The position numbers were made by a program, and so were the translations under genes. From NCBI GenBank assembly GCA_002835545.1, contig PIZK01000001.1:124001-188000 (forward strand): a DNA stretch of 64,000 nt, in the 5' to 3' direction. This document shows positions 1-64,000 of the stretch, piece after piece (within the stretch, counting starts at the first letter, position 1; every line of letters begins with the position of its first letter). Source of the DNA: Alteromonadales bacterium alter-6D02. Its GTDB lineage: Bacteria; Pseudomonadota; Gammaproteobacteria; Enterobacterales; Psychrobiaceae. Under the pieces are notes generated by a model, which did no database searches, was not told where the DNA came from, and saw only the letters and a list, made by a program, of their open reading frames with translations.

Positions 1-98
1 TTGTCATAGACATGAAGTTTCAGCGCTGCTTCAGCCGAGGTTACTGGTGTTAGTAACATCAGTGAAGCACCAACGAATATATATCTACCCTTAGCCAC
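1..98 (-). CDS. Exported protein of the filament locus (N-terminus only)
   Basis: The gene runs off the left edge. A GTG at 98 overlaps the secretin stop codon and opens a frame of about 32 codons with a typical signal peptide: a basic start (AKGRY), a hydrophobic core (IFVGASLMLL) and a likely cleavage site after TSAEA. The overlap suggests translational coupling as the last visible gene of the filament operon. It does not look like MshM, an AAA ATPase that usually follows mshL in MSHA loci, because it has an export signal and no Walker motif in the visible part. Function unknown. Confidence 0.55.
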   Translation of the reverse strand, partial: MAKGRYIFVGASLMLLTPVTSAEAALKLHVYD

Positions 99-2199
99 GA
101 TGAGCAAGGGACTCATCAAACGGTAATTCAGAGACTAAATATAAATAGGTTTTGTCATTGCGATTACCCTGTGGTGCTAAGTTGTTAACCTCGATTGACG
201 ACGCTAACCAGCGGCCGCTTATGTTCTGATAATCAACCGCTTGAAAGTGTGTTGATGTATTACTCACCTCAACCACGGTGACAAATAACGCACCATGTTG
301 CCAACTTTCCAAGGCTTGAACGCTAAGACTGCGGTTATTCAATAGCTCCGTGATGTTGCTGTTGGTATACCGTGCTGGCATGTAATGCTCATTCTGGATA
401 CGCTGACCTGTGGGTGTACGCATCGAGTTCGCCGCATATTGACTCATTTTCAAATAAAGCTGTTGCTTTTGAGCTTGGCTTTGCGTCGAATTGGCAGGTT
501 GTTTTTTGCCAATAAACTTGTTCTCAAAAGGTACAACGTCTGGGTGGCCTTGATTAAAATCACGGTAGAAGCGGTTGTCAGCACCACGGATTTTGTCACT
601 GTCATCAGTTCTCGTGAGGATCCGTGGGGTGATTAGTAAGATAGTTTCCGTTTCTTGTTCACTTTCAATGGTACTTTTAAAAACGTGACCAATAATTGGG
701 ATCTCAGATAAGAAAGGGACCTTTTGAATATTACTTACTTTCTTATTTCTGATTAAACCGCCGACAGCTACGGTTAGGTTATTTTTAGCCACAACGGTAC
801 CAGTGAGCCTTGAAGAGTTGACAGTATCAATAGGTAAGTTTAGAACGCCACCTTCGCCATCCGCGATAGGTAGGGTGGTTCCTCCGGGTCTAACCTCCGA
901 GCTTTCTTGTTCGAGGGTTAAGGCGACGGTACCATCGGTATTAATTTTAGGCACTATCCGCAGGGTGATCCCAATTTCTTGTAACTCAGTTTCTGTTTGA
1001 ATATATGCGGGCGACACCACAAGGCCATTGTCAATCGTTGCTGGGTTAAAGGTGAAACCGCGCACTAACAGCGTTTCTTCTCCGATAAATAACTCGGCCT
1101 GACGATGATTAGACGCGAGTACCATCGGGTTTGATAGTACTTTTATGCGTCGATTTTTTTCTAAAAACTCGATGTTGGCACGTAATCGATTATTCAAAAA
1201 CTCGTAGATCACTGAGCCGGAATTTGGCAGTGCATTATTACCGAGCTTAATCGGACGCACCGATTGATTGCTGCCACTAGACTCTAATTGAAAATCGAAA
1301 ATTGAGGTAAAGTCTTCACCAAGTGTAATACTGACTATTTTCATCTCCAGCATGACCTGCGGAATTTCCATATCCATTTTTTTAACTAAATGAGCAATCG
1401 ATTTAAGCACCGCACGGTCATCGGTACGCACTACAATCATGCTATGTTCGTTGTTAACCGTGATATAAATAGGTTGTGATTGTGCACTGATTTGCGCTAG
1501 TGCTTGATTATTCAGTGCACTTGAACCTTGCATTGCTAGGGATAAACGCTCAAATTGATCGACGGTTAATCGACTGGTATCAAATGAATTATTGTTAGCG
1601 CCTCGAGATGAACCATTATTGGAATTAGCCGATCGATTATCGCGGTTGGTGGAACGAGAGTTTCTAACCCCGCCAGAAGATTGGCGTGAGTTACTGTTGC
1701 TACTCGCGCGCGATGAACCTCCAGCGCCTCCTTCGACTTGCTCACCCAGCGATAAAATTACGCGGCTACCGTACAAGTCCTCAATGGATTTTGCAATAAT
1801 TCTGACATTGGCGTTTCTTACTTTATAGATTTCAATGTGTTCGCTTTCGCGTACCACTAAGTCTTTGGCGTATTCTTCACGCGTCATCAAACGGAAGGTG
1901 TTGGTATCTTCGTCAAAGCGAAACCATAAGTCGGTAATGCGGCTAATCGACTTTAAGGCGTTTTCAACGGTGGTGTTTTTTAAATGAATGGTGACTTTTT
2001 TTTGCGTCGCCGCCGGCGTGGCGATGATGTTACTGCTTGATAACTCAGACAATGTCCGCACCACATCAATCAAGTCGGTATTATTAAACTCTAACTCTTT
2101 AACCTGAGTCGCCGCTGCCACACTAGGCGCTAGCGCGATGAAGCAACCGAGTGAAAAACATAATGATAAAATTAACGTTAACTGTTTCATCGCTGACAT
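91..2199 (-). CDS. Secretin of a type IV filament system (MshL/PilQ/GspD-like)
   Basis: Outer-membrane secretin that would form the exit pore of the filament. A signal peptide covers about residues 1-29. An STN-type domain follows (about 38-95, beginning LEFNNTDLIDVV), then a second N-domain interrupted by a Ser/Asn/Gly-rich linker (about 158-206), then the secretin core (about 285-530) ending in ETETILLITPRIL. About 170 further residues do not resemble the secretin fold and may be an S-domain-like or accessory region. The start is ambiguous: ATG at 2199 shares a base with the upstream stop (TAATG), while ATG at 2190 has better spacing from a GAGG ribosome site. MshL is the closest family by eye. 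Confidence 0.85.
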   Translation of the reverse strand: MSAMKQLTLILSLCFSLGCFIALAPSVAAATQVKELEFNNTDLIDVVRTLSELSSSNIIATPAATQKKVTIHLKNTTVENALKSISRITDLWFRFDEDTNTFRLMTREEYAKDLVVRESEHIEIYKVRNANVRIIAKSIEDLYGSRVILSLGEQVEGGAGGSSRASSNSNSRQSSGGVRNSRSTNRDNRSANSNNGSSRGANNNSFDTSRLTVDQFERLSLAMQGSSALNNQALAQISAQSQPIYITVNNEHSMIVVRTDDRAVLKSIAHLVKKMDMEIPQVMLEMKIVSITLGEDFTSIFDFQLESSGSNQSVRPIKLGNNALPNSGSVIYEFLNNRLRANIEFLEKNRRIKVLSNPMVLASNHRQAELFIGEETLLVRGFTFNPATIDNGLVVSPAYIQTETELQEIGITLRIVPKINTDGTVALTLEQESSEVRPGGTTLPIADGEGGVLNLPIDTVNSSRLTGTVVAKNNLTVAVGGLIRNKKVSNIQKVPFLSEIPIIGHVFKSTIESEQETETILLITPRILTRTDDSDKIRGADNRFYRDFNQGHPDVVPFENKFIGKKQPANSTQSQAQKQQLYLKMSQYAANSMRTPTGQRIQNEHYMPARYTNSNITELLNNRSLSVQALESWQHGALFVTVVEVSNTSTHFQAVDYQNISGRWLASSIEVNNLAPQGNRNDKTYLYLVSELPFDESLAHRG

Positions 2200-2678
2200 T
2201 ACCTCTGAACTCTAATCGAACCGAGCATACCGGCCTCGACAGTGACACTAAAACGGGTGATTTTGGTGATACGAATAGCGCTGTTTGGCACCGTAGGGTC
2301 GATATTAATTTCATCACCTTCATGAATGATATAGGTACGGTTACCAGCAACCTCTAATAAGGCAACGGGTTTGTCGTCTGTCTTACCTATATAGCCGCGT
2401 AAGCGCATTTTCGGTAAATTGGCGTTAGAGGGTGAGCGCATAAAGCCATAACCTTCTGCACCCGAGGCACTGCCTTTGAGAGACATGGTGTCAAACATTA
2501 GCGAGCTTGGCGTAAACGGATCGCGGATTGACCTGATTGCTTCATATTGCTGCTGCGCATTGACTACATTGATTTGGTTGGCCTGGACTACTACCGGTGT
2601 GATAGACACTGCGACAAGCGCACCTAACCCTAAAGTGACTCGTTTTAACTGCGATTCTTTTGCTAAAAAAACATTCAT
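2199..2678 (-). CDS. PilP-like periplasmic lipoprotein or adaptor
   Basis: A 159-residue protein with an N-terminal hydrophobic segment (about 15-33) and a periplasmic part that matches the PilP/GspC plan. It has the RDPF motif near residue 52, a KMRLRGYIG segment, a short beta domain with ALLEVAGNRTYIIHEGD, and a closing VTVEAG strand. In type IV pili PilP links the inner-membrane PilN/PilO complex to the secretin, which fits its position directly before the secretin gene. No lipobox cysteine is visible, so it is probably anchored by its N-terminal helix rather than a lipid. The stop overlaps the secretin start by one base. Confidence 0.7.
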   Translation of the reverse strand: MNVFLAKESQLKRVTLGLGALVAVSITPVVVQANQINVVNAQQQYEAIRSIRDPFTPSSLMFDTMSLKGSASGAEGYGFMRSPSNANLPKMRLRGYIGKTDDKPVALLEVAGNRTYIIHEGDEINIDPTVPNSAIRITKITRFSVTVEAGMLGSIRVQR

Positions 2679-2680
2679 TG

Positions 2681-3901
2681 TTAACCACCTACTAATGAAA
2701 ATAGCGCTTGGAAAAACGCGTAATAAACAAAACCAACCATCACCCCAATCAATAAGATCATGGCGGGCTCAATTAACGCAGTCATGCGCTTAATGGCAAT
2801 ATCAAGCAAGTTTGCGTAATAACTGCCCATTTCTTTTAATACTTTATCGAGGCTACCGGTGCGCTCACCAACGGTTATCATCCTTGTCACCAATAATGGG
2901 ATGCGTGGATGCTGTAAGCTAGTGGCGAGATCTTTACCCGTTAGCACCCGTTCAGCAGCGTCGTGCATTTTGTTTGAAAAGACCCGATTAGGGAGTAAAT
3001 CTCCGGTGAGTTTTAATGATTGATAGACACTGACACCACTACCCAATAACGTTGATAACGCCCACGTTACTTGTCCCATGGACGCTGTGGTGATCATCGG
3101 GCCAATCACGGGTATGCGCAGCGATAGGTAGTCAATCAGCAAGCGGCCTTGTTTGATTTGATAAACCAGCAGCAATAACACAATAAACACAGCGGCTACG
3201 CCAAGTATCCACAGACCATGCTGTTGGGTGTAATTGGACATATCGATTAAGGTTTGCGTTGATGGCGGCAACGTTTTACCTTGGCCTAATAAAAAGTCAG
3301 CAAATTTGGGGATGATTTTAATCATCATAAATGCGGCGACACCGATGGCGGCGATGATCACAATCACTGGGTAAATCATCGCATTGGTCATTTGCGCGCG
3401 CAGTGCGGCTTTTTTCTCTAAATGGAGTGCCAATCGTTCCATAATGGTGTCTAAATCACCAATATTCTCACCCGCAATCACCAAGTTGATTGAAATATCA
3501 GGGAACACGTCAGGGTGCTTTTGCATGGCGGTGGAAAATGAGTGCCCCGACTCGATATCTTTGAGCATTAATTTGGTGGCTAAGCGTAAGCGTGCACTGC
3601 CGATTTGTTCATTGGTTAAGGTGAGTGACTCTGATACCGCTAAGCCTGCACGTAACATAAATGCCATTTGGCGAAAAAAGAAGATAAGCTCAGCAGGGGA
3701 TACCGAACGCTGCGAGGCCAGCCAATCACTAAAGTTTTCTTGACCGCCAAATCCGCCTTGCATACGCGCCGGTTTTATTTCTAATACTCGTAAGCGTTGC
3801 TCACGCAGTGCTTCCATCGCGGCATTAATATTGGGTGCTTGCTGTTTGCCTTTGAGTTCACCGCCAGTTGCGGTTAATACAGTGTATGAAAAAGTAGGCA
3901 T
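2681..3901 (-). CDS. Inner-membrane platform protein, GspF/PilC family
   Basis: A protein of about 406 residues with the usual tandem GspF domains. It begins MPTFSYTV, has the first domain at about 65-190 (FFFRQMAFMLRAGL) and the second at about 270-390 (STLLGSGVSVYQSLKL), and three hydrophobic helices near 170-200, 225-245 and 375-400. PilC/GspF proteins sit at the base of the filament and couple the ATPase to pilin insertion. ATG at 3901 is preferred over an upstream GTG at 3910: it follows the ATPase stop by two bases and is preceded by GAGGTG. Length is typical. Confidence 0.9.
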   Translation of the reverse strand: MPTFSYTVLTATGGELKGKQQAPNINAAMEALREQRLRVLEIKPARMQGGFGGQENFSDWLASQRSVSPAELIFFFRQMAFMLRAGLAVSESLTLTNEQIGSARLRLATKLMLKDIESGHSFSTAMQKHPDVFPDISINLVIAGENIGDLDTIMERLALHLEKKAALRAQMTNAMIYPVIVIIAAIGVAAFMMIKIIPKFADFLLGQGKTLPPSTQTLIDMSNYTQQHGLWILGVAAVFIVLLLLVYQIKQGRLLIDYLSLRIPVIGPMITTASMGQVTWALSTLLGSGVSVYQSLKLTGDLLPNRVFSNKMHDAAERVLTGKDLATSLQHPRIPLLVTRMITVGERTGSLDKVLKEMGSYYANLLDIAIKRMTALIEPAMILLIGVMVGFVYYAFFQALFSLVGG

Positions 3902-3903
3902 AA

Positions 3904-5550
3904 CTAACACACCTCTATCGATTGATGTGTTTTAACAAGGGCGACACTACGAACTTCACTGAGCGTTGTGATGCCTAACAACACTTTTTGACAGCCATCT
4001 TGCCACATGAACTTTAAGTTTTCGCCTGCGGCCTGTTCGAGCGCTTCTTCGCTGCACCCTTGCGAGACTAAACGCGCTAAGCTTTCATCAAACCATAAAG
4101 TTTCAAATAGGCCTAAACGGCCTTTAAACCCAGTGCCTTGACAGCTGGCACAGCCTACGGGCTCAAAAATTTGTAATTGCTGGTCATCACAATCAAGTTG
4201 ACTTAGCTCATCAGCGGTGGCCACTCGTGGTTGTTTACAGCTATCACATAGCCTTCTGACTAATCGCTGGGCTATGACCGCGGCCATAGTTGAGCCAATT
4301 AAAAACGGCTCACAGCCTATATCGATCAATCGCGTGACTGCGCTGACGGCATTGTTAGTATGCAGGGTCGAAAAAACTAAATGCCCAGTCATTGCTGCTT
4401 TAACCGAGACATCAGCGGTCTCATGATCACGGATTTCACCGACCATGAGTACATCAGGGTCGTGGCGTAATAGCGAGCGCAGGGCATCGGCGAAACTAAT
4501 CTTTAGCCCTGTTTGCAGTTGTGACACGCCGGGTATGACGTATTCAATCGGGTTTTCAACGGTCATGATATTGATATCCGATTGATTAATTTCCTGCAAT
4601 GCGGCGCATAAGGTGGTGGATTTGCCGCTACCAGTAGGGCCTGTCAGTAATACCATGCCATAAGGCTTGTTAATTTGTTGTTGAAAGCGCTTAAGATCAT
4701 CTTCCAACATACCTAAATCAGCTAGGGTGATGCCGCCTGTTTGCTGACCTAGTAATCTTAGGGTTATGCGTTCACCTAAACGGGTTGGTGCGGTAGCAAC
4801 ACGAACATTAAATTCACAACTGATAGGCGCAGCGAGCTTATGGCTATAGCCGCCATCTTGCGGTTGGCGCTGTTCGGCAATGTCTAAATTAGCTAACACT
4901 TTGATTCGAGATATTAAGCCTGCTGCGACCGTTTCATCGGCATCAACAGGGTAGTCTCGTAACTTTCCATCAATGCGTAATCGAACGCGCAAGCCGTGCT
5001 CTTCGGTGGAAAAGTGAATATCAGATGCTTTGTTTAAGAAGGCCTCCTTGATGATTTCATCAAGCAGCGCCACCAAATCAACATCAATGGCTTTCGTTGA
5101 GGTATCCTCTAGCGCGCCGTGTCGGTTTAGTTGTCTTTTTATTAGCAAATTAAGGTGTTTAATATCAGTCATTGCTAGCGGTAAGGGTTGACCAATTAAG
5201 CGCTGAATTGAATCGATTGAAACGCGTTCATAGGGGTCTGAAACAACCAGCATTGTGTTGCTGTTGTGTGTCACTGGGACTATGGATTTGCGTTTGAGTA
5301 AACTTACGGGTAATTGCTTGACCAGATCTTGCTCAATAGTAAAGCTATCGGCTTCTAAATAAGGTAAGTTATTTTTTTCCGCCACCGCGCGATAAAAAAT
5401 GGTGATGGATAATCGATAGTGAGCCAGCACCAGCTCAATCACTGAGCTGCGCTGTCTGCGTGCTGTTGTCCTAAGGTTATCTATCACACTGGCTTCAATC
5501 AGCCCGTAATAAAGAGCCGCTTCCAGTAGTTTTTCGTCAGTCAACGCCAT
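3904..5550 (-). CDS. Filament assembly ATPase, GspE/PilB family
   Basis: A 548-residue secretion ATPase. The N-terminal helical domain (about 1-75) is of the GspE_N type but lacks a clean RLG-type c-di-GMP signature. The ATPase core has an Asp-box region near 177 (DIHFSTEEHGLRV), Walker A GPTGSGKST at 304-312, Walker B with VGEIRDHETA near 370, a His box (STLHTN), and two CxxC pairs (CDSC, CASC) forming the usual zinc module near 435-470. It would power filament extension. No PilT-like retraction ATPase is present in the window. It ends two bases before the platform gene. Confidence 0.93.
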   Translation of the reverse strand: MALTDEKLLEAALYYGLIEASVIDNLRTTARRQRSSVIELVLAHYRLSITIFYRAVAEKNNLPYLEADSFTIEQDLVKQLPVSLLKRKSIVPVTHNSNTMLVVSDPYERVSIDSIQRLIGQPLPLAMTDIKHLNLLIKRQLNRHGALEDTSTKAIDVDLVALLDEIIKEAFLNKASDIHFSTEEHGLRVRLRIDGKLRDYPVDADETVAAGLISRIKVLANLDIAEQRQPQDGGYSHKLAAPISCEFNVRVATAPTRLGERITLRLLGQQTGGITLADLGMLEDDLKRFQQQINKPYGMVLLTGPTGSGKSTTLCAALQEINQSDINIMTVENPIEYVIPGVSQLQTGLKISFADALRSLLRHDPDVLMVGEIRDHETADVSVKAAMTGHLVFSTLHTNNAVSAVTRLIDIGCEPFLIGSTMAAVIAQRLVRRLCDSCKQPRVATADELSQLDCDDQQLQIFEPVGCASCQGTGFKGRLGLFETLWFDESLARLVSQGCSEEALEQAAGENLKFMWQDGCQKVLLGITTLSEVRSVALVKTHQSIEVC

Positions 5551-5558
5551 TCTTCCCC

Positions 5559-6251
5559 CTACAATGCCAACACAAGTTCAGCCTTTAAGGCTTGGGCATA
5601 ACCACGTAATGGTGTGATTGGTTGCTTTTCTATTTTCATTCTGACTACGGTGACTTGCCATGGTAGATTATCGAGTTCTTGGATAAAGGCGCGAATACTG
5701 CGGTATTGTCCCGCCAGTTCAACACGTTGTAATGGACGGTAATACAAGGTGTTAGGAGCCATGCGTTCGAGCCAACCGTATGAAGCGGGTAGGACGATTT
5801 CCTTGTTCTCTTCGTTAGCTGGCGATCTTTTATTTTTACGTCTTTTTTGCGCGACTTGTTTTTGTGCAGCAGGCTTGCCTTCAATGCGTTCATTGGTGGT
5901 GATCCGCACTTTAAGGTCGCGGGCTAGTTGCGACACCAATACCTTAAGCTCCTGTGAGTCTTGTGGTGCTAACCGTTGTTGTACGCTGGTGGCCATCTCA
6001 CTAATGACCGCCATTGCCAGTTCTTGATCGTCTAATTGAGAGAGCAATTGCTGGGCATCCTGATCGGGTGCGGCGGGAATACGCGCTTTTAATAGTTTAC
6101 GCTCAGTTTTTTTCGCATTGCGTTCAAGTGAGCTTATATCTTGATAAGCAGGAATAAAACGCAGCAGACTATAGCCACCGATAATAACGACGATTAAGGT
6201 GATCGCGATAAGTATTTGTTCGCTTTGCTTTAATTGTGCTAGTTTACTCAT
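5559..6251 (-). CDS. PilO/GspM-like inner-membrane protein
   Basis: A 230-residue bitopic protein: a short cytoplasmic start, one membrane helix (about 13-32, ILIAITLIVVIIGGYSLL), a coiled coil with many Lys, Glu and Gln residues (about 40-110), a basic linker (about 128-148, QKRRKNKRSPANEENK) and a ferredoxin-like C-terminal half. That plan is PilO/GspM/MshJ. Such proteins dimerise with PilN and hold the periplasmic adaptor. The gene is packed 5 bases after the PilM/N-like gene and 8 bases before the ATPase, so it belongs to the same operon. Family assignment rests on layout more than on motifs. Confidence 0.7.
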   Translation of the reverse strand: MSKLAQLKQSEQILIAITLIVVIIGGYSLLRFIPAYQDISSLERNAKKTERKLLKARIPAAPDQDAQQLLSQLDDQELAMAVISEMATSVQQRLAPQDSQELKVLVSQLARDLKVRITTNERIEGKPAAQKQVAQKRRKNKRSPANEENKEIVLPASYGWLERMAPNTLYYRPLQRVELAGQYRSIRAFIQELDNLPWQVTVVRMKIEKQPITPLRGYAQALKAELVLAL

Positions 6252-6256
6252 AGTGT

Positions 6257-8017
6257 CTAGCTCCTCGTTGGTAAGGACGCAGGGTCCACTAATTTAACGA
6301 TGCGTAGTGTCACCGAAAACCCTTGTAAATTCAGTGGCCCTGGGCGAGCCACAACATTACTGTTTAATATTTCAAGACCCCAAGGCTGGGCAGACTGCTC
6401 TAGTTTTTGAATAAACTGTTGCGCAGCGGTTTCTGATAACGCCCAAGCTTGCAGGTTAAAGTTTTCAATCGCGATACGCTGATCTTTGTTGCGACTTTGT
6501 TTATTCGAACCATAAACAGAGCGTCTATCGACTTCATCGATGGAGTTAACAATGATGTCATCATTAATCGATTCTTGCAGAATGCCTAAAATAGACTGTA
6601 CCAAAGCAGCCCGCTCTGGAAGCTCTTCACCAAAGAAGGTGAAACGTTGCTGCTCACGCTCCTTTAAAACTTCTTTATCTTTGAGTTGTTTTTTACGTTC
6701 ACTCACTTGCCTGATGTCGCCATTAATGCGCTTCATCACCGCACTCATGCTTTGCCAGCGTTCGTCAACTTGTGCTTTATGTGACTCAACTAAGTTGCTG
6801 CGCACTAATAACACTGACTCTGCAATTAGAATAAGCAGCGCGATGGCACTGAGTAATAAGCCGCCACGAACAGTGGGTCGGTGTAATAGAGCAGGCAGTG
6901 GTCCGCCTAAACGAACCTGACTGACCCATTGGTTTTTACCCATGCCTAAATAATGCAGGCCAGCACCGATCATCCCTGGACTCGATTTGTCGGTGATTGA
7001 GTTGCTTTGAACATCGATAATCTCACGGTCTAATGCACTGGCTAAGTCATCGTGGGTATTATGTTCGTTATGCGACCAATTGGATAAATAGATTTTGGCG
7101 TCACTTGCGACATTTTGGGTATGAAATGCTTCTAAGCAGCGCTCTGTTGGGCTTTTTGATGCGTCCAAATACAGATGTTGTTCAACGATATGATTGTTTT
7201 CTATACGGGTGGTAGATGACATTCCCGGATGTGATTCAATTAAGACTTGCTCTTGGACAGAGTCACTCAATAAGCTGGCACTTGCGCCTGCCAGTGGGTA
7301 CATCGCTTGTAATGTGATGCCCTGCATTTGGAAGACCGTGGTCCAACGTTGTAATAATGATTTAGTCACCGCACTGACTTGCCAGTAATACGTGCCGGGA
7401 ATGTCACTGACTTCACCTTGCGGCGACCAACCACACTCGATTAAGTCGTCATCAGATTTGAGCCATTCTTGTCCGGCTAAACAGGCATTAAGCTGACTGC
7501 GCTTAATAAACCCTAGCTCTTCGGCCAAATCGCCAAAACGGCGTAATGAGAACTTATCGGTGAGTTCAAGGCCGCCCGCTGGATTGACACGCCCTTGTTG
7601 CAAGTCCATCACCGCATCCGCTTGCTCTTGAGTCATATAACCGCGAGCAATCAGCAAGTTGCCCACTGAGCATTGCGTGGTGTGCTGCACTAACAACGGT
7701 TCGGCTTCCCAGCGGATCAGTTCATTCATTTGCGCCAGTGGCCGTGGCTTCTTAGGATTAACCTGCAGTTCGAGCATAGTTGATAGCACGGTAGGCGATA
7801 GCAATACAGCGTCACCGCCTTGCCAGCCATCGTTTTTTAGGCTAGTTACCACATCGGCGACAGCTTCGGCCATGTCAGCTTGTTGTGACTCGGCCGTTTG
7901 TAACACGGCTAACTCGTTGCCAGCACGGACATAAACTGCTGCGCGTAACAGAAAACCATCTGTTTCACAGACTAAAATTGACTTGGATTTTGCAAATTTA
8001 AATAAGGGTTTAAGCAT
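6257..8017 (-). CDS. Fused PilM/PilN-like platform protein with two MshEN-like motifs
   Basis: About 586 residues. The N-terminal 350 residues follow the actin-like PilM/GspL/MshI plan (SILVCETDGFLLRAAVY, then YYWQVSAVTKSLLQRW and MYPLAGASASLL). One membrane helix lies near 385-407, followed by a coiled coil and a PilN-like periplasmic domain (AWALSETAAQQFIQKL). Two 24-residue segments at about residues 117-140 and 160-183 match the MshEN nucleotide-binding repeat (G, LL, G-x-hydrophobic, final Q) and interrupt the actin-like domain. ATG at 8017 overlaps the previous stop as TAATG; a GTG at 8032 would add five residues. The protein probably recruits the ATPase and spans the inner membrane. 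Confidence 0.75.
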   Translation of the reverse strand: MLKPLFKFAKSKSILVCETDGFLLRAAVYVRAGNELAVLQTAESQQADMAEAVADVVTSLKNDGWQGGDAVLLSPTVLSTMLELQVNPKKPRPLAQMNELIRWEAEPLLVQHTTQCSVGNLLIARGYMTQEQADAVMDLQQGRVNPAGGLELTDKFSLRRFGDLAEELGFIKRSQLNACLAGQEWLKSDDDLIECGWSPQGEVSDIPGTYYWQVSAVTKSLLQRWTTVFQMQGITLQAMYPLAGASASLLSDSVQEQVLIESHPGMSSTTRIENNHIVEQHLYLDASKSPTERCLEAFHTQNVASDAKIYLSNWSHNEHNTHDDLASALDREIIDVQSNSITDKSSPGMIGAGLHYLGMGKNQWVSQVRLGGPLPALLHRPTVRGGLLLSAIALLILIAESVLLVRSNLVESHKAQVDERWQSMSAVMKRINGDIRQVSERKKQLKDKEVLKEREQQRFTFFGEELPERAALVQSILGILQESINDDIIVNSIDEVDRRSVYGSNKQSRNKDQRIAIENFNLQAWALSETAAQQFIQKLEQSAQPWGLEILNSNVVARPGPLNLQGFSVTLRIVKLVDPASLPTRS

Positions 8018-9573
8018 TATTGAATCGTCCACTCTATTGCTGCGCCATTGATAGGCAGAGTCGTTCTGGGTACTAAGCTGATACTGTGTGGGCGGCTGAT
8101 ATTATTGGCTGTGTTATCGTCACAATCGCCGTTAAATAATTGCCCCTTTTCAGTGCCTGTTTCACACACTACGGTGAAGGCTTTTTCACCGAGCGGGAAA
8201 ACAGATGCTGCAGGGATAGTTAAGGTGTTACCTACCGCTGCTGGTGTGTTGCTTGGTAGGGTAATTTCTTCGTTTGATGTGTCTAATGTGATGGTGTTGT
8301 CGCTGGTGCGAGTAAAGGACTGTGATACGGTGATAGTCGCGCCGGATAAAATGACATTCCTGTCAACCATCGTTGAGTTGCTATCTTGCAGGGTAATGAT
8401 TGCACCTGAAGGTAAACTTAAGGTGTTATTCATTAATTCTGTATCTAACGGGACGGTGATAATGGGTTTGGCGAAGTTAGGCGCGTTTATTGGGGCTATA
8501 TGGTCAGGAGAAATTGATACTGTTCCATTAGCACTGAACGTAACTGAGGTGATTGTTCCGGGTGTAGCTTCTTCAGACAGTGTTAAAACGCAAGTGGGGG
8601 AACAGCTATTGTTTAGCGAAAGGTCACCTGCATTGCCGTCACTATCGGTAAAAGTAACTGTGGTTGATGAGTCGATTGTAATGCTGACTTTATCTAATTC
8701 CACCGTTGCATTAGCCGAGAATTTTAATTCATCACCTGACGCTACAGAAAAACGTCCATTTAATGAAGGAGTGAATATATCACTCTCAGGAAAGCTACGG
8801 CTAAACACCGTCGAGCCGTCTCGTTTATCAGCGGTATCAAAGTCACTGTCGTTATAATCGGGAATTGCGCCATCCGTTGGGCTGTTTAATTTCAGGCGCA
8901 GGCTATTGGCGGGTATGAAAGTGCCGCTGGTGGATTCTGAATGAAACTTTACTGCAACGTCTTGCCAATCTGAGCCAAACGGCAGTTGGTAATCAAAGGG
9001 GGTTACTAGCTCTTGAGCTGCGCTTGGTTTAGGTACATCATCGTTATCAAGGCCATTAAAACCGCGACTCCCCACGCTTAAGCTGCCTGAGTCTATTGAA
9101 AAGTCCCAACCAGAGTTTTGCCAGTCTTCGCCAAATTCGTCGGTGGTATCGCCACTATTACCGTAACCATCCCGAAAATGAAATTTTCCGGTGAGTTCTG
9201 AACTACCTGCTAAGTATGGGCCGCGCCAGCCAGCCCATACATACGACTGTGCATCCTGTCGCCATAGGTTTAACTCATTATTATCACAATCCATTGGGCT
9301 GAGTAGTTCGCGCAAGCACTGGGGCAGACGGCCCATATCGGCGACAAAGCCACTGATTTGAGAGCGACCATTGACCAGCCTGCTGCTGTCACCGATGATG
9401 GCGCTGCGGATCATCGTTAGGCGTTGTTTAGTGACATCGTATTTGGCTTGGTCTTCAATGTTTTCAGTTAAAAACAGTGTTGATGAGGCCATGAGAGCTA
9501 ACAGAAACAGCACTAAGATGATTTCTAATAAGGTAAAGCCGCGCTGCTGCGTAAAGGTTAATTGAGTAGGCAT
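8017..9573 (-). CDS. Large prepilin with beta-rich C-terminal region
   Basis: About 518 residues. The short leader MPTQLTFTQQRG precedes FTLLEIILVLFLLAL, a class III prepilin cleavage site with Glu at position 5. A pilin-like section (to about 200) includes WRGPYL, a signature also seen in the neighbouring prepilin. The remaining 300 residues are rich in Thr, Ser, Asn and Asp with alternating hydrophobics and carry paired cysteines, which suggests a secreted beta domain. A large minor pilin of this kind could sit at the filament tip as an adhesin. ATG at 9573 is chosen because it directly precedes the leader; it overlaps the upstream gene by 16 bases. Confidence 0.8.
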   Translation of the reverse strand: MPTQLTFTQQRGFTLLEIILVLFLLALMASSTLFLTENIEDQAKYDVTKQRLTMIRSAIIGDSSRLVNGRSQISGFVADMGRLPQCLRELLSPMDCDNNELNLWRQDAQSYVWAGWRGPYLAGSSELTGKFHFRDGYGNSGDTTDEFGEDWQNSGWDFSIDSGSLSVGSRGFNGLDNDDVPKPSAAQELVTPFDYQLPFGSDWQDVAVKFHSESTSGTFIPANSLRLKLNSPTDGAIPDYNDSDFDTADKRDGSTVFSRSFPESDIFTPSLNGRFSVASGDELKFSANATVELDKVSITIDSSTTVTFTDSDGNAGDLSLNNSCSPTCVLTLSEEATPGTITSVTFSANGTVSISPDHIAPINAPNFAKPIITVPLDTELMNNTLSLPSGAIITLQDSNSTMVDRNVILSGATITVSQSFTRTSDNTITLDTSNEEITLPSNTPAAVGNTLTIPAASVFPLGEKAFTVVCETGTEKGQLFNGDCDDNTANNISRPHSISLVPRTTLPINGAAIEWTIQ

Positions 9574-10376
9574 AATACGTGGTCCATTGCCTGTGCGTGA
9601 CACTCATCAGCGTCGTTATCTTCAAATAGGCCATCACTGCCTGCGGCAATGATTCTGGCTTGGTAGTTACCAACGGGATTATTTAAATCAACCCTGAACA
9701 GGTAAGGTGAAGCGCTGCTATTGATAAAATCACTGCCGCTGTCAAGTGACCACTCAATGCCTGAATCGGTACTGTTATTAGTATAAGGGTCGGCAACTGA
9801 CCAAAGCGGGTTGCTGATATCAATAAGGTTAACGGTGTTTGAGGTGAGGGTTAAATAACCGTCTTTACGTTGTAGGTATGGCCCGTTCCAGCCACGTTTG
9901 GTATCCATATTCCAGCCTGCGCCGAGTGGATCGGCAAAGAGCATCCATAAATTGGCAGGGTGTTGGCACCATGCAATTTTTTCGCTATCAGTGTTGCCTG
10001 CTGCTACGGGTAATTGACCATCGATGTTAGGGTTGATATCACTGGGATTGTCGTTAGCTACATCGGTACAGTCGTAGGCGCCTTGACGAGGAAAGTCATT
10101 GCTACCACTGTCTTGACGAAATTGAAGTAAGGCTTCACGCAGTTGGGTCATCTCAAACTTGGTCATATCGTAACGTCCTTGCTCTTGTGTGCCGTTATAG
10201 CTGGTGAGTGCGACGGTTGCTGTGATAGCCAATAAGGTGATCACCGTTAATAACTCGATTAAGGTAAAGCCCAAATGACGACTATGGATATAGCAGGTAT
10301 GACGATAGCGACCGTTATGCTGGCTGACGCTATGCTGTTTGATATTGCGTGTTGGAAAAAACAATAAACACCTCAT
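9558..10376 (-). CDS. Prepilin (minor or second pilin)
   Basis: A 272-residue prepilin. The cleavage motif G-FTLIELLTVITLLAI follows a leader of about 35 residues as drawn. That leader is unusually long and rich in His and Arg, so the true start may be an internal non-ATG codon. The mature part has a long N-terminal helix and a globular domain containing GWNGPYLQR, similar to GspG-like pilins, and ends with VLCLLN. It is likely a structural or initiating pilin of the same filament. It sits 270 bases downstream of the first pilin gene, behind a terminator, and may therefore be expressed at a lower level. Confidence 0.78.
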   Translation of the reverse strand: MRCLLFFPTRNIKQHSVSQHNGRYRHTCYIHSRHLGFTLIELLTVITLLAITATVALTSYNGTQEQGRYDMTKFEMTQLREALLQFRQDSGSNDFPRQGAYDCTDVANDNPSDINPNIDGQLPVAAGNTDSEKIAWCQHPANLWMLFADPLGAGWNMDTKRGWNGPYLQRKDGYLTLTSNTVNLIDISNPLWSVADPYTNNSTDSGIEWSLDSGSDFINSSASPYLFRVDLNNPVGNYQARIIAAGSDGLFEDNDADECHAQAMDHVLCLLN

Positions 10377-10527
10377 TTACTTGTTTTTATAGTGAATTTT
10401 TTATAGTTTTATTTAATTATTCTGTGGTATCTGATTCCATCCTGTTGCTGGCTTCATTTATCGTTAAAGCAGGTATTAATGTTGTGCTTTTAGCTAAAAG
10501 CCTTTACTTATTTTGTCGTTTATAGTG

Positions 10528-10565
10528 AAAAAAGGTGCGGGATAGAGCAATCGCACTTATCCCGC
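10528..10565 (-). terminator. Rho-independent terminator after the first pilin gene
   Basis: On the minus strand an 8-bp stem (GCGGGATA pairing with TATCCCGC, 10537-10544 and 10558-10565) is followed within three bases by six T. It would end most transcripts of the first pilin gene and leave the rest of the locus to read-through or a separate promoter. Confidence 0.8.
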
Positions 10566-10570
10566 GAAGT

Positions 10571-10645
10571 TGAATGATAGAGCCGTTTAACTATCATTCA
10601 TCGGTACTTACAACACCGATTATTTAATAGCCCGCGAGAGCTATT
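10571..10645 (-). other. Run of three hairpins between pilin stop and terminator
   Basis: Three further perfect hairpins are packed between the pilin stop and its terminator: AATAGC/GCTATT (10626-10645, 6 bp), ATCGGT/ACCGAT (10600-10620, 6 bp) and TGAATGATAG/CTATCATTCA (10571-10600, 10 bp). Such 3' structures often protect abundant mRNAs from exonucleases; that role is inferred here. Confidence 0.7.
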
Positions 10646-10649
10646 GAAA

Positions 10650-11771
10650 TTAGTCATCATCTGATTCAGCTGTTGCTTCAGCAGTGATTTGGTCAATAGT
10701 ACGGCCTTCCGGATCAACTACAGCGATTAAACGTGCTTTTTCTAGCACTTCATCTTCTTCAATTTTTCCTAACCCTCCATCAGCATCTTCATCTCGATTA
10801 TCCGATGCAACTTGGAATAAGGCGATAGCACGAGCGTAGTGAGTTTTAGGATTAACGTCATTGGTACCAACGGTCGGTACCTGACCGATTTCAACCGCTT
10901 CACCGAGTGTTGCGCCAGGGACTTCTTTACCGATACCTACTGCAACCACTAAATCACAACCTTCTGAACTAAGGCCATCACTAATCAGATTTAATGCTTT
11001 GTTTTCAACTATTGTTACAGTGCTATCAAAAGCTGCTGCTAAGCTTGACCCACCCTCTATTATGCAACCGTTAGTACCATTGCCTCCTGATGGCACAATA
11101 GAGAGAGCTATATTAGAGAAAGTATTTATTGACATGGTTTTTTCCGCAAAAGTTACGCCTCCACCGTCAGTAAATTCAATTTCTGAACCAGGATTTAGGG
11201 AGACTTCGCCATAGCTCTCATTCATCGCTAGATTAGGAATATAGTCATCATTCCAAGTTGTCTTACTTTGAACCGATTGCAGCTCTTCAAGGCCTGCTTC
11301 TCTTAATGAAGCAAAAATTGCTTTATTTACACCTGTCGGAGCATCAGCTTGAGCTGCTGCAATAGTTAATTGGCCAAAGAATTTTTTAGTTTCATCAGAC
11401 ATTAACTGCATCGCACCCACATGGTTTCCATCGCCATCTAATAATAGGCCATCAGCATTCGTTAAATTATCAAACTGTTCTGGGTATTCACCAACGATTG
11501 AACGGTAGTTACGTAAGGTACCTTCTAAGGTATTCACAGCGGCAGCGGCTGATGCATCTCGGGCATTTTCACCGGCACCATCGTAAGCAACCAGTGCAGC
11601 GGTTGATAGTGTTGCTAATAAAGTGATGACCACTAATAGCTCAAGTAAGGTGAAACCTTTTTGTTTTGCTTGCAGCTTTTTGGCTTTAGCGCGCATGGCG
11701 TCGTCTTTAATAATTGATACATCTGCATTTTTGAATTTAGCAATCGCTGTTTTTAGTTGACGAATATTCAT
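10650..11771 (-). CDS. Probable major pilin with very long basic leader
   Basis: A 373-residue prepilin, first gene of the filament locus. A 39-residue leader rich in Lys, Arg and Ala precedes the cleavage site KG-FTLLELLVVITLLATL with Glu at position 5. The mature protein has a long N-terminal helix (to about residue 90), an alpha/beta domain, two cysteines about 45 residues apart that could form the usual pilin disulfide, and an acidic tail (ATAESDDD). An internal ATG at codon 26 would give a normal 13-residue leader but has a weaker ribosome site. First position, its own terminator and the 3' hairpins suggest this is the most expressed pilin. Confidence 0.8.
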   Translation of the reverse strand: MNIRQLKTAIAKFKNADVSIIKDDAMRAKAKKLQAKQKGFTLLELLVVITLLATLSTAALVAYDGAGENARDASAAAAVNTLEGTLRNYRSIVGEYPEQFDNLTNADGLLLDGDGNHVGAMQLMSDETKKFFGQLTIAAAQADAPTGVNKAIFASLREAGLEELQSVQSKTTWNDDYIPNLAMNESYGEVSLNPGSEIEFTDGGGVTFAEKTMSINTFSNIALSIVPSGGNGTNGCIIEGGSSLAAAFDSTVTIVENKALNLISDGLSSEGCDLVVAVGIGKEVPGATLGEAVEIGQVPTVGTNDVNPKTHYARAIALFQVASDNRDEDADGGLGKIEEDEVLEKARLIAVVDPEGRTIDQITAEATAESDDD

Positions 11772-11922
11772 GTTGTTATCTCACATTGTTTGAGGAGTGC
11801 CTCATCTGCCGCATACAGACTATTGGTCATCACTTTTTTTATTATTTAGTCAGATGTAAACCCGCATTACACTCTGTTTCTTATTTATCATTTTTATAGT
11901 TGTTGCTCTTGGCTTATATGGG

Positions 11923-12117
11923 TTATGGTGCGTCGACCACAAACCGATATTGTTTACCACAGTGAAGAATGACTTCTTTTTGTTTGCGCTTAAGAATGTT
12001 GACTTCAACACGAATCTCACCGAAACCATCGTGTGCAATAATGTCATCGAGTAGCAGTAATAATTTATCTTTTGCTAAATCGCTGCTGTTTATGCTGCTT
12101 TTGATAATGGCTGTCAT
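11923..12117 (-). CDS. Possible small protein upstream of the pilin gene
   Basis: A 64-residue frame with a plausible ribosome site (GGAACG before ATG). It has a regular alpha then beta pattern: a Leu-rich helix (LAKDKLLLLLDDII) followed by strands FGEIRVEVN and KEVILHCGKQYRFVV. The pattern vaguely recalls short DUF2292/YezD-like proteins, but I cannot confirm a family. It lies 150 bases upstream of the first pilin gene in the same direction and could be cotranscribed. The alternative is that it is leader RNA without coding function. Confidence 0.4.
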   Translation of the reverse strand: MTAIIKSSINSSDLAKDKLLLLLDDIIAHDGFGEIRVEVNILKRKQKEVILHCGKQYRFVVDAP

Positions 12118-12714
12118 ATTACGTTCCGCTTTTCAACTCACTGTGCCTTGGTTGGATTAAATATTAATCGCACGGCTTGAAATTTCGCTATAGGAAAAAT
12201 TCCTTTTTGAACGTTTTTTTAAGATAAATTAATAAAGGATTAAAATTAAAATTTAACTTATCTATCAACGGTTAATGTACATCCTACCAAAGGATGAAAT
12301 GTGCGATTTTATGGTGTTATTTAGCTTTTGAAAGGCATGTCTTCTTAAGGTCTCATTCGAAGGTATGAGGTTTCTAAAACTTATGGTGTATATGGTGGGC
12401 ATATTGGCTTTTATAGAATGGTTCTTTGATAACGCTTATTAGTCAAATAGATGTTTTAAGTTGCTGTTTAGAAATGTGTTGTTGGTCTTGCTTTGATGAC
12501 TCTTGTGTTATGTTGTTTGCTGCTAAGTCGTGCTTTTAATCAATTAAGCGCAATATTAGGTGAAGTACTCACTAATCGCAATTCTTTATCGTTATAACCT
12601 TATATACAAATCACCTGTGCGTTGTAATGTGCCGCTTCCTTCTTTCTACTGATTACATAATCAATGGTGATTATTCTTTGCGGTTATCCAACACGCCTAT
12701 TGTGAGGATTTAAA
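12118..12714. other. Divergent intergenic region, filament locus and two-component genes
   Basis: About 600 AT-rich bases without a credible gene, separating the minus-strand filament locus from the plus-strand sensor kinase. It must hold the promoters of both. The only structures I saw are a 6-bp hairpin (12280-12296, CATCCT/AGGATG) and a weak CTCAT/ATGAG inverted repeat near 12350. I could not find a convincing sigma-54 GG-N10-GC promoter by eye. Confidence 0.5.
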
Positions 12715-14031
12715 TTGAGTATACGTGCCATCATTAATTTGCGGATTTTAGCATCGGTTATTTTGATTTTAATCTTTAGCGCGATCATTGCTATTTGGCA
12801 GGCTAGAGCTTCCGTTGAGCAAGAAGTGCGCTCTTCGATTAATTTAGCCGTGCAGATGATTGATTTTGGTTTTGCTCAACAGTCGACTTCAAGCGATGAA
12901 AATGATGTGTGGTTAGATAAAGTTGCCACTATGAAACCCGTTCGGCATTTGCATATATCCATTGAAGATCATAATCGAGCACTACACGAGAGGGTGTCTG
13001 CGGCGCTTGATGACGACGAAGAAAGTGCACCACAATGGTTTACTAGGGCGGTGATGGCTGATTTTTTCACTCATAATCATCAAATTCAAGTCGCTGATGG
13101 ATCGACTAAAACTATTGCGATAACCGCTAATCCAATGGATGAAATTAGTGAGGCATGGGGAGAAACTAAGGCGTTTTTTTGGTCGATTGTGTTAATGCTC
13201 TCAATTATCTTTTGCACTGTTAATCTAGTGTTCAACTCTATGCTTAAAGCTGTTAAGGAGATTTTATCCGGTTTGCGTCAAGTTGAATCAGGTAATTTTG
13301 ACTATGTGTTACCGCAATTTAAAATTAGTGAGTTTGATGATATCGCCAAAGAAGTTAATGGCATGTCTGTTGCGCTTAAGACCGCACAACAAAGTAACCA
13401 AGCCTTGGCGCGCCACACCATGCAGATTCAAGAAACAGAGCGACAAACGATGTCTCGTGAATTGCATGATGAGATGGGACAATCGTTAACGGCAATAAAA
13501 GCGATGGCGGTGACTTGTCAGCAACCCGATGCTGATGTTAAGGCGGTCAGCAGAGCGATTGTTGATATTTGTAACCACTTAGCGGTGGTTGTGCGTTCGA
13601 TGATGCGTACGCTACACCCACTGAGCTTAACTGAACTTGGCTTGGGGGCAACCTTATCTGAGCTGGTTAGGGAGTGGCAGCGACGCGTGCCAGAGTTGGA
13701 GTTTAACTTAAACTACGATGAGGCATTGGAGTCATTGAGTCATGAAGTGACGATTCATGTGTATCGAATCGTGCAAGAATGTCTGACTAATGTGATCCGT
13801 CATGCTAATGCCACTGAGGTGGCTATTTTAGTGGTAAAGCGTGGCAATAAAGTATGGCTTACGGTGTCGGATAATGGACAAGGTGGCCAGTTAACCCCCT
13901 CTGGCTTTGGTCTGTTAGGAATGCGCGAACGAGCTGAGAATTTGGGTGGCCAGTTTAAACTAGAGTCTTTGCCAAACAATGGCGTTAATGTTGTCGTAAA
14001 ATTACCGTACTGGGAAGATAATAATGAATAA
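12715..14031 (+). CDS. Membrane sensor histidine kinase, NarX/MoxY type
   Basis: 438 residues. A first membrane helix (about 9-28), a periplasmic sensor domain of about 120 residues, a second helix (about 150-175) and a HAMP-like linker precede a HisKA_3 dimerisation domain with the H-box SRELHDEMGQSL near 250. The HATPase_c domain follows (QECLTNVIRHANA, then DNGQGG and GFGLLGMRERAE). The start is a TTG with a GAGG ribosome site 8 bases upstream; no nearby ATG fits as well. It overlaps the response regulator gene by 8 bases. The sensed signal is unknown. Divergent placement makes it a candidate regulator of the pilins. Confidence 0.9.
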   Translation: MSIRAIINLRILASVILILIFSAIIAIWQARASVEQEVRSSINLAVQMIDFGFAQQSTSSDENDVWLDKVATMKPVRHLHISIEDHNRALHERVSAALDDDEESAPQWFTRAVMADFFTHNHQIQVADGSTKTIAITANPMDEISEAWGETKAFFWSIVLMLSIIFCTVNLVFNSMLKAVKEILSGLRQVESGNFDYVLPQFKISEFDDIAKEVNGMSVALKTAQQSNQALARHTMQIQETERQTMSRELHDEMGQSLTAIKAMAVTCQQPDADVKAVSRAIVDICNHLAVVVRSMMRTLHPLSLTELGLGATLSELVREWQRRVPELEFNLNYDEALESLSHEVTIHVYRIVQECLTNVIRHANATEVAILVVKRGNKVWLTVSDNGQGGQLTPSGFGLLGMRERAENLGGQFKLESLPNNGVNVVVKLPYWEDNNE

Positions 14032-14671
14032 CGATAAAATAAAAGTATTATTGATTGATGATCACACGGTTGTTCGGGCTGGTTTTAGAATGTTGCTGGC
14101 CTCGCAGCCCTTTATTGGTGATATTGTTGATATTGAGCGCGGTGAACTTGCCACTCAAGAATATCAGCGCTTTGAACCCGATGTGGTAGTGATGGATTTA
14201 TCAATGCCAGGTATTGGCGGTCTCGAAGCGATACGTCGATTGTGCAAATACGACCCCGACGTTTTAGTATTGGTTTATAGCATTCATGATGAGTCTATTT
14301 ATGTGGAACGTGCGCTCGAGGCGGGAGCAAGAGGGTATGTTAGTAAAAATAGTGCCGCTGAGGTTTTAGCAACTGCGGTAGCTGAAATTGCCAGTGGTAA
14401 GCGTTATATTGAGCAAGGTTTATTACCTGAACAAGAAGGGATGGCTGGCGCAGATGAGCAGCAGTCAACACACAACCTTAGCTCACTTTCTCCCCGCGAG
14501 TTTGATGTGTTTTGTCTTCTCTCTAAAGGCTTAACTGCCCATGACATTGCAAGTGAGCTGAGCCTGAGTTATAAAACCATTTGTAATTACAATACGCAAG
14601 TGAAGAGTAAGCTTAAAGCGAGTACCGCAGCTGATTTAGCGAATATAGCAACGGCACATAATATTCGCTAA
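14024..14671 (+). CDS. Response regulator, NarL/UvrY (LuxR HTH) family
   Basis: 215 residues. The receiver domain begins VLLIDDHTVVRAGF, has the phospho-acceptor Asp in VVMDLSMPG and the conserved Lys in YVSKNSA. A C-terminal LuxR-type helix-turn-helix starts LSPREFDVFCLLSKG and includes the recognition helix SLSYKTICNYNTQVKSKL. It is translationally coupled to the kinase. The pair would control transcription; targets are not shown by the sequence, but the filament promoter 2 kb away is the obvious guess. Confidence 0.93.
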   Translation: MNNDKIKVLLIDDHTVVRAGFRMLLASQPFIGDIVDIERGELATQEYQRFEPDVVVMDLSMPGIGGLEAIRRLCKYDPDVLVLVYSIHDESIYVERALEAGARGYVSKNSAAEVLATAVAEIASGKRYIEQGLLPEQEGMAGADEQQSTHNLSSLSPREFDVFCLLSKGLTAHDIASELSLSYKTICNYNTQVKSKLKASTAADLANIATAHNIR

Positions 14672-14734
14672 CTGGATTTTTTGCTGCTAAACCAGTGAAA
14701 AGTGATCTAGTGCATTAATAACAACGTCATGATA

Positions 14735-15994
14735 TCAATGACACTTTATCTGTGGTAAGTCAGTCCAGCGCGAGGTGTAGCTCGGTGACAAATATTGACG
14801 CTTCATTGTCCACGGTTGTTGGAAGCCTTGGGCAACATGCTTTACCGTATCCCGACCAAAGCGCTGATTAATCGTATCTATACACTGCATTAGCGCAGGG
14901 TTATCCTTACTTGGTTGAAATAAATCCCCTTGGTTATATTGCTCGTCGATAAGTTCAAGGCAGCCAACCCCTACCTTATAAAAAGGCACACCAGGGCAGA
15001 ACAGCTTAGGCAGTGCATGTTTGACCACCTGTAATAACACACTGGTATCATTTGTGGGTACGGTCATTTGGTGTAGCACCTTTTGATGGACTGGATGTTT
15101 GTCATAAGGGGAACTTGCGGCAAAGAGCATCACTCGGCTTGCTAAGCTGTGTTGTTGGCGTAACTTTCTGGCGACAGTTGCGGCATGTTGGCTTAAGGCT
15201 TCGCCTAAATGATGAATATCGGAAATACGTTGACCAAAGCTTCGAGTCGAATATATTTGTTGCTTAGGCTGGCGTATTTTATCCCAATGAATACAAGGCT
15301 CACCATTTAACTCTCTTATGGTTCGCTCTACCTCAATATTAAAACTATGCTGCGCGAGTTTAATCGGCATATTGGCTAAATCTAATGCACTATTAATCCG
15401 CTGATGACGCAAACGCTTACTGAGTTTTCTTCCGATCCCCCAAACATCTTCTATCGCGACTTGCTTGAGTACATCCTGCACTTGTCGATGACTTTCTAAA
15501 GCGCAAACACCGCGAAACTGAGGCAGCGTCTTCGCTGCATGGTTCGCGAGTTTGGCAAGTGTTGGAGTTGAAGCAATTCCCACAGAGACGGGCAGGCGAG
15601 TTTCACGATAGATGGCGCGACGTATTTTCCGGCCATGGTGGGTGAAATCACCAATTGCGTTTTGATAGCCTTTAAATTGTAAAAAACTTTCATCGATACT
15701 GTAAATGTGTTGTTCGCAAGCATAACGAGCTAGTATCTGCATCATTTTACTGGATAAGTCAGCATAGAGCTCGTAATTTGAACTTCTCACGATGACATTA
15801 TGGCGTTGACATAAGTGCTTAACTTTAAAATAAGCAGCGAATTTAGGGATCCCTAAGGCTTTTGCTCGTTTATTTAATGCGCAGATACAACCATCATTAT
15901 TGGTTAATACGACAATAGGCTTGTCACGAATACTCGGGTCAAAAACAGCTTCACAGCTGGCATAAAATGAGTTCGCATCAACGAGTGCATACAT
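14735..15994 (-). CDS. umuC: DNA polymerase V catalytic subunit UmuC
   Basis: 419-residue Y-family translesion polymerase. It starts MYALVDANSFYASCEAVFDP with the catalytic Asp and carries the second acidic motif in HIYSIDESFL near residue 100. Helix-hairpin-helix (VWGIGRKLSKRL), little-finger and C-terminal regions follow at normal length for UmuC. It overlaps umuD by 17 bases and should share its SOS promoter. It would copy damaged templates together with processed UmuD. Confidence 0.95.
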   Translation of the reverse strand: MYALVDANSFYASCEAVFDPSIRDKPIVVLTNNDGCICALNKRAKALGIPKFAAYFKVKHLCQRHNVIVRSSNYELYADLSSKMMQILARYACEQHIYSIDESFLQFKGYQNAIGDFTHHGRKIRRAIYRETRLPVSVGIASTPTLAKLANHAAKTLPQFRGVCALESHRQVQDVLKQVAIEDVWGIGRKLSKRLRHQRINSALDLANMPIKLAQHSFNIEVERTIRELNGEPCIHWDKIRQPKQQIYSTRSFGQRISDIHHLGEALSQHAATVARKLRQQHSLASRVMLFAASSPYDKHPVHQKVLHQMTVPTNDTSVLLQVVKHALPKLFCPGVPFYKVGVGCLELIDEQYNQGDLFQPSKDNPALMQCIDTINQRFGRDTVKHVAQGFQQPWTMKRQYLSPSYTSRWTDLPQIKCH

Positions 15995-16400
15995 GGCTAA
16001 ATTGACTCGTACGATGACAACGAATAGAACGTGAAACCACTCCTTCGATCAAAAAACTATCGAGTCGCTCAATGGCAATAGGTGGGTATTGCTCTGAAGC
16101 TGAGAGTAATAAGCGACGGTGTTGATCAAATAACTTACAACTGAAATTACCATTGTATGTTGTCACTACTACATCCATATGCCGTGGTGTCAGCGCGCGA
16201 TCAACAATGAGGATATCACCATCATAAATGCCGACCTGGTTCATCGAGTCACCATTAGCAAGACCTAAAAATGTTGCCTGAGGGTGCTCAATAAGCAATT
16301 GATCTAAACTTAAACTTAGTTGAGTGTATTCTGCCGCGGGAGACTCAAATCCTGTGATGCCCGCCTCTATCAATATCGGTGTAATAACCATACTAAACAT
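15978..16400 (-). CDS. umuD: SOS mutagenesis protein UmuD
   Basis: 140-residue LexA-fold S24 peptidase. The catalytic Ser is in NGDSMNQVGIYDGD and the Lys in NFSCKLFD. The processing region reads ITGFESPAAEY, where UmuD of E. coli has a Cys-Gly scissile bond; here the aligned bond would be Thr-Gly, with an Ala-Gly three residues earlier. The N-terminal arm is about eight residues shorter than in E. coli. Start ATG at 16400; a second ATG at 16391 is possible. A near-perfect LexA box lies just upstream. RecA-stimulated self-cleavage would activate it for polymerase V. Confidence 0.93.
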   Translation of the reverse strand: MFSMVITPILIEAGITGFESPAAEYTQLSLSLDQLLIEHPQATFLGLANGDSMNQVGIYDGDILIVDRALTPRHMDVVVTTYNGNFSCKLFDQHRRLLLSASEQYPPIAIERLDSFLIEGVVSRSIRCHRTSQFSHVCTR

Positions 16401-16404
16401 CTTT

Positions 16405-16424
16405 TACTGTATTTATATACAGTT
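16405..16424. promoter_or_regulatory. LexA box of umuDC
   Basis: TACTGTATTTATATACAGTT contains CTGT-N8-ACAG with an AT-only spacer, matching the LexA consensus. It sits 5 bases upstream of the umuD ATG, so repression by LexA and induction on DNA damage are expected. Confidence 0.92.
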
Positions 16425-16772
16425 GATTATAGGCTGGTAGCTTAAAAAGACAAGTTTAATCTTGCCGTCGTAGAAGGGGGAGTCATCTGGTTTGAATTGT
16501 TGTCAGGTTATTTTACAAAATGAATTAGAGAGATAATTATATAGCATCCCAATAACTCTAAATGATTGATATTTATTGTTATTGATTTTATGGCTTGCTT
16601 TGTGCTTATACAGTGTAGGGGTTTGTTATTGTGGTAGGCAAATCACTGTCACAACAAGATAGAATAGAAACTTTTTACCAATGCTAATGAGTGGCTCTAG
16701 TTTCTATTTGTAACTAGGCCAAGGTTTAGGTTGCACTAGGCTTGCATATAGATCAAACGTAAGGATTGTGTT
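16425..16772. promoter_or_regulatory. Leader region of the PEP-CTERM gene with inverted repeat
   Basis: No gene fits here. A perfect 10-bp inverted repeat (AATAGAAACT at 16663-16672, AGTTTCTATT at 16699-16708, 26-base gap) lies 65 bases before the PEP-CTERM start. It could be an operator or a leader hairpin. Two copies of ACTAGGC follow closely. An AAGGA ribosome site precedes the gene. Confidence 0.45.
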
Positions 16773-17567
16773 ATGAAAACTAATTTGATTAAAAAGTTAA
16801 GCATCGCAAGCGGTATGCTTGCCGCTTCAATGTTCTCTGTTAATACACTAGCAGGGGAAATGATTACACTGGATTTTGACTCAGGTTTTTTGAAAAGTGA
16901 TGTAGTTGTAGGGCCTGATACATTTTTAGGCGTAGACAGTAACCCTATTTTTGGCAATACAACAGCAGGCAATACCATTGCTGGGCACGATACGTATACT
17001 TTCTTTGATTGGGATCGAAGTTTAACCCCAACACCTAGTGCATTTAGCTCACTGAAAGTCGAAAATTTTTCTGGCTTAATGCTTGATACCGATATCATCA
17101 ATACACCAGTGACTTTACAGTTATTTACGCAAGTGAATAACGTTATTCCGCGCGCACTAGAATGGGATGTGGGCATTATTAACCAACTCAAGATTAACAC
17201 TGTGATTGCAGATACTGCATTTAACAATATTCACTTTAAAGAGACGATCAATTCATCTCCTTGTGCAGATGGCAGTCCAAGTGGTTTAGTGTGTGATGAT
17301 ATTTATACGGTCAATGATATTTCTGCTGTGATCCCTGTTTATGTCAATGGTACTCACGCTAAAATTCGCATTTGGGTAGATCCTGTAGACCCTGTGGTAT
17401 GTAATGATAATGGAGCAACACTCGACTGTTTCACTCCTGAGGAAGTGCCAGGAACAACACAAATAGCAGTAAAAGCAGAGTTAATTGCGATTCCAGAGCC
17501 TGGTGTGTTAGCACTGATTGGTTTAGGTCTTGTTGGCTTAGGCTTTGGCCGACGTAAACGCAGCTAA
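16773..17567 (+). CDS. PEP-CTERM sorted extracellular protein
   Basis: 264 residues with a signal peptide (cleavage likely after NTLAG), a beta-rich body with Asp, Thr and Asn and two cysteine pairs, and a C-terminal PEP-CTERM signal: IPEPG, a hydrophobic stretch (VLALIGLGLVGLGF) and a basic end (GRRKRS). Proteins with this tail are processed by exosortase and usually delivered to the cell surface or the exopolysaccharide matrix. No exosortase is in the window, so it must be elsewhere in the genome. The body matches nothing I recognise. It is monocistronic, between an inverted repeat and a strong terminator. Confidence 0.88.
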   Translation: MKTNLIKKLSIASGMLAASMFSVNTLAGEMITLDFDSGFLKSDVVVGPDTFLGVDSNPIFGNTTAGNTIAGHDTYTFFDWDRSLTPTPSAFSSLKVENFSGLMLDTDIINTPVTLQLFTQVNNVIPRALEWDVGIINQLKINTVIADTAFNNIHFKETINSSPCADGSPSGLVCDDIYTVNDISAVIPVYVNGTHAKIRIWVDPVDPVVCNDNGATLDCFTPEEVPGTTQIAVKAELIAIPEPGVLALIGLGLVGLGFGRRKRS

Positions 17568-17592
17568 GCTGACATCTATCTAAGCCCCGATA

Positions 17593-17624
17593 AAAATTGC
17601 GCATTATTTAATGCGCAATTTTTT
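17593..17624 (+). terminator. Rho-independent terminator of the PEP-CTERM gene
   Basis: A 12-bp perfect stem (AAAATTGCGCAT with ATGCGCAATTTT, loop TATTTA) runs into a T tract about 25 bases after the stop codon. Confidence 0.92.
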
Positions 17625-17725
17625 ATTATCTAATCAAAGATTAATAATCATCAACTAATTAATAATTCTCTCGATAAATCAATAGTTACTGTTACAATTA
17701 GCTTTTTATGATGTTGAGAAAGAAA

Positions 17726-18229
17726 ATGGCCGTTTTAGAAATATTAACAGCACCCAATGAAAAACTAAAAGTGAAAGCAAAGCGTGTGACCGATGTCAGC
17801 ATCGTACAATCGTTGATTGATGACATGCTAGAGACGATGTACAGCACTGATGATGGTATTGGCTTAGCGGCCACACAGGTGGGCAGTGATCAGGCGGTGA
17901 TTATTATTGATATTTCTGACAACCGTGATGACCCTTTGATCCTAATTAATCCTAAAGTTGTCGCGGGAGAAAATAGAGCGAAAGGGCAAGAAGGTTGTCT
18001 ATCAGTACCGGGTTATTATGCTAATGTTGAACGTTTTACCAAGGTGACGGTGACTGGGCTTGATCGTGAAGGCCAAGAACAAGTTATCGAAAGTGATGAC
18101 TTTTTAGCGATTGTATTACAGCATGAGATTGATCATTTAGCAGGTCAGCTGTTTATCGACTACCTCTCACCATTAAAGAAAGGCATGGCAATGCGCAAGG
18201 TGAAGAAAACATTACAAGCAGCCAATTAA
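17726..18229 (+). CDS. def: Peptide deformylase
   Basis: 167-residue iron/zinc hydrolase that removes the N-formyl group from new proteins. The three family motifs are present: GIGLAATQVG, EGCLSVPG (metal-binding Cys) and QHEIDHLAG (metal-binding His pair and catalytic Glu). The start is taken at ATG 17726, giving MAVLEILT, rather than at 17708, because family members begin here and a GAGAAAG site precedes it. The usual fmt/rsmB neighbours are absent, so this may be a second deformylase in the genome. Confidence 0.93.
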   Translation: MAVLEILTAPNEKLKVKAKRVTDVSIVQSLIDDMLETMYSTDDGIGLAATQVGSDQAVIIIDISDNRDDPLILINPKVVAGENRAKGQEGCLSVPGYYANVERFTKVTVTGLDREGQEQVIESDDFLAIVLQHEIDHLAGQLFIDYLSPLKKGMAMRKVKKTLQAAN

Positions 18230-18319
18230 CAATGATAGCGCCTTGCCTCAACATGTTACTCTATACTCAATAAGTAACAGCCAATAGCAAATCACCGATA
18301 AATAATAGTCGAGGTTAGT

Positions 18320-19231
18320 ATGAATCTTTTGATAACTGGTGGAACGGGGTTTATTGGTAGTGCGTTAATTAGTTCACTGATGAAAGATAATCACCGTGTT
18401 GTTGTGCTAACACGTACTGCACCTGTTTCAACAGCATTTGTCAGCCTTGAAGATTTGGGTTTAATCGAAATTCATTCGTTATCACAGCTATCTGCGTTAG
18501 AGCGTTTTGACGCGGTGATCAACCTTGCTGGTGAACCCATCGCTAACAAGCGCTGGAGTAGAGCCCAACGCGATAAAATAGTTGCGAGTCGGATTAACAC
18601 CACACAACAACTCATCGATTTTTTTTCAACATTAGAGCATAAGCCTTTAACTTTTATTAGTGGCTCGGCGGTAGGTGTTTATGGACTAGGGGTTGAGAGT
18701 AACCCGATCAATGAACAATGTGCTGGTGATGACAGCTTCGCCAGCCAATTATGCCAGCAGTGGGAGCAGACAGCTTTACAAGCGAAAGCGTTATCTATTC
18801 GTACCTGCTTGTTGAGAACGGGTATCGTATTAGGACAGCAAGGAGCGCTAGCTAAAATGTTGTTGCCGTTTAAGTTAGGCCTGGGTGGTGTTATTGGCCA
18901 CGGAGCGCAATGGATGCCTTGGGTGCATATTGACGATATGGTCGGCATCATTAGATGCCTTATCGAGCATCAGGAAATTGAAGGGGCGGTTAATGCGACT
19001 GCGCCAACGCCAGCGACGAATCGAGAGTTTACTCAATCTTTGGGCCGTGCTGTCAATAGACCAACGTGGTTTACCATGCCAGCGTTTATGATTAAGTTGC
19101 TTATGGGACAAATGGGGGAAGAGTTATTATTATCAGGAAAACGAGTTATTCCAGAAAAGTTAATCAATGCGGGTTATCAGTTTAAGTATCAACAACTCGA
19201 TAATGCTTTAGGTAGCATCATTGAGCGATGA
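18320..19231 (+). CDS. yfcH: YfcH-like NAD(P)-binding epimerase (TIGR01777 family)
   Basis: 303-residue extended SDR protein. The Rossmann motif TGGTGFIGSALI is at the N-terminus, followed by NLAGEPIANKRWSRAQRDKI, a signature of the YfcH/TIGR01777 group, and SGSAVGVYG. A C-terminal DUF1731-like part ends with AGYQFKYQQLDNALGSI. The family has no firmly established substrate; in some organisms it has been linked to cell division. It stands alone on the plus strand after def, with a 90-base gap. Confidence 0.88.
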   Translation: MNLLITGGTGFIGSALISSLMKDNHRVVVLTRTAPVSTAFVSLEDLGLIEIHSLSQLSALERFDAVINLAGEPIANKRWSRAQRDKIVASRINTTQQLIDFFSTLEHKPLTFISGSAVGVYGLGVESNPINEQCAGDDSFASQLCQQWEQTALQAKALSIRTCLLRTGIVLGQQGALAKMLLPFKLGLGGVIGHGAQWMPWVHIDDMVGIIRCLIEHQEIEGAVNATAPTPATNREFTQSLGRAVNRPTWFTMPAFMIKLLMGQMGEELLLSGKRVIPEKLINAGYQFKYQQLDNALGSIIER

Positions 19232-19272
19232 CAGTCTAAGTACTTTGCTTTAAAGCGCAGATTCGAAGAAAA

Positions 19273-19330
19273 GCTAACTAGAGAAACAGGTGATCCTCTA
19301 GTTAGCGACCCCGAAGAGGTTTATTCGGGG
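19273..19330. other. Two hairpins between convergent genes
   Basis: Between yfcH and rlhA an 11-bp perfect stem (GCTAACTAGAG at 19273-19283, CTCTAGTTAGC at 19296-19306) is followed by a 7-bp stem (CCCCGAA at 19309, TTCGGGG at 19324). Neither has a strong T tract on the plus strand, so they may be weak bidirectional terminators. Confidence 0.55.
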
Positions 19331-19373
19331 CCCCAGTTTTGCCACAACATGGAAAAATATGACAAAAGATAGT

Positions 19374-21332
19374 CTAAGACGCGTTAGGCTTAACTTGTTT
19401 ATTGGATCCGACCACCATCATTTCACACTTAACACAGTCAAATACTAATTTAAGTGTATCACTGCCAATTTCAATCAACATTGGATCGGCTTTAATCCCC
19501 GGAACTTCTTTTGGACATAGATTAAAGTTAAAGCGAAGACAATGACGAGTGACCATCAGCGGGGCATCATCAACCACTTTATTGTGTTCATAAGCATCTT
19601 CAATATGGATCACACCGTGTTGCTGATAAAACTCTTTAGCTTTGTCATTGGCAACATTATCAAGAAAACTAAGACTATTATTAGGGTAAACGGCATCATC
19701 ATTACGTTGCCACGGTTTAGGGCGTTGATAACCTTCAATACGGGCGATATCTAATGCCGCAATCGCGTCTCGGCGCAATCCGTTAAGAGCCGATGCAGGT
19801 AAAAATAGTTGCTCAACACCATTAGTCACTAAAGAGTCTAGCTTATAGTCGGTACTACCGAGCTTAGCGAGTTGCTTATTCAATGTTTTTAATGAGCGCT
19901 CTGAATCTTGCGCAGCTTGCTTTTCAGCATCGATTGTAACAGTTGCTTGGTGACCAAATTTATCACTAACCGTTAAAGAAAAACCGCTGCTAGTTTGGGT
20001 AATGTTCATATCAACATCGAGTACTCGTTTCGACGACTCTTTCGCTAAAGTCGTTTCAAAAGCTTGATCGTGGTTACGATATAATTCCATCCCCACTTTT
20101 AGGTTTTTTGGTATTTGCGTGACATAGAGACGGTTACCGTCGGCGCGATTGACACGCAAACCGACAGTTTTATGGTCAGACATAATGGCTTTTGTATGGT
20201 TTGAGGTAAAGTAACCTAAGCCATCCCCATTGTTAAAGGTGTGTTGTGAGTTAACTTCGAAAAAGTCTTTGCCGATGCGACTGACTGTTCCTACTTCTTC
20301 ACCGAGATATTTCGGAGTACGGAAATCACTGACGCCATCGGTACGGTCGTTAACAAAATAGTCGGTACTACCGCGATTGAAACTTTTTTCTGGATCCGGT
20401 GTAAAGTTATGCTCGCAGCGACCTTGGGACGCACTAACCAAATCAGGGCGTTTCGCTAGGATAGCATCGAGCTGTTGACGATAGTGTGCTGTAACATTTT
20501 TAACGTAACTTAAATCCTTGAGACGTCCTTCAATTTTAAATGAACGAACACCAGCATTAATGAGGGCGTCAAGGTTATCCGTTTGGTTATTATCTTTGAG
20601 GGATAATAAATGCTCGTTCTCTACAACAGTTTCACCTTGACGGGTCTTAAGATTACAAGGCAGGCGACACATTTGAGAACATTCACCGCGATTAGCACTA
20701 CGTCCAGAGTATGAATGGCTTAAATTACATAAACCGCTGTAGCTCACACACAACGCGCCATGAATGAAAAACTCTAATTGCATCTTAGTGCTTTTAGCAA
20801 CATCGCGAATTTGTGGTAAGGTTAATTCACGAGCAAGTACTACTTGAGTGAAGCCTACTTGTTCTAAAAAAGCGGTCTTTTCTGGCGTACGGTTATCCAT
20901 CTGAGTGCTGGCATGTAATGCAATGGGTGGTAGGTCAAGCTGTAATACCCCCATATCTTGAATAATTAATGCGTCTGCACCAGCTTCATAAATTTGCCAA
21001 ATGAGCTTTTCTGCTTGCTTAAGCTCATCGTTGGTCATCGTGGTATTTAACGCAACAAAGACTTGCGCGTGGTACTGATGCGCAAATTCCGCTAATTCTT
21101 TAATATCTTCAATGCTATTACCCGCAGATGCGCGAGCACCAAAGGCCGGACCACCGATATAAACGGCGTCAGCACCATGTAAAATCGCTTGTTTACCGTA
21201 TTCCGCATTTTTTGCTGGGGCAAGTAATTCTAGGCGATTAGACTCAACGTCAATAGGGGTTAAGACTCGAGCATCATCGGCTACAGGCAGAGCTTGCGGC
21301 GCTTTAGGGTCGAATATCATTGGCTGATTCAT
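19374..21332 (-). CDS. rlhA: 23S rRNA 5-hydroxycytidine synthase RlhA (U32 family, YdcP)
   Basis: 652 residues, the length of E. coli RlhA and longer than the tRNA hydroxylation paralogue TrhP. The U32 peptidase-like domain contains the cysteine cluster HGALCVSYSGLCNLSHSY and SANRGECSQMCRLPC. A C-terminal domain carries CLRFNFNLCPKE and DCVKCEMM. RlhA hydroxylates C2501 of 23S rRNA using prephenate-derived chemistry. The assignment over TrhP rests on length and the long C-terminal half. It is transcribed alone, divergent from the helicase. Confidence 0.87.
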   Translation of the reverse strand: MNQPMIFDPKAPQALPVADDARVLTPIDVESNRLELLAPAKNAEYGKQAILHGADAVYIGGPAFGARASAGNSIEDIKELAEFAHQYHAQVFVALNTTMTNDELKQAEKLIWQIYEAGADALIIQDMGVLQLDLPPIALHASTQMDNRTPEKTAFLEQVGFTQVVLARELTLPQIRDVAKSTKMQLEFFIHGALCVSYSGLCNLSHSYSGRSANRGECSQMCRLPCNLKTRQGETVVENEHLLSLKDNNQTDNLDALINAGVRSFKIEGRLKDLSYVKNVTAHYRQQLDAILAKRPDLVSASQGRCEHNFTPDPEKSFNRGSTDYFVNDRTDGVSDFRTPKYLGEEVGTVSRIGKDFFEVNSQHTFNNGDGLGYFTSNHTKAIMSDHKTVGLRVNRADGNRLYVTQIPKNLKVGMELYRNHDQAFETTLAKESSKRVLDVDMNITQTSSGFSLTVSDKFGHQATVTIDAEKQAAQDSERSLKTLNKQLAKLGSTDYKLDSLVTNGVEQLFLPASALNGLRRDAIAALDIARIEGYQRPKPWQRNDDAVYPNNSLSFLDNVANDKAKEFYQQHGVIHIEDAYEHNKVVDDAPLMVTRHCLRFNFNLCPKEVPGIKADPMLIEIGSDTLKLVFDCVKCEMMVVGSNKQVKPNAS

Positions 21333-21555
21333 GTTATTGCTACACTTTAATTATGGATACTTTTTTTATGGTGCGAATTATAGCCTGTAATGAGTGAAAG
21401 AACAGTTTTTGATAGTACAATTGAGCGAACATCATAAAAATAATGTAGAGAACGAAAACGCTGATGTGATTACTGTCTAAATCGAGCCTTAACTGTTTAC
21501 TTATTAAGGTAGGGTGTTTAGACTGCGCCGCTGTGATAATCAAGAGTGCTCAACC

Positions 21556-22785
21556 ATGACTTCATTTGCTTCTTTGCCACTGTCAACGTCAATTGTTGAC
21601 GCATTACCAACGGAATTTGTCACCCCCACAGTTATTCAACAGCAAGCAATTCCACCGATCATATTAGGTCAGGATGTTATTGCGCTAGCGCAAACCGGAA
21701 CAGGTAAAACTTTAGCTTATGGCCTGCCTGTGTTGGATAAAATAGAGCCTAAAAATAGTGCTATTCAGGCGCTGATAGTGGTGCCTACTCGAGAGCTGGC
21801 CAGTCAAATCACTGCGGTATTAAACGCGATTGCTAAACCATTGGCGATCAACGTGGTTAAGTTGTGTGGCGGTGTAGCGCAAGTAAAACAAATCGCATCC
21901 CTATCGGAGCATCCACAGCTTGTTATTGCAACACCCGGACGACTGATAGACTTATTAGATCAAGGTGAACTTGATTTAAGTACTGTCAATCAGTTAGTTT
22001 TTGATGAAGCGGATCGCTTACTTGAAATGGGCTTTCTCCCTGCAATAAAAACATTACTGACCTACCTACCTAAGAAACGTCAATCATTGCTGTTTTCTGC
22101 AACTTTTCCGATGGCTTTAGAAGATGAGGCAAAGACTTTATTAATAAACCCGCTTAAGGTGGAAGCGCAAATAGCAAACAGTGTCGCGGGGAATATTAAT
22201 GAGCAGTTATATCTGGTGAATAAAGGTAGTAAAGCGCAGGCCTTGATTGCTCTGATTAAAGATAATGAAGCAAGCCAAGTGTTAGTTTTTGCTGGTGCAC
22301 GCGATAATGTTAACTCCCTGAGCAAAAAAATTGCCAAAGCGGGGATCAGTGTTGCGGCATTGCATGGTGAGCGACAACAGCATCAACGTGAACAAAGTTT
22401 AAATGAATTTAAACACAAAGCAGTGAGAGTCTTGGTGGCAACAGATGTATTGGCAAGAGGTATACATATTGATGCATTACCATTAGTGATCAATGTTGAT
22501 TTGCCAGAAAATGCGCCTATTTATGTGCATCGTGTTGGACGAACCGCGCGAGCAGAGCTTAGCGGCCGTGCAATTTCGTTAGTGTGTCACGGAGAAATCA
22601 AAGCGCTGAAAGCGATACGTCAATTAACTGGACGTGAACTGCCATTATTGAGTTTGGCTGGCTTTCCAGTAACAGATAAGCCCGCGTCAGGTGAAAGCAA
22701 ACGGCCGCCGAAAGATAAAAAAGCTAATCGCCGCACCAATCAAAAACGCACTATTAAACAGTTTAGAAAAGGTCATACACAATAA
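21556..22785 (+). CDS. DEAD-box RNA helicase (RhlE-like)
   Basis: About 409 residues from ATG 21556. The Q motif (TVIQQQAIPP), motif I AQTGTGKT, Ia PTRELA, II DEAD, III SAT and VI HRVGRTARA are intact, with a basic tail (PPKDKKANRRTNQKRTIKQFRKG) typical of RNA helicases that need extra RNA contacts. Upstream in-frame codons (from 21514) look like non-coding sequence. Likely roles are ribosome assembly or mRNA decay, as for RhlE, SrmB or DbpA. I cannot separate these subfamilies with confidence. Confidence 0.9.
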   Translation: MTSFASLPLSTSIVDALPTEFVTPTVIQQQAIPPIILGQDVIALAQTGTGKTLAYGLPVLDKIEPKNSAIQALIVVPTRELASQITAVLNAIAKPLAINVVKLCGGVAQVKQIASLSEHPQLVIATPGRLIDLLDQGELDLSTVNQLVFDEADRLLEMGFLPAIKTLLTYLPKKRQSLLFSATFPMALEDEAKTLLINPLKVEAQIANSVAGNINEQLYLVNKGSKAQALIALIKDNEASQVLVFAGARDNVNSLSKKIAKAGISVAALHGERQQHQREQSLNEFKHKAVRVLVATDVLARGIHIDALPLVINVDLPENAPIYVHRVGRTARAELSGRAISLVCHGEIKALKAIRQLTGRELPLLSLAGFPVTDKPASGESKRPPKDKKANRRTNQKRTIKQFRKGHTQ

Positions 22786-22796
22786 GCCTTCTGTTG

Positions 22797-22820
22797 TTTC
22801 GGCACGTTTCTAGCCGGAAT
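22797..22820. repeat. REP-like palindrome, copy 1
   Basis: Stem TTTCGGC and GCCGGAA with a 9-base loop (one G-T pair), followed by TCTCGC. It belongs to the family seen at 22883, 26024, 49793 and 50032. Confidence 0.6.
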
Positions 22821-22882
22821 CTCGCGCTTGACTAACAACGAGCTTGAGAATAAAACAATGCCAGTACGGCGGTCCTTCTGTC

Positions 22883-22907
22883 ATCCCGGCAGTGTGTTAG
22901 CCGGGAT
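22883..22907. repeat. REP-like palindrome, copy 2
   Basis: ATCCCGGC, 9-base loop AGTGTGTTA, GCCGGGAT: a perfect 8-bp stem. It is the best copy of the family and sits in the helicase/M24 peptidase intergenic region. Confidence 0.75.
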
Positions 22908-23040
22908 CTTTGTTTACTACGTGTACTATGATTGTGACTTTTGGTACTCAAGGTCAGCAGCAATGAGATCGCTAATTGCTGTACCGACAGATTAGAATAA
23001 GGTAGCTTCGTGCCCATCAATGCTAGGTGGGCGTGGTTAG

Positions 23041-24135
23041 TTATAACTCAATAAGTGTTTTTGGCGCTTTTGTTAATACTTTTAAGCCCTTATCAGTAAG
23101 GACTACATCATCTTCAATACGTACACCGCCCCAGTTAGGAATATAAATACCTGGTTCAATGGTGATAACAGCTCCTTTTTCAATAGTTGATTGGCAGCCC
23201 GGCCCAATGAATGGAGGTTCATGTAATTCAAGCCCAATACCATGGCCTAAACCTTCTCCGGCAAAGTCTTTATATTCACTGTTAGATAACACATAAGCGG
23301 ACTGTTGATATAAATAATCGCCAGTGACGCCTTCGGTGACGGCATCAAGGGCTTGTTGCTGCGCTTGACTGACTAGTTGGTAAACGCGTTTTTGCTGCTG
23401 TGTCGCTTTACCAAAAACAAAAGTACGTGTCATGTCAGAGCGGTAACCATTAACTACAGCACCGAAATCTATTAGGATAAAATCCCCTTCGGTTAACCGC
23501 CTATCGCTTGGTATACCATGGGGTAGGGCACTGCGCTCGCCAAATAATAAAATGGTTGGAAAGGATAATCCCTCAGAGCCGAGTTTGGCCATGTGATATT
23601 CCAGTTCATTACATAGTTCGCGCTCAGTGATACCCGCTTGAACGAGTGGGAGTATATTCGCTAGCGCTGTGTCAGCAATATGCGCTGCGCGTTCAATCGA
23701 TTGGATTTGTTGCGCACTTTTTATGTAGCGTAGCTCTTCAATGGCACCGCATAATGGTGAATACATTTCAGCCGATAAAGAGATATCAGCACTGATCTTA
23801 TGCCATTGCCCAACACTGATGTGCTCTGCTTCAAAAGCTAAGGTGGAGCAATTATCCTGTCGCAATAATTGCTCCAAAAGTGACCCAAGGCTTTGCTGAT
23901 CACGGTCGCGACAAATAACGTTGTATTGCGTTGCTTGTTCCTTAGCTTGTTCAAAATAACGATAATCAGTTAATAGATAATTGGTTGTTCCTGTCAGTAA
24001 TACCGTAGCTGCATGCCCAGTGAATCCAGAAATATGATTAATATTAATATCGCTAAAAATGACTAACGCGTGATTTTCACCATGAGGACTAAGGTGTTGT
24101 TGACGTAATCGCGTCAGTATCGATTGAGTGGTCAT
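23041..24135 (-). CDS. M24-family aminopeptidase (Xaa-Pro type)
   Basis: 364 residues with a creatinase-like N-terminal domain (about 1-130) and a pita-bread catalytic domain. The metal ligands are visible in order: Asp in ILIDFGAVV, Asp in SDMTRTF, His in GHGIGLELHEPP, Glu in ITIEPGIY and Glu in VRIEDDVVL. Size and motifs fit Xaa-Pro dipeptidase or aminopeptidase relatives such as YpdF, smaller than PepP. It would be cytoplasmic. It is alone on the minus strand with no informative neighbours. Confidence 0.88.
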   Translation of the reverse strand: MTTQSILTRLRQQHLSPHGENHALVIFSDININHISGFTGHAATVLLTGTTNYLLTDYRYFEQAKEQATQYNVICRDRDQQSLGSLLEQLLRQDNCSTLAFEAEHISVGQWHKISADISLSAEMYSPLCGAIEELRYIKSAQQIQSIERAAHIADTALANILPLVQAGITERELCNELEYHMAKLGSEGLSFPTILLFGERSALPHGIPSDRRLTEGDFILIDFGAVVNGYRSDMTRTFVFGKATQQQKRVYQLVSQAQQQALDAVTEGVTGDYLYQQSAYVLSNSEYKDFAGEGLGHGIGLELHEPPFIGPGCQSTIEKGAVITIEPGIYIPNWGGVRIEDDVVLTDKGLKVLTKAPKTLIEL

Positions 24136-24372
24136 GGAGCTTCCTGATATTTTAAAAGTAGTACGAAATAATCTGTATACAATATATCTTTTTGTGTGGT
24201 GGGATCAAGAGAAAAACCTCTGTAGAAGCAACTTGAAGGAGTCGAACGATAAATCAGGATTTAAATCTAGCTTGTGTTTAAGATGCTCAAAAGATTAATG
24301 AGTATATTTTTGATTTTACCGCCGTTCATGGCATCATACCTTCACATGATTTGATCAATATTTAGAGTAACA

Positions 24373-25101
24373 ATGAAAAAAATTGCAATTGTCACTGGTG
24401 GCTCCAAAGGCATCGGTTTAGCTATCGTCAATAAGTTTATTAGCCAAGGCTATGAAGTGTTTAACCTTGATCTGATTGCAGGGGATAAAGGACACTTTAT
24501 TCAGTGTGATGTTAGTAAAGTGGCAGAGGTAGAGGTCGCCATACATGATATTGCAAAAATCCATGGGCGTATTGATAGTTTGATCTGTAATGCCGGAGTA
24601 CATTTGTCAGCTAATATTGAGCAAACCTCAGAGCAAGAACTTGATCGGATCTTTGCCATTAATGTTAAAGGCGCTTATGCGGCGATTAAAGCGTCATTAC
24701 CGACGATGAAAAGCCAACAATGCGGTAGCATAGTGATCATTGCCTCAGATCAGGCCATCGTGGCTAAAACAGGTTCGTTTGCTTATAACTTAAGTAAACA
24801 TGCATTGGCATCGTTGGCTAAGACTACAGCGTTGGACTACGCCCAGTATAATATTCGCGCTAACGCGGTATGTCCGGGTACAATTGAGACTCCTCTCTAT
24901 CACAATGCCATCGATAGCTATTGTGCAAAGTCTGGCAGTGATAAAGCAATCATTCATCAGGAAGAAGCAGCATTACAACCGCTAGGTCGCTTAGGCCAAC
25001 CCCATGAGGTCGCTGAATATGCTTATTTCCTGGCAAGTGATAATGCAGCATTTGTCACAGGCAGCTTGCAAGTGATTGATGGTGGCTACACAACGGGTTA
25101 G
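24373..25101 (+). CDS. SDR-family dehydrogenase, probably sugar oxidising
   Basis: 242-residue classical short-chain dehydrogenase. The nucleotide motif VTGGSKGIGLAIV, the NAG triad (LICNAGVH), catalytic Ser in IIASDQAI and Tyr/Lys in YNLSKHAL are all present, and it ends with VTGSLQVIDGGYTTG. A lactonase-like gene follows three bases after the stop, which suggests it oxidises a free sugar to its lactone, as fucose or rhamnose dehydrogenases do. The substrate is an inference from context. Confidence 0.82.
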   Translation: MKKIAIVTGGSKGIGLAIVNKFISQGYEVFNLDLIAGDKGHFIQCDVSKVAEVEVAIHDIAKIHGRIDSLICNAGVHLSANIEQTSEQELDRIFAINVKGAYAAIKASLPTMKSQQCGSIVIIASDQAIVAKTGSFAYNLSKHALASLAKTTALDYAQYNIRANAVCPGTIETPLYHNAIDSYCAKSGSDKAIIHQEEAALQPLGRLGQPHEVAEYAYFLASDNAAFVTGSLQVIDGGYTTG

Positions 25102-25104
25102 CTG

Positions 25105-25959
25105 ATGGACATTATTGACCCACATATACATCTATTTGACTTAACTCAAGGCCACTATGATTGGTTAAAGCCATCACACCCTCCATTTTGGTCAGATAAA
25201 GCACTCATTAACCGATCGTTCGATTGCTCCGAATTAACGTTAAAAGACGACTTCAATCTTACTGGTTTTGTTCATATTGAAGCTGGTTTTGATAACGAAC
25301 AACCCTGGCGTGAAATAGAATGGTTAGCGCAAAATGCGACTTTACCCTTTAAAGGTATTGCGGCAATTGATATTACTCAGCCGCCGCACCTCTTTAAACA
25401 AGCTATCGATAAGCTCATGAGCTATTCGTCAGTCGTTGGTGGACGTCATATCTTAGATGAACAGGCATATGAGCTATTATCAATGCAATCTGTCAGGGAG
25501 AATTTAACGTACTTAGCGCAATATCAATTTATTTTTGAAACACAACTTAATGGTACTGATAGTGCAGGAGTTGAAGCCTTGGTTAACCATTTAGCTGAGC
25601 TTGATGACTTAGTGGTTGTTTTAAATCATGCCGGGTTTTGTCCAGAAGAGGATAAACGAGTATGGCAGCAGAGTATGGTCGCCTTAGCTCAATATTCTAA
25701 TGTGTTTATTAAGGCGTCAGGATGGGAAATGGTTAATCGCCACTATGATACAGACTATGTATCGCAGGTCGTCTTAGCGTTAATTACACTCTTTGGCGAA
25801 CAAAGGGTGATGTTAGCGAGTAATTTTCCACTGTGTTTGTTTAGTAAACAATACAATCAATTGTGGCATCAATATTTATCGCTTGGGCTGACTGAGCAAC
25901 AACAGCAATGGCTGTTACACGATAATGCGGCGAGGGTATACCAATTACAGTGCAATTGA
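25105..25959 (+). CDS. Amidohydrolase, L-fuconolactonase-like
   Basis: 284-residue TIM-barrel amidohydrolase of the Amidohydro_2 group. It begins with DPHIHLFD (the HxH metal motif), then GFVHIEAGF, VLNHAGF near 175 and a closing SNFPLC where many family members have the catalytic Asp region. L-fuconolactonase and related sugar-lactone hydrolases share this outline. It is tightly coupled to the SDR gene, consistent with hydrolysis of the lactone formed by that enzyme. Confidence 0.78.
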   Translation: MDIIDPHIHLFDLTQGHYDWLKPSHPPFWSDKALINRSFDCSELTLKDDFNLTGFVHIEAGFDNEQPWREIEWLAQNATLPFKGIAAIDITQPPHLFKQAIDKLMSYSSVVGGRHILDEQAYELLSMQSVRENLTYLAQYQFIFETQLNGTDSAGVEALVNHLAELDDLVVVLNHAGFCPEEDKRVWQQSMVALAQYSNVFIKASGWEMVNRHYDTDYVSQVVLALITLFGEQRVMLASNFPLCLFSKQYNQLWHQYLSLGLTEQQQQWLLHDNAARVYQLQCN

Positions 25960-26023
25960 AGCAGTTGTCATGTCAACAACGAGATCCTGAATAAAGCGTT
26001 TCAAGCCGACAAATTTCTTGTCG

Positions 26024-26047
26024 TTCCGGCATGTTGTTAGCTGGAAT
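26024..26047. repeat. REP-like palindrome, copy 3
   Basis: TTCCGGC, 9-base loop ATGTTGTTA, GCTGGAA, then TCTCGC, lying between the convergent amidohydrolase and dehydratase genes. It shares the loop and 3' flank of the other copies. Confidence 0.65.
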
Positions 26048-26113
26048 CTCGCTTTTAATAGCAGCGTCGTCCACAACCAAACACTTTCAGGACGACGCTA
26101 ATTGGAACCATGG

Positions 26114-27289
26114 TTATTTTATGACTAAGCGCGGTGAACGCATAACAATGTCATCGTTTAACTCAATACCTAACCCCGGCTCTTCAGAGACCTTGAACTT
26201 TCCATTGACCGGTTGTGGATCTTGTAAACACAGTTCACGATTCCACGATTTTATTGCATAGGTATGATGCTCATGAATCAAAAAGTTTGGAATAGCTGTT
26301 TCTAAGTGTAAAGAGGCTGCGGTTGCAACCGGGCCACCACAAACGTGCGCTTGAATGCGTACATCGAAAATATCAGCATAATCACACACTTTCTTTGTTT
26401 CAGTAAAACCACCGCATAAACCAATATCTGGTTGTAACACATCGACACTCTGATCTTCAAAGTATGGACGCACAGCCCATCGGTTATATAAACGTTCGCC
26501 ACCAGCAATAGGGACACTGACTTTATCAGCGACTTTGGCATGTAAAGAGTGATTTAAGTAATTCACTGGCTCTTCATAATACATACAGTCGAACTCTTGT
26601 GCGATTTCGCCAAGCTGAATTGCAGTGGTTGCACCGGGCAAACTATGACACTCAAAAATAATGTCTACTTCATCACCAACAGCTTCTCGAATGGCTTGCA
26701 TCCGAGCACGGTAAAGTTTCATTTCAGCGCGAGAAATAATCTTAGTGCGTTCATAGTAGGTATTACCATCTTTATCGTACATGATAGGATCAACTTTGAC
26801 CGCATCATAACCCTCAGCTATTGCTTTGTGTGCAGCTTCTGCATATTGTTCTGGTTGTGAAAGCGCTTTAAACTCACTATCCCAGTCAAACTGAAGCTGT
26901 GATGCGTAAGTGCGTAATTCACTGTTTACTTTGCCGCCTAGCAATTGATAAACAGGTACATTTAGGGCTTTGCCCTTAATATCCCACAATGCAGTGTCGA
27001 TTGCGCTCATTGCTGAATAGATAACAGGACCGCCGCCTAAGCCCCAAAAGCTTTCACGTAACATGCGTGCCCACAACATCTCTGTTTGAAATGGGTCATG
27101 GCCAATGAGAAAAGCCTCAGCCATCTCTTTAATCATATGTGCCGCTGCACTGTGACCTAAATCATAAGCAAGGCCCGCTTCACCGACACCACTGATGCCT
27201 TCATCGGTGTGAATACGAACAAATACAGGATTCCAGCCTTGGCGATCAGGGCAGTGGATATCAAAAACTTCTACCGATGTAACTTTCAT
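26114..27289 (-). CDS. Enolase-superfamily sugar-acid dehydratase
   Basis: 391 residues with the mandelate racemase/muconate lactonising plan. An N-terminal capping domain (VFVRIHTDEGISGVGE) is followed by a barrel with the YDAVKVD strand, metal ligands in IIFECHS, YYEEPVN and AGGERLYNRW, and QPDIGLCGGFTE. C-terminal AHVCGGPV and LIHEHHTY complete it. The overall look is that of D-galactonate or D-mannonate type dehydratases and RspA. It would turn an aldonic acid into a 2-keto-3-deoxy acid. The exact sugar cannot be read from sequence. Confidence 0.83.
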   Translation of the reverse strand: MKVTSVEVFDIHCPDRQGWNPVFVRIHTDEGISGVGEAGLAYDLGHSAAAHMIKEMAEAFLIGHDPFQTEMLWARMLRESFWGLGGGPVIYSAMSAIDTALWDIKGKALNVPVYQLLGGKVNSELRTYASQLQFDWDSEFKALSQPEQYAEAAHKAIAEGYDAVKVDPIMYDKDGNTYYERTKIISRAEMKLYRARMQAIREAVGDEVDIIFECHSLPGATTAIQLGEIAQEFDCMYYEEPVNYLNHSLHAKVADKVSVPIAGGERLYNRWAVRPYFEDQSVDVLQPDIGLCGGFTETKKVCDYADIFDVRIQAHVCGGPVATAASLHLETAIPNFLIHEHHTYAIKSWNRELCLQDPQPVNGKFKVSEEPGLGIELNDDIVMRSPRLVIK

Positions 27290-27326
27290 CGAAAACTCTC
27301 CATATTTCTCTGGTTGAGAAACTGTT

Positions 27327-28148
27327 TTAATTTATAAAATTAGGATTAATGCGATACGCCTTACGTAACATTGCTGGCCAGCTTATTTGACCACCTGTTG
27401 AACCACTATGGACTACATTTGCTTGGGCAAAAATATTGTCAAGAATAGGTTGGGGGACCAACTGATTTTCTTGACCGGATGACTGCATCAGTAGCTGAAT
27501 TTCACAAGCACGTTGTAGATCATACATTCGCATAAAAGCATCACCAACTGTCGGGCCAACTGTTAATCCACCGTGATTAACTAATAATAAATGGTTTTTA
27601 TCACCTAAGTCTTGTTGTAAGCGTACTCGTTCATCATCATTAACGGCAAGACCTTCATAAGCATGATAACCAAGCGATGAAAGTGAAAACATAGAGTATT
27701 GACTATAAGGTAACAGCCCATTCTTTTGAGTCGCCACAGCAATGGTCGCATTAGTATGTAAGTGAATGACACAATGAGCGTCTTCGCGTACCTGATGTAT
27801 TGCACTATGTATTGTGAAGCCCGCTGGGTTAATCGTAAATGGAGTATCATCGATGATTTCACCAGCAAGATTAACTTTCACTAAATTGGAGGCGGTAACC
27901 TCATCAAATGTCAGTCCAAAGGCATTGACCAAATAATGATCGGTGCCGGGAAGTCTCGCTGAAAGGTGTGTGTAAATTAAATCATCCCAACCGAAGTGGC
28001 TAACCAGTTGGTAACAAGCGGCTAAATCAACCCGAGTTTGCCACTCTTGTTCACTGACTTTATCTTTTAAATTTAATTCGGGAAGCTGATGCACGGTTTT
28101 TTCCTTCAACGTAACAGTTATATTTTGACTCGCAATAGATGCCAGCAA
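27327..28148 (-). CDS. Class II aldolase/adducin family protein
   Basis: 273 residues. A short N-terminal extension precedes the fold (VSHFGWDDLIYTHLSARLPG). Likely zinc ligands are in HCVIHLHTNATIAV and LLLVNHGGLTVG. Class II aldolases cleave phosphorylated or free deoxy-keto sugars; some adducin-like members have other roles. It lies 37 bases upstream of the dehydratase in the same direction, so a retro-aldol step on the dehydratase product is plausible. Confidence 0.82.
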   Translation of the reverse strand: MLASIASQNITVTLKEKTVHQLPELNLKDKVSEQEWQTRVDLAACYQLVSHFGWDDLIYTHLSARLPGTDHYLVNAFGLTFDEVTASNLVKVNLAGEIIDDTPFTINPAGFTIHSAIHQVREDAHCVIHLHTNATIAVATQKNGLLPYSQYSMFSLSSLGYHAYEGLAVNDDERVRLQQDLGDKNHLLLVNHGGLTVGPTVGDAFMRMYDLQRACEIQLLMQSSGQENQLVPQPILDNIFAQANVVHSGSTGGQISWPAMLRKAYRINPNFIN

Positions 28149-28235
28149 GAATAAACGGCATCCGTATAATTGGCAAGTGTAATAGGCGCGGAAGCCAAGG
28201 TGTGATGAGGCTTTTTTGTTATATTAAATGCTGAC

Positions 28236-28481
28236 TTATCTAAAGTGTATTGTTTTTACGGGCTCATGTTTGATATAGACATCAATATACCTAATACCAT
28301 CAAGGGGGATTTCCAAATGTCCTTTAGTTGTTTCAATTAAAACACATTCTTGACGGTGCTTATTTAGCAGAGTGTCAATGGCTGTACCTTGATGAACTGT
28401 CCGAGTCAAGGTAACAATTTTGACGCGGAATTTATACATACAAATAATCTCAACATAGTCATGTTGGTCGCACGTAATCAT
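28236..28481 (-). CDS. Rof-like Rho-binding antiterminator
   Basis: About 81 residues from an ATG with a GAGGG ribosome site 7 bases upstream. The sequence ITCDQHDYVEIICMY followed by a Sm-like beta barrel (GTAIDT, CVLIETTKG, LEIPLDGIRYIDV) matches the Rof/YaeO family, whose members bind Rho and block its RNA entry. Length is right for the family. In-frame upstream codons to 28529 would give an extension the family does not have. It may modulate termination globally. Confidence 0.75.
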   Translation of the reverse strand: MITCDQHDYVEIICMYKFRVKIVTLTRTVHQGTAIDTLLNKHRQECVLIETTKGHLEIPLDGIRYIDVYIKHEPVKTIHFR

Positions 28482-28629
28482 GCTAAAGCCCTCGCTCATG
28501 CTAATGTAATACCGTCTGTAAAACATCAACCATAGTCTAAAAATAACAACGTGGAGTAAAAAGCCCCCACTTTCCTGATTATCTGGGTATTTTGTTGCGA
28601 TGCATGTGATCTATATCGCTAACAAGCGA

Positions 28630-29169
28630 TTATTTAATGTAGCGTAAAATAGGTTTGAAGTCATCGGAGTGGGCATCAACGATCATCTCATATAAGCACA
28701 TTTCAACACTGGTTAATTTAGCACCTAAGCGCTGTAGTTTATTTAAAGCGAGTGTTTTGTTATCTGGGTGGCGAGAACTAATACAATCAGAGACCAATTC
28801 AACATGAAAGCGGTGCTTGATTAAGTCTAAGGCTGTTTGATAAACACAAATATGAGATTCAATTCCGCACAGTAGCCAGTGATCCACACTAGCCTCATCA
28901 AGAGCGTCAATGAACGCGGGTTCCCCATAGCCACTAAATGTATGTTTGTGTATTGGTTGGAGTGGATGAAGCAGTTGAGCTAATTCGGGTGATGTTTCCC
29001 CAAGCTTATCAGGCAATTGTTCTAACCAAATGATTGGTAATTCGAGCTGCTGAGCACCTTGAATCAGCGCGGTGGTATTACGGAGAAGTCCGCTGCTATC
29101 ACTGACTATTTGTGCTAGCTTTCCTTGAATATCAATAACAATCAAACCAGTATTATGCTTTGATAACAT
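28630..29169 (-). CDS. Isochorismatase-family hydrolase
   Basis: 179-residue cysteine hydrolase. The catalytic Asp is in IVIDIQGKL, the Lys in HKHTFSGYG and the Cys in GIESHICVYQTA. The YcaC/nicotinamidase-related branch fits best. The substrate is unknown; members act on nicotinamide, isochorismate, N-carbamoyl compounds or others. It is alone, with short gaps to Rof and to the divergent VOC gene. Confidence 0.88.
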   Translation of the reverse strand: MLSKHNTGLIVIDIQGKLAQIVSDSSGLLRNTTALIQGAQQLELPIIWLEQLPDKLGETSPELAQLLHPLQPIHKHTFSGYGEPAFIDALDEASVDHWLLCGIESHICVYQTALDLIKHRFHVELVSDCISSRHPDNKTLALNKLQRLGAKLTSVEMCLYEMIVDAHSDDFKPILRYIK

Positions 29170-29296
29170 ATCTATTTCTCGTCAAATGATTAATGACAAT
29201 AAACATACCAGCGTCAACGGCTAATTAATAGCCGCTTTACACGATAAATTGAAACCTTTACAGTCAATGGCTAAAGTTTTAGAGAGCCTGAAAATT

Positions 29297-29650
29297 ATGG
29301 AACAAATTAATTATGTAGAATTTCCTGCGACTAATCTAGCAGCAACTAAAGCATTTTTTAGTCGTATTTTTGCATGGGAGTTTGAGGACTATGGACCGGA
29401 ATATAGCGCATTTTCTAATGCTGGCTTAGCTGGAGGATTTTATTTATCAAGCCAAAAGTCAACGACTGGGCAGGGAGCTGCACTGATTGTTTTGATTACT
29501 GATAACCTTGAAGATAGCTATGAGAAAGTGGTTGCGGGTGGAGGACATATTAGTAAAGAAATTTTCTCATTCCCAGGGGGTCGGCGGTTTCATTTTATCG
29601 AGCCAAGCGGCAATGAGTTCGCGATTTGGTCACATGGTGAAAGTGGTTAA
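29297..29650 (+). CDS. VOC (glyoxalase/bleomycin resistance) family protein
   Basis: About 117 residues from ATG 29297. It begins INYVEFPATNLAATKAFFSRIF, the typical start of a VOC domain, and closes with FIEPSGNEFAIWS, which carries the usual metal-binding Glu. Only one VOC unit is present, so it should work as a dimer. Function unknown. A longer TTG start at 29249 is possible but adds no recognisable sequence. Confidence 0.85.
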   Translation: MEQINYVEFPATNLAATKAFFSRIFAWEFEDYGPEYSAFSNAGLAGGFYLSSQKSTTGQGAALIVLITDNLEDSYEKVVAGGGHISKEIFSFPGGRRFHFIEPSGNEFAIWSHGESG

Positions 29651-29907
29651 TATTAATAGAATTGTCATACAGAGTTCATACAATAATTTGATGAAAAAAA
29701 ATTAGTTTTAGGCTAAGTCAATTTTAGATCATAAAAAGCTTTACACTTGGCTAAAACTAATTAAAATCGCGCTTTTTTAAACGCCTGTCTACAATAGTTG
29801 TAAGATGTCGTTCGTTATAGCTATTTGGCCGTAACAACATTAGTTGTGGCAAGCAGGTTCGTAATATTTTTGCATTACCTTGGTCGTGCACTCGTTTAGG
29901 ATTCATA

Positions 29908-31134
29908 GTGACTTCAACCCCATTTGCGCTGCGCCGAAAATTTATTATTAATTTAGGCAAAGCATTACATAAATTTGGTACCCCAGCTTATCGTTTAGAA
30001 GCGCATTTATTGAACGTGGCTGAAATCTTAGGGTTGGGTGGCTCGTTTATCGTGACGCCAACAGCGTTAACCTTTGTGTTATGGCAAAAGGGTGAACATG
30101 AGAGTCAACAAACTTATGCCTATCGAGTGAAACCAGGCGACCTTGATCTCGGGTCACTTGCCCGTACTGATGAGTTAGTGGAAGAACTCGCTTCAGGTCA
30201 ACGCTCATTAGCCGAAGCAATAGACCGCTTAGAAGATATTGAGAATAAGCCGAATCCCTATTCACATTTTGTGACATTCCTTGCTTTTGGCACCTCTGGC
30301 GGGGCATTTGCAATGCTGATGGCGACTAGTTGGAATGACGTATTGTGGTCGATGCTGCTGAGCCTTATCATCTATACTTTTGTCTTTTGGGCTGAGAAAT
30401 CCCGTGGCGTTGCTAAAATGTTAGAGCCATTAGTGTCACTTATTTCAGGCTTTTTAGTCACGGCTATTATGCATATTGATCCCCACATTAATATGCCCCT
30501 AGTCGTATTATCGAGTATTATCGCTTTCATTCCGGGTTTAGCATTAACCTTGGGGTTGCGTGAACTTGCGGCTCGCGATTTGATGTCAGGCACTGCTCGG
30601 ATCATGGATGCGATTATGTTGTTGTTTAAGCTGTATTTTGGTGCGGTCTTAGGAATGGCAATAGGTCAATTAACTTGGGGTAGTGTCGAGTTTGTTCAAC
30701 CAGAAACCGTTGCACCATGGACGGCATGGCTTGCGGTTCTATTATTAGGTTCAAGCTTAGTAGTCATGTTTAAAATTCGTCTAAAAGACTCACCATGGGG
30801 CATTATGTCAGGCTTTATTGCATTTGGTATGAGTCTGGTTGCCGCTGAATATTTTGGCATCGCTTTAGGTGCATTCTTTGGCGCATTTTGTGTCGGATTA
30901 TTTAGTAACCTTTATGCACGCGTGTTTAATGCACCTGCTATCTTGGTATCTCTACAAGGTTTAGTTATTTTAGTGCCGGGGAGTAAGGTCTATATTGGTT
31001 TAAATACCGTTGTCTCTGGTGAGAGCATTATTGCCGTTGAGCATATTGGTACTCAGTCATTCTTAATCTTTATGTCACTGGTGGCGGGCTTAATTTTTTC
31101 AAGTGTTGTGTTACCGCCAAAGCGTTCACTTTAA
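29908..31134 (+). CDS. ThrE-like threonine/serine exporter family protein
   Basis: 408 residues combining the DUF1212 soluble domain and the DUF3815 membrane half seen in ThrE. The first part carries FGTPAYRLEAHLLNVAEILG and the second about nine to ten membrane helices, including SSIIAFIPGLALTLGLRELA and a final VILVPGSKVYIGLN. It would export threonine or serine, although close marine homologues are untested. The start is GTG 29908 with an AGGA site. Confidence 0.88.
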   Translation: MTSTPFALRRKFIINLGKALHKFGTPAYRLEAHLLNVAEILGLGGSFIVTPTALTFVLWQKGEHESQQTYAYRVKPGDLDLGSLARTDELVEELASGQRSLAEAIDRLEDIENKPNPYSHFVTFLAFGTSGGAFAMLMATSWNDVLWSMLLSLIIYTFVFWAEKSRGVAKMLEPLVSLISGFLVTAIMHIDPHINMPLVVLSSIIAFIPGLALTLGLRELAARDLMSGTARIMDAIMLLFKLYFGAVLGMAIGQLTWGSVEFVQPETVAPWTAWLAVLLLGSSLVVMFKIRLKDSPWGIMSGFIAFGMSLVAAEYFGIALGAFFGAFCVGLFSNLYARVFNAPAILVSLQGLVILVPGSKVYIGLNTVVSGESIIAVEHIGTQSFLIFMSLVAGLIFSSVVLPPKRSL

Positions 31135-31137
31135 TTG

Positions 31138-31506
31138 TTATTTAGTCTCGTCACTGTCATTTTTCGTTGAGAAAGAGCTAGGCAGTAAGTCGACCCCCAC
31201 TAAATCCGCTACTTTTACCAGTAGCGGTATAGTGATTGGCGCAAAGGGTAATACCGCAAATACGCCAAGGCCTATTCCTTTTAACACGTCAAAAAATTGT
31301 GCGTGAGCAATAGACATTTCCTGCTTGCTTGCCTTACCTTGTGTTGCTTTTCCATAGATAGCGAGCATCTCTTTAGTTTCATCTTTTTCTTGCGCAAGCG
31401 CGACTTTTAGCACGACCATGGTGCGGCGAAGGTTTATTTTCGCCCGAGTACGATTTATTTTGATCACGCGAATTGGCGCTTTGTGGAACTTTGTTAGATG
31501 CTTCAT
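31138..31506 (-). CDS. Small LETM1-like membrane protein
   Basis: About 122 residues from ATG 31506. The N-terminal half is very basic (KINRTRAKINLRRTM), then a Lys/Gln/Glu-rich helix, then GIGLGVFAVLPFAPITIPLLVKVADLVGVDLLPSSF. That last block resembles the conserved membrane helix and LPSSF end of the LETM1 ribosome-binding domain in short bacterial relatives. It converges with the exporter gene with only three bases between stops. Role unknown. Confidence 0.6.
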   Translation of the reverse strand: MKHLTKFHKAPIRVIKINRTRAKINLRRTMVVLKVALAQEKDETKEMLAIYGKATQGKASKQEMSIAHAQFFDVLKGIGLGVFAVLPFAPITIPLLVKVADLVGVDLLPSSFSTKNDSDETK

Positions 31507-31586
31507 TATCACCAATAACTTGAGAGTAAACACCATAGTACGATTTCGATTTTCTGAAATCGTTCAATGAGTATATTTGTAGCGTA

Positions 31587-32912
31587 TTATAACGTTTTTA
31601 TAAGGATCTTTGAATTACGTTGGAAGTTATATAGTGCCTGTTTTTCCATAGGGAGTTGCTCAATACTCATAGGCACAAAACCACGCTCCCTAAACCAATG
31701 GATAGAGCTTGTAGTTAACACAAATAATTTACTGATGCCTAAATCTCGTGCTCGACGGCTAATTTCATTAACTAGCGCGTCACCGCGTGACGCTTTACGA
31801 TACTCAGGGTGAGTCGCTACACAGGCCATTTCAGCTGAAATGCCATCTTGTGCTGGATAAAGTGCAGCACAGCCAATCACCAACCCGTCACGCTCAACCA
31901 CCGTAAATTTATCAATTTCCATCTCGAGTTGTTCACGTGAACGGCGAACCAGTAACCGTTGCTCTTCGAGCGGGCGAATGAGGTCGACAATACCGCCAAT
32001 ATCTTCAATGCTGGCTGAGCGCAATTGCTCAGCACGTTCCATTACAATTTGAGTACCAATACCATCGCGAGAAAAAAGCTCTTGAATTAATGAGCCATCT
32101 TGCTGATAACTCACTAAATGGCTGCGAGGTACCCCTGCTTTACAAGAGGCAATGGCCGCACGCAGGTAGATGGCGGTGCCAGTCATGATCTCGCCTGCCG
32201 ATTCAAGTTCATTGAGACGACGCTGAGCTTGTGATGGTAACATTTCAGAAATGACATTACCGTCTTGATTGAGTACACCGTTTTCTGAGCAAAAACCGAT
32301 CATCTTGTCAGCTTTTAAACGTATCGCTAGTTGAGTGGCGACTTCTTCTGCACTTAAGTTGAAGCTTTCACCGGTAACAGAGTAACCAACGATACTGATA
32401 AGGACGATTGAGTTTTGCGCTAATTGATCCTTGATCCCTTGGGTGTCAATACGTCGAACTTTACCAGTATAATGAAAGTCTATGCCATCGCGAACCCCAA
32501 TGGGTTGTGCGGTAACAAAATTACCACTGATAACATTAATACTCGCACCTTGCATTGGTGTATTGACAAGGCCCTGTGATAACTGAGCATTGATTTCAAA
32601 TTGTAAACGACCAACTACTTGTTTAATGAGTTCAAAGGTCTCATCAGTAGTAATGCGTTGCTGTTGATGAAATTGGCTCTGAATCCCTTGTGCTTTTAGT
32701 GCGCTTTCAATTTGTGGCCTTGCACCATAAACCAAGACAATTTTTATGCCTAGCGTTTTTAAGAGTGCGATGTCATTGACGATGTTAAAAAAGTTAGGGT
32801 GAGCAATGCACTCGCCGCCCAGCATAATAATGAATGTTTTACCACGGTGAGCATTAACATAAGGGGCAGATTGTCTAAACGAGCTGACTAATCGAGTATT
32901 TCGTGCTTGCAA
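31587..32912 (-). CDS. argA: Amino-acid N-acetyltransferase (N-acetylglutamate synthase)
   Basis: 441 residues, the normal size of ArgA: an amino-acid kinase domain (about 20-285, with [13 protein letters not shown] and [13 protein letters not shown]) fused to a GNAT domain (about 295-441, [19 protein letters not shown], then HWFRERGF). It acetylates glutamate in the first step of arginine synthesis and is normally inhibited by arginine. I saw no convincing ArgR box in the 94 bases upstream. Confidence 0.95.
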
Positions 32913-33006
32913 GTGCGTACCATTTATCGAGAAAATATTTTGGTTAAGTATATTTGTAGGGCATTTTAATTCAAGCGCTTATTGCAATTCGTGGCTGCTC
33001 TTTTGT

Positions 33007-33741
33007 CTAAGATTCCGGTTCTTTAGCAAAGCGTAATAAAAAGGGAGCTAGTAACTCCTCACTTTGCAACGTGTAATGTTGGTGGCTCTGGTAAATGTTA
33101 ATAAACTGATGACCGGGTATATTATTGTTTTGTTCTTTGTCATCAATATGCTGCAACGTTAATGCGCATACTTTAGCGGTCCCACCGACTAAGGTGACGA
33201 AATCGGTTCGATTGGACAGTTGTAGTTGGTTTTCCTTCGCTAATGCGTTGATTTTATCAACAGTATGTATGGGGACTAATAGGTATATTTTTCCTTGTGT
33301 AGCACACAGCATTTTGCACATTTTTATTAAACTGGCAAAGGAGAGCGTATCGGTGTGCCGGGCTGTATTGCGCAATGGGTCATCATTTTTTAAGTGATGT
33401 TCAAAAAATGGTGGATTACATATAACTAGGTCATAACGGGCAGAATGCTCAAACAGTAAAATGTCTTGATTAATGACTGTGATATCTTGTGGCCAAGGAC
33501 TTTGACTAACGTTTAACGCGGCTTCGCAAGCGGCTTCAGGTGTTAATTCAACAGCAGTCACCTTACTTGCGCCTAACTGTTTACACATTAGTGATAAAAG
33601 CCCTGTGCCAGCGCCAATATCGAGTACGGTATCATTAAAGTCAATAGGAGCCATTGCACCAAACATTAAGCTGTCGGTACATACTTTCATCGCACTTTGG
33701 GATTGGCTAATTGAAAATTGCTGTAACTTGAACACTGACAT
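33007..33741 (-). CDS. trmN6: tRNA1(Val) adenine-37 N6-methyltransferase TrmN6
   Basis: 244-residue Rossmann methyltransferase. The SAM motif VLDIGAGTGLLSLM and the N6-adenine signature NPPFFEHH are clear, and the N-terminal FKLQQFSISQSQSAMKV fits the YfiC family. It modifies A37 of tRNA1(Val). Its start shares one base with the mnmC stop (TAATG), so the two tRNA-modification genes are translationally coupled. Confidence 0.93.
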   Translation of the reverse strand: MSVFKLQQFSISQSQSAMKVCTDSLMFGAMAPIDFNDTVLDIGAGTGLLSLMCKQLGASKVTAVELTPEAACEAALNVSQSPWPQDITVINQDILLFEHSARYDLVICNPPFFEHHLKNDDPLRNTARHTDTLSFASLIKMCKMLCATQGKIYLLVPIHTVDKINALAKENQLQLSNRTDFVTLVGGTAKVCALTLQHIDDKEQNNNIPGHQFINIYQSHQHYTLQSEELLAPFLLRFAKEPES

Positions 33742-35819
33742 TAACGGCTTTCCTCTCCCATGAGCGATTTACCTTGTTTGAGTTGTTTTATCCAATAACG
33801 ATTAGGGTTGAGTTGATCGACTAAGCGTTGGGATAGTGGCAGAGGCTCATGGCAGAGTTGACTGGTTAATATTTCTGCCAGTAGTGGGCTAGAGCATAAT
33901 CCACGAGATCCTAATCCACCAAGCATAAATAAGTTAGGGTAGTGTGGTGCTAAAGGGTATTGATGTGACGGCCTTCCACGGTCTAAGTCATTATAGAGTG
34001 ATTGGGTTAGCTGGGCTTGAGGTATTGTACCAACCATTGGTAAATGATCTTTAACACTCATTCGAACCCCACTTTTACCAGCCAATGGTGCGCCTTTTAT
34101 TGATTGACTCCATGATTGGCCGTTAAAATCACCCACTAGTTTGTCAATATTTTGCTGATGTTCGTGTGGATTGATTTGATGGTTGGATACATCTCGGTTA
34201 AAGCTTGCGCCGATACAGTGCTCACCATTAAATGCAGGTGTCATATAGCCTTGATAACACAGAACTGTGTTTAATGCTTGAGTCAGTGGCGTTTGTTTTA
34301 TATGACTCACTTGACCTGCTGTAGCGTACAAGGGCAGTTGGTTGGTCTGTTCAAAGTCAGTAAGGTGATGGCCATTAGCTAAAATCACTATGTCACTAGC
34401 GATGGTTCGCTGCTCATTATTCTTATCTATTAGGGAAAGTTGCCATTGTTGATCTTGCTGCTCTATTTTAAGTAACTGGTGCTCAAAAACTACATCGACT
34501 GTTGCCAACTTCTGAGCCTTTTCAACTAAAGCTTGCGTGAGAAAACGCGGATTTAACCAACCACCCTCAGGGTAAAATAATCCACTGTCGGTAATATTGA
34601 CTGAGGCGATTTTACTGGCTTGCTCAGCTACCACCCCGTGAACTAAAGATTCGGGAAACTGTTCTGTTTTTAATAAGCGATGTTGACGTTTTTTTTCTTT
34701 ATCTGTGGTTGCGACCTGTAAAACACCACAGAATCGACCTGCTTGTTGAAAAGATTGACACAGCGGGCGGTATATCTGCTGGGCAAATAAAAAACTTTGG
34801 CTATAGAATTGGCTTAATGGATCGTGGTTGGCATTAATCAATGGGTAGAAGCCGCCTTGTTTATTGCCTGATGCACCCGCTGCTAGGTGTTCATCTTTAC
34901 AAATAATAGTAGAGCTGACTCCACGCTCAGCCAGCGATAGTGCTTGCATGGCACTGGCAATACCACCACCAATGATGTGTATTTTAGGCTGATTATAAAG
35001 CGGTATTGTTGATGTTGGTCGGTGATACCAATGCTGAGTAGAGCTTGATTGTGTTGTTCGCTTGAATAAGCCGCAGAGCATCTCACGTTTTTTACCAAAT
35101 CCTTTGGCTTTGGTCATTACAAAGCCTGCTTCGATTAACCCTCGCCGTACAAAACCAGCTGCGGTAAACGTTGCTAAAGAACCGAGGTCTTTGGTTACTC
35201 TCGCCATGTTGTCAAATAACTGCTGACTCCACATATCAGGGTTTTTACTCGGAGCAAAACCATCAAGAAACCAGCTGTCGACAAGACCTTGTCTTGGGTA
35301 ACTTAACTGAGGCAGGGTGTCTTTAATATCGCCAAACCATAAATCAAGTATAACAGCATCCGTGCAACTGTTTGTAAGGTCTTGGGAGAGTGAAAACCTT
35401 TGACGATGGCAACCCGCAACTGCAATAGGGTAGTGTTGCTGTAATTGCTTGGTATAGCGGGCGAGTTGCGGCCAGCGTTGATGTGCGCTGTTTAAATCTT
35501 GCTTAGAGAGCGGGTATTTTTCAAAACTTATAAAAAAAAGTCGCTTTAGAATGTGTAATGGGTGTTGCTGGCGAAACTTTTCAAAAGCTAACCAGGTTGC
35601 AAGAAAGTTTAAACCGCTTCCAAAGCCTGTTTCGGCAATGACATAATGACTGTCTTGGCAATTGAGCCAACGTTGCTGAAGATTGTTTTGCTCGATAAAG
35701 ACATACTGGGTTTCAGCTAGACCATCGGTAGTTGAAAAATATAAATCATCAAAAAGAGTTGATGAAGGTTCACCTTGGTCGTTCCAACTTAGTTGGGCAT
35801 ATTCAATGGGCTGTGACAA
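33741..35819 (-). CDS. mnmC: Bifunctional tRNA mnm5s2U biosynthesis protein MnmC
   Basis: 692 residues. The N-terminal MnmC2 methyltransferase (about 1-245) includes GFGSGLNFLATW and WFLDGFAPSKNPDMW. The C-terminal MnmC1 FAD oxidoreductase (about 265-650) starts IHIIGGGIASAMQALSL. It completes the mnm5s2U modification at the wobble position of several tRNAs. Divergent from fabB, as in E. coli. Full length, no damage seen. Confidence 0.95.
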   Translation of the reverse strand: MSQPIEYAQLSWNDQGEPSSTLFDDLYFSTTDGLAETQYVFIEQNNLQQRWLNCQDSHYVIAETGFGSGLNFLATWLAFEKFRQQHPLHILKRLFFISFEKYPLSKQDLNSAHQRWPQLARYTKQLQQHYPIAVAGCHRQRFSLSQDLTNSCTDAVILDLWFGDIKDTLPQLSYPRQGLVDSWFLDGFAPSKNPDMWSQQLFDNMARVTKDLGSLATFTAAGFVRRGLIEAGFVMTKAKGFGKKREMLCGLFKRTTQSSSTQHWYHRPTSTIPLYNQPKIHIIGGGIASAMQALSLAERGVSSTIICKDEHLAAGASGNKQGGFYPLINANHDPLSQFYSQSFLFAQQIYRPLCQSFQQAGRFCGVLQVATTDKEKKRQHRLLKTEQFPESLVHGVVAEQASKIASVNITDSGLFYPEGGWLNPRFLTQALVEKAQKLATVDVVFEHQLLKIEQQDQQWQLSLIDKNNEQRTIASDIVILANGHHLTDFEQTNQLPLYATAGQVSHIKQTPLTQALNTVLCYQGYMTPAFNGEHCIGASFNRDVSNHQINPHEHQQNIDKLVGDFNGQSWSQSIKGAPLAGKSGVRMSVKDHLPMVGTIPQAQLTQSLYNDLDRGRPSHQYPLAPHYPNLFMLGGLGSRGLCSSPLLAEILTSQLCHEPLPLSQRLVDQLNPNRYWIKQLKQGKSLMGEESR

Positions 35820-35927
35820 CGCTTAATTACTCATGGCAGAAAACCAAGAGATTATAACGCTTGGGTTCATTGAAATGAAACCTTAGCCGTTTAAAATCAT
35901 TTTAATTTGTCGTACCATGATTAAAAC

Positions 35928-35945
35928 AGCGTACAGATGTAAGCT
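35928..35945. promoter_or_regulatory. FabR-like operator upstream of fabB
   Basis: AGCGTACAGATGTAAGCT is an imperfect palindrome (AGC-x-TACA facing TGTA-x-GCT) that matches the site used by the unsaturated-fatty-acid regulator FabR at fabA and fabB in enterobacteria. It lies about 150 bases before fabB. Binding here is inferred. Confidence 0.7.
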
Positions 35946-36096
35946 TAAATGGCCATAAAATGACGTTTTATTATTGCTTTTTATGTTATTTAATTGTTTT
36001 ATATCAATTGTATAGTAATAATGATGATGAAAGCTGACCACTACGATGTAATAAAGTTATTACAATGCTGGCAGTTTAGATAGGACAGGAATTAAC

Positions 36097-37311
36097 ATGA
36101 AACGTGCAGTAATCACGGGTTTAGGCGTAGTATCAAGTATTGGTAATAACGCGGAAGAAGTCACCAAATCATTACGCGAAGGCCGTAGTGGTATTACATA
36201 TTCAGAGCAATTTGAGCAATATGGTTTACGTAGCCGTGTGTGGGGCGATATCGATTTAGAGCCTAGCGAGCACGTGGACCGTAAAGCAATGCGCTTTATG
36301 GGTAAAGCATCAGCTTATACCTATGTAGCAATGCAACAAGCGATTGAAGACTCAAAATTAACACCAGAAATGGTATCGAACTTCCGTACGGGTATTGTTG
36401 CTGGTACGGGCGGTGCGTCGTCTTCTGATCAAGTAGAAGCGGCCGATAAATTACGTGAAAAAGGCGTTAAGCGTGTTGGTCCATACGTAGTTCCTCGCAT
36501 TATGTCGAGCACAGCTTCTGCGACATTAGCAACACCATTTAAAATTAAAGGCATTAACTATTCAATTAGTTCAGCTTGCGCAACATCGGCACATTGTATT
36601 GGTCATGCGTTAGAGCAAATCCAATTAGGCAAGCAAGATATTGTTTTCGCTGGTGGCGGCGAAGAAGTTGATTGGACACTTGCAATGGGTTTTGATGCAA
36701 TGGGCGCATTATCAACGAAATATAATGATGCTCCAGCAACAGCATCACGTACTTATGATGCTAACCGTGATGGCTTTGTTATCTCTGGCGGTGGCGGTAT
36801 GGTTGTTGTTGAAGAACTAGAACACGCATTAGCCCGTGGCGCACACATCTACGCAGAAATCGTAGGTTACGGTGCAACATCTGATGGTTACGATATGGTA
36901 GCACCATCAGGCGAAGGCGCGATTCGTTGTATGCAACAAGCAATGGCAACAACTGATAGCCCGATCGAATACATCAACACACATGGTACATCAACGCCTG
37001 TAGGTGACGTTAAAGAACTTGGAGCAATCAAAGAGTTATTCGCTGATAACATTCCAGCCTTTGGTTCAACTAAGTCGTTAACTGGTCATGCACTAGGTGC
37101 AGCTGGTGTTCATGAAGCAATTTATTCTCTATTAATGATGGAGAATGGCTTTGTTGCTCCATCAATTAATGTTGAGACACTTGATGAAGAAGCTGAAGGT
37201 TTGCCGCTAGTGACTGAACTAAAAGAGCAGCAGCTAACGACATTAATGTCTAACAGCTTTGGTTTTGGTGGCACAAACGCGACACTAATTTTCAAAAAAT
37301 TTGAAAAATAG
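36097..37311 (+). CDS. fabB: Beta-ketoacyl-ACP synthase I
   Basis: 404-residue thiolase-fold condensing enzyme. The catalytic Cys is in [12 protein letters not shown], the two His residues are in [11 protein letters not shown] and [11 protein letters not shown]. It elongates fatty acids and is needed for the cis-unsaturated branch with FabA. The protein has codons that look well optimised and an AGGA ribosome site. Monocistronic, with a terminator after it. Confidence 0.95.
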
Positions 37312-37354
37312 TCTGTGACAATGCTTTAAAAATAAGCACTCTGCACACTAAATA

Positions 37355-37386
37355 AAAACCGGGTGGTATTTCATCCGGTTTTTTTA
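37355..37386 (+). terminator. Rho-independent terminator of fabB
   Basis: ACCGGGTG and CATCCGGT pair (one G-T) around GTATTT, with A residues before and seven T after. Confidence 0.88.
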
Positions 37387-37477
37387 TTTTTACAGGCAAT
37401 AAGTTAAAAACACCGCTATAATCTCGCTCATTATTTTAGGTAGACCTACCCCCTGGTTGCAATAAGGACACTTTTAG

Positions 37478-38629
37478 ATGCTCACCATTCTCGCTGATGA
37501 GAACATGCCATATGTCGATGAATTATTTTCTGATATTGGTCAGATAAAAAAAATGGCAGGGCGTGCCATTACCCCAGATGATTTAATTAATGTCGATGTC
37601 TTATTAGTTCGTTCCATTACTCAAGTTAATGCATCGTTATTAGCTAAAGCAAATCGCTTAACCTTCGTAGGCTCAGCAACCATTGGTACCGATCATTTAG
37701 ATATTGCTTACCTTGAGCAGCAAGGGATCTTTTGGACTAACGCACCGGGTTGCAATGCTACAGCCGTTGCTGAATATGTTTTAAGTGCCTTGTCTGTACT
37801 CGCTCAACGTTTTGAGCTGTCATTAGCTGATAAGACGGTAGCCATTGTTGGCGCTGGAAATATTGGTCAGCGTTTAGCTAGAAAGCTCACGGCGCTGGGC
37901 GTGGATCATTTCTTTTGTGATCCGCCATTAGCACGTGCTGGTACCCAAGGTGATTATCGGGACATGAATGAAGTCGTTAAGGCTGACATTATTTCATTAC
38001 ACGTACCGATCAATCGCCAAGGTGACGATATAACACAGCACCTCGTTAACAAAGACTTTTTGTCACAACTTAAGCCGGGGACTATTTTGCTAAATAGTTG
38101 CCGTGGTGATGTGGTTGACAACAAGGCGTTACTTGAGCACTTACAACAAGGTAATAAGCTTTATACTGTGATTGATGTATGGCAAAACGAACCAACGATT
38201 AATTTAGAATTACTAGATTTAGTGGATATTGCCACACCACATATTGCGGGTTACAGCCTAGAAGGGAAAGCGCGCGGTACTTATATGTTGTATCAACAGT
38301 GGTGTCACAACAATAATGTGGCAATTAATAAGTCATTAACCCAGTTATTACCTGCGGTGAGTGTTGGTCAGTTAAACATTCAAAGTAAGCTATCGCCTTC
38401 TGAGTTGGGTAAGCTTATTCAATTTGTTTATGATATTAGAGACGATGACGAGTTGTGCCGACTTCGCGGTGTTGATGCAAAAGGCTTTGATAATTTGAGA
38501 AAACAGTATAAAGTGCGCCGCGAATTCAGTGCACATTCAATCGCTGCAACCGAACAATGGCTGCAGCAACAACAAATGTTGCAACAACTTGGCTTTTCAA
38601 AAAGCGAAAAGCAAGAGAGTAGTCAATAA
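37478..38629 (+). CDS. pdxB: Erythronate-4-phosphate dehydrogenase
   Basis: 383-residue D-2-hydroxyacid dehydrogenase in pyridoxal phosphate synthesis. It shows NATAVAEYVLSAL, the NAD motif VGAGNIGQRLARKL, NSCRGDVVDNKALL and the catalytic His in TPHIAGYSLEGK. The C-terminal PdxB dimerisation domain (about 290-370) is present. The pdxB-usg-truA order is conserved with E. coli. Confidence 0.95.
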   Translation: MLTILADENMPYVDELFSDIGQIKKMAGRAITPDDLINVDVLLVRSITQVNASLLAKANRLTFVGSATIGTDHLDIAYLEQQGIFWTNAPGCNATAVAEYVLSALSVLAQRFELSLADKTVAIVGAGNIGQRLARKLTALGVDHFFCDPPLARAGTQGDYRDMNEVVKADIISLHVPINRQGDDITQHLVNKDFLSQLKPGTILLNSCRGDVVDNKALLEHLQQGNKLYTVIDVWQNEPTINLELLDLVDIATPHIAGYSLEGKARGTYMLYQQWCHNNNVAINKSLTQLLPAVSVGQLNIQSKLSPSELGKLIQFVYDIRDDDELCRLRGVDAKGFDNLRKQYKVRREFSAHSIAATEQWLQQQQMLQQLGFSKSEKQESSQ

Positions 38630-38647
38630 CACAAGGGTGGAAGACAA

Positions 38648-39658
38648 ATGTCAGAAAAATTTAATGTAGGCGTTGTTGGCGCCACAACTGCAATTGGTAA
38701 GGCGCTGGTTGAATTATTAGAACAACGTGAATTCCCTCTAGATACATTTCGTGCTATTGAGCAAGAGGCCGATGAAGATGTATCTGTACTGTTTAAAGGT
38801 AAAAATGTTGCCATCAATGCTGCTAAAGATTTTGATTGGTCAACATTACATATTGTGTTCTTTTGCAGCACAGATGAAGTGTCACTTAAATACGCACCGT
38901 TAGCAGCAGACGCTGGTGTAGCGGTGATTGATAATTCAAGTGCCTTTAATGCTCGCCCTGAAATCCCGATGGTGATTCCGCATATAAATCAATCTGCTAT
39001 TGGTGATTTTAGAAATGCCAATATTATTATTAGCCCAGCAGCGAGTGTAGTACAGCTGTGGACTGTGCTTAAACCGATTTATGACCAAGTGGGGATTTCT
39101 CGTATCAATGTTACCTGTCATCATTCAGTATCAAGTGCAGGTGATTTAGGTATTAACGAGCTTGCTCGACAGTGTGGGAAATTATTGAATGGCTTAACTG
39201 TTGAAGATAATCCATTTTCAGCTCAGCTTGCTTTTAACGTTCTGCCACAAGTTGGCACCTTACAAGATAATGGCCTAACTGATATTGAGCAGCAAGTAAT
39301 TGATCAAAGTGTTAAATTATTGGCTGATAGCTCAGTGATGATTAATTCAACTAGTGTGATGACTCCAGTATTTTTTGGCTTAGCACAATCTGTGAATATC
39401 GAAACATGTAACCCCGTTGACCCAGAACAGCTCACGCAGTGGTTTGATGAAGTTGAAGTGATTGAGCTTGATTCAACATACCAGCCAACTCAGGTTGAAG
39501 ATGCCAATGGCAGTGAGTTTATTCATGTTGGACGCCTACGTGTTGATCCATCACATCCTTTAGGAGTGAACTTATGGTCAGTTGCCGACAATATTCGTAC
39601 AACATCGGCATTAAACAGTTTAAAAATTGCCGAAACGTTAATTCGTGATTTCTATTAA
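38648..39658 (+). CDS. usg: USG-1-like paralogue of aspartate-semialdehyde dehydrogenase
   Basis: 336 residues with the Asd fold: NADP motif VGVVGATTAIGKALVELL, FFCSTDEVSLKYAPLAADAGVAVIDNSSAF, then a dimer domain with HHSVSSAGDLGINEL. The segment where true Asd has its catalytic Cys reads ISPAASVVQLWT, with no Cys, so the protein is expected not to be an active dehydrogenase. This is the usual state of the usg gene between pdxB and truA. Role unknown. Confidence 0.88.
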   Translation: MSEKFNVGVVGATTAIGKALVELLEQREFPLDTFRAIEQEADEDVSVLFKGKNVAINAAKDFDWSTLHIVFFCSTDEVSLKYAPLAADAGVAVIDNSSAFNARPEIPMVIPHINQSAIGDFRNANIIISPAASVVQLWTVLKPIYDQVGISRINVTCHHSVSSAGDLGINELARQCGKLLNGLTVEDNPFSAQLAFNVLPQVGTLQDNGLTDIEQQVIDQSVKLLADSSVMINSTSVMTPVFFGLAQSVNIETCNPVDPEQLTQWFDEVEVIELDSTYQPTQVEDANGSEFIHVGRLRVDPSHPLGVNLWSVADNIRTTSALNSLKIAETLIRDFY

Positions 39659-39677
39659 TCAATAAACTACAAAATGA

Positions 39678-39716
39678 AAAGCCCTATTAATCGATGATCA
39701 ATAGGGCTTTTTTTTA
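39678..39716 (+). terminator. Rho-independent terminator of pdxB-usg
   Basis: AAAGCCCTATT and AATAGGGCTTT form an 11-bp stem with an 11-base loop, followed by further T residues. Confidence 0.92.
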
Positions 39717-39994
39717 TATATTCTATTTGCCGTCTTTGATGGAACATATTTTGCTTTTCATAAATTAACTTGTGATAGACTATCTCTTAAATAAAAACGA
39801 GGTATGCTATTTATTATAATTTTATTATTGATATTATAAGGCACTAATATCTCGATAAAAAACAGGTATGCTGCACAGTTCACTAATGTGCATTACTGAA
39901 TCGTTGGCGATTATATTAAATGTGGCCACTTTGAATCAGTTATAAGTATTAAATATTATTGCTATTTCAATAGCTTATTGTCAAGGGACAATGA
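39717..39994. other. Intergenic region before fimV
   Basis: AT-rich stretch between the usg terminator and fimV; it should contain the fimV promoter. I see no repeat, hairpin or small gene that stands out. Confidence 0.5.
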
Positions 39995-42900
39995 TTGATG
40001 GATTTTTTTAAGCGTATATTTATCAATAGCACTTTATTAGGTTGCTTTTTGCTATTGCTAATCGGCCACGCCGGAGACGCATCTGCGATAGAGCTAGTTG
40101 GGCCAAAAGACAAGAAAAAGCCCATTATTAAACGTTCTGCGCTCACTCAAACAAAAATGTATGGTCCAATAAAGCGCTCCGATACGTTATGGCGGATAGC
40201 TTTTAATAATCGTCCAGATCCTAGCCTGTCCATTGACCAAGTCATGATCGCCATTTTTTTGGCGAATCCTCACGCCTTTACTGACAACAATATCAACTTA
40301 TTGACCGATGGCTCAGTATTAACTATCCCTTCTGCAGTGGATATGGCCGGAGTGACTGATAGTCAAGCCAAACTTAAGAAGCTACAAGATAGCCAAACTT
40401 TAGCGGGTGCTAAATCCAAAATTGAAACGGCCCAACCTGCGGTAAAACAGGCCATACCAAAGGCTCCAGTCGCCAATACAACGAAACCAAAACCACGGAT
40501 TGAAACTAACGTACCTGTAGCCACAGACGCTGTGCTAGATACTGAAGTAGTTAATGAATCTGAGGTAAAAGCTGAAGAGTCACCAGGTGCAGCACAACAA
40601 TTAAAGCTTGCTATGACAGATATGCAGCTATTGATTGATGAAAATAAAGCGTTACGAGCACAAATTGATGAGTTAAATGGCAAACTCGATACAATGCGTG
40701 TTCAAGAAGCACTTGATCTTCAAGCGCATAAAGAACTTGATGTATTAAAGCAGCAACTAGCTGATATCGAAGCAGAACAAGATAGTAAGCATGAATCAAT
40801 TTTCAATAATGGTTGGTTCATTGCTGCAATCTCTAGCATTCCAGCCGTTGGTGGGTTGGCTGGTTTATTTTTTTGGTTATTAAGAAAGAAAAAGGTTGAA
40901 GCTGAACAACAACCAGCTAAAGAAATTACGCCGGTTCCTGAAGATGATTTGCCTGAACTTAGTTTAGACGATGAGTCTTTAGAAGAAGAGTTGTCTGATG
41001 ATGATTTGTTGATCAGTGATGAGTTAGATGATTCGCTAGATGATGATCTGTTAGAAATCGATCCGCTTGATGAGTTAGACGATACACTTGATGATGAGTT
41101 ACTAGCACCAGAAGATGACGATGAATTACTAGTGCCTGGCGATCTAGCCGACGAAGTTGCCCTTGATGATAGCTCGGAACCTGCTGAAGATGAAGATATT
41201 CTGGCACAGGATGAACTTGAAGCTCTTCTTGCCGAGGATGATGGGGTAGAGCTAGATGAAATTGTCAGCGCAGATGACATTGATGCATTATTGGCAGAAG
41301 CCGACTCATTGCCGGATTCTGATGCTGACGATGAAGTGCTTACAGACTCAGATGACATTGATAGTTTATTAGAACAAGCAAATAGCGCAGCTAGTAATGC
41401 TGAACAAGAAAATAAAGAAGTCGCAGCCGAAGATATCGACGCCTTGCTCGCAGAGTCAAACGAGGAAGTCGCAGCCGATGATATCGACGCCTTGCTTGCT
41501 GAGACTAATGAGGAAGTCGCAGCCGATGATATCGACGCCTTACTCGCAGAGTCAAATGAGGAAGTCGCAGCTGATGACATCGATGCTTTGCTTGCCGAGA
41601 CTAACGAGGAAGTCGCAGCTGATGACATCGATGCCTTGCTTGCCGAGACTAATGAGGAAGTTGCTGCTGATGATATCGATGCTTTACTGGCAGAAACGGA
41701 AGAAGAACTTGCTGCTGATGATATTGATTCATTAATTGTTGAAGCTCAAGATGAGGTTGCTGCTGACGATATCGATGCTTTACTGGCAGAAACGGAAGAA
41801 GAACTAGCTGCTGATGATATTGATTCATTAATTGCTGAAGCTCAAGATGAGGTTGCTGCTGACGATATCGATGCTTTACTGGCGGAAACGGAAGAGGAAC
41901 TAGCTGTTGATGATATCGATTCATTAGTTGCCGAAGCTCAAGAAACAGTTGCCGCTGATGATATTGATTCGCTACTGGCGGAAACTGAAGCGTTAGCGGA
42001 AACTGATGGCATTGTTGAAGAGCCGTCCGCTGATGTGTCAGTGGATGATATTGATGCGTTACTAAGTGAAACTGATGCACTGGTTGATGATGACCTTGAT
42101 GAAGTAATAGACAATGTAGACGTCGATGAAGAAGATATTGATTCAATATTAGCAGAAACGGATGCATTAATAGACTCAGAAGAGTCACCAGAAGACGGTA
42201 CTCTAGATATTGCTGAAGATGATATTGACGCATTACTCGATGACACGGCTCTTGAAGAGACCGAGCTTGAGATTCCTGAACTTGAAGAGCCTACACAAGC
42301 ACAGGACGGATTAGATGAACTTACCGCTGAATCGTTGCCAGATGACTCCCTGACATTGCCTGATGATGAAGTAAAGAGTGCGAGTGAAGCGCTAACAGCA
42401 GATAACATTGATGATTTATTAGAGCAAGGTGAACTGGAATCAGAAGCAGAATTAGAGAGTGAGGGAGAGTTTGCTAATACCGCTGAACAGTTGGCACAAA
42501 TATCTGAACTAGAACGCTTATCGCAAAGTGATGTGGTTGATCAGCCATATTTAATCACACAAGATGCAACAGAAGAGCTTGCACCGAGTGAAGAAGCACA
42601 GCATTTAGTTGATGCGCTAGATGGTATGCTTGATACTAATAATGAAGCTCAAGAGACAGACGATAGCAATATTAATGAACTTGACCAGTTATTAGCTGAA
42701 ACCGATAATGCCATTTCACTAAACGATGTTGATTTAACTGAGTCAATGTCGGAGTTTGATGAATCAAACATTATTGGTGAAAACGCTGATATTGGTGAGG
42801 TTGACGATGCTGTCAGCTCAAGCACCGATAAACCTGTTTTCTCAGACATAGACAGTACCGCTAATGATAGTTTATCTGATAGTGAACCAACTGAAGTTGT

Positions 42901-43258
42901 TGATGAGGCCGAAATCGAGTTAGAGCAGCAATTAGATAAATTTGCGAAAGAAAACAGTTTTATCGATATCGATAAACTACTCGATGAATCAGCGACATCA
43001 GAAATTGAAGACGAGCCATATAAAGATATTGATCTAGATATTGGATTGGATGAATTTCCTGAAATGTTGCCTGACGGTGAAGGTGTGGATGTAGACAATG
43101 ATCCAAACAATTCATCTAAAAAATTAGATTTAGCGCGTGCTTACTTAGAGATCGAAGATGAAGATAGCGCGCTAGAAATTTTAGAGCAAGTCACCCAAAC
43201 AGGTGATGAGTCTCAAAAAAAGGAAGCTGAAAAGCTATTATCGAAGATAAAAAGTTAA
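39995..43258 (+). CDS. fimV: Polar hub protein FimV/HubP family
   Basis: 1087 residues. A signal peptide (about 1-31), a periplasmic LysM-like domain (about 50-110, KRSDTLWRIAFNNRPDPSLS), a coiled coil (about 205-265), one membrane helix (about 275-296) and a very acidic cytoplasmic region follow in order. Twelve consecutive copies of a 16-residue repeat (AADDIDALLAE core) fill residues 475-666. The end is the conserved FimV TPR motif (LDLARAYLEIEDEDSALEILEQV). FimV/HubP marks the cell pole and recruits chromosome, flagellum and pilus factors, so it could position the filament at 1-12 kb. It lies between usg and truA, as in pseudomonads. Confidence 0.93.
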   Translation: MMDFFKRIFINSTLLGCFLLLLIGHAGDASAIELVGPKDKKKPIIKRSALTQTKMYGPIKRSDTLWRIAFNNRPDPSLSIDQVMIAIFLANPHAFTDNNINLLTDGSVLTIPSAVDMAGVTDSQAKLKKLQDSQTLAGAKSKIETAQPAVKQAIPKAPVANTTKPKPRIETNVPVATDAVLDTEVVNESEVKAEESPGAAQQLKLAMTDMQLLIDENKALRAQIDELNGKLDTMRVQEALDLQAHKELDVLKQQLADIEAEQDSKHESIFNNGWFIAAISSIPAVGGLAGLFFWLLRKKKVEAEQQPAKEITPVPEDDLPELSLDDESLEEELSDDDLLISDELDDSLDDDLLEIDPLDELDDTLDDELLAPEDDDELLVPGDLADEVALDDSSEPAEDEDILAQDELEALLAEDDGVELDEIVSADDIDALLAEADSLPDSDADDEVLTDSDDIDSLLEQANSAASNAEQENKEVAAEDIDALLAESNEEVAADDIDALLAETNEEVAADDIDALLAESNEEVAADDIDALLAETNEEVAADDIDALLAETNEEVAADDIDALLAETEEELAADDIDSLIVEAQDEVAADDIDALLAETEEELAADDIDSLIAEAQDEVAADDIDALLAETEEELAVDDIDSLVAEAQETVAADDIDSLLAETEALAETDGIVEEPSADVSVDDIDALLSETDALVDDDLDEVIDNVDVDEEDIDSILAETDALIDSEESPEDGTLDIAEDDIDALLDDTALEETELEIPELEEPTQAQDGLDELTAESLPDDSLTLPDDEVKSASEALTADNIDDLLEQGELESEAELESEGEFANTAEQLAQISELERLSQSDVVDQPYLITQDATEELAPSEEAQHLVDALDGMLDTNNEAQETDDSNINELDQLLAETDNAISLNDVDLTESMSEFDESNIIGENADIGEVDDAVSSSTDKPVFSDIDSTANDSLSDSEPTEVVDEAEIELEQQLDKFAKENSFIDIDKLLDESATSEIEDEPYKDIDLDIGLDEFPEMLPDGEGVDVDNDPNNSSKKLDLARAYLEIEDEDSALEILEQVTQTGDESQKKEAEKLLSKIKS
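41417..41992 (+). repeat. 12 tandem copies of a 48-bp repeat inside fimV
   Basis: Twelve in-frame units of exactly 48 bases, each encoding EVAADDIDALLAETNE or a close variant. Units 6-11 alternate between an AADDIDALLAETEE form and an AADDIDSLIAEAQD form, so a 96-base higher-order unit has been duplicated. Synonymous differences between units show the array is not brand new. Confidence 0.93.
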
Positions 43259-43283
43259 ACTGTGATGTTTTGCTTTGCTAAAG

Positions 43284-43313
43284 CGCATTATTTCGCGATA
43301 ATGCGTTTTTTTT
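43284..43313 (+). terminator. Rho-independent terminator of fimV
   Basis: CGCATTAT and ATAATGCG with loop TTCGCG, followed directly by eight T. Confidence 0.93.
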
Positions 43314-43334
43314 ATTAGGGTGGTTAAAAAAGAT

Positions 43335-44120
43335 ATGCGCATTGCTTTAGGTGTTGAATATAACGGTTCGGCATATTATGGATGGCAACGTCAAAAAGAT
43401 GTTATTTCTGTTCAAAGTGTTGTTGAAAAAGCACTGACAACCATTGCAAATGAACCGATTACAGTACAATGCGCAGGCCGCACCGATTGTGGTGTTCACG
43501 CCACCGGTCAGGTAGTTCATTTTGATACTACAGCAGAACGAAGCGAGCGCGGTTGGACCTTAGGGGTAAATGCCAAGCTTCCTAGTGATGTCGCCATTCG
43601 TTGGGCAAAAATAGTGGACGATGAGTTTCATGCAAGATTTAGTGCAACAGGGCGACGTTATCGCTACATTATCTGTAACACAGCCCTAAGACCGGCTATT
43701 TTGTCCGAAGGCCTTAGTCATTATTATCAACCCCTTGATGAAACGTTAATGCATGAAGCGAGTCGTTGCCTTGTTGGTACCCATGACTTCACTGCTTATC
43801 GTGCATTACACTGCCAAGCGCACTCAGCTGTTCGTGAAGTTAAGCATCTAGAAATCACACGCCAAGGTCAGTTTATTGTCATTGACATCAAAGCCAATGG
43901 TTTTTTACATCATATGGTACGTAACATTGTTGGTATGTTAATTAAGGTTGGTGAAGGTAGTTTACCGCCTAAAGTAGCTCAAGAGATCCTTGATGGCAAA
44001 GATAGGGCTAAGGCACCTGCAATGGCTAAAGCTGGTGGTTTATACCTTGTAGAAGTTGATTATCCTGAATCATTTGGTCTCCCACGCCCACCTTGCGGCC
44101 CTTTATTTTTAACTGATTGA
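43335..44120 (+). CDS. truA: tRNA pseudouridine synthase A
   Basis: About 261 residues from ATG 43335; a GTG at 43320 would add five residues. The catalytic Asp is in [35 protein letters not shown] and [15 protein letters not shown] follow. TruA makes pseudouridine at positions 38-40 of many tRNAs. It starts just after the fimV terminator, so its promoter may overlap that structure or it may depend on read-through. Confidence 0.95.
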
Positions 44121-44494
44121 TAAATAATTGTTAACAAAATGAGACGGTTCAAGGGTATGACCAGTTTTTTATGTCTTTTGACTATCGGTCTGTGCTTTAA
44201 TGTCGTCTCATTTTAGTCTGATGTTGCTCCTGCATAAAATGAGCTAATTTAATTATATTAAATTAGTGAAAACTAACGAAAGGGAAATCCTTTTAATATG
44301 CGAGATGCTTGTGCTGATAAATCATCATAAAAAATTCACTCATCATTGTGACATCACTAATAAAAGTTTTAGCTTAATTGGTAATAATTCATAGCGAGCT
44401 ATTGAATTATATCGATTGAGTGCCCATTTTTATAATTACAATATTACTTAATGTCATTTTTGACTGAAGTATTAACTCTCATGGACCCTTTTTT
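44121..44494. other. truA-accD intergenic region with long-range hairpin
   Basis: No gene is visible. A perfect 11-bp inverted repeat (AAAATGAGACG at 44136-44146, CGTCTCATTTT at 44204-44214) encloses 57 bases right after truA. The rest is AT-rich and should hold the accD promoter. In E. coli the membrane-protein gene dedA occupies this position; it is absent here. Confidence 0.6.
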
Positions 44495-45373
44495 ATGAGC
44501 TGGATAGAAAAAATTGAAAAGATACTGCCTACCGGTATCACGAGTCAACGTCGTCACAACATCCCTGAAGGTGTGTGGAGCAAATGTGGAAAATGTGATC
44601 AAATCATTTACCGTGTTGAGCTAGAGCGTAGCCTTGAAGTTTGTCCTAAGTGTGATCATCACATGCGCATCAGTGCACGTAAACGCTTAGAAGCTTTCTT
44701 AGATGAAGGCTCAACTACTGAACTAGCTGCGGATCTTCAACCACAAGACTTGTTAAAGTTTAAAGATACTAAAAAGTATAAAGAACGCATTGCTTCAGCA
44801 CAAAAATCAAGTCAAGAAAACGATGCGATGGTTGCAATGAAAGGTACCTTAAAAGGTATGCCTATTGCTGCATGTTCATTTGAATTTGGTTTTATGGGCG
44901 GTTCAATGGCCTCTGTGGTAGGAGCTCGTTTCGTAGCGGCTGCTGAAGTTGCTTTAGAAAACAACGTTCCACTTGTTTGTTTTTCAGCCAGTGGCGGTGC
45001 ACGTATGCAAGAAGCGCTGATGTCTTTAATGCAAATGGCAAAAACAAGTGCAATCCTTCACAAGCTAAGTGAACGTGGGATTCCATACGTATCAGTATTA
45101 ACGGATCCAACAATGGGTGGTGTTTCAGCTAGTCTTGCGATGCTTGGTGATGTTAATATTGCAGAACCAAAAGCATTAATTGGTTTCGCAGGTCCTCGCG
45201 TTATCGAACAAACAGTTCGTGAAACGTTACCAGAAGGATTCCAACGCAGCGAATTCTTGCTTGAAAAAGGTGCAATCGATATGATTGTTGACCGTCGAGA
45301 AATGAGAAACACAATTGCTCGATTATTGGCTAAGATGACCAATCAACCACAAATAGCTGAAGAAGTTAGCTAA
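44495..45373 (+). CDS. accD: Acetyl-CoA carboxylase carboxyltransferase beta subunit
   Basis: 292 residues. An N-terminal four-Cys zinc ribbon (CGKCDQ then CPKCDHH, about residues 27-49) precedes the carboxyltransferase domain with [30 protein letters not shown] and [16 protein letters not shown]. With AccA it transfers carboxyl to acetyl-CoA in fatty acid synthesis. Followed closely by folC. Confidence 0.96.
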
Positions 45374-45387
45374 TTAAAGTTGTTGAG

Positions 45388-45414
45388 TCTTCCAGTCGAT
45401 GATCAGCTGGAAGA
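45388..45414 (+). other. Hairpin between accD and folC
   Basis: TCTTCCAG and CTGGAAGA form an 8-bp stem with an 11-base loop, ending 9 bases before the folC ATG. There is no T tract, so attenuation or mRNA processing is more likely than termination. Confidence 0.55.
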
Positions 45415-45423
45415 TTATAATAA

Positions 45424-46671
45424 ATGAACAACTTTTCCCTTAATAGCCAATCATTAACTGATTGGCTATCTTATTTAGAATCAATTCACCCAAGTGAAAT
45501 TGAACTTGGTTTAACCCGTGTTAAAGCTGTTGCTTTGAAATTGGGATTATTAGACGACTTAGGTAAGGTTATTCTTGTTGGTGGAACCAACGGGAAAGGC
45601 TCAACCTCTGCCATCCTAGAACAATTAATTTTAGCGACCGGTGCGTCCACCGGTGTTTTTAGTTCTCCTCACTTACTTCGTTACAATGAACGCTTACGCA
45701 TCAATGGACAAGAATTAGCCGATGATTTCCATATCGAAGCGCTAAGAACAATTGAGGTGGGTCGCGAAGCCACAGAGCTTACTTATTTTGAGTTCAATAC
45801 CTTAGCAGCGTTATATTTAATGAAACAAGCAAAGGTAGATTACTTTATTCTAGAAGTCGGTTTAGGCGGGCGTTTAGACTCAACCAATATTGTTGATGCA
45901 GATTTAGCTGTTATCACCACCATCGACCTAGACCATCAAGCCTGGCTGGGGACGACACGTGAGGCTGTCGCGTTTGAAAAGTCAGGTATCTTTAGACAAA
46001 ATCAGCTAGTTATCTGCGGCGAACCTAACCCACCGCAGCCATTACTCGATCGTGCTCTGGAACTTAACTGTAATATTGCTTACAAAGGAAAAGATTTCAC
46101 TTTTGAGCACACAGGTGATTTATGGCAGTGGAAAACTGATGATAAAGAACTATCCGATCTACCATTAACGCGTCTACCAATGACAAATGCAGCAACGGCA
46201 CTAGCAGCGTTTGACAAACTTGAGTTAAACCTAAGCCATGACACGATTAAACGTGTAATGGGTGAAACGAGCTTGCTAGGTCGCCTGCAGACTATCGCAA
46301 ATGCACCTGATATCGTGCTAGACGTTGCTCATAACCCAGAAGCGGGTCGATACCTTGCTCAGTGGTTAAAACAACACCCTGCGCAATCTATCCATTGTGT
46401 GTGTGCCATGCTTGCTGATAAAGATAGTGCCTCGACACTTGATGTCGTCGCTCCCTATATTAATCATTGGTATCTAGCGTCGTTAGATTGTCCAAGAGGG
46501 GCTGATGCAAGTCAGTTGGAGAAAAACCTTCAATCTGAATCTGTACAAGGGCTATATAACAATGTTAGTGATGCATTAGATGCAGCCAAGCAACAGGCGA
46601 CTGAACAAGACCTGATCATTGTCTTTGGTTCTTTCTTTACGGTTGCTGAAGTTTTAGAGCAACAAAAATAA
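45424..46671 (+). CDS. folC: Bifunctional folylpolyglutamate/dihydrofolate synthase
   Basis: 415-residue Mur-ligase-like enzyme. The P-loop is VGGTNGKGSTSAIL; FSSPHLLRYNERLRIN and the metal region GLGGRLDSTN follow, then DVAHNPEAGRYL in the C-terminal domain. It adds glutamate to folates and makes dihydrofolate from dihydropteroate. The accD-folC-dedD-cvpA-purF order is as in E. coli. Confidence 0.95.
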   Translation: MNNFSLNSQSLTDWLSYLESIHPSEIELGLTRVKAVALKLGLLDDLGKVILVGGTNGKGSTSAILEQLILATGASTGVFSSPHLLRYNERLRINGQELADDFHIEALRTIEVGREATELTYFEFNTLAALYLMKQAKVDYFILEVGLGGRLDSTNIVDADLAVITTIDLDHQAWLGTTREAVAFEKSGIFRQNQLVICGEPNPPQPLLDRALELNCNIAYKGKDFTFEHTGDLWQWKTDDKELSDLPLTRLPMTNAATALAAFDKLELNLSHDTIKRVMGETSLLGRLQTIANAPDIVLDVAHNPEAGRYLAQWLKQHPAQSIHCVCAMLADKDSASTLDVVAPYINHWYLASLDCPRGADASQLEKNLQSESVQGLYNNVSDALDAAKQQATEQDLIIVFGSFFTVAEVLEQQK

Positions 46672-46796
46672 CATCATACTCGATTGACTGGTGAGATCAG
46701 CTGAATGGGCTTTAACCAGCTCATTTAACTGGTATAACTGGAAATTACAAATGGTTTCAATTATAGTTTTGCGCAAGCTATTGCAAGGAATAACCT

Positions 46797-47435
46797 GTGA
46801 CAGATCAGATCAAAAACCGGATTGTTGGTGCTATTGTATTATTTGCACTAGCAATCATTTTTCTACCTGACATTTTTGATGGTAAAAAACAAAGTAAAAC
46901 CGATGCCTTTGCAACAATCCCCGCAAAACCGATTTATCAAACGCCTCAACTTGATAAAGTTGAGATTGATATTGCACAAGGCTACGCGCGTGATAACACT
47001 CTTTCGAGCAATGAAAAGAACAGTGAGCCTGCGGTTAAGCCCGAAGAGGTCATTTCTCAGGTTCATGAGAAATCAAAGAGTGCAGTTGAAACCGTAGTGA
47101 CAAGCTCAATCAAAGCTACAGCGCCACCTGAAGAACGTAAAGTTTCTGCGGTCGTTAAGCCGGAGACTAAACAGCCTACATTCAAGCGCAGTGGTTGGGT
47201 TATTACAATGGGCACATTTAATGACCCTGGTAATGTCAAACGCCTGTTAGCAAAATTACGTAGTAAAGGGTTTACAGCATTTAGTGTGCCTAACAACCCG
47301 ATCCGAAATAAGCCAACCAAGGTCTTTGTTGGCCCAGAGCTTAATAAACAGTCGATAGAGAAAGTGCATAAAAAATTAAAAGGCAGTTTCAAAGACTCAG
47401 GTATTATCACGCGGTTTAATCCGCTAGAAAAATAA
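46797..47435 (+). CDS. dedD: SPOR-domain cell-division protein DedD
   Basis: 212 residues from a GTG start. A short cytoplasmic end, one membrane helix (about 9-26, IVGAIVLFALAIIFLPDIF), a Lys/Glu/Pro-rich linker and a C-terminal SPOR domain (about 135-210, SGWVITMGTFNDPGNVKRLLAKL). SPOR domains bind denuded septal glycan, which places DedD at the division site. Position and layout match E. coli DedD. Confidence 0.9.
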   Translation: MTDQIKNRIVGAIVLFALAIIFLPDIFDGKKQSKTDAFATIPAKPIYQTPQLDKVEIDIAQGYARDNTLSSNEKNSEPAVKPEEVISQVHEKSKSAVETVVTSSIKATAPPEERKVSAVVKPETKQPTFKRSGWVITMGTFNDPGNVKRLLAKLRSKGFTAFSVPNNPIRNKPTKVFVGPELNKQSIEKVHKKLKGSFKDSGIITRFNPLEK

Positions 47436-47575
47436 TCAGAAAAGCGAATCACTAACGAAACGTTTACTCCATAGTTAATAATGTTTGAGCAATTATTAAA
47501 TTGCTCGAACTTATTACTATGAATTTTTGTAAACTTTGGTAGAATTCGCGGAAATTTGCAAGGGGTGTCACAATT

Positions 47576-48073
47576 ATGGATATGGTTTGGATCGATTATG
47601 CGATTTTGATCATCATTGGTTTATCAACATTAATCAGTCTAACACGAGGTTTTATCAAAGAAGCCTTATCGTTAGTTGTCTGGGTTGTTGCATTTTTCGT
47701 TGCAAGTAGCTTTCATGCAGATCTCGCAGTGTATTTTACTCAAATCAACGATGAAATACTCAGAAACGCCGTCGCCGTAGTAACACTATTCGTATGCTGC
47801 TTGATTTTAGGTGCTATAACTAACTATATCGTTGGTCAATTAGTAGTTAAAACAGGGTTGTCAGGTACAGATCGCGTACTTGGTTTATGCTTTGGCGCGT
47901 TACGCGGGGTACTTATTGTATCTGCAATACTTTTTGCAATCGACTCATTTACGACACTTTCAAACTCACAATGGTGGAAGCAATCTACGCTGATTCCAGA
48001 GTTTGGCGCTGTCATCGAATGGTTTTTTGATTACTTGAAACAAAACTCGAGCTTTTTACCAAAGCAGGCTTAA
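47576..48073 (+). CDS. cvpA: Colicin V production family membrane protein CvpA
   Basis: 165 residues with four membrane helices. It begins [29 protein letters not shown] and contains the conserved [15 protein letters not shown]. CvpA has been linked to envelope homeostasis and colicin V release; its molecular role is unsettled. An AAGGGG site precedes the ATG. It lies 35 bases before purF and is probably cotranscribed. Confidence 0.92.
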
Positions 48074-48108
48074 TTAACTCAATATAATATTGAGATGAGG
48101 ATTTTTTT

Positions 48109-49626
48109 ATGTGTGGTGTAGCTGGCATTGTAGCCTATTCATCGGTTAACCAAGCGTTGTATGACGCGCTAACAGTGTTACAACATCGAGGTCAAGATGC
48201 TGCAGGTATCTGTACCGTTGATAATGGCAATTTTCGTTTACGTAAAGCCAATGGCCTAGTACGTGATGTATTTGAAGCTAAGCATATGCAACGTCTACAA
48301 GGCACTGTAGGTATTGGTCACATTCGCTACCCAACTGCTGGTACGTCGACTTCTGCTGAAGCGCAGCCGTTCTATGTTAACTCGCCGTTTGGTATTAGCT
48401 TGGCGCATAATGGTAATTTAACTAACTCTAAGCAGTTACAAGATTACTTATTCAATGTTGCTCGCCGTCATATTAATACTAATTCAGATTCTGAAATTCT
48501 ATTAAACGTATTAGCGCACGAGCTATCAATTACTCCTGAGATGGCATTACAACCGCAACAAATATTTGATGCTGTTGCTCGCACCATTGAACTAGTGCAG
48601 GGCGCTTATGCCGCTGTTGCTCTAGTGATTAGCCATGGCATGATCGCCTTTAGAGACCCGTTTGGTATTCGCCCACTAGTTCTAGGTAAGCGTGAAGAAG
48701 AAGGCCGTACAGAATACATGGTGGCTTCTGAAAATGTTGCTTTAGATGCTGTAGGTTTTAAATTTATGCGTGATGTTGCGCCGGGTGAAGCTGTTTACAT
48801 CGACAATGATGGTAATCTACACACGCAAGTGTGTGCGAAAAACCCTGTTTACGCTCCTTGTATCTTTGAATACGTTTACTTCGCTCGTCCGGACTCGTTC
48901 ATTGATAAGATTTCGGTTTACCAAGCCCGCTTAAACATGGGTAAGAAACTGGGTCAAAAGATTGCAAAAGATTGGGAAGACTTAGACATTGATGTGGTTA
49001 TTCCAATCCCTGAAACCTCTTGTGATATCGCATTAGAGATTGCTAGTGAGTTAAATCTACCTTACCGCCAAGGTTTCGTTAAAAACCGCTACATTGGCCG
49101 TACATTTATCATGCCGGGTCAAACGTTGCGTCGTAAGTCGGTTCGCCGCAAGCTAAACGCTATCACCAGTGAGTTTAAAGGTAAGAACGTGTTACTGGTT
49201 GATGACTCTATCGTACGCGGAACTACATCTGAACAGATTATTGATATGGCGCGTGAGTCTGGCGCAGCGAAAGTATACTTTGCTTCTGCGGCACCAGAGA
49301 TTCGTTTCCCTAACGTTTATGGTATCGATATGCCAACCGTTAATGAATTAATCGCACATGGTCGTGAAGTAGAAGAAGTGGCTGAGCTTATTGGTGCAGA
49401 TGCGTTAATCTACCAAGGTATTGACGACTTAATTGATGCTGTTCGTGAAGGTAACCCTTCAATTGAACAGTTTGAAACCGCCGTATTTAACGGTAATTAC
49501 GTCACTGGTGACATCAGTCAAGACTACCTTGATGAAATCACGGGTTTACGTAATGACTCAGCTAAAAAGTCTGCTGAAAGCAAAGCTGAAATTTCAAACA
49601 TCGATTTACACAACGAAGCGAACTAG
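48109..49626 (+). CDS. purF: Amidophosphoribosyltransferase
   Basis: 505 residues. The class II glutamine amidotransferase begins with the nucleophile Cys after Met ([11 protein letters not shown]), and [11 protein letters not shown] follows. The PRPP-binding loop [17 protein letters not shown] is in the C-terminal half. It commits PRPP to purine synthesis. No PurR box was obvious upstream of cvpA. Confidence 0.96.
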
Positions 49627-49651
49627 TTCGTTTTAGTCGAGTAGTTCACAT

Positions 49652-49688
49652 AAAAACGGGATGGTGATTAATTACCATCCCGTTTTTT
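49652..49688 (+). terminator. Rho-independent terminator of cvpA-purF
   Basis: ACGGGATGGT and ACCATCCCGT with loop GATTAATT, extended by A and T pairs and followed by T residues. Confidence 0.94.
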
Positions 49689-49765
49689 ATGTGCTCAACT
49701 TTGTTGTGAGTGTGGTGAATCGTCGCCCTGACATACCCCCACTTGTCATTCGACATGCGTCCACT

Positions 49766-49972
49766 CGTCATCCTGACATGCGTCAACTCGTCATCCTGAC
49801 ATGCTGTTAGTCAGGATCTCCTAAAGCCTGTTAATCAGTGAACTAAGACCACTCAGCTTTTGCGCACATAAAAAAATCACCCCACCTTGCACAACAACGC
49901 GCCGTAAACCCATCCGTGGGCGCTCGAAAAAACATCCCTGTTTTTAATGGTTGTTTTAGCAAAGTGTGATGA
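49766..49972. repeat. Direct repeat, unit 1 (about 205 bp)
   Basis: Nearly identical to 50008-50212: it opens with the REP-like palindrome and continues with CCTGTTAATCAGTGAACTAA, CACCCCACCTTGCACAACAA, CCCATCC-TGGG and GGTTGTTTTAGCAAAGTGTG blocks. About a dozen scattered substitutions separate the copies. No coding frame spans it. Confidence 0.9.
49793..49817. repeat. REP-like palindrome, copy 4
   Basis: ATCCTGAC, 9-base loop ATGCTGTTA, GTCAGGAT. Compared with copy 2 both arms have changed together (C-G to T-A pairs), keeping the stem. Confidence 0.75.
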
Positions 49973-50007
49973 TTTACCGGGGAGTATGTCAGTATGTTCC
50001 TCTATGC

Positions 50008-50212
50008 CGTCCTGACATGCGCTAACTCGTCATCCTGACATGCTGTTAGTCAGGATCTTCTGATGCCTGTTAATCAGTGAACTAAGACCACTCAGCTTTT
50101 GTGCACATAAAAAAATCACCCCACCTTGCACAACAACACGCCGTGAACCCATCCATGGGGGCTCGAAAAAACATCCCTGTTTTATATGGTTGTTTTAGCA
50201 AAGTGTGATGAG
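50008..50212. repeat. Direct repeat, unit 2 (about 205 bp)
   Basis: Second copy of the unit at 49766, in the same orientation, 35 bases after the first. It ends in GTTTTAGCAAAGTGTGATGA like the first. The pair could be a non-autonomous element or duplicated non-coding RNA locus. Confidence 0.9.
50032..50056. repeat. REP-like palindrome, copy 5
   Basis: Identical to copy 4 within repeat unit 2. Truncated half-palindromes (TCCTGACATGCG) stand directly upstream in both units. Confidence 0.75.
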
Positions 50213-50358
50213 TTATTGGGCATGGTTTGAAGCAATTCAATTAACTTTTTTTGATATAAATATTTCACAATAGTGAGACGCAATAACTCCACTTTGACAC
50301 CCTGACTACTCTAATATTGTTGCTCAGTTGTCTTGCCGTTTAACCTACTGTAGTATCG

Positions 50359-50391
50359 ATAAAAAGATTATGGGTATCTTTTTATTTTTTT
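50359..50391 (+). terminator. Orphan rho-independent terminator
   Basis: ATAAAAAGAT and ATCTTTTTAT form a perfect 10-bp stem around TATGGGT, followed by six T. The nearest plus-strand gene, purF, already has its own terminator 670 bases earlier, so this may end an unannotated non-coding transcript. Confidence 0.65.
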
Positions 50392-50673
50392 GCATGGACG
50401 AACGCTTCACTGGAGTAACCTCCGTTTAAAATAAAACTATAAGTAGCTGTATTTATTGGATATTTATTAAAGAGTCAATATCGGAAAGGTAATTTAATAA
50501 ATTGTTGTCACACTAGTTTTCGAAAGCAAGAGGTTACTAAAAACTTTTCTAAAGGATATAAATAATCGCGAAAAAGCTCAGGGATATAGCGAAAATTTGA
50601 AAGACCTCCTATTTCATAGTTTGAATTAATTCGCACTAGAAAGATTTCGATTTAAATATGTAAAATGAAAGTG
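50392..50673. other. AT-rich spacer 3' of the islet operon
   Basis: No gene, repeat or clear hairpin is visible between the orphan terminator and the last gene of the islet operon. No T-tailed terminator for that operon could be found on the minus strand. Confidence 0.5.
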
Positions 50674-51135
50674 CTAAATCTCACAAATAGTTCCATCTTC
50701 TATTTTCAAACTTAACTCTTCAAAACCGTCAGGCAATTCAAACGCCAAAGCACCTTTTTTAGCTATTTTGGGCTTTAGGTCTGTGTGATAGAGTTTATTC
50801 AAGCCAGAAGTTTTTGCGTAGTCAGAATAACCGCACAAATGTGAGTCCTCGACAATATCAAATTCAAACTCTTCTTCATCAACTAATTTAACTAAGTCTT
50901 TTATTTGGTCAGCTGAAATTTTCTTTTTATTTAAGTTAACAACGGTAATATCCATAATCCAGATATTTGCACCTATATCAATATCTTCAACCTCATTAAC
51001 CCCATCAATATCTTCCCAATTTAGTTTATATAAGTTCTCTACTTTAATTCTTGCGTATTTTGCATCACCATACGGGTCTTCTGCATTAACAGAAAAAAAG
51101 TCACCAGACTCAACTAGCTCTCGGATATCAATCAT
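50674..51135 (-). CDS. Islet protein C, unknown function
   Basis: 153 acidic residues with no signal peptide or membrane helix. The pattern of short strands (WIMDITVVNLNKKKIS, FEFDIVEDSHLC, ALAFELPDGFEELSLKI) looks like an all-beta, immunoglobulin-like fold of the kind seen in DUF4352-type proteins, but here it would be cytoplasmic. Its ATG overlaps the stop of the ATPase gene (ATGA), so the two are translationally coupled and probably work together. I do not recognise the family. Confidence 0.75.
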   Translation of the reverse strand: MIDIRELVESGDFFSVNAEDPYGDAKYARIKVENLYKLNWEDIDGVNEVEDIDIGANIWIMDITVVNLNKKKISADQIKDLVKLVDEEEFEFDIVEDSHLCGYSDYAKTSGLNKLYHTDLKPKIAKKGALAFELPDGFEELSLKIEDGTICEI

Positions 51136-53096
51136 AATATTTCCTTAATAGATTTAACTTTACTGTTGTAAGTATCACATACCCATGAGGTAACTTTAAC
51201 TCTTTTCTCAAAAGACAGGTTTTGGATTGGGTTTTGAATGAGCCTTACATCAAATTCGCTTTCTGTTTCGATCACTAACCCAATAAAATAGCTATCTCCT
51301 AAATCGCTAGCCACAGCAAACTCATTATTGGTAATTTCAAAGTCACTCTGCAAGCTTTTCACGGACTTAACTTCTATGTGCAGTATTTTACCTGATTTGA
51401 GCTGCACTTTAAGGTCATATCCAACATGGGCTTTGCTTACGTCAGTTACTTTAAAAACAGAATCAAATTGAGCCAAATACTCTTTTAAATTCAACTCAGC
51501 AGATCTCCATTTTTTTACATTCACAGATTTTAAAGTAGGTCCATTAGCACTCTTAGGCTCGGCTCTCTTTTGAAAGTCAAACTTAGAGGTATTAGTTTTA
51601 CTTAATATCCCCAAAGATTTGTATAAGCTTTTTATATCACTTTCAAACTCAAACTGCTTAATTAAATCCAATGTCGATTGTGGAAGTTCTATTTCGCTCT
51701 GAATCATTGATTTAGCGGTAACTAACTCGCCATCTATCGGTATAATTTTTAAGTTGGACAGTTCACGTAATTGTACTTTCTCAAGGGTAAATCTGTTTTT
51801 CTTGGCATAGTTGCCAACTACACTCATAACTCCGTAAAGGCTTAAACTTTCAAAATTACAATCTAAAAGCACCTCAGATGAAGTAAAGGTTTTAACACCA
51901 ATCCAATTACAGAAATTACTTAGTTCAGGAAATGTTTCTATCACTTCTTGTGAAATAAGTGTTTTCTTTGTTTTTAAATTATAATAATCCGTATAACTCA
52001 GCCATTCAGGACAAGTTCTAATGTTATCAATCTGGCTGGAAGAGCCACTAAAATACAATCGATGATCCAATGCATCAATAAGAGTATCTCTTAACTTTTT
52101 TCTATTTTCAAAACCATTACAATCAAATACCCTAAATATACCGATATGAGAACGATTAATAATGGCTGATTTAATAGAAAAAGCTAATATTCTACAGCAC
52201 GAAATAAATGAATCTTCACTTCTCTTATCAAAGTCAACAAACTTTCTTGAAGGGTCAGTACTGAAGTCACCATTAAACTTTAACGCAGCCCCGGGAGATT
52301 CCCTAGTAGGTAGGAATGCATGTATCAAGGCCTCATCTTTGCGAGCCGCCTCAATTTCGTATCCATTCATCTTCATTGCAATCTTACATGAACTTTCATG
52401 TTTTTGGTCATCTAACACTGTCCAATGCTCTTGAGCACCTTCTGATATAACTGTTTTTTTTGAATCAGAAGATTTAATATGAATCTTTTTGTCAAAAGAA
52501 TCAGTTATTAGTGTTATGCTATTGATATTTTTAAGAAATATACAAGAGCTACTTTCTAATTTACTTATTTCTTCATTCACAACCCGAAAGTTAGTATCTT
52601 TGAAAATAAATCTTGTTTTAAAGTCCAAAAATTCAGGCGGAAACGAATAACATTGAGTAACTCGATGAGGCACTCTAATCAATGGTACATCTTCCATTGT
52701 ATCGATAGCTTTTTTTGTCAATTCTCGAGAAAATAAGAAAGCATAACCACCTGAATAGACTTCAATCTCTTGACATATACCTACTGTGGACTTAAATCCT
52801 ATGCCACGGTAGCCTATTGTACCGCCGCCTCTTTGCTTTGTTGAAGAGCCACTCCTGCATAGAGCTAATATATCATTCTCATCAAAATCTCTTCCATTAT
52901 TTGCAACAATTATATCCTTACCAGATTGAACAGCTATAAAATTAGTAGCCCCACAATCATCAGCATTTTGAATTAGTTCTATTAACGCTCTAGTACGGTA
53001 GCTTTCAGAAATGTATAGCTCCACTTTAGCTAAATCTACGAATAACGAAGGCGCAGATAAAGCTTCATTTATAAAACTATCAATTAACAGTTCCAT
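51132..53096 (-). CDS. Sacsin-like GHKL ATPase with C-terminal DUF3883 domain
   Basis: About 654 residues from ATG 53096, which has an AGAGG site 8-9 bases upstream; an in-frame TTG at 53117 is less likely. The Hsp90-like ATPase domain shows the N-box ELIQNADDCGA (Asn 44), NNGRDF at 66-71 and the glycine loop GTIGYRGIGFKS near 91-102. The middle is unassigned. The C-terminus (about 525-640) is a DUF3883 (NO VEIN-like) domain with a PD-(D/E)xK outline: GYDLKVQLKSGK, then HIEVKS. Proteins with this pair are common in phage-defence islands. Full length, middle gene of a three-gene operon. Confidence 0.85.
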   Translation of the reverse strand: MELLIDSFINEALSAPSLFVDLAKVELYISESYRTRALIELIQNADDCGATNFIAVQSGKDIIVANNGRDFDENDILALCRSGSSTKQRGGGTIGYRGIGFKSTVGICQEIEVYSGGYAFLFSRELTKKAIDTMEDVPLIRVPHRVTQCYSFPPEFLDFKTRFIFKDTNFRVVNEEISKLESSSCIFLKNINSITLITDSFDKKIHIKSSDSKKTVISEGAQEHWTVLDDQKHESSCKIAMKMNGYEIEAARKDEALIHAFLPTRESPGAALKFNGDFSTDPSRKFVDFDKRSEDSFISCCRILAFSIKSAIINRSHIGIFRVFDCNGFENRKKLRDTLIDALDHRLYFSGSSSQIDNIRTCPEWLSYTDYYNLKTKKTLISQEVIETFPELSNFCNWIGVKTFTSSEVLLDCNFESLSLYGVMSVVGNYAKKNRFTLEKVQLRELSNLKIIPIDGELVTAKSMIQSEIELPQSTLDLIKQFEFESDIKSLYKSLGILSKTNTSKFDFQKRAEPKSANGPTLKSVNVKKWRSAELNLKEYLAQFDSVFKVTDVSKAHVGYDLKVQLKSGKILHIEVKSVKSLQSDFEITNNEFAVASDLGDSYFIGLVIETESEFDVRLIQNPIQNLSFEKRVKVTSWVCDTYNSKVKSIKEIL

Positions 53097-53123
53097 CTTA
53101 AAATGCCTCTTTAGCAAAAGTAT

Positions 53124-53417
53124 TTACAGAACATGAAGAACACACTGCCCATGTTCAAAAAGGCTCAACTCAGAAAAGTCATGAGCTTCAGCAAGAGTTT
53201 GACTATCTGGAACTCTATTTCTTTCGCCTACGCGAGCTCTGCTTTTAATTTCATAAACTATATTCACATTTTTAGATTCAAGCTTGGAGCAAACTATTTC
53301 AATCAAGTCTTCTGCTAACATACTGCCGAGAGAGTTTATTTGCCTTTCTTCAAAATCAGACATACTTAAACTTAAAGAGCCACTTTTACCTTTATATACA
53401 AATTTTGCAATGTTCAT
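53124..53417 (-). CDS. Islet protein A, small unknown protein
   Basis: 97 residues, first gene of the operon. It begins MNIAKFVYKGKSGSLSLSMSDFEE, has a central helix (INSLGSMLAEDLIEIVCSKLES) and then a strand with a basic loop (YEIKSRARVGERNRVPDSQTL). No known family is recognised. It precedes the GHKL gene by 27 bases. A GGGAAG ribosome site supports the ATG. It could be a sensor, antitoxin-like or regulatory partner, but nothing in the sequence decides this. Confidence 0.7.
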   Translation of the reverse strand: MNIAKFVYKGKSGSLSLSMSDFEERQINSLGSMLAEDLIEIVCSKLESKNVNIVYEIKSRARVGERNRVPDSQTLAEAHDFSELSLFEHGQCVLHVL

Positions 53418-53756
53418 GAATAACTTCCCTATTAAATAAAGTTATTATCTATTGTAAAAAGTTTTTTGTATATACACTGTTTTGCTACTTGCTACTTGCT
53501 ACTAATTGGTACATATCTTTGACTAATCGAGAGCTATTTTGACAAACGATGTATTTTGGATATAGCATGCTTTTACCACCCTCTGTTTTAGTCTTTGTTT
53601 GGCAGTGTGTTCGGTATTGTGAATGACTCACTTATAAAATTGCTACAAATAAATACTAAATAAGTTACAGTCACAGATCAAATAATTTGATAAAGTCAAA
53701 AAATAACATTTCTGTTACAACGACTTATGACTAATAAAACTTAACTTCGAACTGAT
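53418..53756. promoter_or_regulatory. Islet operon promoter region and spacer to putP
   Basis: AT-rich, no gene. It includes three consecutive heptamers GCTACTT/GCTACTT/GCTACTA at 53484-53504, about 70 bases upstream of the first islet gene and so near its expected promoter. No clear operator was identified. Confidence 0.45.
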
Positions 53757-53785
53757 AAATAAAAGCCCTGAACAATTCAGGGCTT
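53757..53785 (-). terminator. Rho-independent terminator of putP
   Basis: On the minus strand AAGCCCTGAA and TTCAGGGCTT form a 10-bp stem with a 3-base loop, followed by TTTTATTT, 30 bases after the putP stop. Confidence 0.9.
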
Positions 53786-53813
53786 CTTAGTGTTTGTGTG
53801 TTGGAAAGTGACA

Positions 53814-55274
53814 TTACAGCTTTTGGCTAAACGCCTCAAATTGCTGTTTGACGTTATCACAGCTACCGCCAGTGGCTTTACTGACACCAACGCCTGCGAT
53901 AGCCGCTAGGATAAAGCCTGGGATGATTTCATAAAGCGCGAACAGACCGCCAAGTTCTTTTAGCTCAGGCCAGATGATAACGACTAATGTACCTGTCACT
54001 ATGGATGCGATAGCACCGAATTTATTGTAATCCTTCCAGTATAGGGAGAGGATAACTAACGGGCCAAATGCTGCGCCAAAGCCTGCCCATGCATAGCCGA
54101 CTAAGCCTAGGACACTTGATTTCGGGTCTTGTGCAATAATTAATGCTAACGCGGCGATAGAGACAACTGCAATACGCCCAACCATCATTAATTCTTTGTC
54201 GGTCGCTTTTGGGCGAATAAATTGGCGATACAAATCTTCACTGATCACACTTGAGCTAACAAGTAATTGCGAATCGACCGTACTCATCACCGCTGATAAG
54301 ATTGCAGCAATCAATAAACCGGCAATCCATGGATTAAAGGCGACTTTCGAGAGGAAAATAAACACGGTTTCTGGGTTGTTGAGCGGCTCTGCAGCAAAAT
54401 ACGCTGCGCCGATTAAGCCCGTGGCTAATGCACCACATAATGAAAGTGTCATCCAGCTCATCGCGATATTTCTTGATGTTGCTACATCATCAGCGCTACG
54501 AATCGCCATAAAGCGTACTAAGATGTGTGGTTGACCGAAATAGCCTAAGCCCCAAGCCAATGATGAGACTAATGCAATAATACCGGCCGTTGGCGCAAAG
54601 CTTAAAAGCTCGGGTGGTATTGTTTGGCTGATAGCGTCACTGCCACCGAGTTCAAAATAAATCGTACATGGCACTAGGAGTAGGGCGATCAGCATCAGAA
54701 TGCCTTGGAAAAAATCGGTCCAGCTCACTGCGAAAAAACCACCGACAAAGGTGTATGATACGATAATCAAGGTGCCGATCAGCAGTGCCATGGTGTAATC
54801 AAAACCAAACACTTCTTCAAACAAGAATGCGCCAGCAACGAGGCCAGATGCGGTATAGAAGGTAAAGAACACCAATATTGCAATGGCAGATACCGTCTTT
54901 AAGTAGCCTGCTTGATCATTGAAGCGGTTAGATAAAAATTCTGGCAAGGTTTGTGAATTGTTGGCTAATTCGGTGTAAATACGTAAACGCTTAGCGGCGA
55001 TGACCCAATTAATGGCTGCACCGACCACGAGGCCAACCCCTATCCACACTTCACTGGCGCCACTGGTATAGATTGCACCGGGCAAGCCAAGTAATAGCCA
55101 GCCAGACATATCAGACGCACCGACACTTAATGCGGCAACACTCGGACTTAAACTACGCCCACCTAAAATATAGTCACTATGATTGTTTGTGGCCTTATAA
55201 GCATAAAGCCCTAATAGAATCATTAGGGCTAAGTAGGCAATAAAGGTCACAAGAATTGGGGTTTCGACAGCCAT
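53814..55274 (-). CDS. putP: Sodium/proline symporter
   Basis: 486 residues with about 13 membrane helices of the SSS family. It carries ALSVGASDMSGWLLLGLPGAIY, the FVGGFFAVSWTDFFQG stretch and STVDSQLLVSSSVISEDLY, all typical of PutP. It imports proline with sodium as nutrient or compatible solute. No putA is adjacent. It lies 76 bases after the anti-sigma gene, in the same direction. Confidence 0.93.
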   Translation of the reverse strand: MAVETPILVTFIAYLALMILLGLYAYKATNNHSDYILGGRSLSPSVAALSVGASDMSGWLLLGLPGAIYTSGASEVWIGVGLVVGAAINWVIAAKRLRIYTELANNSQTLPEFLSNRFNDQAGYLKTVSAIAILVFFTFYTASGLVAGAFLFEEVFGFDYTMALLIGTLIIVSYTFVGGFFAVSWTDFFQGILMLIALLLVPCTIYFELGGSDAISQTIPPELLSFAPTAGIIALVSSLAWGLGYFGQPHILVRFMAIRSADDVATSRNIAMSWMTLSLCGALATGLIGAAYFAAEPLNNPETVFIFLSKVAFNPWIAGLLIAAILSAVMSTVDSQLLVSSSVISEDLYRQFIRPKATDKELMMVGRIAVVSIAALALIIAQDPKSSVLGLVGYAWAGFGAAFGPLVILSLYWKDYNKFGAIASIVTGTLVVIIWPELKELGGLFALYEIIPGFILAAIAGVGVSKATGGSCDNVKQQFEAFSQKL

Positions 55275-55350
55275 TGCTGATCACCTTCTTGTTGTTTTTA
55301 TGGAGGTGAGGCGCTGTGCCTCACTTTTTAGATTGAGCTCTAGCGCGTGA

Positions 55351-56112
55351 TTATGCCTGCCAAATGAGCTGTTGTTCAAGCTTTTGTTTAAAAGGTTCAA
55401 TAGGTTGTTGCTTAGGTGCAACAATAATCATGTAACCTTGTGGGAATTCTTTGATTTCACCCTGATGTTTGTCATTGGCAAACTGCGCTTGGAATGAGTC
55501 GAAATTCTCACCTTTAGGCACCATGAAAACGTTAATTCGTTCACCGTTATGGCGATAAACAAGGTGTGCACTGATCACACCTTCAAAGTCGCACTCTTTG
55601 GCCCACACCATGCCGCTGATATTAGTGAGTGATGCACCATAGCTTTCAAGTTTCGCATTGACATAACTAAGCTGTGGCTTGGTATCACGGACACCAGCAA
55701 AGGGAAGTCCGTGCTCGGTGTGACTCAAGGCGTGGTTGGCTAAACTTGGGTTATGCTCGGGTGTAACGCCAATGTATTTAACACTGAACAATACCAGTAA
55801 TAACGAGGCGGCGAGGGCAAAGTAACTTGGCTTAATTGTTTTACTTGAACTCACTTTTACTACTTCTTTACTGTTCTCTTGACGCGGCTGTTCGGCAATT
55901 GCGTTGAGTTTAGCTAAGAACTCATCGCTTGGTGCTGGGGCCTCTTTGGTGAAAAAGTCACATAACGCTTGATCTTTTTGTTGAGCTTCTTCGACGACAC
56001 GTGCAAGCTCTTGATCTTTTGCAATAGCTGCTAAAAACTCAGGTTGCTGATTATAGGGGTCAACAACAGCGGTTTGATATAGTTCTTCACGGTTCATATT
56101 ACTGTCCTGCAT
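55351..56112 (-). CDS. Anti-sigma-factor-like membrane protein (DUF3379 type)
   Basis: 253 residues: a cytoplasmic part (about 1-95) with helices rich in Glu and Gln, one membrane helix (about 98-115, YFALAASLLLVLFSVKYIG) and a periplasmic domain with a lone Cys in MVWAKECDFEG. The reading frame overlaps the sigma-factor gene by 14 bases, the usual sigma/anti-sigma arrangement. It would hold the ECF sigma factor at the membrane until a periplasmic signal arrives. The signal is unknown. Confidence 0.78.
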   Translation of the reverse strand: MQDSNMNREELYQTAVVDPYNQQPEFLAAIAKDQELARVVEEAQQKDQALCDFFTKEAPAPSDEFLAKLNAIAEQPRQENSKEVVKVSSSKTIKPSYFALAASLLLVLFSVKYIGVTPEHNPSLANHALSHTEHGLPFAGVRDTKPQLSYVNAKLESYGASLTNISGMVWAKECDFEGVISAHLVYRHNGERINVFMVPKGENFDSFQAQFANDKHQGEIKEFPQGYMIIVAPKQQPIEPFKQKLEQQLIWQA

Positions 56113-56605
56113 TTTTTGGCATCAATAAATTTGCTAACTGCTTTTTGGCTCTAAATAATCGAGTCATAACAGTATTTTTATTTAACCCTAACTGTTTTGA
56201 TATTTCATCACCGCTAAAGCCAAGTAGTGCCTGTAGTACTAAGGGCTCTTTATATTCTGGCGCTAGCATCTCGATAGCTTGGCGCAACTCATCATTTTCA
56301 ATCTCGGTACTTGTTGTATCTTGTTCATCAGCAATTTCACAATCGTCGATGTCAACTAAAGATAATTGTTTACGCTCAAAACGTCGCGCATTCTCTCTGC
56401 GCAAGATTGTTATTAACCACGACTTTGCGGCATTAATATCAGCTAATTGATCAATTGCGCGCCAAGCACGTAAAAACGTTTCTTGGACAAGATCTTCGGT
56501 GACCTGCTTATCGTTGGTTAACCAATAGCCATAGCGGTATAGATCGCCATGGTATTGTTTCACTAACAACTGATACTGTTGTTTTAATTCTTTCTCTTTA
56601 TTCAA
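56099..56605 (-). CDS. ECF-type RNA polymerase sigma factor
   Basis: 168 residues. Region 2 reads DLVQETFLRAWRAIDQL followed by SWLITILRRENARRF; region 4 is near the end (EYKEPLVLQALLGFSGDEISKQLGLNKNTVMTRL gives the helix-turn-helix, residues about 115-150). It controls an unknown regulon, probably including its own operon. The coupling with the anti-sigma gene supports the call. Confidence 0.93.
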   Translation of the reverse strand: MNKEKELKQQYQLLVKQYHGDLYRYGYWLTNDKQVTEDLVQETFLRAWRAIDQLADINAAKSWLITILRRENARRFERKQLSLVDIDDCEIADEQDTTSTEIENDELRQAIEMLAPEYKEPLVLQALLGFSGDEISKQLGLNKNTVMTRLFRAKKQLANLLMPKNAGQ

Positions 56606-56678
56606 GACCGTGCTACCTCTTAAAAACTTTCACTAATTGAAAGTGGTGTTCCTTGGCACTGCTAAAATGTTGAGTGAC

Positions 56679-58343
56679 CTAATGGTATAAGCCACCTAAT
56701 TCATTCTTATTTTTTTTATGTTGATCACTAACAAACTGCTTTATTAATTGAGTTAAGCCGGAGAAGTTGATGTTAGCAGAATGCGAACTATAGCAGCTTT
56801 GCGCTAATGATTGATACTGCGCCAATAGCTCGGGTGCAATATCAGCTAGCTGAACAGTATTAAGGTTGTAATCACGCTTGAGCCACAACGGAAATAAACG
56901 AGCGACTTCACTCGCTTGCTGCTGTTTAATCGCTTGCAATAATAAGCTTAGCAGCTGATTAGATTGAATATGGTTGTTGGCTTGGACTGGGGCAGCAGGT
57001 AATGTCTGAGTTTGTTTTAGACGATAAATAATATACCCAGTAACGATTAAGCCTATGAGGAGGATAGCACAGCCAATCTGCCAATAAATTAATGACGCGG
57101 ATGGCTTAATAATCACTTGCGGTTTCATGGCGACAGATTGAGCCGGCATTGGGCTTGATGGGGCAGTCACCTCGGGTGTTACTGAAGGGGCTACACTCTT
57201 ATTTTCATCAGCGACTATTTGCAACTGCTTTGCCGGAATAGTTGCCCATTCGATTTCTCGTGTTTGACTGTTTAACCAAGGGATTTTTATTTCAGGCAGC
57301 TTAATTACACCGCTTTGAGTTGGAATTAAAGCGACTTTCTGCTGCATTTGAGCGATCAAAGTACTGCCTTGTATAGTCTGTTTGGTTTGAGCTTGGTCAG
57401 GGTAAGCTTGCACTTGGTTTCCATATTGATGCAATAACTCGGGCAATTGCTCAGGAGTGGCATTTGCGACTGATAACGTTAATGTACGTGTAATAGGTTC
57501 ACCAACTTTATAGGTTTTGGTTGTATCTACCGCATCCTCTAAAACCACAAAATCTGAAACGAGCCATTGACCGGGAAAGTCATCTGGAATAGGTGAAACT
57601 TCAAGCATGACATTATCGGTTAGTAAGGTCACGGGCTTTGAGCGACCTGTTGAAAAAAACGAATGTCGTTGGGTTAAACTAATGTCACCTTGGAAAATTG
57701 CACCTTGTAGCTCTAATGAACCAGGTAGCGTTGGTCGAATCGAATATTGGCGAGTAATGACACGATAGCGAACACCATCAACAATTTCGGAGCTTTCTTT
57801 ATCTTCACTTAATTGAGCTATATCAGCTCCTTCAAGCTGAGGTGACTGTAATTGAGCCCGTTGTAAATTGACACCAATGTAGAGCTTTACCGTGTAAAGC
57901 AATTGCTGACCGACATAGGCTTGTTCGCTGGCAATATCAGCTTCTAGCTTAATCTGCTGAGGCTGTGCTGCATTACTATTATGCTTGGTGATCTCAATTG
58001 TGATTGGATCGCTTGCAACGTTACCAATAACAAAGCTAGGGATAGTATATGTGCCCGCAGTGCGCGCAACTAGTCGAATGGCCCAACTCGTTTGGCGACT
58101 TATCTTATTATTCACAATTCTTGTGCTATCACTGAAGGATGTTTGTCCGACAATAAACTGTTTCAATAAAGCTGAAGAGTCTAAATCCCCTTGTTCAACT
58201 TCACCATTGGCTGTCAATGTCAGGGTAAAGGTCTCTCCGACCATTGCTGGATTACGATCAAGCGAGGCAGACAATGATGTAATTGCCTGACTTATCGGTG
58301 ATATAGCTAAGAGTAATAGGGTGATTAAAATTCGCGTTACCAC
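56679..58343 (-). CDS. BatD-family protein
   Basis: 554 residues. A signal peptide (about 1-21) precedes repeated beta domains (SLDRNPAMVGETFTLTL, then YVGQQLLYTVKLYIG), one membrane helix near 427-447 and a cytoplasmic helical tail. This is the oxygen-tolerance BatD layout. It is last in the MoxR-VWA operon and overlaps the upstream VWA-TPR gene by 7 bases. Its role in the complex is not well defined; it may bind the periplasmic side of the VWA proteins. Confidence 0.88.
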   Translation of the reverse strand: MVTRILITLLLLAISPISQAITSLSASLDRNPAMVGETFTLTLTANGEVEQGDLDSSALLKQFIVGQTSFSDSTRIVNNKISRQTSWAIRLVARTAGTYTIPSFVIGNVASDPITIEITKHNSNAAQPQQIKLEADIASEQAYVGQQLLYTVKLYIGVNLQRAQLQSPQLEGADIAQLSEDKESSEIVDGVRYRVITRQYSIRPTLPGSLELQGAIFQGDISLTQRHSFFSTGRSKPVTLLTDNVMLEVSPIPDDFPGQWLVSDFVVLEDAVDTTKTYKVGEPITRTLTLSVANATPEQLPELLHQYGNQVQAYPDQAQTKQTIQGSTLIAQMQQKVALIPTQSGVIKLPEIKIPWLNSQTREIEWATIPAKQLQIVADENKSVAPSVTPEVTAPSSPMPAQSVAMKPQVIIKPSASLIYWQIGCAILLIGLIVTGYIIYRLKQTQTLPAAPVQANNHIQSNQLLSLLLQAIKQQQASEVARLFPLWLKRDYNLNTVQLADIAPELLAQYQSLAQSCYSSHSANINFSGLTQLIKQFVSDQHKKNKNELGGLYH

Positions 58344-60292
58344 TTTTGATTATTCCTTGTAGTCGTTCGTTGTAATTGACGCTTACGAGCTTCGACAGCC
58401 ATTTTAGTTTTAAGCAGCAATGACGGGTTGTCCGGTATTTTTTTCACCAGCTGGTTGAGGTGCTGGAGCTGCTCTTTAGTTAAATTTTCTTGATCGAAGG
58501 TTTGCTGCAATGCTTGTGCTTGTTGCTGCTGCTTGGCAAGTGCTTCTTTCTCTTCAGGTGACATTTCAGTTTTCGCCTGATCTTCTTTTTCGTTGTTCTG
58601 AGCTTGTTGGCTTTGTTGCGATTGTTGTCCACCTTGCTCGTCTTGAGTCTCATCACTTGGTGATTGTTGTTGGTGCTGCTCATCAGATTTTTGATTAGCG
58701 TTTGGGTTTTCTTGACCTTTCTTAGATTGCTCAGAGTCACTGTCACGACCTTGTTGATCGTTGCTGTCATTGTTCTCTTGATCTTGCTGGTCTTGATTTT
58801 TTTGATCTTTGTTCTGTTGTTGCTCTTTTTCCTGTTGCTGCTGTTTTTGTTTCAACAAGGCTTTAGCTATCTCTAAGTTTTTTTGTGCTTGTTCAAAATC
58901 CGGCTGTTGTTTTAATGATTGTTGATAACGATTAATTGCTTGTTCATATTGCTCAAGTTTGCTTAAGGCATTCCCTTGGTTATATAAAGCCTTAGCGTCA
59001 TTGCGTTGCTCAAAAGCACTTAATGCCTGTTCATATTCCCCTTGATTATAATAGCTAACACCGCGCCAGTCAGTGTTTTCAAACTGTTGAGCTGCTTGAC
59101 TTAACTTTTGTTCTTTAAAAGACTGGTATGCTTGTTGGTCGGCAGTTTTCCACAAATTGTGCCACCATTGGTTTTGGGCACTCACATGCTGTTCTGCTTC
59201 GGGGGTAGGCGAGGGGGCAGCTTGGGTTATTGCCGATTTTTCATCAGCATAGCTTGGTTGCGGTGTTGACACGAAAACCGTTAATAGGGCGATAGCCAAT
59301 ACACCTCGTCTAAAAATCATCGCCGCCAGTGGGATTAAAATAAGTAATAGGTAAGGGCCTACTTCGTGCCAGCTATCACCCATTTGATTATCACTCTTAT
59401 TACTATCGAAAATACTAGTAGATAAGTGGCTCGTTAAAGTGGCTAAATCTTGGTTGCTTGAACCTAGCACACTAAAGTTGCCTGACAAGTCATTGGCCAA
59501 TCGCTTCAACAGGCTAAAGTTAACCTTAGGCACTACAATATTGCCATTATCATCTTTAAGTAATTGTCCACTCGGTAATGTGACTGGAGCCCCAGCCTGA
59601 GTACCAACGGCAAGGATATTGAGTTGGTGTTGGGTGTGCTTAAGCTGTTGCTTAATTAAACGTGCATCTTCGGGAGTTAATCCATCAGTGATTAAGTAAA
59701 GCTGGCTTTGTTGATGTTTAGTTTGATCGAGTAGAGCTAACGCTTTCTCTATGGCCAAACTTGGTTGTGAACCAAAAACAGGCATGATCTCAGGATTAAG
59801 CGCAGGCAACAAATTCAATAGGTTAACATTATCTTCTGTCATTGGGCTGATGATAAACGCATCACCAGCGTAGGCCACTAAGCCAGTCTCGCCTTCACCA
59901 AGTTGCTTAATTAAGTCGGTTACTTTGTATTTGGCACGAGTGAGACGATTAGGAACTAAATCTGTCGCGTACATTGACAATGACATATCAGTAATAATAA
60001 CTTGAGCTTTATTTGCGACATACATTGGACGTTCAATTTTCTGCCATGTCGGCCCTGCTAAAGCGATTATTGCAAAAAGCCAACCAATAACTAATGCAAA
60101 TAGCCATCGCTTAGACTGAGATGTTTGCGCTCCATCAATAAGTAAGCTGGACAAATGGGGCGGTAAATAACTGTGCCACTGACCTTGATTCTGGTGTTGT
60201 CGATAAACCAGCCACACAATGACCAATGCTGGCAATATTGCCAGTAGCCACCATGGGCGTAAAAAATGAAACTGCTCGATGATGACATCCAT
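58337..60292 (-). CDS. VWA and TPR protein (BatB/BatC-like fusion)
   Basis: 651 residues. Two N-terminal membrane helices flank a von Willebrand A domain with the MIDAS motif DMSLSMYA and LITDGLTPEDARL, a third helix lies near 320-345, then TPR repeats (about 395-480, ALYNQGNALSKLEQYEQAI) and a long Gln/Asn/Asp/Lys low-complexity tail (about 490-600). It likely scaffolds the MoxR complex at the inner membrane. Confidence 0.9.
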   Translation of the reverse strand: MDVIIEQFHFLRPWWLLAILPALVIVWLVYRQHQNQGQWHSYLPPHLSSLLIDGAQTSQSKRWLFALVIGWLFAIIALAGPTWQKIERPMYVANKAQVIITDMSLSMYATDLVPNRLTRAKYKVTDLIKQLGEGETGLVAYAGDAFIISPMTEDNVNLLNLLPALNPEIMPVFGSQPSLAIEKALALLDQTKHQQSQLYLITDGLTPEDARLIKQQLKHTQHQLNILAVGTQAGAPVTLPSGQLLKDDNGNIVVPKVNFSLLKRLANDLSGNFSVLGSSNQDLATLTSHLSTSIFDSNKSDNQMGDSWHEVGPYLLLILIPLAAMIFRRGVLAIALLTVFVSTPQPSYADEKSAITQAAPSPTPEAEQHVSAQNQWWHNLWKTADQQAYQSFKEQKLSQAAQQFENTDWRGVSYYNQGEYEQALSAFEQRNDAKALYNQGNALSKLEQYEQAINRYQQSLKQQPDFEQAQKNLEIAKALLKQKQQQQEKEQQQNKDQKNQDQQDQENNDSNDQQGRDSDSEQSKKGQENPNANQKSDEQHQQQSPSDETQDEQGGQQSQQSQQAQNNEKEDQAKTEMSPEEKEALAKQQQQAQALQQTFDQENLTKEQLQHLNQLVKKIPDNPSLLLKTKMAVEARKRQLQRTTTRNNQKW

Positions 60293-61260
60293 TAGTGTTT
60301 CTCCCTGAAGCTATGTAAAGCAAGTGCCAGCATACTCAGTAGTAATGCAGCACTTAATGGCCAAAAGAATAATGCCGTTTGTGGCCTCATGGTTTGTTCA
60401 TTCGCTTCAATTTTTTCAAGCTGATCTAATTGCTGATAAATTTGTTCTAACTCGTTGGTGTCGGTTGCTCTGAAATATTGACCCTTAGTTGCGAGGGCGA
60501 TTTGTGTTAATGCGTCCTCATCAATGCCACTTCCGCGATTGAAAAAGCCCAGTTGTCTCCCTTTATCCGAACCAACACCGATAGTGTAAATTGTTACCTC
60601 TTTCGCAATCGCCAGTTCTAATGCTTGTTGTGGACTTATATTGCCAGCAGTATTTTCTCCATCAGTTAACAGAACTAACACGCGATTACTGTCTTTTTTA
60701 TTGTCAAAGCGTTTAACTGCTAATCCAATGGCTTCACCAATTGCAGTACGTTGCCCAACAAGGCCTAAAAATGACTCATCTAGTAAGGTTTCGACTGTCT
60801 CTAAGTCGAAAGTTAGGGGGGCTTGAACATAGGCATTATCAGCAAATAAAATTAAACCAATGCGATCGCCTTGGCGTTTTTTTATAAATTCACTCAGGAC
60901 TGCCTTTACCATAGTGAGGCGGTCAACCCAGCGTCCGTTGATTTTCATGTCTTCTTCTTGCATCGATGCAGACAAGTCAACGGCTAAAATTAACTCACGA
61001 GCTTCTGTCGGTGCAGGAATCGGCTCACCAACCCATTGCGGTCTGGCAGCTGCTGTCAGTAACAAAAACCACACAATAATCGCGATAACTAACGGCAACT
61101 TTTTAGCTGACGCTTGCCCGATTGAACTCGTGGGAAATAGCGCACTATTTGTGATTTTTAATGCTGCAATCTGTTGATTTGGTTTTGCTGGCATTAAAAA
61201 GTAACAAAGCAAGGGCAGGGGTAGACAGAAAAATACCCAACTCCACGAAAACTCAAGCAT
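60292..61260 (-). CDS. VWA-domain membrane protein (BatA-like)
   Basis: About 322 residues from ATG 61260. Two N-terminal helices, a VWA domain with MIDAS residues in LAVDLSASMQEED and LLTDGENTAGN, and a C-terminal helix (LFFWPLSAALLLSML). It overlaps both neighbours by a few bases. A longer start at 61290 is possible but lies inside the DUF4381 gene and lacks a good ribosome site. Confidence 0.9.
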   Translation of the reverse strand: MLEFSWSWVFFCLPLPLLCYFLMPAKPNQQIAALKITNSALFPTSSIGQASAKKLPLVIAIIVWFLLLTAAARPQWVGEPIPAPTEARELILAVDLSASMQEEDMKINGRWVDRLTMVKAVLSEFIKKRQGDRIGLILFADNAYVQAPLTFDLETVETLLDESFLGLVGQRTAIGEAIGLAVKRFDNKKDSNRVLVLLTDGENTAGNISPQQALELAIAKEVTIYTIGVGSDKGRQLGFFNRGSGIDEDALTQIALATKGQYFRATDTNELEQIYQQLDQLEKIEANEQTMRPQTALFFWPLSAALLLSMLALALHSFREKH

Positions 61261-61714
61261 GTTTCGCCTCTCTAAACGCTTTCTTATCAAGTTGCTTCAA
61301 CCAAGTTGAGGCAATATGTTTAAACTGCTCCAAGTAATGGTTATTGTCTCGGTGGTATAAGTGCTGGTTGATCTGGTTGTTTAAAGTTTTTAAATCGTTG
61401 TTTAGCCCTTGATTAATAAAATCTGTCCAAGATTGACCTTGCAATGCAGCAACACGATTAGCACCATAATAATGGATGGCAACTTGCTTTAATAATTGAT
61501 TAATTTCACCAACCTGCTCAGTTGCTTGTACTTTGGTCAGGGCTAAATGCTTGATGCGCCAAAATTGTCGTTGTTTAATCACCATAAGACTCATAGTCAC
61601 AATTAAAGCAAGCACAAGCACAATGAGAAGCCACCACCCGGGTGCAAGTGGCCACAAGCCCGGAGCTTCGGGTAATACAATTGGTGCTAAGTCTGAAATA
61701 GTCACTGTGCTCAT
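61253..61714 (-). CDS. DUF4381 protein of the MoxR operon
   Basis: 153 residues: a Pro-rich N-terminal periplasmic piece (LAPIVLPEAPGLWPLAPGWW), one membrane helix (about 27-47) and a helical cytoplasmic domain with HYYGANRVAALQGQSWTDF, a DUF4381 signature. It is always found between DUF58 and VWA genes in this operon type. Function unknown. Confidence 0.88.
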   Translation of the reverse strand: MSTVTISDLAPIVLPEAPGLWPLAPGWWLLIVLVLALIVTMSLMVIKQRQFWRIKHLALTKVQATEQVGEINQLLKQVAIHYYGANRVAALQGQSWTDFINQGLNNDLKTLNNQINQHLYHRDNNHYLEQFKHIASTWLKQLDKKAFREAKHA

Positions 61715-62667
61715 GATTGCTCACCGTGAGTGGCAAAAGCAGCAGACTTTAACTGCTCAAGTAATGGTAAATGACTAGAAAATTGCATAAGTTTGATATT
61801 AAGTTTGTTGAGACGAGCAAACAACGCTTGTTGCTGTGTTTTATTCGCTTGCTTGTATTGCTCACGGCGCTTATTATTTAGCATAAATTCGCTACGTTTC
61901 TCACCATCAGTGACGGCAAGTGCACCTTGAAGTTGTGTTGGTAGTGTTTGCTCTAATGGGTCAGTGATTTGGCAGCCAATAATTTCATTATGTCTTGAAA
62001 GGAGCTGTAATTGTTTAGTCGCTCGTTCACTAATATGGTTAAAATCAGAAAGGAGAAAGACTAAACTTCCGGGCTTTACCACACGACGCAACCTAATGCA
62101 GGCTTGTTCAAAACTGTTATCTTGACGTTGCTCTTGTTTGAAATAATCAAGCCCTTGATTATGAATTTTCACTAAGTATTCAACAATCGCAAGTGCACCA
62201 TGGTGTCTGTTACGAGGCTTAAGCTCCCGATGTTCAAAGTCATTAAACAGTAACGCACCCACCCGATCGCCATTGGCGATCGCTGACCAAGCTAATAATG
62301 ATGCAAGGTGGGAAATCTGCACAGATTTTAGTAAAAGTTGAGAACCGAAATATTGACTATGGGATAAATCCACCAACAGAACAACGGGGCGTTCACGCTC
62401 TTCACGGTAGATTTTGGTATGTACTTTTCCTGTACGTGCAGTCACTCGCCAATCAATTGCACGAATATCATCACCCATTTGATAATGTCGTGCTTCATCA
62501 AATTCCATGCCTCGGCCTTTAGTCTTGGCAACTAGTGTACCAGCCATGTGAGACTTGATTTGGCTATTACTGGATAAGTCAATTAACGCACTGCGTCCAC
62601 GATACTCGAGCAACTCTTTATTAGTTAAACTGACACCGTTACAAAATGGGGGCAACTGAATCGTCAT
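61711..62667 (-). CDS. DUF58 domain protein of the MoxR operon
   Basis: 318 residues. The DUF58 signature GMEFDEARHYQMGDDIRAID is followed by WRVTARTGKVHTKIY, and a degenerate VWA-like core shows VVLLVDLSHSQYF. It is soluble, with no membrane helix. It partners with the MoxR ATPase, two bases downstream of whose gene it begins. Confidence 0.92.
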   Translation of the reverse strand: MTIQLPPFCNGVSLTNKELLEYRGRSALIDLSSNSQIKSHMAGTLVAKTKGRGMEFDEARHYQMGDDIRAIDWRVTARTGKVHTKIYREERERPVVLLVDLSHSQYFGSQLLLKSVQISHLASLLAWSAIANGDRVGALLFNDFEHRELKPRNRHHGALAIVEYLVKIHNQGLDYFKQEQRQDNSFEQACIRLRRVVKPGSLVFLLSDFNHISERATKQLQLLSRHNEIIGCQITDPLEQTLPTQLQGALAVTDGEKRSEFMLNNKRREQYKQANKTQQQALFARLNKLNIKLMQFSSHLPLLEQLKSAAFATHGEQS

Positions 62668-62669
62668 GA

Positions 62670-63626
62670 TTATGGAACCGGTACCGCAGCCAGAATTTTG
62701 TCAATAACGGTATCTGGTGTGATGCCTTCAGATTCAGCTTCATAGCTTAATAGTAAACGATGACGTAACACATTAGGTGTCACACTAATGATGTCTTCGG
62801 GGCTGACGAAATCACGACCGTGTAACCATGCGCGTGCTCGAGCACAGCGCTCTAGTGCGATGGTCGCTCGAGGGCTTGCACCAAAGGTCAACCAATTAGC
62901 TAACGCGCTATCATATTGCCCTGGATTTCGCGTGGCGATGATCAGTTGCACAATATATTCCTCAAGCTGCGGCGCTAGGTATATTTCCAAGCAGTCTTTT
63001 CTTGCTTGTTGAATCTCTTGTTGGCTGAGTGACGGTGCGGTAACGGCCTCAACATCCAATGCTTCATTACGGTTAAGGGCTAATATTTCTCGTTCCGTAG
63101 CAGCGTCAGGATAATCAATGCTTATGTGCATTAGAAAACGATCTAATTGAGCTTCAGGAAGCGGGTAGGTGCCTTCTTGCTCGATTGGGTTTTGTGTCGC
63201 CATGACTAAAAACAATTCTGGTAATTGATAGGTGGTGCGGCCAACGGTTATTTGACGCTCGGCCATGGCTTCTAATAACGCTGATTGTACTTTTGCCGGT
63301 GCACGGTTGATTTCATCAGCTAAAATTAGATTGTGGAACAATGGACCCTTTTGAAATTCAAATTCATGGGTTTCAGGTCGGTAGATATCTGTACCCGTTA
63401 GGTCGGCTGGTAGTAAGTCCGGGGTAAACTGTACACGGTGAAAATTACCATCAATACCATCAGAAAGAGCTTTAATTGCACGTGTTTTTGCCAGACCTGG
63501 GGGACCCTCAACTAGGATATGCCCATCTGCAAGAAGACTGACCAACATAGATTGGGTTAATTCGCTTTGTCCTAAAATTTGAGAGTCTAAATAGGTCTTT
63601 AATTGATTAAATTTTTCGATTGCCAT
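62670..63626 (-). CDS. MoxR-family AAA+ ATPase
   Basis: 318 residues. Walker A is in VEGPPGLAKTRAIKAL, Walker B in LADEINRAPAKVQSALLEAM, with LVMATQNPIEQEGTYPLPEAQ and the lid domain SFGASPRAT-type sequence (TFGASPRATIAL). MoxR proteins are chaperone-like ATPases that remodel or insert cofactors into targets of the VWA partners. It is the first gene of the six-gene operon. Confidence 0.95.
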   Translation of the reverse strand: MAIEKFNQLKTYLDSQILGQSELTQSMLVSLLADGHILVEGPPGLAKTRAIKALSDGIDGNFHRVQFTPDLLPADLTGTDIYRPETHEFEFQKGPLFHNLILADEINRAPAKVQSALLEAMAERQITVGRTTYQLPELFLVMATQNPIEQEGTYPLPEAQLDRFLMHISIDYPDAATEREILALNRNEALDVEAVTAPSLSQQEIQQARKDCLEIYLAPQLEEYIVQLIIATRNPGQYDSALANWLTFGASPRATIALERCARARAWLHGRDFVSPEDIISVTPNVLRHRLLLSYEAESEGITPDTVIDKILAAVPVP

Positions 63627-63941
63627 AATGATGATAGTTACCTAGTTGCTTCGTGCGCTTAACTCAAGGTTAAGTAAATGAAAAATTAGAGGCTTATATT
63701 TACCCAAAATTGAGTTATTCGTCCAGCGTTGTCATGAAATTTATCGTATTTATAGTAGTTTTTAGCTTGTTTTTAATACAATCTAAAAGTTAATTAACCA
63801 AACGCTAGTTTAAATTGAGGGTTGTCGTGGTCAGACCTGTAGGTTATGATTATCACAATAATAAATACCTCAACGTATTAATACTAAGAGAAATCCTTAA
63901 TTATTGATGTGATTACCTTAGATTAAACAAAGGAAAGAGCA
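63627..63941. promoter_or_regulatory. Divergent promoter region, moxR operon and fadI
   Basis: 315 AT-rich bases between divergent genes, with no small gene visible. It holds the FadR-like site listed separately and, near fadI, an AAAGGAAAGAG ribosome site. Confidence 0.6.
63825..63841. promoter_or_regulatory. FadR-like operator upstream of fadI
   Basis: TCGTGGTCAGACCTGTA contains TGGTCnGACCTGT, matching 12 of 16 defined positions of the E. coli FadR consensus as I remember it, with an intact GGTCnGACC core. It lies about 100 bases before fadI, as expected for repression of beta-oxidation genes by FadR. Confidence 0.72.
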
Positions 63942-64000
63942 ATGAACTCGACTCAGGACTTGACCACTAAGGGTGGTCATCGTATTGCAATAATAGATGG
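63942..64000 (+). CDS. fadI: 3-ketoacyl-CoA thiolase FadI (N-terminus only)
   Basis: Only 19 codons are in the window: after a short variable lead, GGHRIAIIDG matches the start of FadI, where GDRIAIVSGLRTPF is found in E. coli. The strong ribosome site, the FadR-like box upstream and the known adjacency of fadIJ with a MoxR operon in Shewanella and relatives support the call. It would catalyse the last step of fatty acid beta-oxidation. Confidence 0.75.
   Translation, partial: MNSTQDLTTKGGHRIAIID

Follow-up and report, generated by a model that had tools for sequence, protein, structure and literature searches.

Direct control of type IV filament machines by c-di-GMP is ascribed either to an MshEN domain at the N-terminus of the motor or to PilZ/FimX adaptors (PMC5013675, PMC11656802, PMC8389850). 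A locus in Alteromonadales bacterium alter-6D02 raises the question of whether c-di-GMP may instead be read by the stationary frame of such a machine. The window (the whole stretch of DNA analysed, 64,000 nucleotides) had been predicted to encode two 24-residue MshEN-type motifs, at 7469-7669, inside the actin-like domain of a pilus platform protein. We found both motifs at exactly those nucleotides, on the minus strand.

The platform protein and its operon

The gene for this protein is placed before a GspM/PilO-like gene, in an operon that also encodes an ATPase, a GspF/PilC-like protein and a secretin, and its neighbours are:

91-2199, minus strand: secretin (Pfam Secretin 1e-32, NCBIfam MshL 5.7e-32)
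2199-2678, minus strand: PilP/GspC-like small protein, assigned by position and conserved, with no Pfam match
2681-3910, minus strand: PilC/GspF-like membrane protein (Pfam T2SSF 7.9e-51)
3904-5550, minus strand: PilB/GspE-like ATPase with a degenerate N-terminal MshEN bundle (Pfam T2SSE 1.7e-119, MshEN 3.2e-8)
5559-6251, minus strand: GspM/PilO-like protein (weak T2SSM here; PilO and T2SSM in homologues)
8017-9603, minus strand: large pilin-like protein with an N-methylation motif (Pfam N_methyl)
9558-10376, minus strand: pilin-like protein (Pfam N_methyl)
10650-11771, minus strand: pilin-like protein (Pfam N_methyl, weak T2SSG)

Inspection of the larger loci showed largely the same gene order, and the remaining loci have its ATPase/PilC part. 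The C-terminal part of the secretin (91-2199) matches DUF3438 / TIGR03749, an integrating conjugative element family, which makes the protein an unusual secretin fusion. The same genome encodes, immediately outside the window next to position 1, a GGDEF protein with a periplasmic binding-protein-like part (L159:12221-13855), whose gene adjoins the outer-membrane barrel-like gene that closes the operon. At the matching operon end of L009 there is an EAL-domain gene (17257-17772), and neither a GGDEF nor an EAL gene was seen at this position in the other loci scanned. Genes for a histidine kinase and a NarL-type response regulator at 12715-14671 of the window, kept beside the system in L009, L010 and L029, encode candidate regulators of the system.

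A profile of the platform family picks PilN proteins over the C-terminal half of the protein, and a relative that is free of the insert (L026) matches Pfam PilN above the cut-off. No T2SSL or PilM_2 family match was obtained for the platform protein, and HHalign comparison of its cytoplasmic part, without the insert, to GspL, PilM and FtsA gave 1-23%, with 1-8% for the GspL/PilM-type platform families. The motif pair lies in the cytoplasmic domain, and we describe the N-terminal half as putatively actin-like on the basis of gene order, the PilN-type relative L026 and weak predicted topology. With residues numbered from the GTG start (the internal ATG encodes M6), the features of the protein are:

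6257-8032, minus strand: GspL/PilM-PilN-like platform (stator) protein, 591 aa (open reading frame, gene order, 28 family platform proteins)
7670-8032, minus strand: N-terminal half of the putative actin-like domain, with the conserved LIRWEAEPLL helix as its C-terminal limit
7598-7669, minus strand: MshEN-like motif I, SVGNLLIARGYMTQEQADAVMDLQ, residues 122-145 (S122-Q145; matrix scan, HHalign, sub-threshold NCBIfam NF053729)
7541-7597, minus strand: 19-residue spacer between motifs I and II (alignment of homologues)
7469-7540, minus strand: MshEN-like motif II, RFGDLAEELGFIKRSQLNACLAGQ, residues 165-188 (R165-Q188; matrix scan, conservation)
6803-6865, minus strand: transmembrane helix, about residues 390-410 (sequence)
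6260-6802, minus strand: periplasmic coiled coil and PilN-like part (family profile, insert-free relative L026)

The residue numbers first given for the motifs, 117-140 and 160-183, hold when counted from M6 and become 122-145 and 165-188 from the GTG start. The 19-residue spacer (versus 5 in MshE) was found as claimed, and the first Arg of motif I is indeed replaced by Ser. The fit to the published consensus is partial, with motif I departing from it at positions 1, 17 and 21 (S/A/M, where motif II of the window has R/L/L) and motif II at position 7 (E).

Homology and predicted fold of the insert

To score the motifs, we used a matrix built from 26 genuine MshEN motifs, some of them taken from proteins that the family profile had brought up and that are bona fide MshEN by their own architecture. 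The two 24-mers were the top two windows of the platform protein (motif II, 20.7 bits; motif I, 19.3 bits; third window, -8.7 bits), and 0 of 20,000 shuffles reached the score of either motif. When control proteins of relatives (11 GspL, 11 PilM and 8 FtsA-type) were scanned with the same motif set, taking the background frequencies of the family, no window exceeded 3.2 bits.

A profile match to MshEN, which the original prediction had set as a test, was obtained with HHalign: the insert family (nine sequences) aligned to 13 genuine MshEN pairs with a probability of 98.4% and an E-value of 5.5e-15. In this alignment the two motifs are in register, and the longer spacer appears as an insertion. 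Comparison of the insert to GspL, PilM and FtsA as controls gave at most 0.2%, and the rest of the platform cytoplasmic domain gave 0.3% against MshEN. When the full-length family profile was run against all PDB chain sequences, MshE (5HTL) came first with both motifs spanned (E = 0.004), followed by four PilF entries with c-di-GMP-binding domains. Partial matches over the insert in genome scans were, where the protein was read, genuine MshEN proteins, among them ATPases, MshEN-CheX-type proteins, a glycosyltransferase and small membrane proteins.

Pfam MshEN gave no match on the platform protein, and NCBIfam NF053729 (c-di-GMP_motif, MshE-related) matched it with 20.4 bits (E = 3.3e-4), below the cut-off of 38; the same model matched 8 of 8 members of a divergent family alignment, each below the cut-off. 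Annotation pipelines miss the domain because its scores fall below curated cut-offs. While these database results could point to convergence or chance resemblance in an amphipathic helical stretch, we consider that explanation refuted for practical purposes by the shuffle test, the profile-profile score with its clean controls, the PDB profile search and the conservation of the pair in 28 platform proteins (see below). By these sequence comparisons, the platform protein carries a divergent MshEN-like domain. As to where the insert originated, HHalign scored the mixed MshEN set (98.4%) and MshEN-CheX (98.1%) alike.

Four MshEN motifs occur in proteins of 282-317 aa from L013-L016, L022, L051 and L067, and repeats 2-3 of these proteins are, by eye, closest to the insert; we take the C-terminal region of these MshEN-CheX four-motif proteins to be CheX-like. 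In gammaproteobacterial proteins of L041, L042, L045, L053, L055, L056, L062, L064 and L069, an N-terminal MshEN motif pair is directly followed by a hydrophobic segment resembling a signal peptide or lipobox and by a domain that is probably exported, an arrangement that possibly places c-di-GMP control ahead of an export or membrane-insertion signal.

The fold of the insert was modelled with AlphaFold2. The model of residues 108-200, made from a three-sequence alignment (mean pLDDT 63; motif blocks mostly 62-83), contains four helices at 122-129, 135-147, 163-172 and 178-186. For this segment, Foldseek ranked 5HTL, a structure of MshE in complex with c-di-GMP, first (probability 0.99, E = 0.21), and structures of PilB-N and PilF came after it. 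In VIA-align, 5HTL reached a Z value of 7.6 (57 residues) and the c-di-GMP-bound PilF structures 7.0-7.3, against 3.6 and lower for unrelated rows, and values of this size can reflect a mere common helical arrangement; together with the sequence evidence, we read them with modest confidence as support for an MshEN-type four-helix bundle. A model of the whole cytoplasmic domain from three close sequences, which at a pLDDT of 37 was used for the order of secondary structure only, has four helices that follow the LIRWEAEPLL helix and precede the YWQVSAV strand.

Conservation of the motifs in platform and motor proteins

Close relatives of the platform protein are encoded in two Colwellia genomes (75-77% identity). 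Distant homologues occur in further genera of the sampled order and class as well as in one additional order, where 21 of 63 genomes have them. The 398 genomes of the phylum sample yielded no full-length homologue outside Gammaproteobacteria, only MshEN or PilN proteins. The motif pair is at the same place in all 28 platform proteins, which come from scattered Gammaproteobacteria and include L032, a homologue that is split between two reading frames and whose C-terminal part was left unjoined; L026 is the one relative without the insert. The spacer is 11-19 residues long in homologues and is the least conserved stretch.

Twenty systems, including that of the window, have no PilT-like ATPase gene between the GspM-like and PilB-like genes (one of them, L150, ends within the ATPase gene, and its fragment matches the PilB-like N-terminus). 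Across this lineage Gly3, Gly10, Gln16 and Gln24 of motif I and Arg1, Phe2, Gly3, Ala6, Gly10 and Gln24 of motif II are invariant, so that Gly3 and Gln24 of both motifs are present in the window and in 20/20 systems. Motif I never has Arg1, with Ser or Thr in its place, and has Ala, Val or Ile at position 17 and Met, Ile, Asn, Arg or Gln at position 21. The ligand contacts of MshE are described as positions 1, 2, 3, 17, 21 and 24 (PMC5013675). Using these positions, we observed that 6 of 12 ligand contacts are invariant in the 20 systems compared with 4 of 36 other positions (p = 0.009), and 8 of 14 compared with 2 of 34 when the turn glycines are counted with the contacts (p = 0.0003), p-values that are optimistic in that the 20 sequences are related.

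The eight systems in which a gene for a PilT-like ATPase separates the GspM-like from the PilB-like gene (L027, L028, L030, L031, L032 and L156-L158) mostly keep motif II, and the presence of this gene coincides with loss of Gln24 from motif I. Among the six for which motif I was tabulated, Gln24 is found in none and Arg at position 17 in all; the remaining two have, as read from their sequences, Tyr at 17 and Val at 24. The original prediction had named poor conservation of the Gly, Leu and Gln positions as grounds for its refutation. The outcome is mixed and mainly in its favour, as the glycines are kept throughout and both glutamines in the window's lineage, with the motif-I Gln gone from the PilT-containing lineage and Leu17 and Leu21 of motif I not conserved.

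Single changes of conserved hydrophobics in MshE cost more than tenfold (PMC5013675). The GSPII-B domain of PilF has Lys and Leu at position 1 yet a KD of 6 nM, so that Arg1 is dispensable there; the two Gln are critical in this domain, and changing the corresponding pair to Glu abolished binding in PilF (PMC11731258). PilF GSPII-A, in which Ser occupies position 1 of motif II and other residues stand in for both Gln, is a non-binder (PMC12002112). By the effects of these published deviations, the window's protein lies between clear binders and clear non-binders. The insert could alternatively be a degenerate MshEN-like bundle that no longer binds a nucleotide but docks the motor or a regulator through protein-protein contacts, in analogy to XpsE and to the N-terminal bundle of Xanthomonas PilB, which binds PilZ. 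In favour of this reading, Arg1, Leu17 and Leu21 are replaced in motif I, as is Gln24 in the PilT-containing lineage; changes of this kind cost XpsE and PilF GSPII-A their binding (PMC5013675; PMC12002112), and PilB-N/PilZ is among the structural matches. We nevertheless consider a docking module less likely, given that both Gln24 residues are invariant in 20 systems while their neighbours vary, that both motif glycines and the Arg-Phe-Gly of motif II are fixed in the window's lineage, and that Gln24 is a ribose-phosphate contact to which PMC5013675 ascribes no core role.

A different or asymmetric nucleotide, such as cGAMP or a single guanine nucleotide, would suit a protein in which one half-site is canonical in nearly all homologues and the other is altered in a lineage-specific manner (Arg17 in 6/6 tabulated PilT-containing systems), and MshEN is reported to bind cGAMP as well (PMC5013675). 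Both Gln are kept in the window's lineage, however, and we regard such a ligand as improbable.

The partner ATPase (3904-5550), which was said to have lost the motif, contains no recognisable one (best window, -10.6 bits on the matrix). None of the 26 systems in which the ATPase N-terminus could be read has kept the motifs there (scores of -20.7 to 8.1). The pair is kept in the platform protein (28/28), and its loss in the motor agrees with the original prediction. A degenerate bundle is still recognisable in the ATPases of the system. On the same matrix the MshE of the same genome scores 44; its PilB and GspE are equally degenerate, and many ordinary PilB and GspE keep a degenerate bundle. 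Since motif loss in motors is common, and the genome's own PilB and GspE share it, the loss is not evidence of transfer, and that c-di-GMP control "moved from the motor" to the platform is a step we would have to infer.

A possible c-di-GMP receptor in the stator

Having weighed a docking module and other ligands, we favour c-di-GMP binding by the platform protein. We propose, as a reasonably probable explanation, that the protein, which is GspL-like or a PilM-PilN-like fusion, serves a type IV filament machine as its stator/platform subunit, that a divergent MshEN_N four-helix bundle interrupts its cytoplasmic domain after the WE.E helix and before the next strand, and that this insert binds c-di-GMP in the window's lineage and thereby switches filament assembly. 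Arg165, Phe166, Gly167 and Gln188 of motif II would form a canonical half-site, and Gly124 and Gln145 the other, with Ser, Ala and Met in place of the usual Arg, Leu and Leu. Judged from the motif residues, c-di-GMP binding itself is more likely than not in the window's lineage and clearly less so in the PilT-containing lineage. We see an even chance that the stator itself, and not the motor or an adaptor, is the c-di-GMP receptor, and that in the PilT-containing lineage, with its altered half-site, the ligand is a different one or is no longer bound.

The N-domains of GspE and EpsE bind GspL/EpsL (EpsE-EpsL and GspE-GspL crystal structures cited in PMC8389850), and PilMN stimulates Thermus thermophilus PilF only when the GSPIIC domain is present (PMC6325625). 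A ligand-binding bundle in the stator would be close to the stator-motor interface. Our analysis establishes the sequence, homology and placement of the insert, its conservation and the absence of the motifs from the motor, and it models the fold of the segment. We infer the fold within the full protein, the ligand, its affinity and its effect: c-di-GMP could stabilise, stiffen or reorient the insert, and the ligand-bound insert might change the docking of the stator ring or the activation of the ATPase, permitting or blocking motor docking; altered docking or activation of the ATPase would then switch filament assembly. If the receptor is in the stator, ligand binding would be separated from the ATPase, and the signal path through the stator would be directly testable. 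The finding also points to a whole uncharacterised filament system.

Known MshEN fusions include ATPases and glycosyltransferases and receiver, HD-GYP, CheA, CheX, cyclase and kinase domains (PMC5013675), and the titles, abstracts and passages that our literature search covered hold no report of MshEN in PilM, PilN or GspL. An MshEN-like domain in a GspL/PilM-PilN-like protein is a new architecture. Like GspL of type II secretion systems and PilM/PilN of type IV pili, the platform protein is encoded before a GspM/PilO-like gene and has a cytoplasmic domain, one transmembrane helix and a periplasmic PilN-like part; its insert of about 70-80 residues is absent from GspL and PilM of relatives. 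With MshE (Pfam PF05157; 5HTL) the insert shares two 24-residue motifs that each have Gly3, Gly10 and Gln24 and about 30% identity in register, and a four-helix bundle is predicted for it. The MshE domain is at the N-terminus of an ATPase, whereas the insert resides in a platform protein, with a spacer of 19 residues instead of 5 (a 53-residue unit in MshE), no Arg1 or Leu17/Leu21 in motif I, and no MshEN_C subdomain downstream. Repeats 2-3 of gammaproteobacterial MshEN-CheX proteins are much like the insert, as motif I begins with Ser and motif II contains RFGDLA, but these proteins are soluble, with four motifs and a 5-residue spacer. GSPII-B of Thermus thermophilus PilF (8PDK) is an MshEN-type bundle, as is predicted for the insert, and binds c-di-GMP although it lacks Arg at position 1; Lys and Leu replace this Arg in GSPII-B, whereas the insert has Ser or Thr in motif I and retains Arg in motif II, and GSPII-B belongs to the motor, unlike the insert in the platform.

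Follow-up and report, generated by a model that had tools for sequence, protein, structure and literature searches.

The window analysed here, a stretch of 64,000 nucleotides from Alteromonadales bacterium alter-6D02, carries an operon of three genes for proteins of 97, 654 and 153 amino acids between two convergent genes which, from reading their translations, we take to be purF (ending at 49626) and putP (ending at 53814; Table 1). The three genes are packed exactly as the original prediction had described: 27 nt (53097-53123) separate the 97-aa from the 654-aa gene, and the 654-aa and 153-aa genes share a 4-nt ATGA (51132-51135). Shine-Dalgarno-like stretches are located 6 to 9 nt 5' of the start in all three cases, and an alternative TTG 21 nt upstream in the 654-aa ORF would lengthen its product to 661 aa. 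Coding bias in the given frame, expressed as z against shuffled sequences, amounts to 5.4 for each of the 654-aa and 153-aa genes and to a weak 2.3 for the 97-aa gene, one of whose antisense frames scores higher; the 97-aa gene is thus the least certain of the operon.

Table 1. Features of the purF-putP islet; positions are those of the window
Feature	Position	Strand	Basis or remark
Accessory islet, convergent purF / putP flanks	49627-53813	.	4187 bp here vs short gap in congeners
Intergenic repeat, two direct tandem copies (211 nt, 93% identical)	49771-50220	+	copies at 49771-49981 and 50010-50220
153-aa gene (third gene)	50674-51135	-	DUF4352-like beta-sandwich partner (predicted)
Shine-Dalgarno-like AAGGA, ahead of 153-aa gene	51142-51146	-	sequence
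654-aa core gene	51132-53096	-	predicted GHKL ATPase, S5-like/linker region, C-terminal PD-(D/E)xK nuclease
Putative NOV_C/Hjc-like nuclease domain, residues 528-654	51135-51515	-	NOV_C, Hjc fold, conserved residues
Predicted GHKL ATPase region, residues 36-143	52668-52991	-	HATPase_c_3, family conservation, sacsin SR1 fold
Shine-Dalgarno-like AAGAGG, ahead of 654-aa gene	53106-53111	-	sequence
97-aa gene (first gene)	53124-53417	-	ORF, orphan
Shine-Dalgarno-like AGGGA, ahead of 97-aa gene	53426-53430	-	sequence

The region between purF and putP had been described as an AT-rich islet, and its GC content is indeed 29-38% compared with mostly 39-47% outside. putP is present in all nine genomes of the genus (source genome included), and synteny was read in the five congeners whose putP is most similar (74-78% identity). 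In the four congeners where both genes are readable, purF and putP are only 229, 162, 947 and 257 bp apart, compared with 4187 bp in the window, and the islet genes are absent from the gap in each of them. The islet is thus accessory, which agrees with the earlier view that the operon occupies a variable spot. In the fifth congener a different gene follows putP at a contig end, and the site is unreadable there. The 947-bp gap, found in congener G007, holds two other small ORFs of 71 and 179 aa (L098, 1857-2604), so that the purF-putP site may accept cargo repeatedly. The repeats that had been noticed beside the operon are the two tandem copies listed in Table 1; because partial matches to the 211-nt unit occur at eight further places in the genome, it is probably a decayed repetitive element. 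No tRNA gene was found within the window, and no other defence gene was recognised beside the window copy of the operon.

The 654-aa protein, in the following called the core, had been predicted to combine a sacsin-like, Hsp90-type ATPase with a C-terminal DUF3883 domain. Both parts are recovered above cutoff, the former by NF047352 (NCBIfam, sacsin N-terminal ATPase; E=2e-21, 76.1 bits vs cutoff 50) and the latter by NOV_C (Pfam, DUF3883, PF13020; 44.2 bits vs cutoff 22.1, residues 547-614). In addition, the Pfam family HATPase_c_3 is matched with 26.3 bits (cutoff 25), and SACS is just below its cutoff (32.7 vs 32.8 bits). An AlphaFold2 model of the core (mean pLDDT 81, with very low confidence at residues 84-95, which form part of the ATP lid, and at residues 500-528) finds its best single fold match in sacsin SR1 (Z 15.2, rmsd 3.2 A, 173 residues); over approximately residues 14-400 it resembles Hsp90 and MORC proteins too, and it is also similar to the DNA-repair N-terminal domain 3h4l. 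Residues 528-654 of the model match Hjc of A. fulgidus (2wcw; Z 13.3, rmsd 2.4 A, 113 residues). The ATPase motifs comprise an N-box (N44/D46/D47) and GYRGIGFKST (residues 95-104), and E534, D561 and E575-x-K577 form a putative nuclease active site. Among 20 aligned members of the core family, W530, E534, D561, E575 and K577 are invariant, N44, D46 and D47 are conserved in at least 90%, and G95-G100 are conserved as well; a second motif, STDPSR, is present in nearly all members, with F278, T280, D281, P282, S283 and R284 being invariant. Conservation of GYRG is by construction, since the members were collected by that motif; the nuclease residues played no part in the motif search. By these signatures and its modelled fold, the core is predicted to be an intact GHKL ATPase (sacsin/MORC-like) with a C-terminal Hjc-like PD-(D/E)xK nuclease domain.

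A sequence search of 148 relatives, source genome included, revealed no other full-length relative of the core, and the core is absent from all eight congeners. In a survey of the order it occurs in one out of 394 genomes, and the single other match is a TmtA of 1700 aa. No full-length core was found in 369 genomes of the class or 398 genomes of the phylum by single-sequence and two-row searches, in which every match was partial and led to a long GHKL protein or another DUF3883 protein; nor were core relatives found in the phage set or, by protein or two-row alignment, in IMG/VR. A full-length relative with 32% identity is encoded on a plasmid of Planococcus lenghuensis. The motif GYRG[I/V]GFKST, drawn from the Planococcus and window proteins, was scanned over 84,980 species genomes and matched 23 genome stretches, as well as one viral contig from IMG/VR, all of which encode the same family. 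The family set thus draws on 23 genome records plus the viral contig and the plasmid, and its motif-based count is a lower bound, as genome G877 holds a second member that lacks the exact pattern. To judge by the record titles, the organisms include Bacillota and Bacteroidota as well as a Synechococcus and MAGs of Chloroflexota and Methanoregula; the core family is rare and found across distant bacteria and an archaeon. Complete members are mostly about 660-715 aa long, one member (L120) reads 784 aa with an uncertain start, and some are cut by the end of the retrieved stretch. One member (G867; L110, 3023-5685) has its core gene broken by stops, and its partner gene downstream is still open. 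The nearest relative of the window core is that of Methanoregula (34% identity). A phylogenetic tree joins these two (99/96), although both are long branches, whose grouping may be spurious according to a warning of the tree program; independent support for this grouping comes from a partner protein that both share.

In Methanoregula, a 360-aa protein is encoded 25 bp 3' of the core, in the same order and strand as in the window. Between the C-terminal domain of this protein and the 153-aa protein, 126 residues can be aligned at 28% identity, with a score of 50.8 bits compared with 24.6 bits for the best of 2000 shuffles. As a homologous domain is located directly downstream of the Methanoregula core, the core and the 153-aa gene form a conserved pair. 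The conserved unit would thus be, by sequence comparison, the core plus a downstream beta-sandwich protein, known from two genomes only. The extra N-terminal part of the Methanoregula partner, approximately 216 residues (L122, 10883-11530), is without any family match. The 153-aa protein had been described as beta-rich, in keeping with its model, which is of only fair quality (pLDDT 68) and matches DUF4352-like beta-sandwiches (YjhA, 3cfu; Z 10.0). DUF4352 (PF11611) itself scores 18.5 bits, under the cutoff of 25.9, so that the fold match supports structure, not membership; the partner domain looks like a DUF4352 beta-sandwich in the model. The protein is acidic (pI 4.3), shows no signal peptide by eye and has a weak match to phrog_806 (E=1.5e-6). 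With the sole exception of the Methanoregula match, no relative of it was found in plasmids, phages, IMG/VR or 368 other genomes of the class.

The 97-aa protein has no relative in plasmids, phages, 97 other relatives or, searched by peptide pattern, IMG/VR, nor does it match anything at the family loci (best E 0.73). Its PDB matches are stretches of about 20 residues of WD-repeat designs, and these were taken as chance. The 97-aa gene is an orphan, placed like a small regulator. The original prediction, which assigned neither small partner to a recognised family, thus holds for the 97-aa protein and has to be revised for the 153-aa protein with its relative in Methanoregula. Likewise, the triad of 97-aa, 654-aa and 153-aa proteins, whose conservation in other islands had been proposed as a check, is rejected as a conserved unit since no relative of the 97-aa protein occurs in any set searched; the core and the beta-sandwich protein are kept in Methanoregula, and most other relatives of the core have a helical partner instead.

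This helical partner, so called from reading the partner sequences and not from structure prediction, measures about 200-210 aa and occurs alone or inside a larger protein. It is located at most 40 bp from the core in 15 of the 26 loci outside the window and within 2 kb in three further loci, and eight of the 26 are without one at E<=1e-4; at L115, one of these eight, a 684-aa neighbour gives a weak match (E=1.2e-6, in a small unfiltered set). A shared partner of about 800 aa takes its place at three loci that belong to a single clade (L127, L128 and L130), and the window locus contains neither the helical nor the ~800-aa partner. Partners vary by clade, and they are placed either upstream or downstream of the core; at L112 and L114 the partner ORFs are split. 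The helical partner of Planococcus was considered as a homologue of the small proteins in the window and rejected for lack of any match. For ten partner-type neighbours, the helical family included, Pfam gave nothing better than 0.001, and a search of PADLOC with one helical partner by itself gave no match at 1e-10. At L109 (3850-5261), one core is preceded by a pair of neighbouring, paralogous genes for the helical partner, as if duplicated to broaden sensing. On the viral contig (L051, 6910-9732), the core and a helical partner are located at the contig end after ORFs which by eye are phage-lysis-like, a placement as for prophage-borne defence.

The genes that surround family cores were compared with genes elsewhere in the same genomes. 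The neighbour set started from 197 ORFs, each at least 120 aa long and no more than 8 kb from a core, and was reduced to 140 within 5.5 kb, taken without the near-duplicate loci L111 and L113 and without L130, L027 and L051; the controls were 140 ORFs taken from a pool of 234 after those of L135 had been removed. At E<=1e-10, 247 PADLOC models matched among the neighbours and 60 among the controls, which is a strong lean rather than a tested enrichment, as the counts are models, not proteins; the 60 control models also mean that PADLOC matches occur elsewhere in these genomes too, and no model matched more than two of the 140 neighbours. Among the 25 best models listed near cores are Avs2, BrxL, PglZ, a type I restriction enzyme, a type II methyltransferase, PifA, ThsB and QatA, to which Pfam adds Mrr_cat, a YhcG nuclease and a Schlafen-type helicase, whereas reverse transcriptases, a Cas1 model and scattered candidates make up most of what is listed for the controls. 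The neighbourhoods of the family thus lean strongly towards being rich in defence genes (BREX, Avs2, R-M, Thoeris-like).

Defence is the best reading of these sequence data, and it is drawn from the context of the family rather than from the window locus. We consider it likely that the islet represents a horizontally acquired, compact defence system against mobile elements, consisting of an ATPase-gated nuclease core and a beta-sandwich partner. GHKL ATPases undergo ATP-driven dimer closure, and on this background the N-terminal GHKL domain of the core would dimerise when ATP binds. The closed dimer may then position or license the Hjc-like nuclease, as suggested by the conservation of the signatures and by VcSduA, a protein of GHKL and PD-(D/E)xK parts, which restricts phage and needs both activities (PMC12137116). 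The nuclease would cut nucleic acid, most likely DNA. The 153-aa partner, made with the core via the ATGA overlap, might sense the invader or restrain the nuclease until a trigger arrives, a role suggested by its conserved place and by the exchange of partners between clades; the 97-aa protein would be an optional accessory or regulator. What persists of the candidate defence system originally proposed is therefore an accessory islet and an apparently intact ATPase-nuclease core with relatives among defence genes, and what does not is a single conserved triad. Beyond the window, we tentatively suggest, with confidence somewhat short of even, an immune family spread over several phyla. A single ATP-gated nuclease core of about 680 aa (sacsin-type GHKL plus Hjc-like NOV_C) would in this case be combined with exchangeable partners that differ by clade: a ~210-aa helical protein, a large protein of ~800 aa and, for the clade of the window, a DUF4352-like beta-sandwich. 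Such a family would amount to a half-size Tiamat whose sensing has moved to swappable genes.

There are other conceivable explanations. The two small co-transcribed partners flanking one nuclease gene, the acidic nature of the 153-aa protein and the fact that partners usually adjoin the core (15 of 26 loci within 40 bp) would also be expected for an abortive-infection or toxin-antitoxin-like unit, in which the 153-aa (or 97-aa) protein inhibits a toxic nuclease and is released upon infection or plasmid loss. This seems rather unlikely to us, as partners differ by clade and are found on either side of the core, and as VcSduA, the nearest tested analogue, restricts phage with its host cells staying alive (PMC12137116); being compatible with defence, it is in any case a sub-mechanism rather than a clean alternative. 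The resemblance of the folds to Hsp90, 3h4l and Hjc would also suit a MutL/Hsp90-like machine with an Hjc-like nuclease that acts in repair or as a chaperone on the cell's own DNA or proteins, but we regard such a housekeeping role as improbable given the very patchy distribution (one of 394 order genomes, none of eight congeners) and the defence genes around family cores. That the islet is inert or decaying cargo, fixed by chance and without remaining function, is least credible of all: the operon is alone in the islet beside degenerate repeats, has no close relative in the sets searched and belongs to a family with visibly broken members (G867, L112 and L114), yet all three frames are open and have ribosome-binding sites, and both enzymes keep their signature residues.

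The preferred reading, an ATPase-gated nuclease acting in defence, can be set against known systems, the first of which is Tiamat. A PADLOC run, proposed at the outset, yielded for the core only partial matches to long TmtA models: PDLC03964 (TmtA, PADLOC-DB 2.0.0) covers residues 4-285 with E=8e-48, and its best stretch, model positions 16-328 of 1538, is far from end to end. For comparison, positions 3-1136 of the 1302 of PDLC03972 are covered by the true TmtA from the order, which has 1700 aa. In other family members the nuclease-like C-terminal end is matched as well, by PDLC03969 (positions ~1392-1490 of 1563) in two of them and by PDLC03967 (907-992 of 1063) in one. The sacsin-like GHKL ATPase at the N-terminus is common to TmtA and the window core. 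In contrast to TmtA, whose models span 1063-1782 positions, the window family (~660-715 aa) does not contain the long middle part, and whereas Tiamat is a single-gene system, the window-type core comes with a partner gene. With both TmtA ends matched and the middle missing, the window family looks, at the sequence level, like a half-size form of TmtA. Proteins of the Tiamat type are very large. A core of half that size, with its partner encoded separately, would open the control of a nuclease by a sacsin/Hsp90-like ATPase to biochemistry. If the proposed family is real, it adds to current defence annotation a partner-based family that is visible there only as partial TmtA matches.

The second comparison is with GHKL-Shedu. 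The core shows the Shedu-type layout, in which a GHKL ATPase leads into a PD-(D/E)xK nuclease with E-D-ExK residues at the C-terminus; this layout it has in common with VcSduA (PMC12137116) and would have in common with paraMORC3 (PMC2292703). By contrast, its nuclease is of the NOV_C/DUF3883 type and not DUF4263, the Shedu signature, of which there is no trace in the core among Pfam matches up to E=1; its ATPase is by sequence sacsin-type rather than MORC-type, and a partner gene is present. The paraMORC3 layout, a GHKL-S5 ATPase followed by an E-D-ExK nuclease (PMC2292703), fits the core model with its E534-D561-E575xK577 in a comparison of domain order and active-site residues, with sacsin as the best single fold match. 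The swapped partners suggest one effector with modular sensing, as has been proposed for Shedu (PMC12137116). DUF3883 has been described as a novel REase domain that occurs in R-M operons in fusion with an SNF2 helicase (PMC3710099); the window core has the same C-terminal domain, joined to a GHKL ATPase and not to a helicase. Finally, the 153-aa partner has the predicted beta-sandwich fold of DUF4352/YjhA-type proteins and differs from them in being under the Pfam cutoff and co-encoded with an ATPase-nuclease. A two-gene family of core and partner was not found described in the titles of the literature searched, a set outside which the Tiamat discovery paper lies. The partner scheme aside, the system would be of a kind already known, GHKL ATPase-nuclease defence, and would take its place next to Tiamat and GHKL-Shedu.
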